The translations under genes were made by a program, and so were the position numbers. From contig JAAFHT010000002.1 in NCBI GenBank assembly GCA_013297625.1, positions 1-51,193 on the forward strand: a DNA stretch of 51,193 nucleotides. The letters are read 5' to 3'. Below are positions 1-51,193 of the stretch, piece by piece. The stretch's first letter is position 1; every line of letters starts with the position of its first letter. This DNA comes from Actinomycetota bacterium (lineage in GTDB: Bacteria; Actinomycetota; Actinomycetes; Actinomycetales; Microbacteriaceae). Below the pieces are notes generated by a model. That model saw only the letters and a list, made by a program, of their open reading frames with translations. It did no database searches and was not told the origin of the DNA.

Positions 1-1799
1 ACGTGGCACCCCGTGGCGCGGCCGTCATCGAGGCCGTCAACGCGGCGAACGTTGATGACAAGTTCACCGACGAGGTTCCGCAGACGAACTTCTTCGTGAG
101 CCTGCTCGGGCTGATCATCCCGTTCCTCATCATCGGCATCATCTTCTACTTCTTGCTCACGCGCCTGCAGGGCGGCGGTGGCCGCGTCATGCAGTTCGGC
201 AAGTCGCGCGCCAAGCTCGTCAGCAAAGAGACCCCGCAAGTGACGTTTGCCGATGTCGCGGGCGCCGACGAGGCGATCGAAGAGCTCAAAGAGATCAAAG
301 ACTTCTTGCAAGACCCCACGCGATTCCAGGCCGTGGGTGCGCGCATCCCCAAGGGTGTTCTGCTCTACGGCCCTCCCGGCACGGGCAAGACGCTGCTCGC
401 GCGCTCGGTCGCCGGCGAAGCGGGCGTGCCGTTCTACTCGATCTCGGGTTCTGACTTCGTCGAGATGTTCGTGGGTGTCGGCGCGAGCCGCGTGCGCGAC
501 CTCTTCACGCAGGCCAAAGAGAACGCTCCGGCGATCATCTTCGTCGACGAGATCGACGCCGTCGGTCGCCACCGCGGCGCCGGCATGGGCGGCGGCCACG
601 ACGAGCGCGAGCAGACGCTCAACCAGATGCTCGTCGAGATGGACGGCTTCGACCCCAACACCAACGTCATCATGATCGCGGCGACCAACCGCCCCGACAT
701 TCTTGACCCCGCCCTGTTGCGCCCGGGTCGCTTCGACCGTCAGATTCAGGTGGATGCTCCCGACATGAAGGGGCGCGAAAAGATTCTGCAGGTGCACGCC
801 AAGGGCAAGCCCATGGCCGAGAACGTCGACCTCGAAGTGCTCGCGCGCAAGACGCCGGGCTACACGGGCGCCGACCTCGCCAACGTGCTCAACGAAGCTG
901 CTTTGCTCACGGCGCGTGCTCGCGAAGAGATCATCACGAACGAAGCGCTCGACGAGGCCGTCGACCGCGTCATGGCCGGCCCGCAGCGCCGTACGCGCAT
1001 CATGCGCGACCACGAGAAACTCATCACGGCGTACCACGAGGGTGGCCACGCGCTCGCGGCCGCGGCCATGCGCAACACCGACCCGGTGACGAAGGTCACG
1101 ATTCTTCCGCGTGGCCGGGCCCTGGGCTACACGATGGTGCTCCCGCTCGACGACAAGTACTCGGTGACGCGCAACGAGCTGCTCGACCAGCTCACCTACG
1201 CCATGGGTGGGCGCGTGGCCGAAGAGATCGTGTTCCACGACCCGACGACGGGTGCGAGCAACGACATCGAAAAGGCCACGGCCATCGCGCGTCGCATGGT
1301 GACCGAATACGGCATGAGCACCGACGTGGGCGCCATCAAGCTCGGCCAGTCGAGCGGCGAGGTCTTTCTCGGCCGTGACATGGGCCACCAGCGCGACTAC
1401 AGCGAGAAGCTCGCCGAGCGCGTCGACGCCGAAGTGCGCGCGCTCATCGAGCAAGCCCACAACGAGGCGTGGCAGGTCATTAACGACAACCGCGAAACTC
1501 TCGACCGCCTGGCCACCGAGCTGCTCGAGAAAGAAACGCTCGACCACCTTCAGCTCGCCGAGATCTTTACGAACGTCAAGAAGCTGCCCGAGCGCCCGCA
1601 GTGGCTCTCGAGCACGGGGCGACCGCTGCCGAACATCCCGCCGGTGAAGATGCCCGCGAAGCCGCCGATCGAGGCTGCCGCTCTGGCGAACACCGCGGAT
1701 GCTGCGCCCACGCGGGCAAAGCGCGCGCCGCGTGCGAAGAAGGCCGACACCACTGCCGGAACCACCACCGACAGCCCCACCGACAGCACGCGCGACTGA
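1..1799 (+). CDS. ftsH: ATP-dependent zinc metalloprotease FtsH, 5'-truncated by the window edge
   Basis: Membrane-anchored AAA+ protease that degrades misfolded membrane proteins and some cytosolic regulators. The window opens inside the gene, so the GTG at position 3 is an internal codon; the first membrane span and most of the extracytoplasmic domain are missing. Visible are the second membrane segment (about residues 30-52 of the fragment), Walker A GPPGTGKT, Walker B followed by DEID, the second region of homology with the arginine finger ([10 protein letters not shown]), and the zinc-protease motif HEGGH. The C-terminal tail is rich in Ala, Pro, Thr and Lys, as is common in actinobacterial FtsH. 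It is followed after 8 bases by folE, the usual actinobacterial order. Identity is certain; only the start is unknown. Confidence 0.98.
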
Positions 1800-1807
1800 G
1801 CCGCACC

Positions 1808-2392
1808 ATGGCCCCGATCGACACCGGACGCATCGAGGCGGCCGTCGCCGAGATTCTCGCCGCGATCGGCGAAGACACTCAGCGACCCGGCCTGCTGGCC
1901 ACGCCGCACCGCGTGGCGGAGGCCTACGCCGAGTTTTTCGCCGGCGTCGGGGTCGACCCCGTGCCGCTCTTGCGTGACGAGCTCGCGACGCAGGATGCGC
2001 CCGAGCACCGCGGCGAGATCGTGGTGCTGCGCGATATCGCGTTGCGCTCGATCTGCGAGCACCACCTTCTGCCCTTCACCGGAGTCGCGCACGTGGCCTA
2101 CCTTCCCGACGAACGACTCGTGGGCCTCGGCAGCATCGTGCGCGCGGTCGAGACCCTCGCCTCGCGGCCCCAGTTGCAAGAGCGCCTCGGCGATGACATC
2201 GTTGCGGCCCTCGACGCGGCCCTCGCGCCGCTCGGCACGCTCGTCGTCATTGACGCACGCCACGGCTGCGTGACCTCGCGCGGATCACGCCAAGCCGACA
2301 GCACGACCGTCACCGTGGCCGCGAGCGGGGCGCTTGCCGACCCCGTGCGCCGCGCCGAGGTGATGGCGCTCATCGGGGCGGGTGTCGCGTGA
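1808..2392 (+). CDS. folE: GTP cyclohydrolase I (folate biosynthesis)
   Basis: Converts GTP to 7,8-dihydroneopterin triphosphate, the first step of tetrahydrofolate synthesis. The 194-residue protein has the family core: a TPHRVAEAY segment, the zinc and active-site stretch SICEHHLLPF (about residues 81-90), and the second zinc cysteine in RHGCVTSRG (about residue 154). A longer upstream reading frame exists, but the ATG at 1808, eight bases after the ftsH stop, gives the normal family length. Its stop overlaps the GTG of folP-folB by 4 bases, implying translational coupling. The C-terminal third is more divergent than usual (CVTSRGSRQ rather than a CMxMRG-type sequence), but the zinc ligands remain. 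Confidence 0.96.
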   Translation: MAPIDTGRIEAAVAEILAAIGEDTQRPGLLATPHRVAEAYAEFFAGVGVDPVPLLRDELATQDAPEHRGEIVVLRDIALRSICEHHLLPFTGVAHVAYLPDERLVGLGSIVRAVETLASRPQLQERLGDDIVAALDAALAPLGTLVVIDARHGCVTSRGSRQADSTTVTVAASGALADPVRRAEVMALIGAGVA

Positions 2393-3612
2393 GCGAACGG
2401 CCACAACTCTGGGGCGTGCTCAACGTCACACCCGACTCGTTTAGCGACGGTGGCCGCTTCGTCGACACCGAGGCTGCTCTTGGGCAGGGGCTGCGCATGG
2501 TGGCCGAGGGCGCGTCCGTCATCGACGTGGGCGGCGAGTCGACTCGGCCGGGCGCCGAGCCCGTGGCGCCGGAGGTCGAGCGTGAGCGCGTGCTGCCCGT
2601 GGTGGCGGCGCTCGTGGGGCAGGGCATCCGCGTGTCGATCGACACCATGAATGCGAGCACCGCGGCGGCCGCAGTGGAGGCAGGGGCCGCGATCGTCAAC
2701 GACGTGAGTGGCGGCCTCGCCGACCCCGCAATGCTCGAGACCGTGGCGGGGCTCGGCAGCCAGTACGTCATCATGCACTGGCGCGGGCCGAGCGACACGT
2801 GGGACTCGGTGAGCGACTACGCGTGGGCGCCGCAGGATGTCACGAACGAGCTCATGGGCCGCTGGCACGCCGCGCTCGAGGCGGGCGTGCAGCCGGAGCG
2901 GCTGTGGGTTGATCCGGGCTTGGGGTTCGCGAAGCGTGCTGAACACAACTGGCAGCTGCTCGCCGAACTCGGCACCCTGCGGTCAATCGGTGCGCGGGTG
3001 CTCGTGGGCGCCTCGCGCAAGCGATTCTTGGGCTCACTGCTGCCCGACGGCACGCCCCTTGACGAGCGCGACCTGCTGACCGCGGTTGTCTCGGCGCTGG
3101 CGGCGGATCACGTGGATGCCCTCCGCGTGCACGACGTGCGCTCCAGCGCCCGCGCCCTCGATGTGTGGCAGTCAATCGCCACCGCGGCCGACTCGGCCCC
3201 CGCGTATCGCGCCTCGTATGTGGCAAGCCCGCCGCTCGACCGTCACGCGCGCGGCGACGCCATCACGCTCACGGGCTTGCGCGCCTTTGCGCACCACGGC
3301 GTCTTCGACCACGAGCGGCGCGACGGTCAAGAGTTCGTGATCGACGTGGTCGCGCGCCTCGACCTGCGCAGCGCGGGCAGCGACGACGAACTCGCGTCGA
3401 CCGTGCACTACGGCGTGCTCGCCGAACAGGTTGTGGCCGCCGTCGAAGCCGACCCCGTCGACCTCATCGAAACCGTCGCCGAACGCGTCGCCGCGGTCGT
3501 GCTGAGCCACGGCGCGGTGTGGCAAACAGAGGTCACCGTGCACAAACCGCAGGCACCGATCACGGTGCCGTTCGCCGACGTGAGCGTCACGATCGTGCGG
3601 GGTCGGTCGTGA
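2389..3612 (+). CDS. folP: Fused dihydropteroate synthase / dihydroneopterin aldolase (FolP-FolB)
   Basis: Bifunctional folate enzyme of 407 residues. Residues 1 to about 270 are dihydropteroate synthase: the start LWGVLNVTPDSFSDGG and the DVGGESTRPGA segment are both signatures, and VGASRKRFLG lies near the domain end. Residues about 295-407 are a FolB-type dihydroneopterin aldolase beginning ITLTGLRAFAHHGVF and ending in an antiparallel strand (TVHKPQAPITVPFADVSVTI). There is no stop or frameshift between them, so the two enzymes are one polypeptide. The GTG start overlaps the folE stop and the end overlaps folK by 4 bases. In many bacteria folP and folB are separate neighbours; this is a joined version of that order. 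Confidence 0.95.
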   Translation: MSERPQLWGVLNVTPDSFSDGGRFVDTEAALGQGLRMVAEGASVIDVGGESTRPGAEPVAPEVERERVLPVVAALVGQGIRVSIDTMNASTAAAAVEAGAAIVNDVSGGLADPAMLETVAGLGSQYVIMHWRGPSDTWDSVSDYAWAPQDVTNELMGRWHAALEAGVQPERLWVDPGLGFAKRAEHNWQLLAELGTLRSIGARVLVGASRKRFLGSLLPDGTPLDERDLLTAVVSALAADHVDALRVHDVRSSARALDVWQSIATAADSAPAYRASYVASPPLDRHARGDAITLTGLRAFAHHGVFDHERRDGQEFVIDVVARLDLRSAGSDDELASTVHYGVLAEQVVAAVEADPVDLIETVAERVAAVVLSHGAVWQTEVTVHKPQAPITVPFADVSVTIVRGRS

Positions 3613-4106
3613 CCGTCGTGCACCCGGCCACGGCCGTCATCGCGCTCGGCAGCAACCTCGGCGACCGCGAGGCCACACTCGAGCGCGCGGTGGCGGCGCT
3701 TGACGGGTTGCCCGAGTCGAGCATCCTCGCCGTTTCGTCGTGGCATGGAACGGTCGCCCTCACGGTCGACGGGCTCGACCCCGAGAAGCCCGCCTACCTC
3801 AACGGCGTCGCGCTGCTGCAGACGCACCTCGACCCCTACTCGCTGCTCGATGCCTTGCGCGCGATCGAAGCCGAGAACGGTCGCGAGCGGGTCGAGCGGT
3901 GGGGCGACCGCACGCTCGATCTCGACCTCATCGCGTTCGATGAGCTCGAGATCGACTCTGACGTGTTGCAGGTTCCGCACCCGCGTGCGCACGAGCGCGA
4001 CTTCGTGCTCGCTCCGTGGCTCGAGGTGCAGCCGGATGCTCGCCTCACCGGCCACGGCGACGTCGCCACTCTGCTCGCGGCGCTGCAGTCTGGCGGTGCC
4101 GAGTGA
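3609..4106 (+). CDS. folK: 2-amino-4-hydroxy-6-hydroxymethyldihydropteridine pyrophosphokinase
   Basis: Transfers pyrophosphate from ATP to 6-hydroxymethyl-dihydropterin, preparing it for FolP. The 165-residue protein shows the HPPK signatures AVIALGSNLGDR at the N-terminus, RWGDRTLDLDLI (conserved Arg and the two metal-binding Asp residues) near residue 100, and VPHPRAHERDFVLAPW. The GTG at 3609 overlaps the stop of folP-folB by 4 bases and gives the normal family length; the reading frame continues upstream, but only as an overlap with folB. The downstream DUF3180 gene again starts within the stop codon. Confidence 0.96.
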   Translation: MTVVHPATAVIALGSNLGDREATLERAVAALDGLPESSILAVSSWHGTVALTVDGLDPEKPAYLNGVALLQTHLDPYSLLDALRAIEAENGRERVERWGDRTLDLDLIAFDELEIDSDVLQVPHPRAHERDFVLAPWLEVQPDARLTGHGDVATLLAALQSGGAE

Positions 4107-4555
4107 CCCGCACGCGCCCGCTTCCCCTGCTCATCGCGGCACTCGTCGGGCTCGCGATTGCCTTTGCGCTCGACCTCTTTCTCGCCATGCGCGGAGCCGC
4201 CGTGCTCGTGCCCCCGGTCTCGCTCGCCGTCGCCCTCGTGCTCATCGCGGCCGCGGTGTTGGCGCTTGCCTGGCCCGTGCGGCGCGCCGCCAAGGGTGAG
4301 CGGCGCATCGACCCGCTCTATGCCGTGCGGGCCGTGGTGCTCGCGAAGGCGAGCGCCCTCGCTGGCGCTCTGCTCGCGGGTGGAGCGGCGGGCATTCTGA
4401 TCTACTTGCTCACGCGCACGGTCGTGCCGTTAGGCTCAACTTTGGCCGCGGGGGCAACCCTGGTTGCCGCCGCAGCGCTCGTGACTGCGGCCCTCGTCGC
4501 CGAATACTGGTGCGCGTTGCCGCCCGACGATCCGACTGAGGAGACCGCCCCGTGA
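4103..4555 (+). CDS. DUF3180 family membrane protein
   Basis: Small integral membrane protein of 150 residues with four hydrophobic segments (about residues 8-26, 34-55, 80-102 and 110-132). It matches the actinobacterial DUF3180 family, which is typically encoded directly after folK, as here. No catalytic residues are evident. The function is unknown; the conserved position suggests co-expression with folate genes rather than a proven role. The GTG start overlaps the folK stop by 4 bases, and its own stop overlaps the next gene. Confidence 0.85.
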   Translation: MTRTRPLPLLIAALVGLAIAFALDLFLAMRGAAVLVPPVSLAVALVLIAAAVLALAWPVRRAAKGERRIDPLYAVRAVVLAKASALAGALLAGGAAGILIYLLTRTVVPLGSTLAAGATLVAAAALVTAALVAEYWCALPPDDPTEETAP

Positions 4556-5106
4556 CGAACCCCGAACCGACCGGCACCGAGGCAAACGGCACCGACGCGA
4601 GTGGCACCGAGGCGGGCCCCGCCTCGCCCTCGCGCCTCGACATCGCCGCCGGAGAGTGGCAGCGCGTCTCGCTCAAGTACATTCCCGTCGACATGATTGG
4701 CACGCTCATCTTTGGTGCCATCGCCACGGCGATCGCGTTCGTGCCGTTCTGGGTGGGCTGGGCCGAGGGCTGGCTGCTCGGGCTGGGCGTTGCGGCCATC
4801 TTCGTCATCACGCTCGCGCTCACGCCGCGCCGGGTGCGCGCGATCGGCTACCAGTTGCGCGATGACGACTTGCTTTTTCGCCGCGGCATCATGTTCCAAC
4901 GCTTCGTGGCCGTGCCCTATGGCCGCATGCAGCTGGTCGACATCAGCCGCGGCCCCATCGCTCGCGCCTTTGGCCTTGCCGAACTCAAGTTTGTGACGGC
5001 GGCGGCCTCGAGTGGCGTGCTCATTCCCGGCTTGCCGCTCGCCGAGGCCGAGCAGCTGCGCGACCACCTCGTTGCCGTGGCCGAGACGCGCCGGGCGGGG
5101 CTGTGA
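4552..5106 (+). CDS. Membrane protein with one bacterial PH domain (YdbS-like)
   Basis: 184 residues. A disordered Thr/Ala/Gly-rich N-terminus is followed by two membrane segments (about residues 46-66 and 70-92) and a bPH_2 domain (about 95-165), recognisable from its beta-rich pattern YQLRDDDLLFRRGIMFQRFVAVP and the segment GRMQLVDISRGPIARAFGLA. It resembles the YdbS/YdbT pair of Firmicutes. Together with the larger multi-PH protein that starts in its stop codon it probably forms one membrane complex. The molecular role is not established. The GTG start has a 4-base overlap with the DUF3180 gene. Confidence 0.82.
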   Translation: MTNPEPTGTEANGTDASGTEAGPASPSRLDIAAGEWQRVSLKYIPVDMIGTLIFGAIATAIAFVPFWVGWAEGWLLGLGVAAIFVITLALTPRRVRAIGYQLRDDDLLFRRGIMFQRFVAVPYGRMQLVDISRGPIARAFGLAELKFVTAAASSGVLIPGLPLAEAEQLRDHLVAVAETRRAGL

Positions 5107-6716
5107 CCGAGCCGCGCGACGAGTGGCCGGCGCCGGTCGCCCCGCCAGCACCGGAGGCGCCCGTCGCACAACCGCAGCGACCTGCGGCGGTCAACACCGA
5201 CTTTGCCGACGGCGAGTGGCACCGCCTGCACCCGGCTACCCCGCTCTTCCGCGGCGGCCTCGCGTTCCTCGCCATTCTCGGCGTGCTCATCGTCAACCTG
5301 CGTGACCGCTTCTTCGAGATCTTCTTCGACGAGGGGGATGTTCCGCTGCCGCCCTCGGGCGGCGACCTCGAGGCCGACGCGATCGACTACATCGTGCGCG
5401 AAGAGCTCGTGCTCGTGGCGCTGCTCGCGGCCATGGGCGTGTTGCTGTTGCTCATCGCGGGCTTCTACTTCTCATGGCGCTTGCACACCTTCCGCATCAC
5501 CAATGAGGTCGTCGAAGTGCGCTCGGGCATCCTGTTCCGCACCAATCGCAAGGCGCGCCTCGACCGCATTCAGGGCATCAACATCGGCCGCCCATTTGTT
5601 CCGCGCCTCTTCGGCGCCGCCAAGCTCGAGATCTCGGTGGCCGGAAACGACGCCAACGTTCCCCTCGCCTACTTGCGCTCGGCCGACGCCGACGCTCTGC
5701 GCCGCGACATCCTGCTGCTCGCCTCGGGGGCACAGCGCTCAGAAGCCGAGCCGGCCGCTGCTGCGGGGGGCATGGGCGGGATGCTCGACGCACGCGTCTC
5801 AGAACTGCTGTCTCCCGAGCTCGACGTCGACCTTGTGGCGCCCACGTCGATCGTGCGCATGAACCCCGGCCGGCTCATCGGCTCGACCGTACTCAGCGAC
5901 ACCATGATCATTCTCGTCGCGATGCTCGCGGCGATCGTCGTCACGAGCGTGGTGACGGGTGAGCTCTTCTTGCTCGTCGCGATGTTCCCCGGCGTCATCG
6001 GCATCGGCGGTTTTCTCATCGCGCGCGTCACGCGCTCACTGCGCTACTCGATCGCCGCAACGCCCGATGGCGTGCGGGTGGGCTTCGGGTTGCTCTCAAC
6101 GACCAACGAGACTTTGCCTCCCGGCCGCATCCACTCGATCAAGGTCAGTCAGCCCCTACTGTGGCGGCCGTTCGGCTGGTGGCAGGTCGCGGTCAACCGG
6201 GCTTCGCGCTCGTCGCAAAACGGTGCCGCGGGTCAACAGCAGACGAGCATCCTTCCCGTCGGCAATCTCGATGACGTGCGCGCGGTGCTGAGGCTGTTGC
6301 TGCCCGAAGTGGCGAACGACGCGAGCATGCCCGTGCTCGAACTGGGCCTCAGCGGCACGGGCACCGAGGGGGGCTTCACGGTCTCACCGCGCCGCGCGCG
6401 CGTGCTGCGGTGGTTCTCGCAACCGCGCAACGGATTCGCACTCACCGACACGGCCGTGCTGCTGCGTCGGGGTGCCATCTGGCGTTCGCTCACCGCCGTG
6501 CCTTACTCGCGCACGCAGTCGGTGTCGGTGTACCAAGGGCCGCTGCTGCGCGCGCTGCGCCTCGGGTGGGTGCAGGTGCACACGGTCGCGGGTCCGATCG
6601 TTCCGACGATCGGCGCGCTCGACCGCGATGACGCCGTGCGCTTGTTTGACGAGGTTGCGGCGGCATCGCTGCGCGCGGCCGCGACCGACACGAGTCACCG
6701 CTGGCGCCAGCGGTGA
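5103..6716 (+). CDS. Membrane protein with three bacterial PH domains (YdbT-like)
   Basis: 537 residues. After a Pro/Ala-rich cytosolic start there are membrane segments near residues 45-62 and 100-120, a first bPH_2 domain at about 125-200, a second membrane pair near 255-305, a second bPH_2 domain at about 313-390 and a third at about 439-515. Each repeat shows the pattern 'RxGIL/LLS/AIW ... R(I/T)(Q/H)S ... RP/RAL(F/R)G'. This is the YdbT-like partner of the preceding gene, translationally coupled by a 4-base overlap. The lower-conservation linker at about 200-250 holds a Glu/Ala/Gly-rich stretch. Function unknown. Confidence 0.82.
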   Translation: MTEPRDEWPAPVAPPAPEAPVAQPQRPAAVNTDFADGEWHRLHPATPLFRGGLAFLAILGVLIVNLRDRFFEIFFDEGDVPLPPSGGDLEADAIDYIVREELVLVALLAAMGVLLLLIAGFYFSWRLHTFRITNEVVEVRSGILFRTNRKARLDRIQGINIGRPFVPRLFGAAKLEISVAGNDANVPLAYLRSADADALRRDILLLASGAQRSEAEPAAAAGGMGGMLDARVSELLSPELDVDLVAPTSIVRMNPGRLIGSTVLSDTMIILVAMLAAIVVTSVVTGELFLLVAMFPGVIGIGGFLIARVTRSLRYSIAATPDGVRVGFGLLSTTNETLPPGRIHSIKVSQPLLWRPFGWWQVAVNRASRSSQNGAAGQQQTSILPVGNLDDVRAVLRLLLPEVANDASMPVLELGLSGTGTEGGFTVSPRRARVLRWFSQPRNGFALTDTAVLLRRGAIWRSLTAVPYSRTQSVSVYQGPLLRALRLGWVQVHTVAGPIVPTIGALDRDDAVRLFDEVAAASLRAAATDTSHRWRQR

Positions 6717-7414
6717 ACGCCCGCGACGGCCGACTCGGTGTCGGCATCGTCGGTGCAGGCCGGGTAGGCCCGGTCATCGGCGCCGCGCTCGCGGGCGCCG
6801 GTCACGCTCTCGTGGGGGTCTCGGCGAGCACCGACGACGAGCGTGATCGCGTCGAGAGCATGTTGCCCGCGGTTCCCGTGCTCACCGTGCCGCAGATCGT
6901 CGAGCGCAGTGAGCTCGTCGTGATCGCGGTGCCCGACGACCAGCTCGTCGAACTCGTTGCGGGCCTCGCGGCTCTCGGCGCATGGCAGCCCGGCCAGCTC
7001 GTGCTGCACACCTCGGCCCGCCACGGCTTGGCGGCGCTCGACCCCGCGCGGGCTGCGGGGGCGATTCCGTTGGCGGTGCATCCGGCCATCGCGTTCACGG
7101 GCACGAGCGTTGACCTCGCGCGCTTGCGAGACGCGTGGTGCGCCGTGACGGCTCCCGGCCCCGTGTTGCCGATTGCGCAGGCACTCGTGGTCGAGATGGG
7201 CGCCGAGCCCGTGGTCATTAGCGACGATGATCGGCCGGCCTACGCCGATGCCATCGACGCAGCCTCACAGTTTTCGACCGCCATCATCACGCAGTCGGTC
7301 GCGGCGTTACGTGCGATCGGAGTGGATGAACCCGGCCGGCTTCTCGGCGGCGTCGTGCGCTCGGCGGTCGAGAACGCATTGCAGTCTGCCGCTGTCGATA
7401 GCATCGACCGGTGA
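6713..7414 (+). CDS. DUF2520 Rossmann-fold NAD(P)-binding protein next to panC
   Basis: 233 residues. The N-terminus carries a dinucleotide-binding fold (VGIVGAGRVGPVIGAALAGAGH, a GxGxxG motif) followed by the beta-alpha repeat ending VIAVPDDQL. The C-terminal half is the DUF2520 helical domain (HPAIAFTG ... DAASQFSTAIITQS). Proteins of this type resemble 6-phosphogluconate-dehydrogenase-like and ketopantoate-reductase-like enzymes. It overlaps panC by 4 bases, so a role in pantoate formation is plausible but only inferred; no reaction can be read from the sequence. The GTG start overlaps the stop of the preceding PH-domain gene. Confidence 0.85.
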   Translation: MNARDGRLGVGIVGAGRVGPVIGAALAGAGHALVGVSASTDDERDRVESMLPAVPVLTVPQIVERSELVVIAVPDDQLVELVAGLAALGAWQPGQLVLHTSARHGLAALDPARAAGAIPLAVHPAIAFTGTSVDLARLRDAWCAVTAPGPVLPIAQALVVEMGAEPVVISDDDRPAYADAIDAASQFSTAIITQSVAALRAIGVDEPGRLLGGVVRSAVENALQSAAVDSIDR

Positions 7415-8274
7415 GTGCCTCCACCCTGCCCGACGTCGAAACCACTATCGCCGGGCTGCGTTCGCGCCTCGACGCTGCTCGAGCGGCCGGTTCCACCGTC
7501 GCCCTCGTGCCCACGATGGGCTCGCTGCACGAGGGTCACCTCGCGCTCGTCGAGCACGCGCGTGAGGTCGCCGACGTTGTCATCGTCTCGGTGTTCGTCA
7601 ACCCCATGCAGTTCGGGCCGACCGAAGACTTCGAGCGTTACCCGCGCGACCTCGAGGCCGACCGAGCGACCCTGTCGGGCCACGGTGTCAACGCCGTCTT
7701 CGCGCCGGGTGCCGACGAGATGTACCCCTCGGGCCCGGTGGCGACGCGCGTGAGCGCGGGCAACCTCGGCGGCATGTACGAGGGCCGCTCGCGCGCCGGC
7801 CACTTCGATGGCGTGCTCACGGTCGTGGCGAAGCTGCTCAACATCGCGCAGCCGACCATTGCTGTCTTTGGCGAGAAGGATGCCCAACAGGTCTTTCTCG
7901 TGCAGCGCATGGTGCGCGATCTCGACATGCGCACGCGCATCGACGTGGTCGAGACGGTGCGCGCCGACGACGGCCTCGCCCTCTCGAGCCGCAACGCCTA
8001 CCTCGACGAGCGATACCGCCGCGCCGCCCGCACGATTCCCGATGCGCTCGAAGCCGCCGAGTCGGCCGCCGACCGAGGCATCGACGCTGTCATCGCGGCC
8101 GCGCAAGGCGTGCTCATGGGCTCGAACGAGGTCGAGCTCGACTACTTCGCGCTCGTGCGCCCCGACACCTTCCAGTCGATCGACGACGACTACCACGGGC
8201 CCGCGCGGGCGCTCATCGCGGCACGCGTGGGCACGACGCGACTCATCGACACGACGCTGCTGCACTTGGCGTGA
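7411..8274 (+). CDS. panC: Pantoate--beta-alanine ligase (pantothenate synthetase)
   Basis: Joins pantoate and beta-alanine using ATP to give pantothenate, the precursor of coenzyme A. The 287-residue protein has the family hallmarks PTMGSLHEGH (HxGH nucleotide-binding motif, about residues 32-41), VFVNPMQFGPTEDFERYPR, the substrate loop GHFDGVLTVVAKL, FGEKDAQQ, and LSSRNAYL as the KMSKS counterpart. It is the last gene of the overlapping folate/PH/panC operon. panB and panD are not in the window. GTG start. Confidence 0.96.
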   Translation: MSASTLPDVETTIAGLRSRLDAARAAGSTVALVPTMGSLHEGHLALVEHAREVADVVIVSVFVNPMQFGPTEDFERYPRDLEADRATLSGHGVNAVFAPGADEMYPSGPVATRVSAGNLGGMYEGRSRAGHFDGVLTVVAKLLNIAQPTIAVFGEKDAQQVFLVQRMVRDLDMRTRIDVVETVRADDGLALSSRNAYLDERYRRAARTIPDALEAAESAADRGIDAVIAAAQGVLMGSNEVELDYFALVRPDTFQSIDDDYHGPARALIAARVGTTRLIDTTLLHLA

Positions 8275-8313
8275 GGGGCGGGGTGCGCGAGCATCCCCGA
8301 ATCCGCTCACGGG

Positions 8314-8319
8314 TAGGCT
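8314..8319 (+). promoter_or_regulatory. Leaderless -10 box of lysS
   Basis: TAGGCT lies 7 nt before the lysS ATG at 8327, with no ribosome binding site between them. This matches the spacing seen before many genes in this window and implies a transcript that begins at or next to the start codon. Confidence 0.65.
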
Positions 8320-8326
8320 GGCTCCG

Positions 8327-9862
8327 ATGACCGAGAACGCCGAAACCGACGCCGCAACGACTGCTCAAGCCGACCCCACCGTCGCTGAGCCGACCAGCGA
8401 CGAGATCGCCGAGCAAAAGCAGGTTCGGCTCGACAAGCGGCAGCGCATGCTCGACGCCGGAATCGAGCCCTACGCCGTGGGCCTTACGGTGACCGACACG
8501 ATTGCGGATGTTCGCTCGCGGTTTCCGAACCTCGAGGTCGACACCGCCACGGGTGAGCGGGTTGCTCTCGCCGGCCGCGTCGTCTTCTCGCGCAACACCG
8601 GCAAGCTCTGCTTCGCCACCCTGCAGGCCGGAGAGGGCAGCCGCATTCAGGTCATGCTGAGCCTCGCTGAGGTGGGCGACGCCGCGCTCGACCAGTGGAA
8701 AGATCTCGTCGACCTGGGCGATCACGTGTTCGTCGAGGGCGAGGTCATCACGAGCAAGCGCGGCGAGCTGAGCGTCATGGTCTCGACGTGGGCGATTGCC
8801 GCGAAGGCGATTCTGCCCCTGCCCAACCTGCACAACGAGCTGAGTGACGAGACGCGCGTGCGCCAGCGATACCTCGACTTGATCGTGCGCGAGCAGGCGC
8901 GCGTGACCGTGCGCGCTCGCGCCGCGGCCGTTGCCAGCTTGCGCACCACGTTTGCGAGCCACGGCTACCTCGAGGTCGAGACGCCCATGCTGCAGACGAT
9001 GCATGGCGGAGCATCCGCTCGCCCCTTCGTCACGCACTCGAACGCCTTCGACACCGAACTCTTCTTGCGCATCGCCCCCGAGCTGTTCTTGAAGCGCGCC
9101 GTCGTGGGCGGTATTGAGCGGGTCTATGAGATCAACCGCAACTTCCGCAACGAGGGTGCCGACTCGACGCACAGCCCCGAGTTCGCGATGCTCGAGGCCT
9201 ACCAGGCCTACGGCGACTACCACCAGATGGCCGACCTCACGCAAGAGATGATCCAGAACGCAGCGGTCGCCGTCTCGGGCTCGCACGTCGTGACGTGGGC
9301 CGATGGCACCGAGTACGACCTCGGCGGCGAGTGGGATCGCCTGAGCATGTACGAGTCGCTCAGCGCCGCCGCGGGAGTGCAGATCACGCCGCAGACGCCG
9401 ATGGCCGAGCTCAAGAAGCTCGCCGACGCCGTCGAGATCGAGATCGACCACCCGCTGCCCGGCAAGTATGTCGAAGAGCTGTGGGAGCACTTCGTGAAGG
9501 GCGACCTCGTGCGCCCGACCTTCGTCATGGACTTTCCCGTCGACACGAGCCCGCTCGTGCGCGAGCACCGCAGCATTGCGGGCGTGGTCGAGAAGTGGGA
9601 TCTCTACGTGCGCGGCTTTGAGCTCGCCACGGCGTACTCCGAGCTCGTCGACCCCGTCGTGCAGCGCGAGCGCTTTGTGGCGCAAGCGGCGCTCGCCGCG
9701 GGCGGCGACCTCGAAGCAATGCAACTCGATGAGGCGTTCTTGACCGCGCTCGAACACGGCATGCCGCCCAGCGGTGGCATGGGCATGGGCATTGATCGTT
9801 TGCTCATGGCGCTCACGGGCCTCGGCATTCGCGAGACCATTCTCTTTCCGCTGGTGAAGTAG
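8327..9862 (+). CDS. lysS: Lysyl-tRNA synthetase, class II
   Basis: Charges tRNA-Lys with lysine in the cytosol. The 511-residue protein has an N-terminal acidic extension, an OB-fold anticodon-binding domain (about residues 70-175) and the class II catalytic core: motif 2 with [20 protein letters not shown] and motif 3 [15 protein letters not shown] near the C-terminus. The reading frame extends upstream over panC, but the ATG at 8327 gives the family length and is placed 7 nt after a TAGGCT box. The TAG stop at 9860-9862 is the first half of the -10 box of the next small gene. Confidence 0.97.
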
Positions 9863-9865
9863 GGT
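9860..9865 (+). promoter_or_regulatory. Leaderless -10 box overlapping the lysS stop codon
   Basis: TAGGGT starts with the TAG stop of lysS and ends 6 nt before the ATG at 9872. The stop codon and the promoter element share three bases. Confidence 0.6.
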
Positions 9866-9871
9866 CGCGAC

Positions 9872-10018
9872 ATGGCCAAAGACGAACTCAAGCTTCCGGG
9901 TGACGACCAGAAGAAGCCCGAGATCAGTATGAACCGACTGGCCCTGTGGCTCGTTGTCGGCGCAATCGGCGCCTATCTCTTGCTCTCGGGCATCATCGGC
10001 ATCATCGCCAAGGGCTAG
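9872..10018 (+). CDS. Small single-pass membrane protein, 48 residues
   Basis: Short gene directly after lysS. The encoded protein has a charged N-terminal tail (MAKDELKLPGDDQKKPE) and one hydrophobic segment of about 22 residues (LALWLVVGAIGAYLLLSGIIG) ending near the C-terminus, so the tail is probably cytosolic. The start sits 6 nt after a TAGGGT box. The third codon positions are GC-rich as in the flanking genes. I recognise no family; similar short orphan membrane proteins are common in actinobacteria. Confidence 0.7.
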   Translation: MAKDELKLPGDDQKKPEISMNRLALWLVVGAIGAYLLLSGIIGIIAKG

Positions 10019-10026
10019 CGACTTTG

Positions 10027-10040
10027 CCCCCGTACGGGGG
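10027..10040. terminator. Short GC palindrome after the small membrane gene
   Basis: CCCCCGTACGGGGG is a perfect inverted repeat nine bases after the stop at 10018. The loop is minimal and there is no T tract, so termination activity is uncertain. Confidence 0.35.
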
Positions 10041-10147
10041 CGAGACGCTGTGGTCGCGTCGGAATAGCCTTAGCGCACCCGATATCCGCATGCCTCGTGG
10101 ATGCCCTCCGGCACCCCGCGAATCGTCCGACCCGAACGGCGATCGAC

Positions 10148-10723
10148 GTGATCTCTCACCGCCTCCGCGCCGTAGTCGCTGGCGTGCCGGTGCTTGCCGT
10201 GGCGGCCATTCTCATCGCGAGCCCGGGTTTCGCGGCCGACTCACTGGTCATCAACTCGAACCTGTCAGGATCCACCGTGTCGGGCGAGCTTCTCGTCGAA
10301 GGCTCGACGCTCGGCGACGACCTGCAACTCGTGACACTCTCGCTCGCCCCGCAAACACTTGTCGATTGTGGCGAGCCCATGGCGCAGAGCACCGCGGCGA
10401 CTGATGCGAGCCGTTTCTCGGGCAGCGTGCAAACCACGGCCGTGCCCGATGGGTCGTATTGCCTCATCGCGATGGCCGACGACGGGCGCTTGTCGACCGT
10501 GCTGGGCGGCATCACGGTGGACAACTCGCCCGAGCTCGGCGCTTCGTTCGAGGGCGTGCAGTTGCCCACCCAAGCACTCGGTGCAGAGGTGGAAGCGGTC
10601 GCGACCCCGTCACGATTCGGCGACCTCTCGGCGCTCGGCCCCGTGGTGCTCGCCGCAACGGCGGGACTCGCAATCGGTGTCCTCGCGCTCGGGTTTGCTG
10701 CTCGGCGCCGCGCCGGCGTCTAG
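10148..10723 (+). CDS. Secreted or membrane-anchored hypothetical protein
   Basis: 191 residues with an N-terminal signal peptide (basic SHRLR, hydrophobic core about residues 8-26, cleavage near GFAADS), an extracytoplasmic domain with two cysteines (DCGEP and SYCLI) that could form a disulfide, and a C-terminal membrane helix followed by RRR. This is the layout of a wall-facing anchored protein, but no LPXTG motif is present. I chose the GTG at 10148 because it gives a compact signal peptide; an in-frame GTG at 10097 would add 17 residues. A TAGCCT box at 10065-10070 could be its promoter. Family not recognised. Confidence 0.6.
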   Translation: MISHRLRAVVAGVPVLAVAAILIASPGFAADSLVINSNLSGSTVSGELLVEGSTLGDDLQLVTLSLAPQTLVDCGEPMAQSTAATDASRFSGSVQTTAVPDGSYCLIAMADDGRLSTVLGGITVDNSPELGASFEGVQLPTQALGAEVEAVATPSRFGDLSALGPVVLAATAGLAIGVLALGFAARRRAGV

Positions 10724-10766
10724 CCCTTCCGTGATCCGGTGCATGCCGCGCTCAGCCGCACCGACG

Positions 10767-10772
10767 TATCCT
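10767..10772 (+). promoter_or_regulatory. Leaderless -10 box of the 63-residue membrane protein gene
   Basis: TATCCT lies exactly 6 nt before the ATG at 10779, with no Shine-Dalgarno sequence between. Confidence 0.6.
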
Positions 10773-10778
10773 TAAGCC

Positions 10779-10970
10779 ATGCCCGAAGACTTCTGGGGAA
10801 ACGCGATCTTCTCGGTGACGCCGACGATCGTCATCGGCCTCATCTTCTGGTTCGCGATGCGCGCGATCATTCGCGCTGACCGCTCCGAGCGCGACGTCTT
10901 CAGCGAGGTTGAAGCCGAAGAGCGCGCGCGGCTTGAGGCGAACACGCGCCGGGCTGACCCGCACGAGTAG
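10779..10970 (+). CDS. Small single-pass membrane protein, 63 residues
   Basis: The protein has one membrane helix (about residues 11-30, SVTPTIVIGLIFWFAMRAII) and a strongly charged, probably cytosolic tail rich in Glu and Arg. It is a common type of actinobacterial small membrane protein without assigned function. It converges with the pirin gene, whose stop lies 3 bases away. Its transcript is probably leaderless. Confidence 0.75.
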   Translation: MPEDFWGNAIFSVTPTIVIGLIFWFAMRAIIRADRSERDVFSEVEAEERARLEANTRRADPHE

Positions 10971-10973
10971 TTC

Positions 10974-11945
10974 TTAGTCGCGCGGCCGCAACCGCACGTC
11001 GGGCATGACGGGTGCGGGTAGCGCCCGACCGTTCCAGCCCGCGACGATGCCGAACCGACCGGCATCGGTTGCGCCCTCGATCACCTCGGCCTGCCACTGC
11101 TCGCGCAACGCCACGATCTCGTCGTGATCGCGCGCGATGAAGTTCCACCACATGACGATGGGTTCGCCGAGGGGCTCGCCGCCGAGCAGCAGCGCGCGCA
11201 GGGGAGTGCCTCCGGCTGCGATCCGCACCGACGAGCGACCGGGGGCCGCGTAACCGAGGTGGTTGCGGGGCACCTCGGTGGCGTCGAGGTGGGCGAGGCC
11301 CGCATCCACCAGAAGTCCGTGTTCGAAGCGCTCGTCGACGGCGAGGTCGACGGTCGCACCGGCGGGCAGATCGAGCTGCGCGCCCAGCAACGCCGTGAAA
11401 GTGCGCACGGGGCTGCGCGAGCCCGCGAGTTCGCCCACGAAGACGCGCAGGGTTGCCGGGCCCACCGTGATCGGCTCGGTCTCGGCGTGCTCGAAGAACG
11501 GCGCCACGTGCCGGTCGCGGTCGGGCAGGGCGACCCATAGTTGGGCGCCGTGCAGGCGCGTCGTCGCGGGCGTCGACACCTCAGAGTGCTGGATGCCCGC
11601 GCCCGCCGTCATGAGGTTGACCTCGCCCGGTCGCACCATCGCGTGCGCACCGCTCGAGTCGCGGTGCTCAACCTCGCCCTCGAACAGCCAGCTGACCGTC
11701 TGCAAGCCCGTGTGCGGATGCGGCGGCACCGTCATGCCGCCCGTCTCGGCCACGTCATCGGGCCCGTAGTGGTCGACGAAGCACCAGGCGCCGATGAGGC
11801 TGCGCTCGCGTTGCGGCAGCGTGCGGCGAACGGTCATCGCGCGCGGGCCGCCGAGCGGCACCTCGCGCGGTTCGAGCACGTGGATGCCCACTGCAGGTCG
11901 GTCGGTGCACACGAGCTCGGCAGGCTCAGCCTCGAGGTTGCTCAC
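10974..11945 (-). CDS. Pirin family protein (bicupin)
   Basis: 323-residue two-domain cupin. The pirin N-terminal domain shows MTVRRTLPQ followed by GPDDVAETGGMTVPPHPHTGLQTVSWLFEGEVEHRDS (metal ligands HPHTG and the later HSE in GIQHSEV). The C-terminal pirin_C domain is also present. Pirins bind iron; some oxidise quercetin and others act as regulators, so the exact role is open. The GTG at 11945 is preceded by a leaderless -10 box. The gene is monocistronic. Confidence 0.9.
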   Translation of the reverse strand: MSNLEAEPAELVCTDRPAVGIHVLEPREVPLGGPRAMTVRRTLPQRERSLIGAWCFVDHYGPDDVAETGGMTVPPHPHTGLQTVSWLFEGEVEHRDSSGAHAMVRPGEVNLMTAGAGIQHSEVSTPATTRLHGAQLWVALPDRDRHVAPFFEHAETEPITVGPATLRVFVGELAGSRSPVRTFTALLGAQLDLPAGATVDLAVDERFEHGLLVDAGLAHLDATEVPRNHLGYAAPGRSSVRIAAGGTPLRALLLGGEPLGEPIVMWWNFIARDHDEIVALREQWQAEVIEGATDAGRFGIVAGWNGRALPAPVMPDVRLRPRD

Positions 11946-11951
11946 GCCCCC

Positions 11952-11957
11952 ACCCTA
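11952..11957 (-). promoter_or_regulatory. Leaderless -10 box of the pirin gene
   Basis: On the minus strand TAGGGT lies 6 nt before the GTG start at 11945. Confidence 0.65.
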
Positions 11958-12082
11958 CGACGGGTGCTGCGCGCCAGTGTCTGCCTGGTCACCCGCTCGC
12001 GCGGCGTGCCCGCCCGGTCGCTCGCGCCGCTCCCGCCCCTGTCGCTGCCCCCTCAGTCGCTCTGATCGCGAGCCTGGGCACG

Positions 12083-12144
12083 AACGTCTGCAGAATCTGC
12101 GGGCACGCCCAATTTCCTCAGAACCGCCGCATTCTGCAGACGTT
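12083..12144. repeat. Inverted repeat between the pirin and regulator genes
   Basis: AACGTCTGCAGAAT at 12083-12096 is exactly complementary to ATTCTGCAGACGTT at 12131-12144, with a 34-base spacer. Each arm contains the 8-base palindrome TCTGCAGA. It sits 13 bases after the stop of the regulator gene (minus strand), so it may be its terminator. The remaining bases of this 212-base gap (11958-12082) hold nothing I can assign. Confidence 0.6.
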
Positions 12145-12157
12145 AGTGCTCGCGCAC

Positions 12158-12391
12158 TCAGCGCTCAGCGACGAGCAGGTCGCCGACCTCACACTCGAGC
12201 GCCTCGCAAATCGCGCGCAGCGTCGAAAACCTGATCGCCCGGGCCCGGTCGTTCTTGAGCACCGAGAGGTTCACGATGCTCACGCCGACGAGCTCGCTCA
12301 ACCGCGTGAGCGTCATGCCCCGTTGCTCGAGCAACTCGTCGAGCCGGCAGTGGATGCCCGTCTCTTCGTCCTCGGAGACCGCCGGGCTCAT
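12158..12391 (-). CDS. Small Xre/YozG-type helix-turn-helix regulator
   Basis: 77 residues, nearly all a Cro/C1-type DNA-binding domain: the segment MTLTRLSELVGVSIVNLSVLKNDRARAIRFSTLRAICEAL carries the helix-turn-helix, and the end (CEVGDLLV) is typical of short single-domain regulators that accompany DUF2975 membrane proteins. The ATG at 12391 overlaps the TGA of the preceding gene (TGATG); a GTG at 12394 is an alternative. It is the last gene of a four-gene coupled cluster and may repress the cluster from the repeats around 14515-14550; this is inferred. Confidence 0.85.
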   Translation of the reverse strand: MSPAVSEDEETGIHCRLDELLEQRGMTLTRLSELVGVSIVNLSVLKNDRARAIRFSTLRAICEALECEVGDLLVAER

Positions 12392-12417
12392 CACACCAGC
12401 CCCTTGGTGTCGTTCTG
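12389..12417 (-). repeat. Third copy of the conserved gene-junction repeat (29 bp)
   Basis: This segment encodes the end QNDTKGLV of one DUF2975-like gene, its TGA and the ATG of the regulator. It differs from the two copies at 13153-13181 and 13869-13897 at three positions. It contains the ribosome binding site AAGGGG for the following gene. Confidence 0.8.
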
Positions 12418-13155
12418 CAATAGCGCGCCGCGCTTGAGCAGTACCGCCACGAGCAGGATCCCGGCGCCGGCCGCGACGTGCGTCAGGTCGATCGGGCCGG
12501 GGCCGATCCAGCCGCCGAGTTCGGTACCGCCGAGTATCTCGTGCCGCGCGAGGCTCGTGCCGTACGTTTCCAGTACCTGCGAGAGCGAGCCGATCACGAT
12601 GAGCGAGATGCCGACGACGACCGCAGACGTAGCCAGCTGAGGCGCGAACCCCTCATTGCGCTCAATGCGTGTCGCAAGCGATGCGATGCCGAATGCGACG
12701 ATCGCGTGCAGCAGCGGCGTCAGAATCATGGGTGCGAAGAAGAGCAACGCCGTTCCACTGCTCATACCGAAGCCCGTGATCGACACCTCACTGAAGTGGC
12801 CGTAGCTCACGAGCTCTCCGCCCACGTCGAAAGGCGGGAGCACACTGTCGGGAATCGCCGTCGTCGCCGACGCAGGCACGGGCAGCGTGACCGCATTTCC
12901 GCCCTGAGAGCCCTGCGCGGCCGACGAGAACACGACGACCGCCGTCATTAACGATGCGAAGGCCGCGGCCAAGCCATACACAAATGCCAACACAGCGACA
13001 ACGCGCGCGATGCCAGCGGTACGTGAAGGCTGACCTTCACCCACCGCCGACTCCGCCCCACGTCGACGTGCGATCACGAAGAGCACCACCCCGATGACGA
13101 TGACCAAGATGAGCGGGATCGCGCCGAACAACACGTTCCAGATGACAACGTTCAT
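12391..13155 (-). CDS. DUF2975-like membrane protein, copy 3
   Basis: 254 residues with four or five hydrophobic segments (about residues 6-28, 50-75, 128-160, 175-200 and 220-242). The end reads RGALLQNDTKGLV, which matches the ends of both upstream paralogs and corresponds to the conserved C-terminus of DUF2975 proteins. A polar extracytoplasmic loop (about 78-125) separates the first two membrane pairs. The ATG overlaps the stop of copy 2. Function unknown; such proteins are usually encoded next to YozG-like regulators, as here. Confidence 0.78.
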   Translation of the reverse strand: MNVVIWNVLFGAIPLILVIVIGVVLFVIARRRGAESAVGEGQPSRTAGIARVVAVLAFVYGLAAAFASLMTAVVVFSSAAQGSQGGNAVTLPVPASATTAIPDSVLPPFDVGGELVSYGHFSEVSITGFGMSSGTALLFFAPMILTPLLHAIVAFGIASLATRIERNEGFAPQLATSAVVVGISLIVIGSLSQVLETYGTSLARHEILGGTELGGWIGPGPIDLTHVAAGAGILLVAVLLKRGALLQNDTKGLV

Positions 13156-13181
13156 CAGACGAGCCCCTTCGTGTCGTTCTG
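13153..13181 (-). repeat. Second copy of the conserved gene-junction repeat (29 bp)
   Basis: This segment is identical to the junction at 13869-13897. It encodes QNDTKGLV, the stop and the next start codon, and contains AAGGGG as the ribosome binding site of copy 3. Confidence 0.85.
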
Positions 13182-13871
13182 AATGCGCTCGCCCGCGCGG
13201 ATGAGTCGGGCGATCACGATCAACACGAGTCCGACGCCAAGAGGCCAGACCTCGATCACCCAGGTAGGCGCAACATTCACGCCACCGTCGATCGCGTCAT
13301 CGCTCAGGAAGAACAGTTGTTCGTGAGCTCGCGCACCCGCGAGAAGGCCCGCTAGCTGCGCTGCTGTGGCCCCGATCGCGATAGCGCCCCCGCTCACAAC
13401 GAAGAGTGCGCTCAGCTTCGAGGCGAATGGGGTCTCTGACAACGATTGACGCGCGAGTTTGGCGATCATGATCAGCACAGTGATGACGACGGCAGAGTTC
13501 ACCACGCTCTGCATTGCCACGAGTGAAAGCGTGACGCTGTCGAGCCCGGAGACTGTCAGCGATAACGTCGTTTGTTGCGTCGTTCCGCTCACGACCGCGG
13601 CTTCGATTGATTCGCGAAGCTCGGTCGGGACGCTGTCGATGCTCACGTTTACCGGCACGGCGAGGGTCACACTGTCACGAACGTAGGTTTCGACGATGGT
13701 GCGGACGCTGACGAGTGCGGCCATCCCGGCACCGACAATGGCGCCACCGGCGACCAGCCGGGGAATTAGCGGCAACGGTTCAACGCCAGGCAGCCCGCGT
13801 CTGCCGACACCGGCGACGAGAAGCACGGCGAATCCGAGCATCAGTAGCAGCACAATCGAGAATGGATCCAT
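13155..13871 (-). CDS. DUF2975-like membrane protein, copy 2
   Basis: 238 residues with a first membrane segment at about 3-22, a second near 35-58, a long extracytoplasmic loop rich in Ser, Thr and Val (about 60-115), two more segments (about 120-140 and 155-180) and a last one near 203-224, ending GERIQNDTKGLV. The layout and end are shared with its two neighbours, but the sequence between is strongly diverged. The ATG lies in the TGATG overlap with copy 1. Confidence 0.75.
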   Translation of the reverse strand: MDPFSIVLLLMLGFAVLLVAGVGRRGLPGVEPLPLIPRLVAGGAIVGAGMAALVSVRTIVETYVRDSVTLAVPVNVSIDSVPTELRESIEAAVVSGTTQQTTLSLTVSGLDSVTLSLVAMQSVVNSAVVITVLIMIAKLARQSLSETPFASKLSALFVVSGGAIAIGATAAQLAGLLAGARAHEQLFFLSDDAIDGGVNVAPTWVIEVWPLGVGLVLIVIARLIRAGERIQNDTKGLV

Positions 13872-13897
13872 CAGACGAGCCCCTTCGTGTCGTTCTG
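13869..13897 (-). repeat. First copy of the conserved gene-junction repeat (29 bp)
   Basis: The last eight codons of copy 1 (QNDTKGLV), the TGA stop and the overlapping ATG of copy 2 form a 29-base segment repeated identically at 13153-13181 and nearly so at 12389-12417. AAGGGG within the Lys-Gly codons is positioned 8 nt before the ATG. Confidence 0.85.
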
Positions 13898-14506
13898 CAG
13901 CCGCTCGCCGATGCGGAACACCACAGCCATTGCCATCACCACCACTCCGAGGAACACGGGGAGTGGATCGATCGTCGCGTCGATGGCAAAAACGTCGCTG
14001 CCGAGTAGCTCATTGATCCGGTCGGATGCCATCAAAGAACCGAGCGCGTGCGAACCCAACGCGATCACGCTGCCGATTGAGAGTGCGGCGCCAGCGGCCA
14101 TCGCGATTGCGAAGAGCGATCGGTGAAAGGGTGACCGGCGGGCGAGCCGCAGAAGCACGATGCCGATCGCACCGATGACCACCGCGCCGACGATAAGCGA
14201 GACAGCGTCGCTTCCGAGGAGCAGAACAGATGTGACCGGTCCGAGAGCATCCAGGTCGACGTTGACCTGCGCACCGTCCCACGCAATGGTGTTGAGACCG
14301 GCACCCGGGTTCGGATCGACGCGCGGGTTGAGCACGGTCGCCGGAAGCGAGATCGCTCGTGCAGAGGTGGCGTATCGAGCGAGCCCGTAGAGCGCGCCGA
14401 TCAGCCACACAACTCCACCTGCGAGCGAGGCGGCGCCCAGGGCGCCCATGGCGAATCGGTCGTACCGGTCGAGGGGTGCGGCCGCTTCGGAGGTGGGGGT
14501 CGGCAT
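13871..14506 (-). CDS. DUF2975-like membrane protein, copy 1
   Basis: 211 residues and first gene of the cluster. Hydrophobic segments lie at about residues 22-45, 90-115, 128-150 and 180-200, and the end is GERLQNDTKGLV. I chose the ATG at 14506 rather than the in-frame ATG at 14512 because AAGGA ends 5 bases before it, whereas the earlier ATG lies inside that ribosome binding site. Function unknown. The AT-rich upstream region with repeated ATCGTT elements is the likely control site for all four genes. Confidence 0.75.
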   Translation of the reverse strand: MPTPTSEAAAPLDRYDRFAMGALGAASLAGGVVWLIGALYGLARYATSARAISLPATVLNPRVDPNPGAGLNTIAWDGAQVNVDLDALGPVTSVLLLGSDAVSLIVGAVVIGAIGIVLLRLARRSPFHRSLFAIAMAAGAALSIGSVIALGSHALGSLMASDRINELLGSDVFAIDATIDPLPVFLGVVVMAMAVVFRIGERLQNDTKGLV

Positions 14507-14514
14507 GAGCATCC

Positions 14515-14550
14515 TTATCGTTCATCGTTATTATCGAATGTCGTTAACAT
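14515..14550 (-). promoter_or_regulatory. AT-rich control region with repeated AACGAY elements
   Basis: On the minus strand this 36-base stretch contains three AACGAC/AACGAT elements and GATAAT, which resembles a -10 box. It is the most AT-rich spot of the neighbourhood and lies directly upstream of the DUF2975/regulator cluster. It is a candidate promoter plus operator for the small Xre-type regulator; the -35 element is not clear. Confidence 0.45.
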
Positions 14551-14579
14551 ACGGATGCTCGCGGCAGAGTGCAACCTCG

Positions 14580-14597
14580 GTCACGCCTACGGCGAAC
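14580..14597 (+). promoter_or_regulatory. Candidate ClgR operator upstream of clpC
   Basis: The 18 bases fit the published corynebacterial ClgR consensus WNNWCGCYNANRGCGWWS at all positions except the first. The core is ACGCCTACGGCGAAC. ClgR activates clpC and clpP genes in actinobacteria, and clpC starts 87 bases downstream. A TACCCT element at 14626-14631 may be the -10 box. Confidence 0.6.
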
Positions 14598-14683
14598 AGG
14601 GGCAGTTAACGCAGGGTGCGCTGGTTACCCTCAATACAGCGGCCCCGCATCCTGTCGACGGCGCCGCGTGAGGAGAGTGCGAG

Positions 14684-17179
14684 ATGTTCGAACGGTTTAC
14701 CGACCGCGCCCGTCGCGTGGTGGTCTTGGCGCAAGAAGAAGCCAAGATGCTCAACCACAACTACATCGGCACTGAGCACATTCTCTTGGGCCTCATTCAC
14801 GAGGGCGAGGGTGTTGCTGCGAAGGCGCTCGAGTCGCTGAGCATCTCGCTCGACGCCGTGCGCGAGCAAGTGCAAGACATCATCGGCCAGGGTCAGCAGC
14901 AGCCGACCGGTCACATTCCCTTTACGCCGCGTGCCAAGAAGGTGCTCGAGCTGAGCTTGCGTGAAGCCCTGCAACTCGGCCACAACTACATCGGCACCGA
15001 GCACATCCTTCTCGGCCTCATTCGCGAGGGCGAGGGCGTTGCCGCGCAGGTGCTCGTGAAGCTCGGCGCCGACCTCAACCGCGTGCGTCAGCAGGTCATT
15101 CAGCTGCTGAGTGGCTACCAGGGCAAAGAGGCCGTCGCCGTGGGTGGCGACAGCCCGAGCCCTGACAAGGGCTCGCAGGTGCTCGACCAGTTCGGCCGCA
15201 ACCTCACCGCCGCAGCGCGCGAGGGCAAGCTCGACCCGGTCATCGGGCGCGAGAAAGAGGCCGAGCGCGTCATGCAGATTCTGTCGCGCCGCTCGAAGAA
15301 CAACCCTGTGCTGATCGGTGAGCCCGGCGTCGGCAAGACCGCTGTTGTCGAAGGCCTCGCCCAGGCGATCGTCAAGGGCGAGGTGCCCGAGACGCTCAAA
15401 GACAAGCAGCTCTACTCGCTCGACCTCGGCTCGCTCATCGCGGGTAGCCGCTACCGCGGTGACTTCGAAGAGCGCCTCAAGAAGGTCACGAAAGAGATCC
15501 GCACCCGCGGCGACATCATCGTGTTCATCGATGAGATCCACACGCTCGTGGGCGCGGGCGCTGCCGAAGGCGCGATCGATGCGGCGAGCATCCTGAAGCC
15601 GCTGTTGGCGCGTGGCGAACTGCAGACCATCGGTGCGACCACTCTTGACGAGTACCGCAAGCACTTTGAGAAGGATGCTGCGCTCGAGCGCCGCTTCCAG
15701 CCGGTGATGGTCAACGAGCCCTCGCTGCCGCACTCGATCAACATCTTGAAGGGGCTTCGCGACAAGTACGAGGCCTTCCACAAGGTGTCGATCACCGATG
15801 GCGCGATCGTCGCCGCGGTGAACCTGGCCGACCGCTACGTGCAAGACCGCTTCTTGCCCGACAAGGCCATCGACCTGATCGATGAGGCCGGCGCGCGCTT
15901 GCGCCTGTCGATTCTGTCGGCGCCGCCCGAGCTGCGCGAGTTCGACGAGAAGATCGCCGGCGTGCGCACCGAGAAAGAACTGGCGATCGAGAACCAAGAC
16001 TTCGAGAAGGCCGCGAGCCTGCGGGATGACGAGAAGAAGCTGCTCGGTGAGCGTCTTCGCCTCGAGAAGCAGTGGCGCGCCGGAGAGGTTGCCGCGAGCG
16101 GCACCGTCGACGAGGGCGTTATTGCCGAGGTGCTCGCGCAGGCCACGGGTATTCCCGTGTTCAAGCTCACCGAAGAAGAGTCGAGCCGCCTCATCTTCAT
16201 GGAGAAGGCCCTGCACCAGCGGGTCATCGGCCAAGAAGAAGCGATCTCGGTGCTCGCCAAGACGATTCGTCGCACGCGCGCGGGCCTGAAAGACCCGAAG
16301 CGCCCGAGCGGCTCGTTCATCTTCGCCGGCCCCACGGGTGTCGGAAAGACCGAGCTCGCCAAGGCGCTCGCCGAGTTCCTCTTCGACGACGAGGGCGCGC
16401 TCATCGCGCTCGACATGTCGGAGTACGGCGAGAAGCACACCGTCTCGCGTCTCTTCGGTGCCCCTCCCGGGTTCGTCGGATTCGAAGAGGGCGGCCAGCT
16501 CACCGAGAAGGTGCGGCGCAAGCCGTTTAGCGTCGTGCTCTTCGACGAGATCGAGAAGGCGCACCCCGACATCTTCAACTCGCTGTTGCAGGTGCTCGAA
16601 GAGGGTCGCCTGACCGACGGTCAGGGTCGCGTCGTCGACTTCAAGAACACGGTCATCATCATGACTACCAACCTCGGCACGAAAGACATCACGGGTGGCC
16701 CCGTGGGCTTCACGCTCGAGGGCAACGCCGCGGCGTCGTACTCGGCCATGCGCGCGAAGGTCGTCGAAGAGCTCAAGAAGCACTTCAAGCCCGAGTTCTT
16801 GAACCGTGTTGACGAGACGATCGTCTTCCCGCAGCTCAACCAAGACGAGCTGCTGCAGATCGTCGACCTCTTCGTGAAGCGTTTGCGCGAGCGTCTGCTC
16901 GACCGCGACATGACGATCGAGGTGAGCGACCCGGCGAAGGCGCAGCTGATCAAGGTCGGTTGGGATCCCACGCTCGGTGCGCGCCCGTTGCGGCGAGCCG
17001 TGCAGCACGAGATCGAAGACGCCTTGAGCGAGCGCATCTTGCACGGTGAGCTCAACGCGGGCGACCACATCGCGGTCGACTTCGTTGACGGTGCGTTCAC
17101 GTTCGCCACGACGCGCAAAGAGCTTGCGGCCGTCGAGGCCGGCGCGGGAGCGTCGGCCGAACTGCCGCCCGTCGACTAA
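14684..17179 (+). CDS. clpC: ATP-dependent Clp protease ATPase subunit ClpC
   Basis: 831-residue Hsp100 unfoldase that feeds proteins to ClpP. Two N-terminal Clp_N repeats (both with [14 protein letters not shown], about residues 24-40 and 99-115) are followed by AAA module 1 (Walker A GEPGVGKT near residue 212, [12 protein letters not shown]), a UVR-like middle helix (about 430-460), AAA module 2 (GPTGVGKTE near 550, [10 protein letters not shown]) and the Clp D2-small domain. The ATG at 14684 has the ribosome binding site GAGGAGAG. A ClgR-like site lies upstream. Length and domains are normal for actinobacterial ClpC. Confidence 0.98.
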
Positions 17180-17186
17180 CGCGCGT

Positions 17187-17210
17187 CGAGCATCCGTCGA
17201 CGGATGCTCG
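17187..17210. terminator. Perfect hairpin after clpC
   Basis: CGAGCATCCG and CGGATGCTCG form a 10-bp stem around TCGA, starting 8 bases after the clpC stop. No T tract follows. Confidence 0.55.
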
Positions 17211-17220
17211 CACCCCGTCA

Positions 17221-17250
17221 GCGCCCCGGCCCGTCACACGGCCGGGGCGC
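17221..17250. terminator. Second GC-rich hairpin after clpC
   Basis: GCGCCCCGGCC and GGCCGGGGCGC form an 11-bp stem with an 8-base loop, followed by TTCGGC. Together with the hairpin at 17187-17210 this is a likely tandem terminator for clpC. Confidence 0.65.
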
Positions 17251-17270
17251 TTCGGCGTTCGCGTCGGCTC

Positions 17271-17276
17271 TAGGCT
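17271..17276 (+). promoter_or_regulatory. Leaderless -10 box of the DUF2207-like gene
   Basis: TAGGCT ends 6 nt before the GTG at 17283. Confidence 0.65.
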
Positions 17277-17282
17277 GGCGGG

Positions 17283-18149
17283 GTGACGCGATCGCCGAGC
17301 CACCCGCACCCGATCGTCGTGCAGTACCGCCCGCCGGAGGGTCTCTCGGTGGTCGAAGCGGCTGAACTGCTGCAGCAAAACTCGCGGGCGGTCGTGGCAC
17401 AACTGATCGATTTTGCTTCTCGGCGTATGGTGGTCATGGTGCCTGGCCCCAAGAGGCGCAGCTTTCGGTTGGTGCGCACCGCTCGAGCAGTGACGTCGGC
17501 GGCAGAAGAAGCGATTCTCGCGGCCGTGTTCGGCGACCAGGCGATGACCGGTGCTTCTGTCACGCTGACGCGGCATCGCAACGAAGGACTGAGTCGGCGG
17601 CTCGCCGATGCGCATCGCGGCATTGCTGCCTCACTCATCGAGCGAGGCCTGGTTGCCGAGCGCTCGTTCGCCTCTCGCCTCGCGCGGTTCTGGGATCCTC
17701 GGCCGGTTGCTCCGACCGATGAGGCCGCCCCCGTGCTCGCCCACCTGGAAGGGCTGCGCCAGTACATCGCGCTCGCCGAAGCCGATCGCATGCGAGTGCT
17801 TCTCGGCCCTGACTCGGCGATGGAGCGTCGTGACGAGAGTGGCGAGTCGACACTCGTCATCCACGAAAAGCTGCTCGGCTATGCGGTGCTATTCGGGCTC
17901 GAGAAGCAGTGGGCAGCCCGTATCGCTGCCGACTATGCCGCCGAGCGACCCGGCCGAGAGCCCGTAAACATCGACGGCCTTGCATGGGTTGACGCTGCCA
18001 TGTGGGAGGTCGTCACGACGAGTGCCGATCTGCAGATCGAAGGTCTCGATCTTTCCGCGCTCCCCGAGCTCCCCGAGGTCGACCTCGACCTCACCGTTGG
18101 AGCGGCCGACGTGCTCGACGGCCTCGGCGCGTTCTTCGGCGGTCTGTGA
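17283..18149 (+). CDS. Soluble DUF2207 C-terminal-like protein
   Basis: 288 residues. The N-terminal part (PIVVQYRPPEGLSVVEAAELL ... AQLIDFASRRMVVMV) and the segment EKLLGYAVLFGLEKQWAARI near residue 205 match the cytosolic C-terminal portion of DUF2207 proteins. Full-length members are about 550-650 residues and have a signal peptide, an extracellular beta domain and membrane helices; all of those are absent here. Between the two parts lies a winged-helix-like segment. The C-terminal tail is acidic. The GTG start directly after a leaderless promoter and the hydrophilic N-terminus suggest a genuine short cytosolic protein rather than a fragment. Function unknown. Confidence 0.7.
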   Translation: MTRSPSHPHPIVVQYRPPEGLSVVEAAELLQQNSRAVVAQLIDFASRRMVVMVPGPKRRSFRLVRTARAVTSAAEEAILAAVFGDQAMTGASVTLTRHRNEGLSRRLADAHRGIAASLIERGLVAERSFASRLARFWDPRPVAPTDEAAPVLAHLEGLRQYIALAEADRMRVLLGPDSAMERRDESGESTLVIHEKLLGYAVLFGLEKQWAARIAADYAAERPGREPVNIDGLAWVDAAMWEVVTTSADLQIEGLDLSALPELPEVDLDLTVGAADVLDGLGAFFGGL

Positions 18150-18163
18150 TGTTGCGCCGGCTC

Positions 18164-18169
18164 TAGGCT
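18164..18169 (+). promoter_or_regulatory. Leaderless -10 box of argA
   Basis: TAGGCT ends 6 nt before the GTG at 18176. Confidence 0.65.
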
Positions 18170-18175
18170 GGAAGC

Positions 18176-18691
18176 GTGACGAGCAACGGGTTTAGCGTGC
18201 GGCGCGCGCGCACGGCCGATGTGCGCGCGATCAAACAGCTCGTCGAGCCGCTCGTGCAGCAGGGCATTCTGCTCGGCAAAGAACTCGTCGTGTTCTTCGA
18301 GTCGCTGCAAGAGTTTCGCGTGGCCATTGACGATGCCACGGGCGAGGTGATCGGCTGCGGCGCCGTGCACGTGATCTGGGAAGACCTCGGCGAGATTCGC
18401 ACGCTTGCCGCGAGCGACGCGTGGCGTGGTCGTGGTGTGGGGCACGCTCTGCTCTCGAGCCTCGAGGATGACGCGCGCGAGCTCGGCCTACAGCGCCTGT
18501 TTTGCCTCACGTTTGAGGTCGAGTTCTTCGGCCGCCATGGCTTCGCGCCGGTCGATGAGCAACTACTGATCGACCCCGAGGTCTATGCCGAACTCGTGCG
18601 CTCGCCCGACGAGGGTGTCGCTGAGTTTCTCGACCTTTCGCGCGTCAAGCCCAACACTCTGGGCAACACGCGCATGCTCAAGGTTTTGTAG
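18176..18691 (+). CDS. argA: Amino-acid N-acetyltransferase (short-form N-acetylglutamate synthase)
   Basis: 171-residue GNAT enzyme acetylating glutamate with acetyl-CoA, the first step of arginine synthesis. It closely follows the mycobacterial ArgA pattern: VRRARTADVRAIKQLV at the start, GCGAVHVIWEDLGEIRTLA in the core, the acetyl-CoA loop WRGRGVGHALL, FFGRHGF, and the end VAEFLDLSRVKPNTLGNTRML. The short form lacks the amino-acid-kinase domain of E. coli ArgA. The transcript is probably leaderless. No other arg genes are in the window, so it acts as a separate unit. Confidence 0.93.
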   Translation: MTSNGFSVRRARTADVRAIKQLVEPLVQQGILLGKELVVFFESLQEFRVAIDDATGEVIGCGAVHVIWEDLGEIRTLAASDAWRGRGVGHALLSSLEDDARELGLQRLFCLTFEVEFFGRHGFAPVDEQLLIDPEVYAELVRSPDEGVAEFLDLSRVKPNTLGNTRMLKVL

Positions 18692-18752
18692 AGGTAGCTG
18701 AGCGTTCGGGCACACGCCGAGCGAGCATCCACCCGCCGCCCCCAACCGGCCC

Positions 18753-18758
18753 TACCCT
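18753..18758 (+). promoter_or_regulatory. Leaderless -10 box of the anchored secreted protein gene
   Basis: TACCCT ends 6 nt before the ATG at 18765. Confidence 0.6.
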
Positions 18759-18764
18759 GGCGAC

Positions 18765-19388
18765 ATGTCGACGATCCGTAATCCGGTCGGGCCGCTGCCG
18801 CCGCAGGTCTATTGGCGTCGACGGATCGTCGTGGGGATTGTCGCCCTCGCGGTCATCGTGATCATCGTGCTCATCATCGTGCGGCCCGGGGCGACTGAGC
18901 CGGCCGACCAGCCCACTCCCGAGCCCACCACGAGCGCGTCGGGCGAACCCGGCGCAAGTGGTGAAGAGACGACCGACGGTGAGATCGAGGCTTGCGCGGC
19001 ATCGCAAGTGACCGTCACCCCGGTGACCGACTCCAACTCCTACCCGGCAGGCCAGCAACCGTTGCTCTCGCTGACGCTGCTCAACACGGGAACAACGGCG
19101 TGTTCGATCCAGGCGGGATCGGACGCGCAGAGCTACGTCATCACCTCGGGCGACGACCGCATTTGGGCCTCGACCGACTGTCAAGAACCCGGCGTTGCCG
19201 CCGAGGCAACGCTCGAGCCCGGCGAGCCGCTCTCGACCACGCCCTTCGCGTGGAGCCGCACGCGCTCGAGCGCCGATGACTGCTCCGCCGAGCGCGACCC
19301 CGTCATCGCGGGCGGGGCGACCTACCGGCTCAGTGTGAGCGTCGGCGAGTTCACGAGCGCCGACGACCGCCCGTTCATCCTCAACTGA
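18765..19388 (+). CDS. Membrane-anchored extracytoplasmic protein
   Basis: 207 residues: a short cytosolic start with basic YWRRR, one membrane helix (about residues 25-45), a Pro/Thr/Ser/Glu-rich linker (about 46-75) and a beta-rich domain with four cysteines (EACAAS, TACSIQ, TDCQEP, DDCSAE) that probably forms two disulfides. It resembles the domain architecture of many actinobacterial hypothetical proteins with a DUF4232-like fold (phrases such as LTLLNTGTTAC), but I cannot assign the family firmly. Function unknown. Confidence 0.75.
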   Translation: MSTIRNPVGPLPPQVYWRRRIVVGIVALAVIVIIVLIIVRPGATEPADQPTPEPTTSASGEPGASGEETTDGEIEACAASQVTVTPVTDSNSYPAGQQPLLSLTLLNTGTTACSIQAGSDAQSYVITSGDDRIWASTDCQEPGVAAEATLEPGEPLSTTPFAWSRTRSSADDCSAERDPVIAGGATYRLSVSVGEFTSADDRPFILN

Positions 19389-19405
19389 GGCTCGCCCTCG
19401 CGGCG

Positions 19406-19411
19406 TAGGCT
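19406..19411 (+). promoter_or_regulatory. Leaderless -10 box
   Basis: TAGGCT ends 7 nt before the ATG at 19419. Confidence 0.6.
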
Positions 19412-19418
19412 GTTCGGG

Positions 19419-19880
19419 ATGCCCACCAACAGCCCGAAGAAACGCCCCGGTTCGTCGCAGCCGCGCCGCGCCGCCTCCGGCCACCTCGCGCCCCTGCCTC
19501 CCTCGAAACTTCCGCCCGAGCAAAGACTGGATGCTGCCCTCGAGCGCCAAGACGCCGCGGCCGTGGCGTTCGCTCTGCGCAACGACCACGTCATCGTGCC
19601 GCTGCTTGTGGTCGACGGCCCGGCTCAAGTGAGGGTGTTTCGGCGGGGCGAGGCCGATAAGTACATGCTGTTGCTCTTCTCGAGCCCGCAGACCTACATC
19701 GCGATGGTGCCCGACGAGCCCGAGCATCGCGTGCTGCCGTACGACCGTGCGACGCTCACCGAGTTTCTCGAGCAGAACATCGGCGTGCTCGAGGGCATCT
19801 GGTTCGACGTCGCGGGCCCGCACGCGATGCAAGCCGACCCGCACGACGTGCTCGAGGCGCTGCAGCTCGACTCCGACTAG
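19419..19880 (+). CDS. Small cytosolic protein, SseB-like
   Basis: 153 residues. A basic, Pro/Ser-rich N-terminal tail of about 35 residues precedes an alpha/beta domain with the pattern ERQDAAAVAFALRNDHVIVPLLVVDG ... MLLLFSSPQTYIAMVP. This resembles the SseB N-terminal-like domain found in many actinobacterial proteins of unknown role, but the match is by eye only. There are no membrane segments. The gene converges with radA across a long inverted repeat. Confidence 0.65.
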   Translation: MPTNSPKKRPGSSQPRRAASGHLAPLPPSKLPPEQRLDAALERQDAAAVAFALRNDHVIVPLLVVDGPAQVRVFRRGEADKYMLLLFSSPQTYIAMVPDEPEHRVLPYDRATLTEFLEQNIGVLEGIWFDVAGPHAMQADPHDVLEALQLDSD

Positions 19881-19881
19881 C

Positions 19882-19964
19882 GGCGCCGCGTTTGGCCGCA
19901 CCGGTCTCGTTTGTCTGCGAAAGTTCGGGCCCAAGCGTGACGTTTGGCCCCAAACGCGAGCGCC
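19882..19964. terminator. Inverted repeat between convergent genes (bidirectional terminator)
   Basis: GGCGCCGCGTTTGG at 19882-19895 pairs with CCAAACGCGAGCGCC at 19950-19964 with a single bulged base. The two arms fill the space between the stop of the plus-strand gene (19880) and the stop of radA (19964). The 54-base loop contains a further CGTTTGGCC copy. Confidence 0.6.
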
Positions 19965-21310
19965 TAGAACTCGGGTACGTCGAGCTTCTCGTCGTGCGCA
20001 CTCGCGAACGCGAGCCGCACGGCTTCGCGCAAGTGCAACGCTGAGGCGTCAATCACCGTGGTGTAGCCGAGGCGCGCGCCTTCGGCGGCTCGCTGCGGGG
20101 CGCCCGACACCGCGCGGATTTCGCCGGCGAGACTGATTTCTCCGATGGCGGCGAGGTGGGAGTCGAGAGCTTTCTCGCGGCGGGCGCTCGCGACGGCCAG
20201 CGCGATCGCGAGGTCGGCCGCGGGCTCGGTCAGCCGGATGCCGCCGACCGTCGACACGTAGACGTCGAACCCCGAGAGCGGCATTCCGCACCGACGCTCG
20301 AGCACGGCGAGCAGCATCGCGACGCGCGACGAGTCGACGCCGTTCACGACGCGGCGCGGCTGCGGAGCGTTGGAGGCGACGATGAGCGCTTGCACTTCGA
20401 CCGGCAGAGCGCGGCGACCCTCCATGGCGATGGCGATGCACGTGCCACTCACAGGCGTGGTCGAGCCCGAGCGAAACAGAATCGAGGGGTCGGCGACCTC
20501 GGCGATGCCGTCGCCCGTCATCTCGAAGCAGCCGACCTCGTCGGTGGGGCCGAAGCGGTTCTTGAGCGCCCGCACGAAGCGCAGTGCCGTTTGGCGGTCA
20601 CCCTCGAACTGGCACACGACGTCAACGAGGTGCTCGAGCAGGCGAGGGCCTGCAATAGTGCCGTCTTTCGTCACGTGGCCGACGAGCACGACGGGGATGT
20701 CGCGGTCTTTCGCCGCACGGATAAGGGTGGCCGCGACCTCCCGCACTTGCGAAACCCCGCCCGCGAGCCCATCGACGAGCGAGGAGGCGACGGTCTGCAC
20801 CGAGTCGACGATCACCAGCGCGGGCTGCACTTCGTCGATCTGGCCGAGGATCGTCGCGAGGTCGGTCTCTGAGGCGAGGTAGAGCTCGGGCGTGAGCGCA
20901 CCCGTGCGGCCCGCGCGCAGTCGCACTTGCGCCACCGACTCTTCGGCGCTCACGTAGAGCACGCGCTGACCGAGCTTGGCAGCGCGCGCGGCGACCTCGA
21001 GCAGCAGGGTCGACTTGCCGACCCCGGGTTCGCCCGACAGCAGAATGGCGGCGCCGGGCACGATGCCGCCGCCGAGCACGCGGTCGAACTCCGCGATGCC
21101 CGTGGGGGTGTGACTCTCGCCCCGCGGTTCGATCGACGTGATCGGGCGCGCGGCCCGACCATCGGCAACTCGGGCCGGCGCGGTGTGCCGCGTCGGCGCA
21201 TCCTTTTCGATGACGGTGCCCCACTGCTGGCACTCGCCGCAGCGGCCAGCCCACTTCAGCGTCGTCCAGCCGCACTCGGTGCAGACGAAGTTCGCGGTGG
21301 GCTTGGCCAT
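19964..21310 (-). CDS. radA: DNA repair protein RadA (Sms)
   Basis: 448-residue branch-migration ATPase in recombination. Domains in order: a C4 zinc finger (CTECGW and CGEC within the first 27 residues), a RecA-like core with Walker A GEPGVGKST (about residues 92-100), the RadA-specific motif KNRFG in ALKNRFGPTDEVG, and a C-terminal Lon-protease-like domain. The ATG at 21310 was chosen because the zinc finger begins just after it; the open frame upstream has no family resemblance. A TATTCT box lies 9 nt upstream, so the leader is very short. Confidence 0.96.
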   Translation of the reverse strand: MAKPTANFVCTECGWTTLKWAGRCGECQQWGTVIEKDAPTRHTAPARVADGRAARPITSIEPRGESHTPTGIAEFDRVLGGGIVPGAAILLSGEPGVGKSTLLLEVAARAAKLGQRVLYVSAEESVAQVRLRAGRTGALTPELYLASETDLATILGQIDEVQPALVIVDSVQTVASSLVDGLAGGVSQVREVAATLIRAAKDRDIPVVLVGHVTKDGTIAGPRLLEHLVDVVCQFEGDRQTALRFVRALKNRFGPTDEVGCFEMTGDGIAEVADPSILFRSGSTTPVSGTCIAIAMEGRRALPVEVQALIVASNAPQPRRVVNGVDSSRVAMLLAVLERRCGMPLSGFDVYVSTVGGIRLTEPAADLAIALAVASARREKALDSHLAAIGEISLAGEIRAVSGAPQRAAEGARLGYTTVIDASALHLREAVRLAFASAHDEKLDVPEF

Positions 21311-21319
21311 GGTGGCTTC

Positions 21320-21325
21320 AGAATA
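21320..21325 (-). promoter_or_regulatory. -10 box of radA, near-leaderless
   Basis: TATTCT on the minus strand lies 9 nt before the radA ATG at 21310, leaving room for a leader of only about 2-3 nt and no ribosome binding site. Confidence 0.5.
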
Positions 21326-21363
21326 CGCGGCACCACCGACGAGCAACGGCGGGCCGCGCACGA

Positions 21364-21738
21364 TCAGTCGGCGGGCACTTGCCGTTCGATTGGAACGGTG
21401 CGTTCGACGACGACATCGCCCGTGTGCGTGGTCGTCACGGTCTCGATCAACACGATCTCGACCTCGTGTTCGGCGATCGGATTGTGGCGTACGCCCCGCG
21501 GCACGACGAAGAACTCGCCCGGCGAGAGCACGACCTCGTCGCGGCCCTCTAGCTGAATGCGCAGTCGCCCCGAGATGACCCAGAAGAGCTCGTCTTCGTT
21601 CTCGTGGGCGTGCCACACGAACTCGCCGAGCAGCTTCGCAACCTTCACATACTGATCGTTGACCCGACCGATGATGCGGGGGGTCCAGTGCTCGGTGACC
21701 TTCGCGAGCTCAGCGGTTATCGTGACCGTGTCCATCAT
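21364..21738 (-). CDS. Single-domain cupin protein
   Basis: 124 residues forming a small cupin barrel: the metal-binding motif 1 is WHAHENEDELFWVISGRL (two His and Glu) and motif 2 is GEFFVVPRGVRHNPIAEHE. Such proteins are annotated as cupin-domain mannose-6-phosphate-isomerase-like, but no substrate can be inferred. Start codons GTG 21744, ATG 21738 and ATG 21735 are all in frame; I chose 21738. The promoter must lie in the space shared with the divergently transcribed tRNA gene. Confidence 0.85.
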   Translation of the reverse strand: MMDTVTITAELAKVTEHWTPRIIGRVNDQYVKVAKLLGEFVWHAHENEDELFWVISGRLRIQLEGRDEVVLSPGEFFVVPRGVRHNPIAEHEVEIVLIETVTTTHTGDVVVERTVPIERQVPAD

Positions 21739-21765
21739 TGCCACAGTCTCTCAGGTCGCCTGCGG

Positions 21766-21795
21766 TTCGACCCGCCCTCTCGCCTGTACTAAACT
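21766..21795 (+). promoter_or_regulatory. Promoter of tRNA-Ser
   Basis: TTCGAC (21766-21771) and TAAACT (21790-21795) are separated by 18 bases, and the mature tRNA 5' end is 7 nt further downstream. Confidence 0.6.
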
Positions 21796-21802
21796 CTTTC
21801 GC

Positions 21803-21893
21803 GGTGACGTGTCCGAGCGGCCGAAGGTGCAACTCTCGAAAAGTTGTGTGGGTGTTGAGCCCACCGTGGGTTCAAATCCCACCGTCACCGCCA
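21803..21893 (+). tRNA. tRNA-Ser (anticodon CGA)
   Basis: A full class II cloverleaf: acceptor stem GGTGACG pairs with CGTCACC, the anticodon stem CAACT/AGTTG encloses the loop CTCGAAA (anticodon CGA, reads UCG), a long variable arm (TGGGT...ACCCA-type pairing) follows, and the T loop is TTCAAAT. Discriminator G and an encoded CCA end the gene at 21893. It reads a serine codon that is very common in this GC-rich genome. A strong terminator follows 22 bases later. Confidence 0.96.
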
Positions 21894-21914
21894 GTGTCTG
21901 TGAGCAAGACCAAG

Positions 21915-21946
21915 AAAACCCCCGAGCGATTGCGCACGGGGGTTTT
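21915..21946 (+). terminator. Rho-independent terminator of tRNA-Ser
   Basis: AAAACCCCC pairs with GGGGGTTTT (9 bp) around a 14-base loop, followed by GTTGTTTCTC. It is the clearest intrinsic terminator in the window. Confidence 0.85.
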
Positions 21947-21989
21947 GTTGTTTCTCGGGCAACCCTTACCGCGAGCACGGCGCTCTCTC

Positions 21990-21995
21990 TAGACT
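21990..21995 (+). promoter_or_regulatory. -10 box of the SPFH operon
   Basis: TAGACT lies 33 nt before the GTG at 22029. Unlike most promoters here it leaves a short leader that carries a GGGAG ribosome binding site. Confidence 0.5.
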
Positions 21996-22028
21996 GACCT
22001 CACCCTCCACCCCGACGGGAGCCTGAAA

Positions 22029-23078
22029 GTGGCCGATATTCGCCGTGTCGCTTTCGTACGACACCTTCGCTCGATGCCCACCGTGCACGTTGTTCACTTG
22101 CGTCGCGGAAAGGTCGCCCACGAGGGTGTGGGTATCGCCTTCTACTTTCGCGCCCTGAACGCGGCGATCAGCGAGGTGCCGACGGCCGAGGCCGAGCTGC
22201 CCGCCGTCTTTCACGCCCGCACCTCAGACTTTCAAGACGTGACCATTCAGGTCACCGTGACCTATCGCTTCGACGACCCGAGTGTGGCCGCGCGCCGCAT
22301 CAACTTCGGCATCGACCCCTACACGGGGCAATGGCTCGGCGAGCCGCTCGACAAAGTTGCCGCGCGCATCACCGAGCTCGCTCAGCAATACGCGGTTGAG
22401 CACGTCGCCACGAGTGGCCTCGTCGACTTGCTCGCGAAGGGGCTCCCGACCGTGCGGCAAGCAATGGTCGACGGCCTCGTGCAAGACCAGCGTCTGGCCG
22501 AGACGTCGATCGTCGTGATCGGGGTGCGCGTGGTGAGCATCCGCCCCGTCGCCGATCTCGAGAAGGCGCTCGAAACCCCGCTGCGTGAGCAAGTGCAACA
22601 AGACGCCGATAAGGCCACCTACGAGCGGCGGGCCACCGCGGTCGAGCGCGAGCGCACGATCGCCGAGAACGAGCTGCAGTCACGCATCGAGCTCGCCAAG
22701 CGCGAAGAGTTGCTCGTGGCGCAAGAGGGCGCCAATGCCCAGAAGCGCGCGCTCGAGGCCGCGGCTGTCAAGCGCATCGAGACCGAGGCGAGCGCCGAGT
22801 CGACCCGCACCATCGGGTCGGCGCGCGCTGATGCCGAAGCCGCGCGCCTCGCGAGCTACGCCGGGGCCGATACCTCGCTGCTTCTCGCCCTCGCGGCCCA
22901 GAACGCGGCCGATCACTTGCCGTCGATCGGCACTATCAACCTCACGCCCGACGTCATCACGCAGGCCCTCAGCCGCCTGGGGGCGCCCGCAGCCGCATCG
23001 CCCGCTGTGACTCCGACGACGGATGCTGCGCCCCCGCCCGCGCCCCCCACCGAGTCCGCGGCTCCGCCCGAGAAGTAG
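22029..23078 (+). CDS. SPFH/Band 7 domain protein
   Basis: 349 residues. An SPFH domain spans about 25-210 (ITVQVTVTYRFDDP ... TSGLVDLLAKGLPTVRQAMVDGL) and is followed by an alanine- and glutamate-rich coiled coil (about 195-285, ADKATYERRATAVERERTIAENELQ) and a Pro/Ala-rich tail. There is no N-terminal membrane segment, so it is probably cytosolic or peripheral. The GTG at 22029 has GGGAG upstream. The next gene, an NAD-kinase-like protein, starts 3 bases after its stop, so the two are surely co-expressed. Role unknown; SPFH proteins scaffold membrane microdomains in other systems. Confidence 0.87.
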   Translation: MADIRRVAFVRHLRSMPTVHVVHLRRGKVAHEGVGIAFYFRALNAAISEVPTAEAELPAVFHARTSDFQDVTIQVTVTYRFDDPSVAARRINFGIDPYTGQWLGEPLDKVAARITELAQQYAVEHVATSGLVDLLAKGLPTVRQAMVDGLVQDQRLAETSIVVIGVRVVSIRPVADLEKALETPLREQVQQDADKATYERRATAVERERTIAENELQSRIELAKREELLVAQEGANAQKRALEAAAVKRIETEASAESTRTIGSARADAEAARLASYAGADTSLLLALAAQNAADHLPSIGTINLTPDVITQALSRLGAPAAASPAVTPTTDAAPPPAPPTESAAPPEK

Positions 23079-23081
23079 CTC

Positions 23082-23975
23082 GTGGCCCTCGCTCCTCGCG
23101 TCGTGCTCGTGCACCGCCGCACCGAGTACACCGAGTTGCTCGCGCGGCACGCGACGCGCGGGCAAGCCGAGTTCTTTCTCACGTCGCGCGGACGCAGCAT
23201 CGACGAGGTCATCGCTCGCCACGAGTCGATGCAGTCGAGCCTCGCGCGGGTGTCGGCGGTGATTCCCGAGGGGGTTCGCCAGGCGCGCGTCGAGCGTGGC
23301 GACCTCGACCGCTATGTGTTCTCACCCGAAGACGTCATCGTCATCGTGGGCCAAGACGGACTCGTCGCGAACGTCGCCAAGTATTTGAGCGGGCAGCCCG
23401 TCATTGGCATCGACCCCGAGCCGCAGCGCAACGCAGGAATCCTCGTGCCGCACGTGGCGGCCGACGCCGCCGAGCTGATCGCTGCGGTGATCGCGGGGCG
23501 GGCATCCGTCGCCTCCCGAGCCATGGTGCAGGCGACACTCGACGACGGCCAAACCCTCACGGCACTCAACGAGCTCTACGTGGGCGACGACGGGCACCAG
23601 TCATCGCGTTACGTCGTGACGACTCCGGCGGGCGAGAGTGAGCGGCAGTCGTCGTCGGGCGTCATCATCACGACCGGCACGGGCAGCACGGGCTGGGCCG
23701 CGTCGATCGCGAGCGACCGCGGGCTTGGCGATGCGTTGCCGGCCGCTGACTCGGCGATGCTGGGGTGGTACATCCGTGAGGCGTGGCCCTCGCGGTCGAC
23801 GGGTCGCACGCTTACGGCGGGGCTCATTGGCGAGGGAGAGAGCCTGCAGTTCGTCGTGGAGTCAGACACTCTCGTGGCCTTCGGCGACGGCATTGAAGAT
23901 GACTACCTGTCTATTGGGTGGGGTCAACGGCTGACCGTGGCCGTGAGCGACCGGCGCCTGAGCCTCGTAACCTGA
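23082..23975 (+). CDS. NAD-kinase-like protein with a degenerate GGDG loop
   Basis: 297 residues with the two-domain layout of ATP-NAD/diacylglycerol kinases. The usual GGDGT loop is GQDGL at residues 90-94; the C-terminal domain keeps the NEL box (TALNELYV) and the loop ITTGTGSTGWAAS in place of the usual TPTGSTAY. The first 75 residues have little resemblance to NAD kinases. Keeping Asp92 while losing the second glycine and the threonine leaves catalysis uncertain. Its neighbour is an SPFH protein, not the recN or tlyA usually near actinobacterial NAD kinase, so it is probably a paralog with another substrate or a regulatory role. Confidence 0.75.
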   Translation: MALAPRVVLVHRRTEYTELLARHATRGQAEFFLTSRGRSIDEVIARHESMQSSLARVSAVIPEGVRQARVERGDLDRYVFSPEDVIVIVGQDGLVANVAKYLSGQPVIGIDPEPQRNAGILVPHVAADAAELIAAVIAGRASVASRAMVQATLDDGQTLTALNELYVGDDGHQSSRYVVTTPAGESERQSSSGVIITTGTGSTGWAASIASDRGLGDALPAADSAMLGWYIREAWPSRSTGRTLTAGLIGEGESLQFVVESDTLVAFGDGIEDDYLSIGWGQRLTVAVSDRRLSLVT

Positions 23976-23993
23976 CTTGACCCGCTCACGCAC

Positions 23994-23999
23994 TAGACT
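23994..23999 (+). promoter_or_regulatory. -10 box of the terC riboswitch transcript
   Basis: TAGACT lies just before the riboswitch, which begins at about 24005; this fits transcription starting at its 5' edge. Confidence 0.55.
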
Positions 24000-24004
24000 C
24001 AACA

Positions 24005-24125
24005 GGTCAAGGGGAGTATTCCTTCGAAGTCGACTCGTCAGTACGAACACGCAATCGTGTTCCGGGCGGCTTGGCCCTGTTCGCGGGCCGGAAGAGACCT
24101 TGGTCAATCTTTGCTGACCAAGGAG
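24005..24125 (+). ncRNA. yybP-ykoY (manganese) riboswitch with ribosome-site switch
   Basis: The leader has the two hallmarks of this class: GGGGAGTA near the 5' end (24011-24018) and GAGACCTT near the 3' end (24095-24101), with hairpins between. P1 pairs GGTCAAGG (24005-24012) with CCTTGGTC (24098-24105). The same 3' strand can instead pair as CCTTGGTCA with TGACCAAGG (24115-24123), a perfect 9-bp hairpin that buries the ribosome binding site AAGGAG (24120-24125). The two structures exclude each other, so metal binding that holds P1 should free the site and turn terC on. Class and target fit known Mn2+ sensors of TerC/Alx proteins. Confidence 0.88.
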
Positions 24126-24130
24126 CACCC

Positions 24131-25150
24131 ATGGGTGTCACACCCCTCATCTGGATCATCACCATCGCGGTCACGATCGCCTTCTTCATCTGGGAGTTCT
24201 ACGCCCACGTGCGTACGCCCCACGAGCCCTCCATCGCCGAAGCGGCCAAGTGGTCGGTGTTCTACATCACGCTTGCCCTGATCTTCGGTGTGGGCATCGG
24301 AGTGGTGTCGGGGTGGCAGTTCGGCGGTGAGTATTTCGCCGGGTACCTGACCGAGAAAGCGCTGTCGGTCGACAACGTCTTCGTCTTTTTGCTCATCATG
24401 ACCGCGTTCGCGGTGCCCAAGATGTATCAGCAGAAGGTGCTGTTGATCGGCATCGCGATCGCCCTCATCATGCGGGGAATCTTCATTGCGGTGGGCGCAA
24501 CGCTCATCTCCAACTTCTCGTGGATCTTCTACATCTTTGGTGCCCTGCTGCTCATACTCGCGTACCGCCAAGCCTTTGGCTCGCACGAGACCGACCCGCA
24601 GAACATCGGCATCGTCAAGTTCGCCCGTCGGCACCTGCCGTTCGTTGACAAGTATCACGGTGACAAGCTCTCGGTGAAGATCGACGGCAAGCGGTTCTTC
24701 ACCCCCATGCTGCTCGTGATCGTGGCCATTGGCTTTGTCGACCTCATCTTTGCGGTCGACTCGATTCCGGCGATCTACGGTCTGACCGAAGAGGCCTACA
24801 TCGTTTTCACCGCGAACGCTTTCGCGCTGATGGGTCTGCGCCAGCTCTACTTCTTGATCGGCGGACTGCTCGAACGACTCATCTACCTCGCTCAGGGGCT
24901 CGCCATCATTCTCGCGTTCATCGGTCTCAAGCTCATCTCGCACGCCCTCAAGATCAACGAGTTGCCCTTCATCAACGGCGGCGAGCCGGTCAAGTGGGTT
25001 CCCGAGATTCCTATCTGGTTCTCGCTCGGCTTCATCGCCACGACGATCACCGTTGCGACGGTGCTGAGCCTGCTGAAGACGCGCAAGAACGCTCTCGTGG
25101 CGGATGCCGCTGCCGAGAGCGCCGCGAACGAGAAGAGCGACAAGCACTAA
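24131..25150 (+). CDS. TerC family integral membrane protein (Alx-like, likely Mn2+ exporter)
   Basis: 339 residues with about nine membrane segments. Conserved acidic residues are in LTEKALSVDNVFVFLLI and in VDLIFAVDSIPAIYGLT, both TerC hallmarks. The ATG at 24131 has AAGGAG placed 5 bases upstream, and this site is under control of the yybP-ykoY riboswitch. Alx/TerC proteins export manganese or help metallation of secreted proteins, and the riboswitch supports manganese as the signal. A bidirectional terminator follows. Confidence 0.93.
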   Translation: MGVTPLIWIITIAVTIAFFIWEFYAHVRTPHEPSIAEAAKWSVFYITLALIFGVGIGVVSGWQFGGEYFAGYLTEKALSVDNVFVFLLIMTAFAVPKMYQQKVLLIGIAIALIMRGIFIAVGATLISNFSWIFYIFGALLLILAYRQAFGSHETDPQNIGIVKFARRHLPFVDKYHGDKLSVKIDGKRFFTPMLLVIVAIGFVDLIFAVDSIPAIYGLTEEAYIVFTANAFALMGLRQLYFLIGGLLERLIYLAQGLAIILAFIGLKLISHALKINELPFINGGEPVKWVPEIPIWFSLGFIATTITVATVLSLLKTRKNALVADAAAESAANEKSDKH

Positions 25151-25155
25151 GGCTC

Positions 25156-25197
25156 GAGGCCTGCCCCGCTGATGTCTCTCATCGCGGGGCGGGCCTC
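25156..25197. terminator. Bidirectional terminator between terC and the oxygenase gene
   Basis: GAGGCC-T-GCCCCGC and GCGGGGC-GG-GCCTC form a long GC-rich stem around a 14-base loop. It lies between the terC stop (25150) and the convergent stop at 25199. Confidence 0.7.
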
Positions 25198-25198
25198 A

Positions 25199-26197
25199 CT
25201 AGCTCCAGTGCGGGTAGTGCGCCTCGACGACGTTGGGGTGCGAGCGCACGCGGCTCTTGAGCCAGTTGACGCCGAATACCGGGTGGAGTGGATTGCTCGG
25301 GTCGCGGGTAACTCCCGCGGCCTCAGCCGCGAGCTCGGCGGGAAGGTCGATCGTCGGAATCTCGGCGTCGAGCGCGGGCCCGAAGAAGAACGGCACCGAG
25401 ATGCGCTCGTCACCCGCTGCGGGTGACTGCACGCGGTGCAAGGTGGCCTTGAGGTAGCCGTTCGTCGCGATCTCGAGCAGCTCACCGATGTTGACGACGA
25501 AGGCGCCCGGTACCGGCGGGGCGTCGATCCACTCGCCGTCTTTCTCGACCTGCAGGCCGCCCTTGCCGTCTTCGACATAGAGCAGTGTCAGCACGCCCAG
25601 GTCTTTGTGAGCGCCCACACCTTGCGTGCCCTCGGTGCGCTCGCGCCCCGGGTAGCGCGCAATCTTGAGGTGCGGTGACGCGTTGCCCGCGAAGGCCGCG
25701 TCGAAAGTGTCAGCAGGGGCCCCGAGCGCCTCGGCCCACGACCGCAGCAGGGTCACGCTGATTTCGCCGAGTCGGTCCATCCAGTCCACGGTCACGTCTC
25801 GCAGCGCCGGCAACTCGGCGGGCCAGAGGTTGGGGCCCTCGAGCGCCCAGAAGTCGGGCACTCCGTCGCCGAGCGGCACAGCATCCCGTTCAGCACCGAT
25901 GTCGATCTGTTCGCGCCAGTCGGTGGCGCCTTGCGTCAGCTCGCCGCCCATGCGGGTGTAGCCGCGAAAGTGCGGGCTGTGGGTGTTCTCGATGGCGAGC
26001 TTGGCCTCGACGGGCAGCGCGAAGAATGCGCGCGCCGTGGCCATCATGCGGTCGAAGAACTCGGGCGGCAGGCCGTGGCCCACGAGGTAGAAGAAGCCGA
26101 TCTCGTGCGTGGCGCGGCGAAGCTCGTCGCGAAAGCGAGCGGCGTCGTCGTCGGTGCCGGCGAGGAGCGAGAGGTCGAGGATGGGAAGCGTGCGCAT
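25199..26197 (-). CDS. 2-oxoglutarate/Fe(II)-dependent oxygenase, isopenicillin N synthase family
   Basis: 332 residues. The N-terminal DIOX_N domain begins LPILDLSLL and contains EIGFFYLVGHGLP; the catalytic 2OG-FeII domain has the iron triad H-D (VGAHKDLGVLTLLY) and H (LHRVQSP), and the co-substrate motif RxS (ERISVPFFF). Members of this family oxidise small metabolites; the substrate is unknown here, and no beta-lactam genes are present. I chose the ATG at 26197, which has AGGA upstream and gives the family length. Upstream on the same transcript lies a five-cysteine mini-gene, so expression is probably tied to cysteine supply. Confidence 0.88.
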   Translation of the reverse strand: MRTLPILDLSLLAGTDDDAARFRDELRRATHEIGFFYLVGHGLPPEFFDRMMATARAFFALPVEAKLAIENTHSPHFRGYTRMGGELTQGATDWREQIDIGAERDAVPLGDGVPDFWALEGPNLWPAELPALRDVTVDWMDRLGEISVTLLRSWAEALGAPADTFDAAFAGNASPHLKIARYPGRERTEGTQGVGAHKDLGVLTLLYVEDGKGGLQVEKDGEWIDAPPVPGAFVVNIGELLEIATNGYLKATLHRVQSPAAGDERISVPFFFGPALDAEIPTIDLPAELAAEAAGVTRDPSNPLHPVFGVNWLKSRVRSHPNVVEAHYPHWS

Positions 26198-26224
26198 GAG
26201 GTTTGTCCTGTTCGTCTGAAGGTG

Positions 26225-26289
26225 GTTGTCGGGGCGGGCGCGAAGAAGGCGCACCGGATAACTAGTTCGCAGAAGGAACTAGCGACAAC
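26225..26289 (-). promoter_or_regulatory. Attenuator-like RNA structure downstream of the poly-Cys codons
   Basis: On the transcript, CTAGTTC (26282-26276), which contains the mini-gene stop, pairs with GAACTAG (26268-26262). The preceding GTTGTCG (26289-26283), part of the Cys codons, can pair with CGACAAC (26231-26225), about 16 nt before the AGGA site of the oxygenase gene. A ribosome sitting on the cysteine codons would break both helices. Confidence 0.55.
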
Positions 26290-26314
26290 AGCAACAACAG
26301 AGCAGCGCATTCAT
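26279..26314 (-). CDS. Poly-cysteine leader peptide (11 residues)
   Basis: The reading frame encodes MNALLCCCCCR and stops 81 bases before the oxygenase start, on the same strand. Five consecutive Cys codons (TGT and TGC) are extremely improbable by chance in this codon context. Its start lies 9 nt after TATGGT, so it is the first thing translated on the transcript. Short leaderless poly-Cys reading frames are known in mycobacteria to act as cysteine-responsive attenuators of downstream genes. The peptide itself probably has no function; its translation speed is the signal. Confidence 0.75.
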   Translation of the reverse strand: MNALLCCCCCR

Positions 26315-26323
26315 GATGGCTCG

Positions 26324-26350
26324 ACCATAGCAAATCTCTTCACCGATCAA
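26324..26350 (-). promoter_or_regulatory. Promoter of the poly-Cys leader and oxygenase
   Basis: On the minus strand TTGATC (26350-26345) and TATGGT (26329-26324), the latter preceded by an extended TGC, are separated by 15 bases. The leader peptide ATG follows the -10 box by 9 nt. Confidence 0.6.
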
Positions 26351-26437
26351 AACTCGCGATCGCGGCGCGGTCTGGCCGCTCAGCGCTCGTTCGACAGTCG
26401 TCGAGGCGGCGCACCGGCGGCGCTCAGCATTGAGGTC

Positions 26438-26443
26438 TACGGT
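26438..26443 (+). promoter_or_regulatory. Leaderless -10 box of the glutathione peroxidase gene
   Basis: TACGGT ends 6 nt before the GTG at 26450. Confidence 0.55.
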
Positions 26444-26449
26444 CAAATA

Positions 26450-26935
26450 GTGACGACGCTGACGGATGCACCCCTCACGATGCTCGACGGCCGCGAAACC
26501 TCGTTCGCCGAGTTCGCGGGCCGGGTAGTTCTCGTCGTCAACGTGGCCTCCCGCTGTGGGCTTGCACCGCAATACGCCGCGCTCGAAGCACTGCAGAAGA
26601 CCTACGGCGACCGCGGATTCACCGTGCTCGGCGTTCCCTCGAACCAGTTTCTGCAAGAGCTATCGAGCGAAGAGAAGATCGCCGAATACTGCAGCACGAC
26701 CTGGGGCGTGACCTTTCCGATGACCGAAAAGTCGAAGGTCAATGGCAAGAAGCGTCACCCGCTTTATGTCGAGCTCGTGCAGGCACCCGATGAGCACGGC
26801 GCGGCCGGGCCCGTCACCTGGAACTTCGAGAAGTTTCTCGTGCTGCCGAGCGGCGAGGTGCGCCGCTTCCGCCCTAACGTGAGGCCCGACGCGCCCGAGA
26901 TCGTGGCGCTCATTGAGGCGAACCTGCCCGCGTAA
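26450..26935 (+). CDS. Glutathione peroxidase family protein (thiol peroxidase)
   Basis: 161-residue cysteine-type GPx that reduces hydroperoxides, in actinobacteria usually with thioredoxin as donor. The peroxidatic Cys36 is in NVASRCGLAPQY; the catalytic partners are in VPSNQF (Gln) and TWNFEKFLV (Trp, Asn); a second cysteine near residue 85 (AEYCST) may be the resolving one. An open frame extends far upstream, but the GTG at 26450 gives the family length and has a leaderless promoter box. It is divergently arranged with the oxygenase and its Cys leader. Confidence 0.93.
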   Translation: MTTLTDAPLTMLDGRETSFAEFAGRVVLVVNVASRCGLAPQYAALEALQKTYGDRGFTVLGVPSNQFLQELSSEEKIAEYCSTTWGVTFPMTEKSKVNGKKRHPLYVELVQAPDEHGAAGPVTWNFEKFLVLPSGEVRRFRPNVRPDAPEIVALIEANLPA

Positions 26936-26989
26936 CGGTCGGCGAGATCGCGCCCTCACCGACTGGGCGGCAATCGTCGAGGATTCGTC

Positions 26990-26995
26990 TTGACA
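26990..26995 (+). promoter_or_regulatory. Candidate -35 element upstream of the large surface protein gene
   Basis: TTGACA is a perfect -35 hexamer about 95 bases before the start at 27090. No clear -10 box follows at 17 bases (GTGAAT), so the assignment is tentative. Confidence 0.35.
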
Positions 26996-27030
26996 CTCAC
27001 AGCGCAGTGTGTGTGAATGATCTCAACGAT

Positions 27031-27063
27031 CCCTCACTGAAACCGTTTCGGCGACGCTGAGGG
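27031..27063. promoter_or_regulatory. Inverted repeat before the surface protein gene
   Basis: CCCTCA (27031-27036) pairs with TGAGGG (27058-27063), and inside lies GAAACCGTTTC (27039-27049), which resembles a LacI-family operator half-palindrome. The 10-base palindrome GGGTGCACCC follows at 27061-27070. It may be the end of the gpx transcript or a regulatory site. Confidence 0.35.
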
Positions 27064-27089
27064 TGCACCCGTGTTGAGAGGCCACCCCT

Positions 27090-30000
27090 TTGTCGATACT
27101 CGCTCAATCTCGCTCCTTCGGATTCACGATGGCGGCTTTTGTCGCCACCACGGCGGTGATCGGCAGCCTGTTCGTCGGCAGTGCCTCGTCGGCGACTCCC
27201 GTTCCTGAGGCGCCCGTTGCAAGCTCGGCGATCGGCGGCACCGTTACGGATGCGGACACGGGAGTCGGGCTCGCCGGCATCACGGTGTCGATCGTCTCTG
27301 AGCCGACCGCGGAAGAGAGTGCTTCGCGTTCGATCACCTCGGCGAGTGACGGCACCTACTCGTTCGCCGGTCTCGAAACCGGCCTCTACACTCTCGAATT
27401 CGTTGATCACTCGGGCGTGTTTGCGCCCGCATCGCGGGGCCCGCTCGTGCTGGAGGCCGGACTCGCGATGACCGAAGACGTCGCCTTGAGTGCGACCGAG
27501 CCGCGGACGATTTCGGTCGCCGTTCCGGATGCGTCGACCTACTCGCTGACCGGAACCGTGACGTCGGAAGGAGTGCCGGTACAAGGCGTGATCGTGCGCG
27601 TTTTTGACGCGGAATTCTCCAGGTCGCACCAAGGCGTTACCGACGAAAACGGCAACTACTCGGTTACCGACATTGAAGGCTCAAGCGTCTCGGTCAGCAC
27701 CGATGCCACCGAGATCTACCAGGCGCATCTCGAAACTGTTTCTCTCACTCTGGGCGGAACCGTCTACGACTTCACCCTCAACCGTGTGCCGACTGGCTCG
27801 GGCTCTATCTCTGGGGTCATCCTTGACCGCGCTACAGGCAACCCGATCGTCGGTGCCTCAGTGCTGTTGAGCGGCATTGATGAAGGAGCGTTTGGGGTGA
27901 CGCGCTCCACCACCTCTGACGAGAACGGAGCGTATGCGTTCGGGAGCCTGCCGTTGGCGTCGTTCGAGATTCGTGCTGACCGGGTCGACTCTTCAGATAC
28001 CGGCATCACCGAGTACTCCCCGTCGAGCGTTTTTGTCTTGCTCAGTGAGTCACGCCAGAGTCGAGTGCGTGACGTGCGTCTCGATGCCGTGCCGACCGGC
28101 TCGGGTGTCATCGCGGGGTGTGTCACTGAGACAGACTCGACCCCCATTCCGGACCTCACCCTGTTCGTCGCGGAAGTGCAGCTTGGCCCATCGTCGCCTC
28201 GGAGCTTGAGCGTGACGACAGATTCGACGGGGTGCTACTCACTCGGCGAGCTAACTGCCGGCACGTTTGAGATCCGCTACTCTTCCGTCGCTCCGATCTA
28301 TACCGGTATCGATCCCGCCGAGTCACTCGTGACGCTCGACACGGATTCATCGACCGTCGAGAAGAACCTCGTTCTCGCGCGGTATCCGATCGGCACCGGG
28401 ATTCTGGAGGGATCCCTTACTGACACGCGAACGGGCCTGCCCATCGAGGGTGTCGGCGTGCGCTTGATTTCACTCGCATATCAAGATCGCACTCTGAATG
28501 CCACCACTGACGTGGACGGGCGGTGGTCGTTTTCCGACCTCGCAGAAGGTGACTATGTCTATCTGCTAGTCGACGAGAGCAATCGCTTCGAGACTTCTCT
28601 AGAGCCCTCGCCGGTCGTGTCGATCGCCGACGGTGCCACGGTTGTGCGCGTCGACACTCTGACCTCGGTGGTCGCCGGAACGGGCTCGCTATCGGGCCGC
28701 GTTCGTGATGCCGAGACCCATGCGGGAATCGCCGGTGCCGACATTTTGCTGAGCCGTGAGCGTGGGGGCTATCTCGTCGCACCGGTCGTGCCCGATGAGA
28801 ACGGCGACTACAGTGTCGAGGAACTTCCGGCCGGTCGATACTGGGTGCTTGCGACCGCGCCGGGATACTTCTCGGTCGAGACGCCCATTGAGATCGGCGC
28901 AGGTGCAGAAACGCTCAATCTTCCGCTGCGAGTGGACACGCCGCTCGGTGATGGAGATGGCGTCATCAGGGGTGTTGTGACAAATCCCCTGGGTGAACCG
29001 ATCTATCGGGCATCAGTGAACGCTTCTTCGCTGAATAGCGATGGCCGGTACACCTATCGTTACGTGCTGACGGATGCTGATGGTGTCTTCGAGATGAGCG
29101 GGCTTGCTGTTGGCGAGTGGGACGTCACGATAGGCGGCGACTCGTTCGAGACCGCACCGGCAGACCTGACCGTCACTCTCACGGCCCTTGATCCCGTGGT
29201 CGAGCTTGATGTGGTGCTCGGCGCCGCGAACATGATCACGGGTTTTATCGACCTGAGCACGGTGCCGACAGACGGCACGTATGGTCTTGAGCTCCTTGTT
29301 TTCGATGCCGCAACCGGTGCGATTCGGGGGTGGGGCTCGATCAACTTAGTCACGGGCACCTACTTCACGACGGCACTCGCTGATGGTGAGTACGTGGTTA
29401 TGCTGCGCACAAGCAATGCGTTCCTCGACCCCGGCGCTTTCTCTGTATCGCCCGCATTCTGGGTGGCTTCAGTGCCCACGGGTTCAGCCAACTTCGATGA
29501 GGCAAGCGTCATCGCTCTGTCAGGCGGGGAGGTCGTCTCTGGAGTTGACTTCAGCGTGAGTCAGGGTGCGTCGATCTCTGGTCGCGTGTCCGTCGCGACT
29601 GCCGATGCGGTTGTCGACCTCGCGCCTGGCACGATCGTGGAGGTTGTCGCTTATCGCCGTGCGGGCGACACTTGGATGCTAGTGCCCCTCTTGAATGACA
29701 TCGTCTCGAGCTACTCAGACGGCGAGTACAGCCTCGTTGGCCTCAGCCCGGGAGACTACCGACTGGAGTTCTACGACTACTACGGGGGCGATCGAGCGCT
29801 CGCCACGACCTACAACGGTGGCGGCACGGTCTTCGACGAGGCGCCGATCATCACGGTCGGAGAGGGCGATCAGCTCACGGGGCGCGATGTGGTGATGTCG
29901 GTTCCGCGACCCGCTGTCCCGCCGTCGACACTCGTCCTCGATGACCTTGGCGATGACATCAATGGGTTTGAAGGTCAAATCGGTATTCCGAGCAATCCCA

Positions 30001-30518
30001 CGGAAGGCGACACCGTGACGATCACCATCGACGACGAGTTCGCCGGTGAGTGGGTCTCGGTGTGGGCCAACTCGGCACCCACACGCATCGGCGACTGGGC
30101 GCGGGTCACCGCGAACGGCACGGTTGCGGTGACGTTGCCTGCCGGGCTGGTCGGTGCGCACCGAATCGCGGTACAAGACGCCGAGGGCATGCTCGTCGGC
30201 TGGGCCCCGGTGACAATCGCTCGCAAGTCAACCGTCACCGATCCTGGCGCGGGCGCGGGGGCGCCACGAGTGAACGCGCCGACGACGAATCAGCCAGCAG
30301 TGGTCGATGCACCGGCGAGCGTGCTGCCGACAACATCCGATAACGAAGTTGACGCTGGAGACGGCACCGAGGAATCTCCCGAGGCGACCGAGCCAACGGC
30401 GACGCGTGACGAGTCGGGTGCCGGAGCCGACGCGTGGATCTGGATCCCCGTCGCAGGAGGGCTACTCGTGCTGCTGGTTGCCGGCGTCATCGTCGGCGTC
30501 CGGCGTCGAACCGCGTAG
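27090..30518 (+). CDS. Large surface protein with nine Cna_B/carboxypeptidase-regulatory-like repeats
   Basis: 1142 residues. A signal peptide (about 1-36, ending GSASSA) is followed by nine repeats of roughly 90-110 residues starting near 48, 153, 240, 339, 437, 533, 624, 715 and 828. Most begin with a strand such as ISGVILDRATGNPIVGASV and contain DENGAYAF/GSYSFAGL-type turns. A distinct beta domain (about 940-1035), a Thr/Pro/Ala-rich linker and a membrane helix with RRR end the protein. There is no LPXTG, so it is anchored by the helix. The start is TTG with GAGAGG placed 8 bases upstream; ATG 27129 would cut the signal peptide. Third-position GC looks lower than in its neighbours. It is a likely stalk or adhesin. 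Confidence 0.85.
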   Translation: MSILAQSRSFGFTMAAFVATTAVIGSLFVGSASSATPVPEAPVASSAIGGTVTDADTGVGLAGITVSIVSEPTAEESASRSITSASDGTYSFAGLETGLYTLEFVDHSGVFAPASRGPLVLEAGLAMTEDVALSATEPRTISVAVPDASTYSLTGTVTSEGVPVQGVIVRVFDAEFSRSHQGVTDENGNYSVTDIEGSSVSVSTDATEIYQAHLETVSLTLGGTVYDFTLNRVPTGSGSISGVILDRATGNPIVGASVLLSGIDEGAFGVTRSTTSDENGAYAFGSLPLASFEIRADRVDSSDTGITEYSPSSVFVLLSESRQSRVRDVRLDAVPTGSGVIAGCVTETDSTPIPDLTLFVAEVQLGPSSPRSLSVTTDSTGCYSLGELTAGTFEIRYSSVAPIYTGIDPAESLVTLDTDSSTVEKNLVLARYPIGTGILEGSLTDTRTGLPIEGVGVRLISLAYQDRTLNATTDVDGRWSFSDLAEGDYVYLLVDESNRFETSLEPSPVVSIADGATVVRVDTLTSVVAGTGSLSGRVRDAETHAGIAGADILLSRERGGYLVAPVVPDENGDYSVEELPAGRYWVLATAPGYFSVETPIEIGAGAETLNLPLRVDTPLGDGDGVIRGVVTNPLGEPIYRASVNASSLNSDGRYTYRYVLTDADGVFEMSGLAVGEWDVTIGGDSFETAPADLTVTLTALDPVVELDVVLGAANMITGFIDLSTVPTDGTYGLELLVFDAATGAIRGWGSINLVTGTYFTTALADGEYVVMLRTSNAFLDPGAFSVSPAFWVASVPTGSANFDEASVIALSGGEVVSGVDFSVSQGASISGRVSVATADAVVDLAPGTIVEVVAYRRAGDTWMLVPLLNDIVSSYSDGEYSLVGLSPGDYRLEFYDYYGGDRALATTYNGGGTVFDEAPIITVGEGDQLTGRDVVMSVPRPAVPPSTLVLDDLGDDINGFEGQIGIPSNPTEGDTVTITIDDEFAGEWVSVWANSAPTRIGDWARVTANGTVAVTLPAGLVGAHRIAVQDAEGMLVGWAPVTIARKSTVTDPGAGAGAPRVNAPTTNQPAVVDAPASVLPTTSDNEVDAGDGTEESPEATEPTATRDESGAGADAWIWIPVAGGLLVLLVAGVIVGVRRRTA

Positions 30519-30562
30519 GGCGGTTCGGCCACGGCACGCGACCGAAGCTGGCCGCGGCGGCG

Positions 30563-31252
30563 CTAGACCTCGATCGCGCCGCCGCGCTCAGCCAGGTAGC
30601 GACGCAGGCTGAGGTCGGGTTCGACCTGCTGCCGGGCTCGGTAGGTGGCGAAGTCGAGCTGGGCGCGCAAGCTCTCGCCGTCGCGCATGCGTTCGGCTTG
30701 AGCGAGTTCGACGGACTGAATCTCGCGCGCAGCCTCCGCCACGCGCGCCCACTCGGCCGCGGCGATCACGAGCACGCCGTCGTCATCAGCCGCGATCATG
30801 TCGTCGGGCGTAACCTCAACTCCGTTTAGCCATGCCGTGCGCATCGACCGATCGGCGGGCGGAACACGCCGTGGCCCCGGCGGCAGCGCCCCGCGACTGT
30901 GCAGGGGGATGCCCAACTCGACAATCTGCGTCGTGTCGCGGTGGCGACCCCACACGATGAGCCCCGCCATCCCGGCCTCGCGCGCCTCGAGCGTCACGAG
31001 GTCGCCGACACACGCCTCATCATCGCGGCCGCCGTTGTCGACCACGAGCACGGCGCTAGGCGGGGCATCGTCGATCGCTTCGAGAAACACATCGACGCTG
31101 CCCGCGTGCGTCACGGGCATGGCGGGCCCGGCAATGGGCGCGTGCGGCGCGACGGGCCGCAGTGAGGCCGGGCCGAGGCGTAGGGGCAGGCCGAGCCGCA
31201 CGCACGCGTCGGCGAGGGCGGCAGTGGGCAGGGCGGTCTCGTGGGTCGGCAT
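30563..31252 (-). CDS. RraA-like protein (HMG-aldolase / ribonuclease regulator fold)
   Basis: 229 residues with the RraA signature: ADACVRLGLP at the start, DEACVGDLVTLEAREAGMAGLIVWGRHRDT (the GD...G...RD pattern of the metal-binding pocket) and IPLHSRGALPPGPRR. Family members either act as 4-hydroxy-4-methyl-2-oxoglutarate/oxaloacetate aldolases or inhibit RNase E; the retained Arg-Asp pair leaves an aldolase possible. I chose the ATG at 31252 because the ribosome binding site GGAGGG lies 7 nt upstream; the longer open frame begins inside the downstream end of the flavoreductase region. Confidence 0.85.
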   Translation of the reverse strand: MPTHETALPTAALADACVRLGLPLRLGPASLRPVAPHAPIAGPAMPVTHAGSVDVFLEAIDDAPPSAVLVVDNGGRDDEACVGDLVTLEAREAGMAGLIVWGRHRDTTQIVELGIPLHSRGALPPGPRRVPPADRSMRTAWLNGVEVTPDDMIAADDDGVLVIAAAEWARVAEAAREIQSVELAQAERMRDGESLRAQLDFATYRARQQVEPDLSLRRYLAERGGAIEV

Positions 31253-31307
31253 GTCGATTCCCTCCGGTTGAGTGACTCTGTCAGACGCGCACGCGGCGTC
31301 GACGCCG

Positions 31308-32939
31308 CTATTCGGCGAGCGCCAGATACTGGTGAGCGTAGGCAATGACCATGCCGCCTTCGCCAACGCCGGCCGCGACTCTCTTGACAGAGCCCGAGCG
31401 CACGTCTCCCGCGGCGAAAACGCCGGGCACTGCCGTCTCGAGAGCGAAGGGTTCGCGCTGTTCTTCCCACAACCCGGCAGCTTTCGCGTGAAGGCCGGTC
31501 AGAATGAAGCCATGGTCATCTCGAGCGATTTCGGGCGGAAGCCACGTTGTTTCGGCATCAGCGCCGATCATGACAAAGACAACTGTGGCTTCTCGTCGGC
31601 TGGTTATGCCCGTGTTCTTGTCGAGAATGTCGATGAACTCGAGGTCTTCGGGTCCTTCGAGGCCGACCACTTCTGAGCGAGTCTGCACCGTGATAGTCGG
31701 GTTCGCGGTGATCTGCTCGATCAAATACGTCGACATGCTTGCCGTCAGCGATTCACCGCGAACGATGAGCGTGACCGATGTGCAGTGTCGTGCGAAGAAC
31801 AGTGCGGCCTGCCCAGCAGAGTTGCCGGCGCCGATGATGAAGACGTCGCGACCGTGAGCGAGACCCGAGTCACTGCGGGCCGCGCCGTAGTAGACGCCAT
31901 TGCCCACGAAGCGATCGATGTCGGGGATGTTCACGCGCCGCCACTCGACGCCCGACGTGATGACCACGATCTGCGCAGCGACCTCTTCGCCGCCATCGAG
32001 TGTGACGGTGGGTGCGAATGGGTTCATGTGTTCGACGGCGCGGGTGACGACGACTTCTGCGCCGAGCCGTTGCGCTTGACGGAGGGCTTTCGCGGCAAGG
32101 TCGTCACCCGAGATCCCGAACGGAAAGCCCGTGTAGTTCTCGATGCGGGTTGACGTGCCCGCCTGCCCGCCGGGGGCGACGCGCTCGACGACAAGTGTGC
32201 TCAAGCCCTCGGCGGCAGCGTTCACGGCGGCGGTCAGCCCCGTCGGGCCGCCGCCCACGATGATGACGTCGTACGACTCGCGTTCGGGAAACACCGACAG
32301 CCCACCCGCCAGTGCGATCTCTCGCACCGTGGGCGCGAGCAAGCGGCCGCCGTTGCTTAACTCGATCACCGGTACGTCGTCGCTTCGGCGGTCGAGATGC
32401 TCAGGGGCATCAGTGTTGATGGTCTCGAATCGGATGCGATTGCGGTTGAGAAAGGTGCGCACGCCATGCACGCGAGGGTCGACGAGCGGGCCGATCACGG
32501 TCATGTCAGGCGCGGTCATCTCGGACGCGATTTCTTTGAGCCCCTCCACCCGCCGCATGGCCGTGGCTCCGACCGTCGCGGCCACGTGCGGGGCCATCGA
32601 GGCCAACGCGAAGAACGAGCCAGCATCCATGCGCAGTACGCGTGATGTTTCAGAGGCCCGAAGGCTTGCGGGCAGCTGGGTGCTGAGCATCATCGGCACT
32701 TCGCCGTAGACCTGGCCGGGCATCCGAGGGCCAATGACGCGCTCGATGCCATGCACGTCTTTCGTCAGCTCGGCGGCGCCCGCCATGACGATAAACAGCG
32801 CACGGTCGTCGCCCTCCCGCGCCGCATACTCGCCGGGCTGCAGGTGGATGTCTTCAACAGCCCGCGCGACGAATGCCAATTGTTCGTCGGTGAGGTCGGA
32901 GAACAGCGGAACTTCGGTCAATTCACCGGGGGTAATCAC
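31308..32939 (-). CDS. Cyclic-nucleotide-binding domain fused to a thioredoxin-reductase-like flavoprotein
   Basis: 543 residues. Residues about 1-130 form a cNMP-binding beta barrel (QVYGEVPMMLSTQLPASLRA as the cassette). Residues about 140-215 are a thioredoxin-fold-like segment without cysteines (GVRTFLNRNRIRFETINTD). The rest is a class II flavoreductase: FAD motif IIVGGGPTGLTAAVNAAAEG, NADPH motif VFIIGAGNSAGQAAL and the late motif GVFAAGDVRSGSVKRVA. Where thioredoxin reductases have CxxC, this has AARSDS, so it cannot pass electrons through a redox disulfide. It probably reduces another partner. GTG start with GGAG upstream. Confidence 0.88.
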   Translation of the reverse strand: MITPGELTEVPLFSDLTDEQLAFVARAVEDIHLQPGEYAAREGDDRALFIVMAGAAELTKDVHGIERVIGPRMPGQVYGEVPMMLSTQLPASLRASETSRVLRMDAGSFFALASMAPHVAATVGATAMRRVEGLKEIASEMTAPDMTVIGPLVDPRVHGVRTFLNRNRIRFETINTDAPEHLDRRSDDVPVIELSNGGRLLAPTVREIALAGGLSVFPERESYDVIIVGGGPTGLTAAVNAAAEGLSTLVVERVAPGGQAGTSTRIENYTGFPFGISGDDLAAKALRQAQRLGAEVVVTRAVEHMNPFAPTVTLDGGEEVAAQIVVITSGVEWRRVNIPDIDRFVGNGVYYGAARSDSGLAHGRDVFIIGAGNSAGQAALFFARHCTSVTLIVRGESLTASMSTYLIEQITANPTITVQTRSEVVGLEGPEDLEFIDILDKNTGITSRREATVVFVMIGADAETTWLPPEIARDDHGFILTGLHAKAAGLWEEQREPFALETAVPGVFAAGDVRSGSVKRVAAGVGEGGMVIAYAHQYLALAE

Positions 32940-33025
32940 GTGAGCTTCTCCGTCGGGGCGCGTGGCTTCGGCTCGATGCTAGCGCCCGGCCGACCGCTGG
33001 CGCGGCTGCGCCGCCTGACCCAGGC

Positions 33026-33667
33026 TCAGACGCTCGCCGCGGCGAGCCAGGCGCGAGCAATCTCGAGCTCGCTCTGATCGATTCCGTGGCCGCCCAGGCG
33101 CGTGTGTCGGGTGACGGATGCTCCGTGCGCGCTCGCCGTGCGCTCGAGCACGTCGACGCTCGTCGCGGGGGCCATCGGGTCAGCGCTGCCGTTGAGCAGC
33201 AGCAGCTCGACCCCGGTGACGTCGCCCACCGGGTCACGGTCGCCGAACGGGTACATGCCCGAGAACGCGACGGCGCGGGTGAGCACGCCCGGGTGCAGCA
33301 GTGCCGTGGCCAGGGCGATGTTGGCACCGTTGCTGAATCCGACGGCCGTGAGCGGGGCATCCGTCAGCCCGTACTTCTTGCGTGCCGCCGTGATGAACGC
33401 GGCGAGCTCGGCGGCGCGATCGATGACGTCGTCGACGTCGAAGACGCCCTCGCGCAGTCGCCGGAACCACCGATTGGCTCCAGCCTCACTCACGCGCCCG
33501 CGCGGCGAGAGCACGCTCGCCCGCGGGTCGAGGTGGGTAGCGAGCGCGGTGATCTCGCGCTCGTCTCCGCCCGTGCCGTGCAGGGGGAGCAGCACAGGGG
33601 CGCTCGGCTCGCCGGGCGTGAACAGGTGCGGCCACGCACCGAGGTCAACGGCAGGAAGCGCGCTCAT
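33026..33667 (-). CDS. Alpha/beta hydrolase, phospholipase/carboxylesterase type (MhqD-like)
   Basis: 213 residues with LLPLHGTGGDER (oxyanion region), nucleophile Ser in GFSNGANIA, acid Asp in GSADPMAP and His in GGHGI, the full catalytic triad of the carboxylesterase/thioesterase 2 family. It overlaps the upstream dioxygenase by 4 bases. The pairing with a ring-cleaving dioxygenase matches MhqD/MhqO of Bacillus, which detoxify quinones and electrophiles; the exact substrate cannot be read here. Confidence 0.88.
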   Translation of the reverse strand: MSALPAVDLGAWPHLFTPGEPSAPVLLPLHGTGGDEREITALATHLDPRASVLSPRGRVSEAGANRWFRRLREGVFDVDDVIDRAAELAAFITAARKKYGLTDAPLTAVGFSNGANIALATALLHPGVLTRAVAFSGMYPFGDRDPVGDVTGVELLLLNGSADPMAPATSVDVLERTASAHGASVTRHTRLGGHGIDQSELEIARAWLAAASV

Positions 33668-34632
33668 GCGGCCACCTCGGGGTTGTTCTCCTCCGGCACA
33701 GTGATGGGAATCACCGCGTGTTCGATCTGCTCACGCGAGGGCTCGAGCCACGGGGGCAGCTTGAGCGCACGGCCAAGCTCGAGCAGCGGCTCGTCAATGT
33801 CGAAGCCCGGGGCGTCGGTCGCGATCTCGAAGAGCACGCCCCCGGGTTCGCGAAAGTAGATGCTCGTGAAGTACTGCCGGTCGAGAATTGCGGTCACCTG
33901 GTGGCCGCGCGAGGCGAGCTCGTCGCGCCACAGCTGTTGCGTCGCCTGGTCGGGCACGCGGAACGCGATGTGGTGCACGGTGCCGCCGGCCTGCAGACCC
34001 GCGGGGGCAAGGCTTGAGGCGTGCACGTCGACGAGGCTGCCGGGCAGGCCATCACCCGCAGCGAGACGAGTGCGGTTGCCGTGTTGCTCGACCACGCGCA
34101 TCCCGAGATCGTTCACCATGAGCGCGATCGTCTGCTCGCTGTCGCGCACGGTCAGCACGCTCGAGTGCTGCCCACGGATGGCGTATTCGGCGGGCACGCT
34201 CGCCGAATCCCACGGGTCGCGCGGGTCACTCTCGTTCGTCGCGACGAGTTCGATCTGCAGACCATCGGGGTCGTGCACGAGCAAGCGTTCTTCGCTCGAG
34301 CTCGTCGACGTGATGCGGGCCTGGGCGCCGACCGACGCGAAGTGGTCGACCCACCAGCCGAGCGAGCCCGCGGGCACCGAGAACGCGGTCGAGGTCGACT
34401 GGCCGGCGCCGATGCGACCGGGCTGGATGCCGCGCCACGGAAAGAAGGTCATGAGAGTGCCGGGTCGGCCCGCCTCGTCACCGTAGTAGAGGTGGTACGT
34501 GCCCGGGTCGTCGAAGTTGACGGTCTTCTTCACCAGCCGCAGCCCGAGGCCCGTGATGTAGAAATCGATGTTCTTCTGTGGGTCGCCGGCGATCGCGGTG
34601 ACGTGGTGCAGGCCCTGAGTCGTTGCGGTCAT
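33664..34632 (-). CDS. Ring-cleaving dioxygenase, VOC superfamily (MhqO-like)
   Basis: 322 residues of four vicinal-oxygen-chelate modules: HHVTAIAGDPQKNIDFYITGLGLRLVKKTVNFDDPGTYHLYYGDE at the start, then a second half with VHHIAFRVPD and the ligand Glu in YFREPGGVLFEIATD. This is the hydroquinone-type family of MhqE/MhqO/LinE-like enzymes that open aromatic rings with Fe(II). The ATG at 34632 has a strong AAGGAG. It is the first gene of a two-gene unit with the esterase. A palindrome at its promoter suggests repression by a MarR- or PadR-type regulator not in the window. Confidence 0.9.
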   Translation of the reverse strand: MTATTQGLHHVTAIAGDPQKNIDFYITGLGLRLVKKTVNFDDPGTYHLYYGDEAGRPGTLMTFFPWRGIQPGRIGAGQSTSTAFSVPAGSLGWWVDHFASVGAQARITSTSSSEERLLVHDPDGLQIELVATNESDPRDPWDSASVPAEYAIRGQHSSVLTVRDSEQTIALMVNDLGMRVVEQHGNRTRLAAGDGLPGSLVDVHASSLAPAGLQAGGTVHHIAFRVPDQATQQLWRDELASRGHQVTAILDRQYFTSIYFREPGGVLFEIATDAPGFDIDEPLLELGRALKLPPWLEPSREQIEHAVIPITVPEENNPEVAA

Positions 34633-34670
34633 GCTCGATTCTCCTTAGTGGGGGTACATCGATGATATCC

Positions 34671-34690
34671 ATGCAAACGCATAGAGACTA
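34671..34690 (-). promoter_or_regulatory. Promoter and candidate operator of the dioxygenase-esterase unit
   Basis: On the minus strand TAGTCT (34690-34685) is a -10 box; the predicted start site falls in ATGCGTTTGCAT (34682-34671), an inverted repeat ATGC-N4-GCAT. A second palindrome, CATCGATG, lies at 34658-34665. A repressor bound there would block initiation. Confidence 0.45.
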
Positions 34691-34731
34691 CCGTGCTATT
34701 CCCGCATCGGCGCTCACTCAGGCTCTCGGCT

Positions 34732-34737
34732 TAGCGT
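34732..34737 (+). promoter_or_regulatory. Leaderless -10 box of the 119-residue protein gene
   Basis: TAGCGT ends 6 nt before the ATG at 34744. Confidence 0.6.
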
Positions 34738-34743
34738 GAGTTC

Positions 34744-35103
34744 ATGCTCGAGCCGCTTCGCCAGTTGCTGCGCCGTCCCGCGCCGCCTGCGGAGTACTGC
34801 GCCACCATCGTGGTCATGAGCGCCGTGACGAAGCTGGATGCTCTTGCCATCGTCGCCCTCGCCGTCGACCGCCCCGTCGAACGGCAGCGCACCATGCGCC
34901 CATTCGTGCTCCTCGACGGCGAAGGCTTCGCCCGTGGCGCATGGGTCGAGATCGAGATTCCGAAGTTTGGCGAACCCCCACCTCTGGCGATCGACGTCTA
35001 CTCGTCGATCAGCGACGACCACGCGCGGTTGCAGGCGTTGACGCTCATGGCGCGCCTTGAGCGGTACACCGGGTGGGGTATCCGACCCGATTTCTCGGTC
35101 TAA
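34744..35103 (+). CDS. Hypothetical protein, 119 residues
   Basis: A soluble alpha/beta protein without recognisable motifs. The centre alternates strand-like segments (PFVLLDGEGFARGAWVEIEIP ... LAIDVYSSISDDHARL) and the end contains RLERYTGWGIRPDFSV. I do not recognise a family. The codon use is that of a real gene, it has its own leaderless promoter, and it is separated from the YegP gene by 89 bases. Confidence 0.65.
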   Translation: MLEPLRQLLRRPAPPAEYCATIVVMSAVTKLDALAIVALAVDRPVERQRTMRPFVLLDGEGFARGAWVEIEIPKFGEPPPLAIDVYSSISDDHARLQALTLMARLERYTGWGIRPDFSV

Positions 35104-35192
35104 AGCGCCCGCGCACCTGGTGCCGTTCGCTTCGCCCCTTTAGCATCACTCGAGAGGCGGCGTTCGAAGTCGTCCACAGACAGGAGTGAACA

Positions 35193-35372
35193 ATGAAGTT
35201 CGAGATCGTCAAGGGCAAGAGCGAGAAGCAGCCCTACTTCTGGCGCATCGTGTCGGCCAACGGCCAGACGCTCGCCGTGAGCGAGAACTACGTGGCCAAG
35301 TCGTCGGCGAAGAGCGCCGTCGAGTCGGTCATGAAGGGCGCTGGCGGCGCCTCGGTCGTCGACCTGACCTAA
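35193..35372 (+). CDS. YegP/DUF1508 family protein, 59 residues
   Basis: The protein has the DUF1508 pattern: KFEIVKGKSEKQPYFWRIVSANGQTLAVSENYV (substrate-like beta hairpin with FxWR) followed by the helix KSSAKSAVESVMKGA. One repeat is present; many homologs carry two. The family is small, soluble and often stress-induced, with no known reaction. The ribosome binding site AGGAG lies 7 nt before the ATG, and TAGCAT at 35141-35146 may be its -10 box. Confidence 0.88.
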   Translation: MKFEIVKGKSEKQPYFWRIVSANGQTLAVSENYVAKSSAKSAVESVMKGAGGASVVDLT

Positions 35373-35377
35373 GCCCC

Positions 35378-36718
35378 TTAGGGCAGCAGCCGGGTCGGTC
35401 CGCGGAACAGGTAGGTCGTCTCGCGGATCGACCCGAGCCCCAGCATGAGCATGAGCACGCGGGCCAAGCCCATGCCAAAGCCGCCGTGCGGCGGCACGCC
35501 GTAGCGGAAGAAGTCGAGGTAGAACTCGAGCTCTTCTGGCTCGAGGCCCTTGTCTTTCGCTTGAGCGATCAGCACGTCGATGCGATGCTCGCGTTGGGCG
35601 CCGGTCGAGATCTCGGTGCCGTTGTAGAGCAAGTCGTAGCTGTTCGTGATCGTCGGATCGCCCTCGCGACGCATGTGGTAGAACGGCCGAATGCCGGTGG
35701 CGTAGTCGGTCACAAACACAAAGTCGCTGCCGTGGTTCGCCTTGACCCATGCGCTCAAGCGACGCTCGCCCTCGGGGTCGAGGTCTCCATCGGCACGAGG
35801 AATCTCGTAGCCCCCCTCGGCCACGATCTGACGCGCTTCGGCGAGCGGGATGCGCGGAAAAGGCGTGCTCGGAACACTCAGCTCAACGCCGAACGCCGCC
35901 TCGATCGCGGCACCGTGCTTCTCAACGACCGCGGTGAACCCGGCAACGAGCAGTTGCTCGTGCATCTGCATGACGTCGTCGTGCGAGTCGATCCAGCTGA
36001 TCTCGGCGTCGATCGAGGTGAACTCGGTCGCGTGGCGTGAGGTGAACGAGGGGTCGGCACGAAAGGCCGGGGCGATTTCGAAGACCTTGCCAAAGCCGGC
36101 CGGCTGGGCCATCTGCTTGAAGAACTGCGGGCTCTGGGCGAGGTAGGCCTTCGTCTCGAAGTACTCCATCTCGAACAGCTCAGCACGGCTCTCCGAGGCA
36201 CTCGCCATGAGCTTGGGTGTGTGAATCTCGATGAAGTCACGCTCGACCCACCACGTGCGCAGCGCGTGCTCAAACGTCGTTTGAATCTTGAAGATCAGGC
36301 TCGCCTCGGGGCGACGCAGGTCGAGAAAACGCCAGTCGAGGCGCTTGTCGAGGCTCGAGTCGTCGGCGATGGGCGTCTCGGGCAGGGCCTCGCTCACGAC
36401 CTCGAGCGTGGCGATCTTGACCTCGAGGCCACCCAGCTTCACGCGCTCGTCGTGCTTGAGCTCGCCCGTGACGCGGATCATCGTGCCGTGCGCGAGGGCT
36501 CCGAGTGTCTCGGTGAGGATGGCTGCGGCTTGCTCTTCGGCTGACGCGCTCTCGTCAAGGTCTCGTGTCGCAGGGTTGACGAGCTGCAGCGCCCCCGACT
36601 CGTCGCGCAGAATGACGAACTGCACCTTTTTCTGGTCGCGAACGGTCTCGACCCACCCGGCCACTGAGACGGGGCCGTCGGGGAGAGCAGAGAGCTGAGA
36701 TACCACGGTGCGAGTCAC
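35378..36718 (-). CDS. aspS: Archaeal-type aspartyl-tRNA synthetase (possibly non-discriminating)
   Basis: 446-residue class IIb enzyme charging tRNA with aspartate. It has the OB anticodon-binding domain (about 18-100) and the core with motif 2 (FEIAPAFRADPSFTSRHATEFTSIDAEISW) and motif 3 (GFGMGLARVLMLMLGL). It lacks the GAD insertion of the usual 580-600-residue bacterial AspRS and matches the archaeal/eukaryotic form. In the anticodon loop region GWVETVRD has Glu where the discriminating archaeal enzyme of Thermococcus has Trp; this could let it also charge tRNA-Asn, followed by GatCAB amidation, but that is inferred. GTG start, near-leaderless. Confidence 0.92.
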   Translation of the reverse strand: MTRTVVSQLSALPDGPVSVAGWVETVRDQKKVQFVILRDESGALQLVNPATRDLDESASAEEQAAAILTETLGALAHGTMIRVTGELKHDERVKLGGLEVKIATLEVVSEALPETPIADDSSLDKRLDWRFLDLRRPEASLIFKIQTTFEHALRTWWVERDFIEIHTPKLMASASESRAELFEMEYFETKAYLAQSPQFFKQMAQPAGFGKVFEIAPAFRADPSFTSRHATEFTSIDAEISWIDSHDDVMQMHEQLLVAGFTAVVEKHGAAIEAAFGVELSVPSTPFPRIPLAEARQIVAEGGYEIPRADGDLDPEGERRLSAWVKANHGSDFVFVTDYATGIRPFYHMRREGDPTITNSYDLLYNGTEISTGAQREHRIDVLIAQAKDKGLEPEELEFYLDFFRYGVPPHGGFGMGLARVLMLMLGLGSIRETTYLFRGPTRLLP

Positions 36719-36726
36719 GAGGGTCG

Positions 36727-36732
36727 AGTCTA
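36727..36732 (-). promoter_or_regulatory. -10 box of aspS, near-leaderless
   Basis: TAGACT on the minus strand lies 8 nt before the GTG at 36718. Confidence 0.55.
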
Positions 36733-36804
36733 CCGGCGGGCTGGCGCTCGAGAGGGCGCGGTGGGGCGGCTTGGGCTCTCAGCGGTCGCAATGCCACCGA
36801 ACTC

Positions 36805-36810
36805 TAGACT
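36805..36810 (+). promoter_or_regulatory. Leaderless -10 box of the cytochrome c assembly operon
   Basis: TAGACT ends 6 nt before the ATG at 36817. Confidence 0.65.
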
Positions 36811-36816
36811 GGCGAC

Positions 36817-37449
36817 ATGCCGGCCGACCTCGTTCACCTCGTGCGCCACGGTGAGGTGCACAACCCCGACCACGTGCTCTATGGGCGACTCGAGGGCTTC
36901 GGGCTCAGCGACCTCGGGCACCGCATGGCGGCGTCGGCCGTGACGGGTCTGGCGGGGCATCCCGTGACCGCGCTCTTCGCCAGCCCGCTGCAGCGCGCGC
37001 AAGAGTCGGCGGCTCCGTGGGCTGAGGCTTTTGGACTCGACATTCGCACCGAGCCGCGCATCATCGAGCCCACCAATCGCTTCGAGGGCAAGCGCATGAA
37101 CGTGCGCACGCTCGCCAACCCCCGCTACTGGCACCTGCTGCGCAATCCGCGCGTGCCCACGTGGGGCGAGCCCTTCGCCGACGTCGCCGCTCGCATGCTC
37201 GCCGCCATGACCGACGCACGCGATGCCGTCGACGCCGGTGAAGTCGTCATGGTCAGCCACCAATTGCCCATCTGGATGGCGCATCGCGCGCTCGCGAGCG
37301 AGCCCCTGCACCATGACCCGCGCAAGCGGCGCTGCTCGCTCTCGAGCATCACGACGTTCGCCTTCGTCGATGGCCGCTTTACCGAGGTCGGCTACCAAGA
37401 GCGCGGCGCCGCGTTGCTCGCCGACGCGACTGACTTGGGAGCCGTGTAA
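36817..37449 (+). CDS. Histidine phosphatase family protein
   Basis: 210 residues of the phosphoglycerate-mutase-like superfamily. The catalytic RHG is in LVHLVRHGEVHNP near the start, a second histidine is in VVMVSHQLP, and FASPLQRAQESAA carries the conserved arginine. It is the first gene of the operon with tlpA, ccdA and resB, as in many actinobacteria. Its substrate is unknown; mutase activity is unlikely. Confidence 0.88.
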   Translation: MPADLVHLVRHGEVHNPDHVLYGRLEGFGLSDLGHRMAASAVTGLAGHPVTALFASPLQRAQESAAPWAEAFGLDIRTEPRIIEPTNRFEGKRMNVRTLANPRYWHLLRNPRVPTWGEPFADVAARMLAAMTDARDAVDAGEVVMVSHQLPIWMAHRALASEPLHHDPRKRRCSLSSITTFAFVDGRFTEVGYQERGAALLADATDLGAV

Positions 37450-37451
37450 CC

Positions 37452-38051
37452 ATGCGCACAGCTCGCACCGCTTTCGTGGCGATCGCTCTCTTGGGCGCCG
37501 CCGTGCTCTCGGGATGCACCGCCAACGACGACCTGGCTGCCCAGTACCGCGAAGGCACGGGTCAGGGCTACATCTCGGGCGACGGCGCCTACACCGTCAT
37601 CGCCGAGGCCGATCGCGGCGAGCCCATCACGTTCTCGGGCGAGGTCGAGTCGGGTGACACCGTCTCGAGCGACGACTACCGGGGCGACGTTCTCGTCGTC
37701 AATTTCTGGTACGCCGGATGCCCTCCGTGCCGTCTCGAAGCCCCCGACCTTGAGGCGCTCGCCCAGCAGTTCGCGCCCGATGGCGTGAGCTTTCTCGGCG
37801 TGAACATTTCGGACCAAGCTCCGACGGCCCTGTCGTTCGCGGAAGAGTTTGGGGTGACCTATCCCTCGATTCTCGATGTCAATGACGGCAGTGTTCGCCT
37901 CGCCTTCGCCGGGCAAGTCGCCCCTACCGCGGTGCCGACGACTCTCGTGCTCGACCAGCAAGGTCGCGTGGCCGCCCGCATCGCGGGGCTCGTGAGTGAA
38001 CCGAGCGTGTTGCGCTCGATGATCAGCGACGTGCTCGCCGAAGACTCGTGA
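37452..38051 (+). CDS. resA: TlpA/ResA-type thiol-disulfide oxidoreductase, lipoprotein
   Basis: 199 residues. The signal sequence ends in the lipobox [10 protein letters not shown] (Cys22), so it is anchored to the outer face of the membrane. The thioredoxin fold has the active site GCPPC within [19 protein letters not shown], and a cis-proline region AVPTTLVL. ResA reduces the CxxCH haem site of apocytochromes, taking electrons from CcdA, whose gene overlaps its end. The start is 2 bases after the preceding stop. Confidence 0.92.
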
Positions 38052-38824
38052 GCATGCTCGCGGGCGTGATCGCCGCATCCGTCAACCCGATCGGCGAAAT
38101 CGTGCTGAGCGGCAATCTGCTGCTCGCCCTGCCGATCGCGCTCGCCGCGGGTTTTCTCGCGTTCGCCTCGCCGTGTGTGCTGCCTCTCGTGCCCGGCTAC
38201 CTCGCCTACATCGGCGGCGTCACGAGCAGCGCCGAACTCGAGCAGAAGCGCGGGCGCCTCCTCCTGGGCGTCGCCCTCTTCGTGCTCGGCTTCAGCGTCG
38301 TGTTCGTGAGCTTCTCGATCGTGTTCGCCACGGCGGGCCTGCTCTTGTTGCCGTGGATCGACCTCATCACGCGCATCGCGGGCGTCATCGTCATGCTCAT
38401 GGGCCTCGTGTTTATCGGGCAGGTGTCGTTCATGCAACGGTCGCTCGCGCCGCGAATCCAGGTCGCGACGGGTCTGGGCGGTGCGCCGTTGCTCGGCGTC
38501 GTCTTCGGTCTCGGCTGGGCGCCGTGCATTGGCCCCACGCTCATCGCTGTCAACGCCCTCGTCATCAACGAGGGTGACATCGGGCGGGCCGCGATCATTG
38601 GGCTCGCCTATTGCCTCGGGCTTGGCGTGCCTTTCTTGCTCGTGGCCCTCGGCTTTCGCTGGGTGGCGGGGGCGACCGACTGGCTCAAGCGCAACATCCG
38701 AATCATCAACATCATTGGCGGTGCAATGCTCATGCTTATCGGACTCGCGATGGTCACGGGGGTCTGGCAGCAGTTCATCTCGAGCCTCGGGGCGGTGATC
38801 GGTGGAACCGTTACGCCCCTCTGA
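38048..38824 (+). CDS. ccdA: Cytochrome c biogenesis protein CcdA
   Basis: 258-residue protein with six membrane helices that carries electrons from cytosolic thioredoxin to ResA. The two conserved cysteines are in [18 protein letters not shown] and [14 protein letters not shown]. The GTG start overlaps the resA stop by 4 bases, and the end overlaps resB by 23 bases. Both features indicate translational coupling of the ResA-CcdA-ResB set. Confidence 0.95.
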
Positions 38825-40406
38825 TCACTTCGACAGCGAGACCCCGGCGTCGACGGGCATCGCGCAGCCGAAGCTCGACGCCGTCGGCTGGCTGCGCTTT
38901 GCCTGGCGCCAACTCACGAGCATGCGCACCGCGCTCGTGCTCTTGCTGCTGCTCGCCGTCGCGGCGATTCCGGGCTCGCTCGTTCCGCAGCGCTCGGCCG
39001 ACCCCAATGGCGTCGTGCAGTTTCGCGACAACAACCCCGACCTCTTCGCGGTGCTCGACACGCTGCAGGTCTTCGACACGTACACCTCGGTGTGGTTCTC
39101 GTCGATCTACCTCTTGCTCTTTGTTTCGCTCATCGGCTGCGTCATTCCGCGCACGCGGCACCACTGGCGTGCGATGCGGGCCGCGCCCCCGGCAACCCCC
39201 GCACGATTGAAACGCCTCGTCGGGCACACCGAGCGACAGGTGCCGGTGGATGCTGCAGCCGCCCTCGACACCGGCGAGCGCGTACTGCGTCGCGCGGGTT
39301 ATCGGGTTGCGCGCTACGGTAACTCGCTCAGCGCGGAGCGCGGGTACCTGCGCGAAACCGGCAACCTCGTGTTTCACTTCGCGCTCGTCGGCGTGCTGCT
39401 CACCGTGGGGCTCGCGGGCGGCTTCGGCTACAACGGTCAGCGCGTGATCGTGCAAGACCAGAGCTTCACCAACCAGCTCACGAGCTTTGACTCGTTTAGC
39501 CCCGGCCGATTCTTCGACGAGACGCGGCTCGACCCGTTTTCGATTCGCCTCGACGAGTTCGAGGCCGTCTACGACATCAACACCGAGACGGGCGCGCCCA
39601 TCCCGCTCGACTACACGGCATCCGTCACGGTCGTCGAGAACGGCGTCGAGCGGGCCGAGCAAATCAAGGTCAATGAACCCCTGTCGATTGGCGGCACGAC
39701 GAGCTATCTGCTCGGTAACGGCTTTGCCCCATGGATCACGGTCTACGACCCCGAGGGCACGGCGGTCTTCAGTCAGCCCGTGCCGTTCTTGCCGCAGACG
39801 TCGACGCTCACGAGCCTTGGGGTCGTCAAGGTGCCAGATGGCCTCGACGAACAGCTCGGCATGATCGGCTTCTTCTACCCCACGGCTGCCACCCTCGAAT
39901 CGGGCGCGTTGACCTCGATCTTTCCCGAGCCCGACCTGCCGGTCGTCACCCTCAACGCCTTCACGGGCGACCTGGGCGTCAACGAGGGCGTGCCGCGCAA
40001 TGTCTATTCACTGAACACCGACGACCTCACGCAAATCACGGGGGGCGAGTCAGGCGTCGAGTCACTCGTTCTGCCGCTCGGCGACAAGGTCGACCTGCCG
40101 AACGGTCTCGGCTCGGTCGAGTTCACGAGCCTGCCGCGATTCGTGAGCATCGACGTGCACCACGACCCCACGCAAGAGGGCGTTTTCATCTCGTCAGTGC
40201 TCGCGCTGCTCGGGCTCTTGATCAGCCTCTTCGTGCCGCGTCGTCGCGTGTGGATCTCGGTTGTGCGGTCTGACGACGACGGCGTGACGCTCGAATATGC
40301 GGGCCTTGCCCGAGGCGATGACCCCGGTCTTGAGCGCGCGGTCACCGACGTGGCGGATGCTCACTCAGCGGCGCTCGGCGCACCGACCGAGCCCGCGCGG
40401 GTCTAG
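38802..40406 (+). CDS. resB: Cytochrome c biogenesis protein ResB
   Basis: 534-residue component of the system II cytochrome c synthase. Three N-proximal membrane helices (about residues 42-60, 100-118 and 190-208), a large extracytoplasmic domain (about 215-455) and a C-terminal helix ([13 protein letters not shown]) give the family layout; [23 protein letters not shown] is the family start. Together with CcsB it attaches haem to apocytochromes. The start codon lies inside ccdA. The 3' end shares its stop with the convergent gene through CTAG. Confidence 0.93.
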
Positions 40407-41134
40407 CCGAGCTTCGCCTCGATCTGCGCGCGCAGATCGTCGAACGACGAAATCTGCACGAGCTGACCGTCGATGAAGAAACTCGGCGTGCTCTGCAGGC
40501 CGAGACCGATCGCGTCGGCGCGGTCGAGAGCGACTCGGTCGAGAGTGGCGGGGTCGGCAACCACACGGTCGTACTCGGCGAGGTCAAGTCCGAGCTGGTC
40601 GGCGAGGTCGCGGAAGGTCGCGGCTTGCGAACCGGCGCCGGCACTCCACTGCTGTTGGGTGGCGTAGAGCGCCTCGTACATTTCGACCGTGGCGCCCTGG
40701 GCTGCCGCCGCCTCGAAGGCGAGCGCAGCATCCACCGCATGCGGGTGAATGCTCGTGAGCGGAAAGTTGCGCACGATGATGTCGACACGATCGCCGTACT
40801 CGGCCTTGATCTGAGAGACCGCGACGGCGGCTGATGCACAGGCCGGGCACTGGAAGTCGAGGAACTCGACGAGCGTCACTTCGGGCTCGGCCGGGTTCGT
40901 GAGGGAGTGCGAGTCGGGGCGTTGCACCTGCGCGTCGCCGCTCGGCGTCGGCTCAGGTAGCGCGTCGGTGTTCGGTGACTGCAGCGAGCTCACGAGAATC
41001 GCGGTGATCGCGGCGAGAAACAGCACGACCACACCCACAGCGATGAGCTGCGCGGTGCGCGGCGACATCGCTTTCTTCGGGGGCTTCTTCTTCTTGGGCA
41101 GAGTGGACACGGGCGAAGACGGCGTGCGAGGCAT
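40403..41134 (-). CDS. DsbA-like thioredoxin-fold protein, membrane-anchored
   Basis: 243 residues. A Lys-rich cytosolic start (LPKKKKPPKKA) is followed by a membrane helix (about 28-50), a short linker and an extracytoplasmic DsbA/thioredoxin_4 domain with the active site CPAC in FLDFQCPACASAAV and the cis-proline loop LQSTPSFFIDG. It resembles actinobacterial DsbA-type oxidases that introduce disulfides into secreted proteins. It is convergent with resB with a 4-base overlap. Its position among c-type cytochrome genes fits oxidative folding of apocytochromes or envelope proteins. Confidence 0.9.
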   Translation of the reverse strand: MPRTPSSPVSTLPKKKKPPKKAMSPRTAQLIAVGVVVLFLAAITAILVSSLQSPNTDALPEPTPSGDAQVQRPDSHSLTNPAEPEVTLVEFLDFQCPACASAAVAVSQIKAEYGDRVDIIVRNFPLTSIHPHAVDAALAFEAAAAQGATVEMYEALYATQQQWSAGAGSQAATFRDLADQLGLDLAEYDRVVADPATLDRVALDRADAIGLGLQSTPSFFIDGQLVQISSFDDLRAQIEAKLG

Positions 41135-41226
41135 ACCGCGAGCGTGCCAGTGATTTCTTGGAGCAGGCAGGGCCGAAGGGCCCGAATCGAGCTCGCGGTC
41201 ATTCCTCGCTCTCAGGCGCGCGCGCG

Positions 41227-41232
41227 TAGTCT
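41227..41232 (+). promoter_or_regulatory. -10 box of ccsB, near-leaderless
   Basis: TAGTCT lies 9 nt before the ATG at 41242; AAGGGG is in between, but the expected transcript start leaves only a few leader bases. Confidence 0.5.
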
Positions 41233-41241
41233 GAAGGGGCT

Positions 41242-42219
41242 ATGGAGAATTTCGCCGCGCTCTCACTTGTCGCCATTTACTCGGCCATGGGCGTCTACAC
41301 GCTCTCGTTCATCATGTTCACGCTCGACCTCGCGAAGCGCAGTGCTGCCCGACCCGTGGCGGTCGTGGCCGGGGCAACGGTCAACGAGGCATCCGCATCC
41401 GTCGCCGAATCGTCGAGTGCGAGCGTCGCGACCGCGGTGCGTCCGGTGGTGGATGCTGCGCTCGCGTCGGGCGCCACCCGCTTTCAGCGCATCGCCTTCG
41501 CCCTGGCCGTGCTCGGCTGGCTGCTGCACTTCGGGGGCACGGTGTTGCGCGGTCTCGCGGGCGGGCGTGTGCCGTGGGCCAACATGTTCGAGTTTGGACT
41601 CACCGCCACGGCCATCGGCATGGGCGTCTTTCTCTTCGCGCAGTTCTGGAAAGACCTGAAGTTTCTCGGCGCCTACATCACGGGCTTCACCCTGTTGTCG
41701 CTCGGCATTGTGACGGTCAACTTCTATGTCGATGTGGTTCCGCTGCCGCCGGCACTGCAGTCGGCATGGCTCGTCATTCACGTTTTTGTGGCCTCGCTCG
41801 CGACCGGGTTCTTCGCCCTCGGCGCGGGGCTCTCGATCATGCAGCTGCTGAGCTCTCGGCGTGCCGCGCACAAGACCGAAGGGCTGCGCTTTGTCGACAC
41901 GCTGCCCGGCGCGACGACGCTCGAGTCGCTCGCCTATCGCGTCAACGTCATCGGCTTCGTGTTCTGGACCTTCACACTCATCGCTGGCGCGATCTGGGCC
42001 GAGCGCGCGTGGGGTCGCTACTGGGGCTGGGACACCAAAGAGGTGTGGACCTTCATCATCTGGACGCTCTTCGCGGGCTACATTCACGCCCGCGCGACGC
42101 GCGGTTGGCGCGGCGACCGTTCGGCCTGGTTGGCGATTGTCGGCTTCTCCGCCGTGATCTTCAACTACACGATCGTCAACCTCTTCTTCAAGGGGCTGCA
42201 CTCGTACAGCGGGCTCTAG
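41242..42219 (+). CDS. ccsB: Cytochrome c biogenesis protein CcsB (ResC)
   Basis: 325-residue haem-handling subunit of system II. It has about eight membrane helices, and the WWD-type haem motif is seen as WGRYWGWDTKEVWTFIIWTLFAGYIHAR; conserved histidines are in LLHFGGTVLRG and HVFVASLATGF. It works with ResB upstream. The final codons and the stop are shared with menC in a CTAG overlap. Confidence 0.95.
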   Translation: MENFAALSLVAIYSAMGVYTLSFIMFTLDLAKRSAARPVAVVAGATVNEASASVAESSSASVATAVRPVVDAALASGATRFQRIAFALAVLGWLLHFGGTVLRGLAGGRVPWANMFEFGLTATAIGMGVFLFAQFWKDLKFLGAYITGFTLLSLGIVTVNFYVDVVPLPPALQSAWLVIHVFVASLATGFFALGAGLSIMQLLSSRRAAHKTEGLRFVDTLPGATTLESLAYRVNVIGFVFWTFTLIAGAIWAERAWGRYWGWDTKEVWTFIIWTLFAGYIHARATRGWRGDRSAWLAIVGFSAVIFNYTIVNLFFKGLHSYSGL

Positions 42220-43208
42220 CCCTCACTCAGCAGGGCGTAGTTGCGCGTGAGGCGCTCGCGCCACCAGGCGGTGCGCTCGGGGTCGGCGGCGAGCCTCTGC
42301 AGAGCGTCCGCAGCGACCGGCACGCGGCAGACTGCGATCGTGCCGTCGACGGGTCGCAGCGGCGCTGTTGTGATGTCGTCGGCGAGCAGGGCGGCTGTGC
42401 CAAGCCCGCAGTCGAAGGGCAGGGCGGGCAGGCGAGCGGCGAGTTCGGCGCCCATCGCGAGCCCCACGCTCGTATCGATGGCGCTCGATACGACGGCCGG
42501 TAGCCCCGACTCGGCCACGATCGCGAGCGCGCGATCGATGCCGCCGAGCGGCGCCACCTTGATCACGAGCAGATCGGCTGCCTCGGCGCGCGCGACCGCG
42601 AGCGGGTCGGCCGCCTTGCGCACGCTCTCGTCGGCGGCCACGAGCACGTCGATGCGGTGGATGCGCCGTCGCAACTCAGCGAGCTCGGGCACCGAGGCGC
42701 ACGGCTGCTCGACGTACTCGAGGTCGAACTGCTCGAGCGCGCGCACGGCGTGCTCGGCCTCGTCGACCGTCCAGGCGCCGTTGGCGTCGAGGCGAATCCG
42801 ACCCGCCGGGCCAAGCAGGCGCCGCGTCTCGCGCACGCGGGCGACGTCATCGGCGAGCGTCTGACCCGGCTCGGCGACCTTGATCTTCACGGTGCGACAC
42901 TCGCCAAACAAGCTCAGCACGCCCGCGATCTCGCCGAGCGGCGCGGCCGGCAGCGTCGCATTGACCGGGATGCTCTCTCTGACCTTTGCCGCTGTTGACT
43001 CACGCCAGCCGAAGTCGAGGGCTGCGGCAAGCCACGTGCTCGCTTCCGCGTCGGAGTACTCGACGAAAGGGCTGAACTCGCTCCATCCGGCCGGGCCGTT
43101 GAGCAGCACGGCTTCGCGGTGGCTCACACCGCGGAACCGCGTCACGAGCGGAACGCGCACCACGTGGGCGCGGGCGAGAACGTCGTCGAGCTCGGGCAGA
43201 GCATCCAT
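42216..43208 (-). CDS. menC: o-Succinylbenzoate synthase
   Basis: 330-residue enolase-superfamily enzyme that dehydrates SHCHC to o-succinylbenzoate in menaquinone synthesis. Catalytic and metal residues are visible: the Lys pair in TVKIKVAEPG, Asp in RIRLDANGAW, Glu in YVEQPCAS, Asp in VAADESVRK and Lys in LLVIKVAPLGG. The ATG at 43208 gives the family length; the reading frame continues upstream over menB only as an antisense artefact. Divergent from menB, with 39 bases between the start codons. Confidence 0.93.
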   Translation of the reverse strand: MDALPELDDVLARAHVVRVPLVTRFRGVSHREAVLLNGPAGWSEFSPFVEYSDAEASTWLAAALDFGWRESTAAKVRESIPVNATLPAAPLGEIAGVLSLFGECRTVKIKVAEPGQTLADDVARVRETRRLLGPAGRIRLDANGAWTVDEAEHAVRALEQFDLEYVEQPCASVPELAELRRRIHRIDVLVAADESVRKAADPLAVARAEAADLLVIKVAPLGGIDRALAIVAESGLPAVVSSAIDTSVGLAMGAELAARLPALPFDCGLGTAALLADDITTAPLRPVDGTIAVCRVPVAADALQRLAADPERTAWWRERLTRNYALLSEG

Positions 43209-43214
43209 GCCCAC

Positions 43215-43220
43215 AGTCTG
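43215..43220 (-). promoter_or_regulatory. Putative leaderless -10 box of menC
   Basis: CAGACT on the minus strand lies 6 nt before the menC ATG. The first base deviates from the TAnnnT pattern, but the position is exact. Confidence 0.4.
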
Positions 43221-43235
43221 GCACCGCAGCGCGCG

Positions 43236-43241
43236 TAGGCT
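43236..43241 (+). promoter_or_regulatory. Leaderless -10 box of menB
   Basis: TAGGCT ends 6 nt before the ATG at 43248. Confidence 0.65.
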
Positions 43242-43247
43242 GGCGGC

Positions 43248-44162
43248 ATGGCCGAGCCGTTTGTGTCTGAGACCTTCGATGCCGCACGCTGGGTGGTCGC
43301 GCCCGGGTTCGACGACCTGACCGACCTCACGTATCACCTCGACGTGAGTGGCCGAATTGCGCGCATCGCGTTTGATCGGCCGGAGGTGCGAAACGCGTTT
43401 CGTCCTCACACCGTCGACGAGCTCTACCGGGCGCTCGAAGACGCGCGGCAGAACCCGAAGGTCGGCGTCGTGCTGCTCACGGGCAACGGCCCGAGCGCGA
43501 AAGACGGCGGTTGGGCTTTTTGCTCGGGGGGCGACCAGCGCATTCGCGGGCGTGGCGGGTATCAGTATGCGGAGGGGGAGACGGCCGAGACTGTCGACCC
43601 GGCTCGCGCATCGAGGCTGCACATTCTCGAAGTGCAGCGCCTGATTCGCTTCATGCCCAAGGTCGTCATCGCGGTCGTTCCGGGCTGGGCGGCCGGCGGC
43701 GGGCACTCGCTGCACGTCGTGTGCGACCTCACGATCGCGAGCCGCGAGCACGCGCGCTTCAAGCAGACCGACGCCGATGTTGGCAGCTTCGACGCGGGAT
43801 ACGGCAGCGCCTACCTCGCCAAGCAGGTCGGGCAGAAGGTCGCCCGCGAGATCTTCTTCCTCGCCCGCGAGTACGACGCCGAGCGCGCGTACGGGATGGG
43901 AACGGTCAACGCCGTCGTGCCGCACGCGGAGCTCGAAGCCACGGCCCTCGATTGGGCCGAGACGATCCTCACGAAGAGCCCGACAGCCATTCGCATGCTC
44001 AAGTACGCCATGAACCTCACCGACGACGGGATGGTCGGCCAGCAGCTCTTCGCGGGCGAAGCCACGCGGCTCGCCTATGGCACCGACGAGGCCGTCGAGG
44101 GTCGCGATAGCTTCCTCGAAAAGCGCGCGCCCGACTGGTCGCCCTTCCCCTGGCAGTACTAG
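43248..44162 (+). CDS. menB: 1,4-Dihydroxy-2-naphthoyl-CoA synthase
   Basis: 304-residue crotonase-fold enzyme that closes the naphthoate ring from o-succinylbenzoyl-CoA. Characteristic segments are WAFCSGGDQRIRGRGGYQYA (oxyanion hole and the flexible loop typical of MenB), VAVVPGWAAGGGHSLHVVCDLTIAS, QTDADVGSFDAGYGSAYLA and the C-terminal ending PDWSPFPWQY. The length is normal. It is divergent from menC, so the two are controlled from the same 39-base gap. Confidence 0.96.
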   Translation: MAEPFVSETFDAARWVVAPGFDDLTDLTYHLDVSGRIARIAFDRPEVRNAFRPHTVDELYRALEDARQNPKVGVVLLTGNGPSAKDGGWAFCSGGDQRIRGRGGYQYAEGETAETVDPARASRLHILEVQRLIRFMPKVVIAVVPGWAAGGGHSLHVVCDLTIASREHARFKQTDADVGSFDAGYGSAYLAKQVGQKVAREIFFLAREYDAERAYGMGTVNAVVPHAELEATALDWAETILTKSPTAIRMLKYAMNLTDDGMVGQQLFAGEATRLAYGTDEAVEGRDSFLEKRAPDWSPFPWQY

Positions 44163-44204
44163 GCCCCTGGGAGTACTCAGCGAACGGATGTTCGCGCGCG
44201 CCGC

Positions 44205-44834
44205 TCACGCCTCGAGCCCCACGCCCACGCGGTCGAGCACCCCGGCAATGAGCATCTCGCGCACCTGAGGGTCGGGCACGAAGTCGCGAAGGATCAACGC
44301 GAGCCCGTGGGCGCTCGATTGCGCGAGCATCATGCGGCCCGCCACGCGCACTTCGTCGACCTCACCGGGCGGCTCGAGTTCGAGCACGATGTTGCGCACG
44401 AGGTCGGCGGCGTTGGGGTCGTCGAGTCGATCGGGCGGAGTCGTCATGGGCATCGACACGAGCGAGAAGAGGCGAGGCTCGGCGAGAGCGAAGGCGATGT
44501 ACGACTCGCCGACCTCGCGCAGCCGGTCGATCGCCGGCTTGCCCGCCGCGGTGTCGAGCCGAGCGAACATGTCGCGCGCCATGATCTCGCGGGCGCGTTG
44601 CGCGACGGCCGCGATGAGGTGGTCGCCGCTGGGAAAGTGCCGGTAGACGGCCGCGGCACTCACGCCGCATGCCGCCGCGATGCGGCGCACGGTCACGCCG
44701 TCGAGCCCGTCGGAGCGGGCGAGTTGTTCACCAGCGTCGATCAGCGCCTCGCGCAGCGAGCCGTGGTGGTAGGCCGCACGCCCGGCAGAAGCGCGCCCGC
44801 GTGACGCCGCGCTGGTCTCCCGCCGATCCGACAT
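44205..44834 (-). CDS. TetR/AcrR family transcriptional repressor
   Basis: 209 residues. The N-terminal helix-turn-helix is LDGVTVRRIAAACGVSAAAVYRHFPSGDHLIAAV; the C-terminal ligand domain (TetR_C_33-like) starts near residue 85. I chose the ATG at 44834, which follows a TACACT box by 6 nt; the GTG at 44849 would place the promoter inside the gene. The gene is divergent from a serine hydrolase, and two copies of a 17-base operator-like sequence lie between them, so it very likely represses both itself and that hydrolase. Confidence 0.9.
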   Translation of the reverse strand: MSDRRETSAASRGRASAGRAAYHHGSLREALIDAGEQLARSDGLDGVTVRRIAAACGVSAAAVYRHFPSGDHLIAAVAQRAREIMARDMFARLDTAAGKPAIDRLREVGESYIAFALAEPRLFSLVSMPMTTPPDRLDDPNAADLVRNIVLELEPPGEVDEVRVAGRMMLAQSSAHGLALILRDFVPDPQVREMLIAGVLDRVGVGLEA

Positions 44835-44850
44835 GTTGACAGTGTACACA
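44834..44850. promoter_or_regulatory. TetR-type operator copy 1 overlapping both promoters
   Basis: TGTTGACAGTGTACACA is an imperfect palindrome that ends at the regulator start codon. It contains TACACT, the minus-strand -10 box of the regulator (44846-44841), and TTGACA, the plus-strand -35 element (44836-44841) of the hydrolase; TAGACA at 44860-44865 is the matching -10 box. Confidence 0.65.
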
Positions 44851-44875
44851 TCGATGCGCTAGACATAGCGACAGA

Positions 44876-44892
44876 TGTTAACACCGTAAACA
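44876..44892. promoter_or_regulatory. TetR-type operator copy 2
   Basis: TGTTAACACCGTAAACA matches copy 1 at 13 of 17 positions and keeps the same orientation. It lies 42 bases from copy 1, about four helical turns, just downstream of the predicted hydrolase transcript start. Confidence 0.6.
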
Positions 44893-44935
44893 CGAGCGGG
44901 AGAAACCCGCGACCACCCCCAGGAGAACGAGAACC

Positions 44936-45967
44936 ATGACTACACGTGAGCAGCGCATCCGTCGCCAGATTGAGAAGAGCGTCGCCGACCGTCGCACGGG
45001 CGAGGTGCTGTGGCGCGTCGTGAGCCCCGACGGCAGCCTCGACGTCGTGCACGGCGATCTCGACCGGCCATTTTTCATCGCGAGCGTCAGCAAGCTCTTC
45101 ACCGTCGCGTGCCTCGCGCAATTGCGTGACGAGGGTCGCCTTGACTGGGATGCTCCGATCGCCAGTTACCTGCCCGATCTCGATCTGAGCGGCCTCGCCG
45201 TCGAGAACGGGCGCGACGTCAGCGGCGAGATCACCGTGCGGGAGGTCATGGGCCACACCGCCGGGCTCGCTGACTACTTCGAGGGCAAGCGCCCCGACGG
45301 CCCGACGACGCTCGCGCGCGCGATGCAGAGCGACTTCGGCTGGGGCGAGGCCGAGGTCGTCGAATGGACGCGCGCGATGACCCCCGCGAGCCGCGGCCGC
45401 GGCCTCTACAGCGACACGGGCTTTCAACTGCTCGACGGCGTCGTTGAGCGCCTCGACGGTCGCTCGTTCGCCGAGTCGGTGCGCGCGCGCATCACGGCCC
45501 CCCTCGGTCTCGAGCACACCTACGTCTTCACGACCGAGACGCTCGATCGCTTCGACGAGATGGCGATCATCCGCCACGGCGACGACGACCTCCGGCTGCC
45601 GCTGTTGCTGGCCTCGTGCGGCGGTCAAGGAGCGGTGGTCTCGACGCTGCGCGACGGCGTGACCTTCGTGCAGGCTTTCTTCGACGGCCGGCTGTTCGAC
45701 ACAGGCCTGCTCGATGAGATGCAGACCGACTGGCACCGCATCTTCAACCCGCTCGAATACGGAACGGGCGTCATGCGCTTTCGCCTCCCCGCTGTCTTCA
45801 CGGGCTTCCGTTCCTACGAATTCCGGGGGCACTCCGGGGCGTCGGGTGTGGTCTTCTATCGGGATGCCCGCACGGGCATCATCGTCGTCGGCACGGTCAA
45901 CCAGCTCAAGCAGCGCAGCCTGCCGTACCAGTTGATGGTGCGCACGGTCGCGTTCGCGGCATCCTGA
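44936..45967 (+). CDS. Serine hydrolase, beta-lactamase/penicillin-binding class C family
   Basis: 343 residues. The SxxK motif is S50-V-S-K53 in FFIASVSKLFTVA; the second motif is YSDTGF and the third HSGASG, the serine-hydrolase equivalent of KTG. No signal peptide or membrane helix is visible, so it is cytosolic and may be an esterase or peptidase rather than a penicillin-binding protein. The ribosome binding site AGGAG precedes the ATG. It is controlled by the adjacent TetR protein through two operator copies. Confidence 0.88.
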   Translation: MTTREQRIRRQIEKSVADRRTGEVLWRVVSPDGSLDVVHGDLDRPFFIASVSKLFTVACLAQLRDEGRLDWDAPIASYLPDLDLSGLAVENGRDVSGEITVREVMGHTAGLADYFEGKRPDGPTTLARAMQSDFGWGEAEVVEWTRAMTPASRGRGLYSDTGFQLLDGVVERLDGRSFAESVRARITAPLGLEHTYVFTTETLDRFDEMAIIRHGDDDLRLPLLLASCGGQGAVVSTLRDGVTFVQAFFDGRLFDTGLLDEMQTDWHRIFNPLEYGTGVMRFRLPAVFTGFRSYEFRGHSGASGVVFYRDARTGIIVVGTVNQLKQRSLPYQLMVRTVAFAAS

Positions 45968-45993
45968 CCCACCGCGACTGCAGGCGGGCGGGG

Positions 45994-45999
45994 TAGCGT
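45994..45999 (+). promoter_or_regulatory. Leaderless -10 box of menE
   Basis: TAGCGT ends 6 nt before the GTG at 46006. Confidence 0.6.
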
Positions 46000-46005
46000 A
46001 AGCGC

Positions 46006-47142
46006 GTGACCCGCCCGCTCGCCGTCGTTGACACCGCTGACCCGCTCACCTGTCTCGCCGCTTTGCGCGACTCCCTCGATGGCACGGGCCCGGCGGTGTT
46101 GTTCCGCGGCGGCGGAGTGAACCCCGTGCACACGGCACCGCTCACGGTCGACGAGCGCGTCGCGCTCGTGGTCGAGACGAGCGGCACGACGGGTCGGCCC
46201 AAGCGCGTCGCCCTGAGCGCCGAGGCCGTGCGGGCGAGCGCTGCCGCGAGCGAGAGCACCCTCGGGGGGCCGGGGCAGTGGCTGCTCGCCCTGCCCGTGC
46301 AGTACATCGCGGGAAGCAACGTGCTCGCGCGCTCGCTCTCGGCCGGCAGCACGCCCCTGCCCGTTCCGGCCGGCCGGCTCAGTGCCGCGCGCGTGCTCGA
46401 GGCGGTCGCGGCCATGGATGACCCCGTGAGATACACCGCGCTCGTGCCCGCCCAATTGAGTCGGCTCGTCGACGAGGCTGAGTCCGATGACGCCTTGCGC
46501 CGCGCGCTCGCGGGGTTCTCGCGCATCCTCGTGGGCGGCCAGGCGACGCCCGCACCGCTCATCGAGCGCGCGACTGCGCTCGGCTGGCACCTCACGCGCA
46601 CCTACGGATCGAGCGAGACCTGCGGAGGAGTCGTCTACGACGGCGTGCCCGTGGGTCAGACCGCGGTGCGCATCACCGACGGCCGCGTCGAACTCGGTGG
46701 GCCGACGCTGGCCGAGGGGTACCTTGACGACCCCGAGCGCACGGCATACACGTTCGTCGAGCACGATGGGCAGCGCTGGTACCGCACCGATGACGCGGGC
46801 GAGCTTGTCGATGGCGTACTGCGCGTGACGGGTCGCATCGACGACACGATCGTCACGGGCGGCCTCAAGGTGTGCCTCGGAGATGTCGAGCGCATCGTGC
46901 GCGAGCAGCCGGGCCTCGCCGACGCCGTCGTCGTTGCCGGCCACCACCCCGAGTGGGGCGAAGTGCCCGTCGTGGTCACGACGACTCGGCCCGACCTCGA
47001 GAGCCTGCGCCGGGCAGTCGGTGCCACGATGCGCCCCGAGGCTCGCCCCGATCGCATTCTGACCGTGGATGCTGTGCCTCTCTTGCCCAGCGGAAAACCC
47101 GACCGGCTCACGCTGGCCCGCCGCGCGGCCGCAGGTCACTAA
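46006..47142 (+). CDS. menE: o-Succinylbenzoate--CoA ligase
   Basis: 378-residue acyl-adenylating enzyme that activates o-succinylbenzoate for MenB. The AMP-binding loop is VVETSGTTGRPKRV, the YGSSETCGG motif and YRTDDAGELVDGVLRVTGRIDDTI are visible, and the C-terminal lysine region is LLPSGKPDRLT. It is shorter than typical 450-550-residue members because the N-terminal region is compact, as in many actinobacterial MenE. Its TAA stop at 47140-47142 is the first half of the -10 box of menA. Confidence 0.94.
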   Translation: MTRPLAVVDTADPLTCLAALRDSLDGTGPAVLFRGGGVNPVHTAPLTVDERVALVVETSGTTGRPKRVALSAEAVRASAAASESTLGGPGQWLLALPVQYIAGSNVLARSLSAGSTPLPVPAGRLSAARVLEAVAAMDDPVRYTALVPAQLSRLVDEAESDDALRRALAGFSRILVGGQATPAPLIERATALGWHLTRTYGSSETCGGVVYDGVPVGQTAVRITDGRVELGGPTLAEGYLDDPERTAYTFVEHDGQRWYRTDDAGELVDGVLRVTGRIDDTIVTGGLKVCLGDVERIVREQPGLADAVVVAGHHPEWGEVPVVVTTTRPDLESLRRAVGATMRPEARPDRILTVDAVPLLPSGKPDRLTLARRAAAGH

Positions 47143-47145
47143 ACT
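47140..47145 (+). promoter_or_regulatory. Leaderless -10 box of menA overlapping the menE stop
   Basis: TAAACT begins with the menE stop codon and ends 7 nt before the GTG of menA at 47153. Confidence 0.55.
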
Positions 47146-47152
47146 CACGCTC

Positions 47153-48130
47153 GTGGCCACGACGAAGAAGGCGCGCGCGAAGAAGCCCGCCAGCAAGCAA
47201 ACCAAGCGCACGAACCCCTCGAAGGCGAGCGCAGCATCCGGAAACCCGGCGAAGGTTCGCCGCGCGACCGCGCGCGACTGGATCGCCGGCGCGCGCCTGC
47301 GCACCCTGAGCCTGGCGATCTCGCCCGTCGCGCTCGGTACCGCGATTGCCTACGTCACGCAGGGCTACAACCTCGCGCTCGCGCTGCTGTGCCTGGGCGT
47401 CGCGGTGTTCTTGCAGATCGGCGTCAACTACGCCAACGACTACTCCGACGGCGTGCGCGGCACCGATGCTCAGCGCGTTGGTCCCAGCCGCCTCACGGGC
47501 TCAGGTGCGGCCCGCCCCCGCACGGTGCTCACGGTGGCCCTCGTTTTCTTCGGCCTCGGCGCCGCCGCGGGCATCGCGATCGTCGTGCTCACCGGCATCT
47601 GGTGGCTGCTCGCCGTCGGTGCCGTCGCGATCGTCGCTGCCTGGTTCTACACGGGCGGCAAGTTGCCGTACGGCTACCTCGGCTTGGGCGAGCTCGTCGC
47701 CTTCATCTTCTTCGGGCTCGTCGCCACGATCGGTACGACCTTCGTGCAGATTCAACAGGTGCCCTTCGAGGCCTGGCTCGCCGGTTCGCTCGCGGGGCTC
47801 TTTGCCGCGGCGATCATGCTCGTCAACAACATCCGTGATCGTGAACAGGATGCTCGGGTTGGCAAGAAGACCTTGGCCGTTCGCATCGGCAACCTGCCCG
47901 CGCGCATCCTCTTCGTCGTCATGCTGCTCGGTGCCTACGGATTCATCGTGCCGTTCGCGCTCATCTACGTGTGGGCGCCGATGGTCTTCTTCACGCTGCT
48001 GATCTCGGCACCCGTCGTGCTCATCGTGCTGCTTGCCAAGACGCCCGGCGAGCTCGTGCTCGCGCTCAAGCTCACCTCGCTTGCCGCGCTCACCACGGGC
48101 CTCGGCCTCGCGGCGGCCATCGCCTTCTAG
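47153..48130 (+). CDS. menA: 1,4-Dihydroxy-2-naphthoate polyprenyltransferase
   Basis: 325-residue UbiA-family membrane enzyme that prenylates the naphthoate. A Lys/Ala-rich cytosolic start (about 40 residues) precedes about eight helices. The first Asp-rich motif is NYANDYSDGVRGTD (binding the prenyl diphosphate via Mg2+), the second NNIRDREQDARVGKKTLAVRIG. The GTG start was chosen because the longer frame lies inside menE and a leaderless promoter is present. menD, menF, menH and menG are not in this window. Confidence 0.94.
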   Translation: MATTKKARAKKPASKQTKRTNPSKASAASGNPAKVRRATARDWIAGARLRTLSLAISPVALGTAIAYVTQGYNLALALLCLGVAVFLQIGVNYANDYSDGVRGTDAQRVGPSRLTGSGAARPRTVLTVALVFFGLGAAAGIAIVVLTGIWWLLAVGAVAIVAAWFYTGGKLPYGYLGLGELVAFIFFGLVATIGTTFVQIQQVPFEAWLAGSLAGLFAAAIMLVNNIRDREQDARVGKKTLAVRIGNLPARILFVVMLLGAYGFIVPFALIYVWAPMVFFTLLISAPVVLIVLLAKTPGELVLALKLTSLAALTTGLGLAAAIAF

Positions 48131-48176
48131 CGCAAGCGTCGTGGGGCGCGCTCGGCGACTTCTCTGGGCTCGTCGT

Positions 48177-49304
48177 TCACGAAGCGCTCGGCACCCGAAG
48201 CGTGACCTCAGCACCCGGTGAGGTAGTTCGCGCGGTTACCTCGCCACCGTGAGCGAGAAGAACCGCGCGGGTGATCGCCAGGCCCAGGCCGGCGCCGCCA
48301 GCGCCTTCGACGCGGGGCGCCGAGCGCGCGGCTGACGCGCGCCACCCCGGTTCGAAGACGTGGGGCAGGTCGTGGGCCGCGATGCCCGGCCCGTGATCGC
48401 GGATCGTCACGACCGCGGTGTCTGCCTCGCGCGAAACGGTGATCTCGACACGAGCGCCAGACGGTGAGAACTCGATCGCGTTGACGAGCACGTTGACGAC
48501 GGCGCGGCTGAACTGGCGAGCATCGAGAGCGGCGACGACGTTGTCGGCGCGCGCAAGCACGAGCTCGACCTCGTGAGCGCTCGCCAGCGCCGCATGTTCG
48601 GCCACGAGGTCGCTCACGAGGTCGGGCACCGAGACCGGCTCACGGTCGAGCGGAGCGGCGCCGGCGTCGATGCGTGAGAGCTCAAAGAGGTCGCCGACGA
48701 GAGCATGCAAGCGACCGACGTGCGCGCTCAACTGTCGTGCGTGCCGCTCGGGCTCGCTCGACAGACCGTCTTCGAGCACTTCGGCGATCGCCCGAATGCT
48801 CGCGGCCGGCGTGAGAAGGTCGTGGGCGATGCGGGTCACGAGCTCGCGGCGCGCGAGCTCAGCGGCGACCGCCGCGTCACGTGCAGCGAGCAGTCGGTCG
48901 CTCGAACTCACGAGCTCGCGCTGCACGCCGTCGAGCTCGGTGGTGCAGACGGGCGTGCGGGCCACCGACAAGCCGTTGCCGAGGTCGCGAGCGTCGTGTG
49001 CCAGGGTGCGAGCATCCGTTGACAGCGTTCGTGCCAGCAGCACGGCGACGAGCACGGCGACCACTCCGCTCACCGCCGTAACGGTGAGAGCCACGGCCGT
49101 ATCGGACTCGCTGATGTACATGCCGCTCGCCGTCAGGGCGATGCCGCCCGCGACCGCGAGCACGGCAGCCACGACGATGACGACGATGTGCACGATGAGG
49201 GGCGCGCGCCGAGCGAGTCGCAGGGTCACGGCCGCGGCGACTCCCGTGACCGCAGCTGCGCCGGCGGCCGACAGAATGATCTGCCCGTATTCGGGGCCGG
49301 TCAT
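48177..49304 (-). CDS. Sensor histidine kinase
   Basis: 375 residues with three N-terminal membrane helices (about 7-30, 35-58 and 69-92), a short HAMP-like linker, the phosphoacceptor His161 in VTRIAHDLLTPAASI, and an HATPase domain with N box (NVLVNAIEFSPSG), DHGPGIA and GGAGLGLAITRAVL. There is no extracytoplasmic sensor domain of size, so it probably senses the membrane or a partner protein. The ATG overlaps the stop of the response regulator by 4 bases. Confidence 0.93.
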   Translation of the reverse strand: MTGPEYGQIILSAAGAAAVTGVAAAVTLRLARRAPLIVHIVVIVVAAVLAVAGGIALTASGMYISESDTAVALTVTAVSGVVAVLVAVLLARTLSTDARTLAHDARDLGNGLSVARTPVCTTELDGVQRELVSSSDRLLAARDAAVAAELARRELVTRIAHDLLTPAASIRAIAEVLEDGLSSEPERHARQLSAHVGRLHALVGDLFELSRIDAGAAPLDREPVSVPDLVSDLVAEHAALASAHEVELVLARADNVVAALDARQFSRAVVNVLVNAIEFSPSGARVEITVSREADTAVVTIRDHGPGIAAHDLPHVFEPGWRASAARSAPRVEGAGGAGLGLAITRAVLLAHGGEVTARTTSPGAEVTLRVPSAS

Positions 49305-50044
49305 GAGGCTCCCTCCGCACCGAGGGCGGCGGCGTTGAGTCGGTAGCCGACGCCCCACACCGTGGCAATGATCTCGGGGGCGGCCGCGTCGGCCTCGATC
49401 TTTTCGCGCAGTCGTCGCACGTGCACGGTGATGGTCGACACGTCGCCGACGGTCCAGCCCCACACCTCGGCGAGCAGTTGCTCGCGCGAGACCGTTCGCC
49501 CGGGTCGGCGGGCCAGATAGGCGAGCAAATCGAACTCGCGCGTCGTCAGGGCCAGGTCGGTGCCATCGAGCGTTACGACGTGGCGCTCGGCATCGATGCG
49601 CAAACGACCGAGCACGACATCGCCGCCGGATGCTCCCACCGGGTGTGCGCGACGCACGAGGTTCTCGGCACGCAACACGAGCTCGCGCGGCGAGAACGGT
49701 TTGGCCAGGTAGTCGTCGGCGCCCGCCTCGAGACCCTCGATGCGGTGCTCGGGCTCGCCGAGCGCCGTGAGCATGATGATCGGAACCGCCGAGGTCTCAC
49801 GCAATCGCCGCGCAACGGTCAGCCCGTCAACGCCTGGAATCATGCGGTCGAGCACCACGAGGTCGGGTGGTCGCGAGGCCGCGAGCTCGAGGGCGACGAC
49901 TGAATCTGCGGCCGCGTCGACGACGCCTCCCGCGGCCGTGAGATAGGCCGCAGCAATCTCGAGCAACGTTGGATCATCGTCGACGACAAGCACTCGCCGA
50001 CCGTCCAGCGGTCGGTCGGCGGCACTCGCCGGAGAACTAGCCAC
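49301..50044 (-). CDS. OmpR/PhoB-type response regulator
   Basis: 247 residues. The receiver domain (about 15-130) has VLVVDDDP, the phosphoacceptor Asp66 in LVVLDRMIPG and the Lys in DYLAKPFS; the winged-helix output domain (about 155-240) has LTTREFDLLAYLARRPGRTVSREQL and VHVRRLREKIE. I chose the GTG at 50044, which overlaps the stop of the CcdA-like gene by 8 bases and has GAGG upstream; the longer frame begins inside that gene. Its coupling to a thiol transporter suggests the pair responds to envelope redox state, which is inferred only. Confidence 0.92.
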   Translation of the reverse strand: MASSPASAADRPLDGRRVLVVDDDPTLLEIAAAYLTAAGGVVDAAADSVVALELAASRPPDLVVLDRMIPGVDGLTVARRLRETSAVPIIMLTALGEPEHRIEGLEAGADDYLAKPFSPRELVLRAENLVRRAHPVGASGGDVVLGRLRIDAERHVVTLDGTDLALTTREFDLLAYLARRPGRTVSREQLLAEVWGWTVGDVSTITVHVRRLREKIEADAAAPEIIATVWGVGYRLNAAALGAEGAS

Positions 50045-50777
50045 CCTGCAGCACGCCCTCGAGATCGGCAATGGGGTCGTACCAGCCCAGTTGGAGAATC
50101 AGAGTCTGAAGAGCCTTGTCGGCGCCAACGATCACGACGATGCCGACGATGATAAAGAGCACGCCCATCGTGCGGCGAAACCAACCTCGAGGGTCGGCGA
50201 GCCAGCCGAGCCGCCGCGCGGCGCTCCGGCCGGCGAGGCCAATGAGGAGCAGCGGCACGGCAAGGCCGATCGCGTAGAGCGTCACGTACAGAAGGCCCTC
50301 GGCGAACGACACGGGCAGCACGGTCGCGACGATGAGCGCGTAGGTCGGGCTACAGCTGCTGAACACCGGCCCGAGTGCGGCACCCGTGAGAATGTCGCCG
50401 CCGATTGACTGACGCTGCACCGAGGCGTCGAGTACACGATTGCTGCGGTCGCCCCAGCTCAAACGCGTCGATACGGTCTCCCACAGCTTCGGGAAGAGCA
50501 GGTTCACGCCCAGCAGCACCACGATGACACCCGAGATGATTTGCCACACCTGGGTGGGAATGCCGAGCAGGGCCGTGGTCGCCTTGAGCAACAGCGTGAA
50601 CACGATGACGCTCACGGCGAGCGACGCGGCGATCACATACGGCCGCCACCGTGCTCGCCGGCTGTCACCATCGGCCACGATCGACCCGCCCACAATCACG
50701 GGCAAGAGAGGCAGCACACACGGTGCCGCAACCGTCAGAACGCCCGCGAGCAGACTGACGACAACAAGGCCTTCCAT
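50037..50777 (-). CDS. Second CcdA/DsbD-like transmembrane thiol transporter
   Basis: 246 residues with about six membrane helices. Conserved cysteines are in VAAPCVLPLLPVIVGGS and ALGPVFSSCSPTYALIVATVLP, the family's electron-carrying pair. It differs from the CcdA at 38048-38824 in the second motif (SSCSPT rather than APCIGPT), so it is a paralog with another partner, probably the thioredoxin-like protein encoded immediately upstream. Leaderless ATG start. It is followed in the same transcript by a two-component system. Confidence 0.88.
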   Translation of the reverse strand: MEGLVVVSLLAGVLTVAAPCVLPLLPVIVGGSIVADGDSRRARWRPYVIAASLAVSVIVFTLLLKATTALLGIPTQVWQIISGVIVVLLGVNLLFPKLWETVSTRLSWGDRSNRVLDASVQRQSIGGDILTGAALGPVFSSCSPTYALIVATVLPVSFAEGLLYVTLYAIGLAVPLLLIGLAGRSAARRLGWLADPRGWFRRTMGVLFIIVGIVVIVGADKALQTLILQLGWYDPIADLEGVLQGG

Positions 50778-50783
50778 GCCCCG

Positions 50784-50789
50784 ACCCTA
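50784..50789 (-). promoter_or_regulatory. Leaderless -10 box of the second CcdA-like gene
   Basis: TAGGGT on the minus strand ends 6 nt before the ATG at 50777; it overlaps the end of the upstream thioredoxin-like gene. Confidence 0.55.
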
Positions 50790-51193
50790 CGGTGCCGCGG
50801 CGATGAGGGCGCGGAGCGTCGTGTCGTTGTAGAGCACGCCCTTCGTCAACACATCGCCATCGTCATCGACGTAGACGATGGTCGTCTGCAGCGTGACCCC
50901 GTACTTCTGCTTGAGATCGGTCGCGGTGTCGAAGTCGACCTTGAAGATGGTCATGCCCGCCGGAATGTCGTTGGCGTTGATGTCTTCATCGAGAGCCCGG
51001 CACTTGGGGCACCACGAGGCGTGGAAGAACAGCACCTTGAGGCCGGGGGTCTCGGCAATGGCGCCGTCGTAGTAGTCGAGGTACTCGCCGACGTCGGCCG
51101 CCGATTCTGCGTCGGCATCCGACTCTGCGGCATCGCTCGCCGCGACGTCGGGAGACGGTTCGACGGCGGCGGGTGCAGTCGCGGCGGGTTGTG
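50787..51193 (-). CDS. Thioredoxin-like protein, 5' end beyond the window
   Basis: The visible 134 codons encode an Ala/Pro/Asp/Glu-rich linker (about 45 residues) and a thioredoxin domain with the active site CPKC in FFHASWCPKCRALDEDI and the strand-turn QTTIVYVDDDGDVL. The linker implies an N-terminal signal or anchor outside the window, so the protein is probably on the outer face of the membrane. The stop lies 9 bases before the CcdA-like start, making the two a likely electron-transfer pair. The start is unseen. Confidence 0.9.
   Translation of the reverse strand, partial: QPAATAPAAVEPSPDVAASDAAESDADAESAADVGEYLDYYDGAIAETPGLKVLFFHASWCPKCRALDEDINANDIPAGMTIFKVDFDTATDLKQKYGVTLQTTIVYVDDDGDVLTKGVLYNDTTLRALIAAAP

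Follow-up and report, generated by a model that had tools for sequence, protein, structure and literature searches.

On the minus strand of the window (i.e., the whole analyzed stretch of DNA, 51,193 nucleotides long), an 11-codon reading frame, MNALLCCCCCR (26314-26279, stop codon TAG at 26281-26279), ends 81 nt before the ATG (26197) of a gene for an oxygenase with DIOX_N and 2OG-FeII_Oxy domains. A promoter-like box precedes this frame, a hairpin (P3) encloses its stop codon, and a second hairpin (P4) stands between P3 and the heptamer CGACAAC, which in turn lies ~15 nt upstream of AGGA, the probable ribosome site of the oxygenase. The features are as follows.

26324-26332, minus strand: extended -10 box TGC-TATGGT, 9 nt before the leader start codon
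26279-26314, minus strand: leader ORF MNALLCCCCCR, ATG at 26314-26312, stop TAG, probably leaderless
26284-26297, minus strand: Cys codons, whose predicted partner in the optimal fold is the ribosome-site stretch 26216-26203
26283-26289, minus strand: GTTGTCG, last Cys and Arg codons, 5' arm of the alternative helix P2 with CGACAAC (sequence and folding)
26276-26282, minus strand: CTAGTTC, 5' arm of the stop-codon hairpin P3 (sequence and folding)
26262-26268, minus strand: GAACTAG, 3' arm of P3 (sequence and folding)
26249-26256, minus strand: CGGTGCGC, 5' arm of the second, GC-rich hairpin P4, with one bulged base (sequence and folding)
26235-26241, minus strand: GCGCCCG, 3' arm of P4 (sequence and folding)
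26225-26231, minus strand: CGACAAC, 3' arm of P2, complementary to the last Cys and Arg codons (pairing probability 0.2-0.38)
26206-26209, minus strand: AGGA, probable ribosome site of the oxygenase (predicted pairing with leader bases, 0.6-0.8)
25199-26197, minus strand: oxygenase, 332 aa, DIOX_N and 2OG-FeII_Oxy domains, with HxD, H, and RxS kept

An earlier note on this DNA had described the frame, a few bases behind a TATGGT box and 81 nt ahead of the oxygenase, and had placed its stop codon in a 7-bp CTAGTTC/GAACTAG hairpin; both are present as described, and the stem is predicted with a probability of 0.99-1.0. A consensus scan of 26100-26400 gave neither a full sigma-70 promoter (no -35) nor a terminator, so the box call rests on its conservation among relatives. 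Judging from the spacing between box and start codon, the leader transcript is probably leaderless. Rfam covariance models run against 25900-26700 returned 0 matches up to an E-value of 10.

Frames of this kind are rare by chance. The window holds 344 start-to-stop frames that are 8-16 codons long, and the leader is the only one among them with at least three Cys in its last eight residues, and five consecutive TGY codons occur at two places in the 2.43-Mb genome (eight for the backward control pattern), one of the two being the leader. Codon choice is also distinctive, with TGT used for 116 of the 151 Cys codons in the 42 leaders listed below versus 12 of 73 in the 42 called genes of the window. 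The CGACAAC match is weak by itself, as 9% of shuffles do equally well or better, and the strong evidence for a real leader is its conservation.

Conservation of the leader

The window comes from an actinobacterium of the genus Microcella, and the set examined for this genus comprised 26 genomes, 20 of which hold an oxygenase ortholog of at least 72% identity (two of the 20 are cut, at the 5' end or by the contig), and all 20 orthologs follow a Cys-run leader behind a TANNNT box. The residues after the start codon drift (NALL, STLF, RLSS, SNQF, SRLL, and SIRL) and the Cys patterns vary (CCCCC, CCRCC, CRRCCC, CRCCC, and CLCC), with box, start, and Cys run constant. The earlier note had named, as one sign against its reading, close relatives that retain the oxygenase gene but have lost the Cys run; no such case was seen within Microcella. 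G204-G207, four further Microcella genomes of at least 99% completeness, have neither an ortholog nor a strong RNA-model match to the leader. In Agromyces, an ortholog of at least 69% identity was found in 20 of 60 genomes, each with an MSxxxCxCCRR leader, and in Promicromonospora, of another family, MSTFxCxCCRR, likewise behind a TANNNT box, precedes the oxygenase at 3/3 loci among the 80 nearest GTDB loci. As a side observation, G137 has a second match to the oxygenase (C1:2377152-2377319, L084), which is confined to the 60 C-terminal residues and stands 1.4 kb away from the intact gene.

We listed 42 leaders, i.e., the 20 from Microcella, the 20 from Agromyces, and two from the CBS operons described below. 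In all 42, TANNNT lies 9 or 10 nt before the start codon (preceded by TGC in 34), and three to five Cys stand shortly before the stop, with four codons after the last Cys in the L005 group. The number and order of Cys are variable (CCCCC, CCRCC, CRRCCC, CRCC, and CCC).

In a tree of 160 oxygenases, one clade of 45 rows (SH-aLRT 99) contains 44 that lie under a Cys leader, of which 41 have the leader directly and 3 sit in leader-bearing CBS operons; the last row, L008 (Ruicaihuangia), stands at the clade base and has no leader. None of the remaining 115 rows has one, and the leader may have a single origin. Within 450-500 nt upstream of the gene or ahead of a CBS neighbor, the Cys leader was absent from 51 of 58 family orthologs and from 69 of the 80 nearest GTDB loci, a search that a leader further up an unrecognized operon would escape. 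Most orthologs show neither a leader nor a sulfur neighbor.

The confinement of leader-bearing rows to one clade is what a chance short ORF, inherited through close kinship, would also produce. Against this stand the drift of the residues other than Cys and Arg while oxygenase identity falls to ~70% across genera, the persistence of the box, the start codon, and the run of Cys, a stem of 6 bp or more at the stop codon in 39 of 46 leaders, and the lack of any Cys-run decay in 20 Microcella and 20 Agromyces, and we find a chance ORF scarcely credible.

The leader on CBS-like-CGS operons

An RNA model was built from nine oxygenase leaders and two CBS leaders. In Microcella, 21 of 26 genomes gave a single match with E at or below 0.0035, located at the oxygenase or, for G211, at the end of a contig. 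Among 199 sampled Microbacteriaceae genomes, the model also matched at CBS-like genes of G046, G067, G083, and G146, two of which had trained the model. In G067 and G083, a tandem of CBS-like, cystathionine gamma-synthase/lyase (CGS), and oxygenase genes follows the leaders MNFSSTCCCL and MINTRLCCCCL, respectively, which share the CTAGTTC/GAACTAG hairpin. The second proteins of the tandems pass the gamma-synthase model (634 and 617 bits, cut-off 513), but the first proteins of the tandems just miss the NCBIfam CBS cut-off (483 and 480 versus 510 bits) and are for that reason called CBS-like here. Aurantimicrobium minutum has the same gene order behind the leader MITSRLCCCR. As a side observation, G046 (L157 and L176) carries a Cys leader ahead of CBS-like and CGS genes, and no oxygenase match was found in that genome.

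In the window genome itself, the model found no site besides the oxygenase leader, the CBS-CGS pair (on another contig) is without such a leader, and the 13 PLP-enzyme loci that made up the direct search showed no Cys leader by the criteria used. Weak model matches at L145-L147, L153, and L159-L162 were dropped for want of a leader-like frame (L160 has three frames with at least three Cys, none at the expected place), and L148-L152 were left out.

The enzyme and its gene neighborhoods

HxD...H and RxS are motifs of DIOX_N-type 2OG/Fe(II) oxygenases, and in nine aligned orthologs H197-x-D199, H254, and R265-x-S267 are invariant. By sequence and by fold, the closest solved chains are 9ovh (ancestral ethylene-forming enzyme) and 6jyv (P. 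aeruginosa), and the structure model (mean pLDDT 75) suffices for the fold only. The earlier note had pointed to the ACV-cyclizing isopenicillin N synthase, and such a thiol-peptide cyclase belongs to the same superfamily; the top Foldseek match, 6jyv, even carries the title isopenicillin N synthase from P. aeruginosa, as given by its depositors. Isopenicillin N synthase chains reach E 2e-13 at best, however, far below the two closest chains (E 1.3e-60 and 1.3e-54), an NCBIfam search of the oxygenase returned no family at E 0.001, and the informative neighbors are sulfur genes. That pointer is not borne out, and we regard an isopenicillin N synthase-like role as highly improbable.

The oxygenase of the window has no adjoining sulfur gene, and the neighborhoods of its relatives are informative in a minority of cases. 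In addition to the leader-bearing tandems, three Cryobacterium loci outside the leader clade carry cysK-cysE-oxygenase in tandem (in L221, TIGR01139 and TIGR01172 score above cut-off), and in G016, also outside, the oxygenase is followed by CBS-CGS. Among the 80 nearest GTDB loci, five have a CBS-, CGS-, or CysK-type gene within 6 kb; in four of them, a CBS/CysK-type gene precedes the oxygenase in tandem, and in L223 a distant CGS-family gene follows it. Neighbors in Microbacterium (FTR1, imelysin, and MFS) and Rhodococcus (PadR and inositol-phosphate synthase) offered no clear link. Separately, at Microbacterium loci among L202-L259, genes of the imelysin type (a cluster found in 19/80 loci) and the FTR1 type (10/80) frequently run divergent to the oxygenase, with domains read for L230 only.

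Homologs are also carried on plasmids (133 records in all; 43-55% identity among the matches listed, 40 of 133). Thirteen plasmid regions, chosen by genus, were viewed, three of which were without annotation, and 6 of the 10 annotated regions hold sulfur or methionine genes within 6 kb: methionine-type ABC transporters in Pantoea and Duffyella, a transsulfuration-type PLP enzyme with sulfonate-type genes in Azospirillum, Shinella, and Roseomonas, and flavin monooxygenases with tauA in Allorhizobium. Two cases are weaker (a methionine-synthase-like neighbor in Rhodococcus, and an amino-acid transporter with a sulfatase in Rhizobium NXC24), and the last two annotated regions showed no sulfur link. 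As a control, a 36% paralog of the same genome was used, and 0 of its four viewed plasmid regions (of 16 records, all four alphaproteobacterial) had a sulfur gene.

Because several oxygenase relatives lie among cysteine, methionine, and sulfur-uptake genes, a role in sulfur supply may be proposed. Comparison thus lends weight to the sulfur link that the earlier note had suspected for the oxygenase, through the leader-bearing tandems and through some relatives that lack the leader and lie with cysK-cysE, CBS-CGS, or sulfur-uptake genes. On the minority of informative neighborhoods together with the leader, the oxygenase is best seen as a sulfur-supply enzyme. Published accounts add little: a literature listing on PA4191 showed no sulfur link among the matches listed, the literature examined states no sulfur role for the 6jyv/9ovh group, and in the accessible part of a proteomics study of Rhodococcus IGTS8 (PMC8557817) we found no mention of such an oxygenase. 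In Yersinia pseudotuberculosis after H2O2, the accessible part of PMC8139631 reports that an oxygenase with this family name rises together with sulfate-assimilation genes.

Predicted RNA pairing

In the optimal fold of the window RNA (-40.8 kcal/mol), the Cys codons (26297-26284) pair with the stretch 26216-26203, which holds AGGA, at a probability of 0.6-0.8. The pairing of GTTGTCG with CGACAAC that the earlier note had put forward stands as complementarity but does not form in the main fold of the window, where it is a close second (probability 0.2-0.38; -39.7 kcal/mol when forced). Across relatives, the Cys codons were scored for complementarity to the RNA lying 33-72 nt downstream, with a mean of 22.6 for 17 representatives versus 15.3 +/- 0.8 in shuffled sequences (maximum 18.2 of 2000; dinucleotides were not kept). 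Cross-clade pairings score 20.0, near the 22.6 of own pairs, and, taken singly, just 10 of 42 leaders have a longest Cys-codon helix that beats shuffles (dinucleotides again not kept) at the 0.05 level or better.

The stop-codon hairpin scores 16.3 over 29 distinct regions versus 10.1 +/- 0.4 in shuffled sequences, and its stem re-pairs from clade to clade (CTAGTTC/GAACTAG, GCTAACG/CGTTAGC, GGTCGTC/GACGACC, GATCGTC/GACGATC, and GGTCGCC/GGCGACC). The seven leaders without a 6-bp stem are L005, L068-L071, L076, and L072, the last of which has a 6-bp stem with an 11-nt loop, past the 10-nt loop limit. Support for the hairpin comes from these clade-to-clade changes, as covariation in the 11-row alignment did not rise above shuffles (59-62 of 500), and consensus folding of 20 pooled leaders from several clades gave almost no structure. 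In every one of the 20 Agromyces, pairing of 7-9 bp joins the stretch around the start codon to the one just beyond it.

These pairings bear on whether the leader might make a short functional Cys-rich peptide (e.g., for metal or redox binding) and not serve as a codon sensor. Cys and Arg are the most constant leader residues, which such a peptide would explain, yet the count and order of Cys vary, similar leaders precede CBS-like-CGS tandems, and the Cys codons are complementary to downstream RNA. We consider a functional peptide very unlikely.

A proposed cysteine-responsive attenuator

We propose that the leader is a cysteine-responsive, ribosome-mediated attenuator placed before an oxygenase of sulfur acquisition or salvage, a reading to which we give a probability of roughly three in four. 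The pairing of the leader and its release are predicted by folding models; stalling, the direction of control, and the role of the enzyme we infer from the comparisons above. The earlier note had suggested such an attenuator, and the suggestion gains from the Cys run and box at 20/20 Microcella orthologs and from the leader on CBS-like-CGS-oxygenase tandems.

Under this proposal, ribosomes would start at, or a few bases from, the 5' end of the transcript, on the AUG or GUG of the leader. With ample cysteine, they would pass the Cys codons and leave, and the codons so freed would pair with downstream RNA, which in the window means chiefly the ribosome site of the oxygenase and alternatively CGACAAC, around P3 and P4; this would keep oxygenase expression low. 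With scarce cysteine, a ribosome would halt on the Cys codons, this pairing would not form, and the oxygenase would be made. The tiny cysteine-rich reading frame would thus probably act as a cysteine gauge, and the oxygenase may help these bacteria get sulfur when cysteine is scarce.

When a stall on the first Cys codon was simulated in the window RNA, the unpaired probability of the 11-nt ribosome-site stretch rose from 0.32 to 0.65. Among the 41 leaders scored, the simulated stall opened this stretch by at least 0.10 in 11, comprising 11/19 in Microcella, 0/20 in Agromyces, and 0/2 in CBS operons, with a few falling slightly. Since Agromyces and the CBS operons are unchanged on the simulated stall, freeing of the ribosome site was rejected as an output step common to all leaders; because only Microcella leaders open, it is a fair model for the window and not for all relatives.

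The output could instead be set by transcription attenuation, in which Rho would halt RNA polymerase within the leader or let it pass, depending on whether the ribosome has stalled or been released, and the ribosome site is not the switch. The 20 Agromyces loci fit this scheme, with a leader-to-gene gap of 195-230 nt and a ribosome site about unchanged on the simulated stall, and Rho-dependent control has been proposed for other actinobacterial cys leaders (PMC1262725, in its accessible part). The lack of a U-run terminator at 26100-26400, which makes an intrinsic terminator unlikely in the window, points the same way. In the window and the other short-gap Microcella, however, pairing of the Cys codons to the ribosome site is predicted, as is its release by a stall, and we judge Rho attenuation rather unlikely, preferring ribosome-mediated masking of the ribosome site for the window.

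A wider proposal, which we hold tentatively and at somewhat less than even odds, is that this uncharacterized group of non-heme iron oxygenases, with members in Actinobacteria and on plasmids of proteobacteria, serves sulfur salvage by releasing homocysteine, cysteine, or sulfide from an organosulfur compound, e.g., by oxidative S-dealkylation, and that in a single actinobacterial clade a dedicated gauge made of cysteine codons, common to the CBS-CGS operon of relatives, came to control it.

Relation to known Cys-run leaders

Polycysteine-encoding leaderless short ORFs have reportedly been shown in mycobacteria by Canestrari et al. in 2020. The leader described here resembles them as a short, probably leaderless Cys-run ORF before a putatively sulfur-linked gene, with a proposed ribosome-paced attenuation that would mask the ribosome site, and differs in its host families (Microbacteriaceae and Promicromonosporaceae), its lone oxygenase target, and its stop-codon hairpin, and in being known from sequence alone.

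Cys leader peptides have also been predicted before the cys operons of Mycobacterium and P. acnes and before cbs of B. longum (PMC1262725, in its accessible part). They share with ours the Cys codons near the stop, the position upstream of cys/cbs genes, and the lack of an intrinsic terminator, whereas the accessible part of that paper reports no conserved terminator hairpins and here a stop-codon hairpin recurs. In Rhodobacterales, uORFC-8-2 precedes cysS (PMC8632094, likewise as far as the accessible part goes); it too has Cys codons inside a stem and a proposed ribosome-mediated attenuation, but ends in an intrinsic terminator and belongs to another gene and another phylum.

By these likenesses, the leader would work as known Cys-run leaders do, and what appears new is which gene is targeted, in which families, and that a stop-codon hairpin recurs; a search of open-licence literature, in the parts visible to it, showed no pairing of such a leader with this oxygenase. 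The range of Cys-run leaders would thereby widen, in actinobacterial families as well as in the kind of gene that follows them, and a testable role, sulfur supply under cysteine shortage, is offered for an enzyme whose sole label is often "isopenicillin N synthase family oxygenase". More generally, a codon-run signal can hint at the function of an unassigned gene.

Other genes of the window

Divergent to the leader promoter lies a glutathione-peroxidase-like gene, contained in an ORF at 25931-26935 (plus strand) with the domain near its 3' half, and this nearby thiol peroxidase may or may not be connected with the leader and oxygenase. A TerC/Alx-type metal membrane protein (24071-25150, plus strand) is encoded convergently with the oxygenase. 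Further along, 27090-30518 (plus strand) encodes a large predicted protein with seven carboxypeptidase-regulatory-like repeats, and 31308-32939 (minus strand) a cyclic-nucleotide-binding domain fused to a thioredoxin-reductase-like FAD oxidoreductase.
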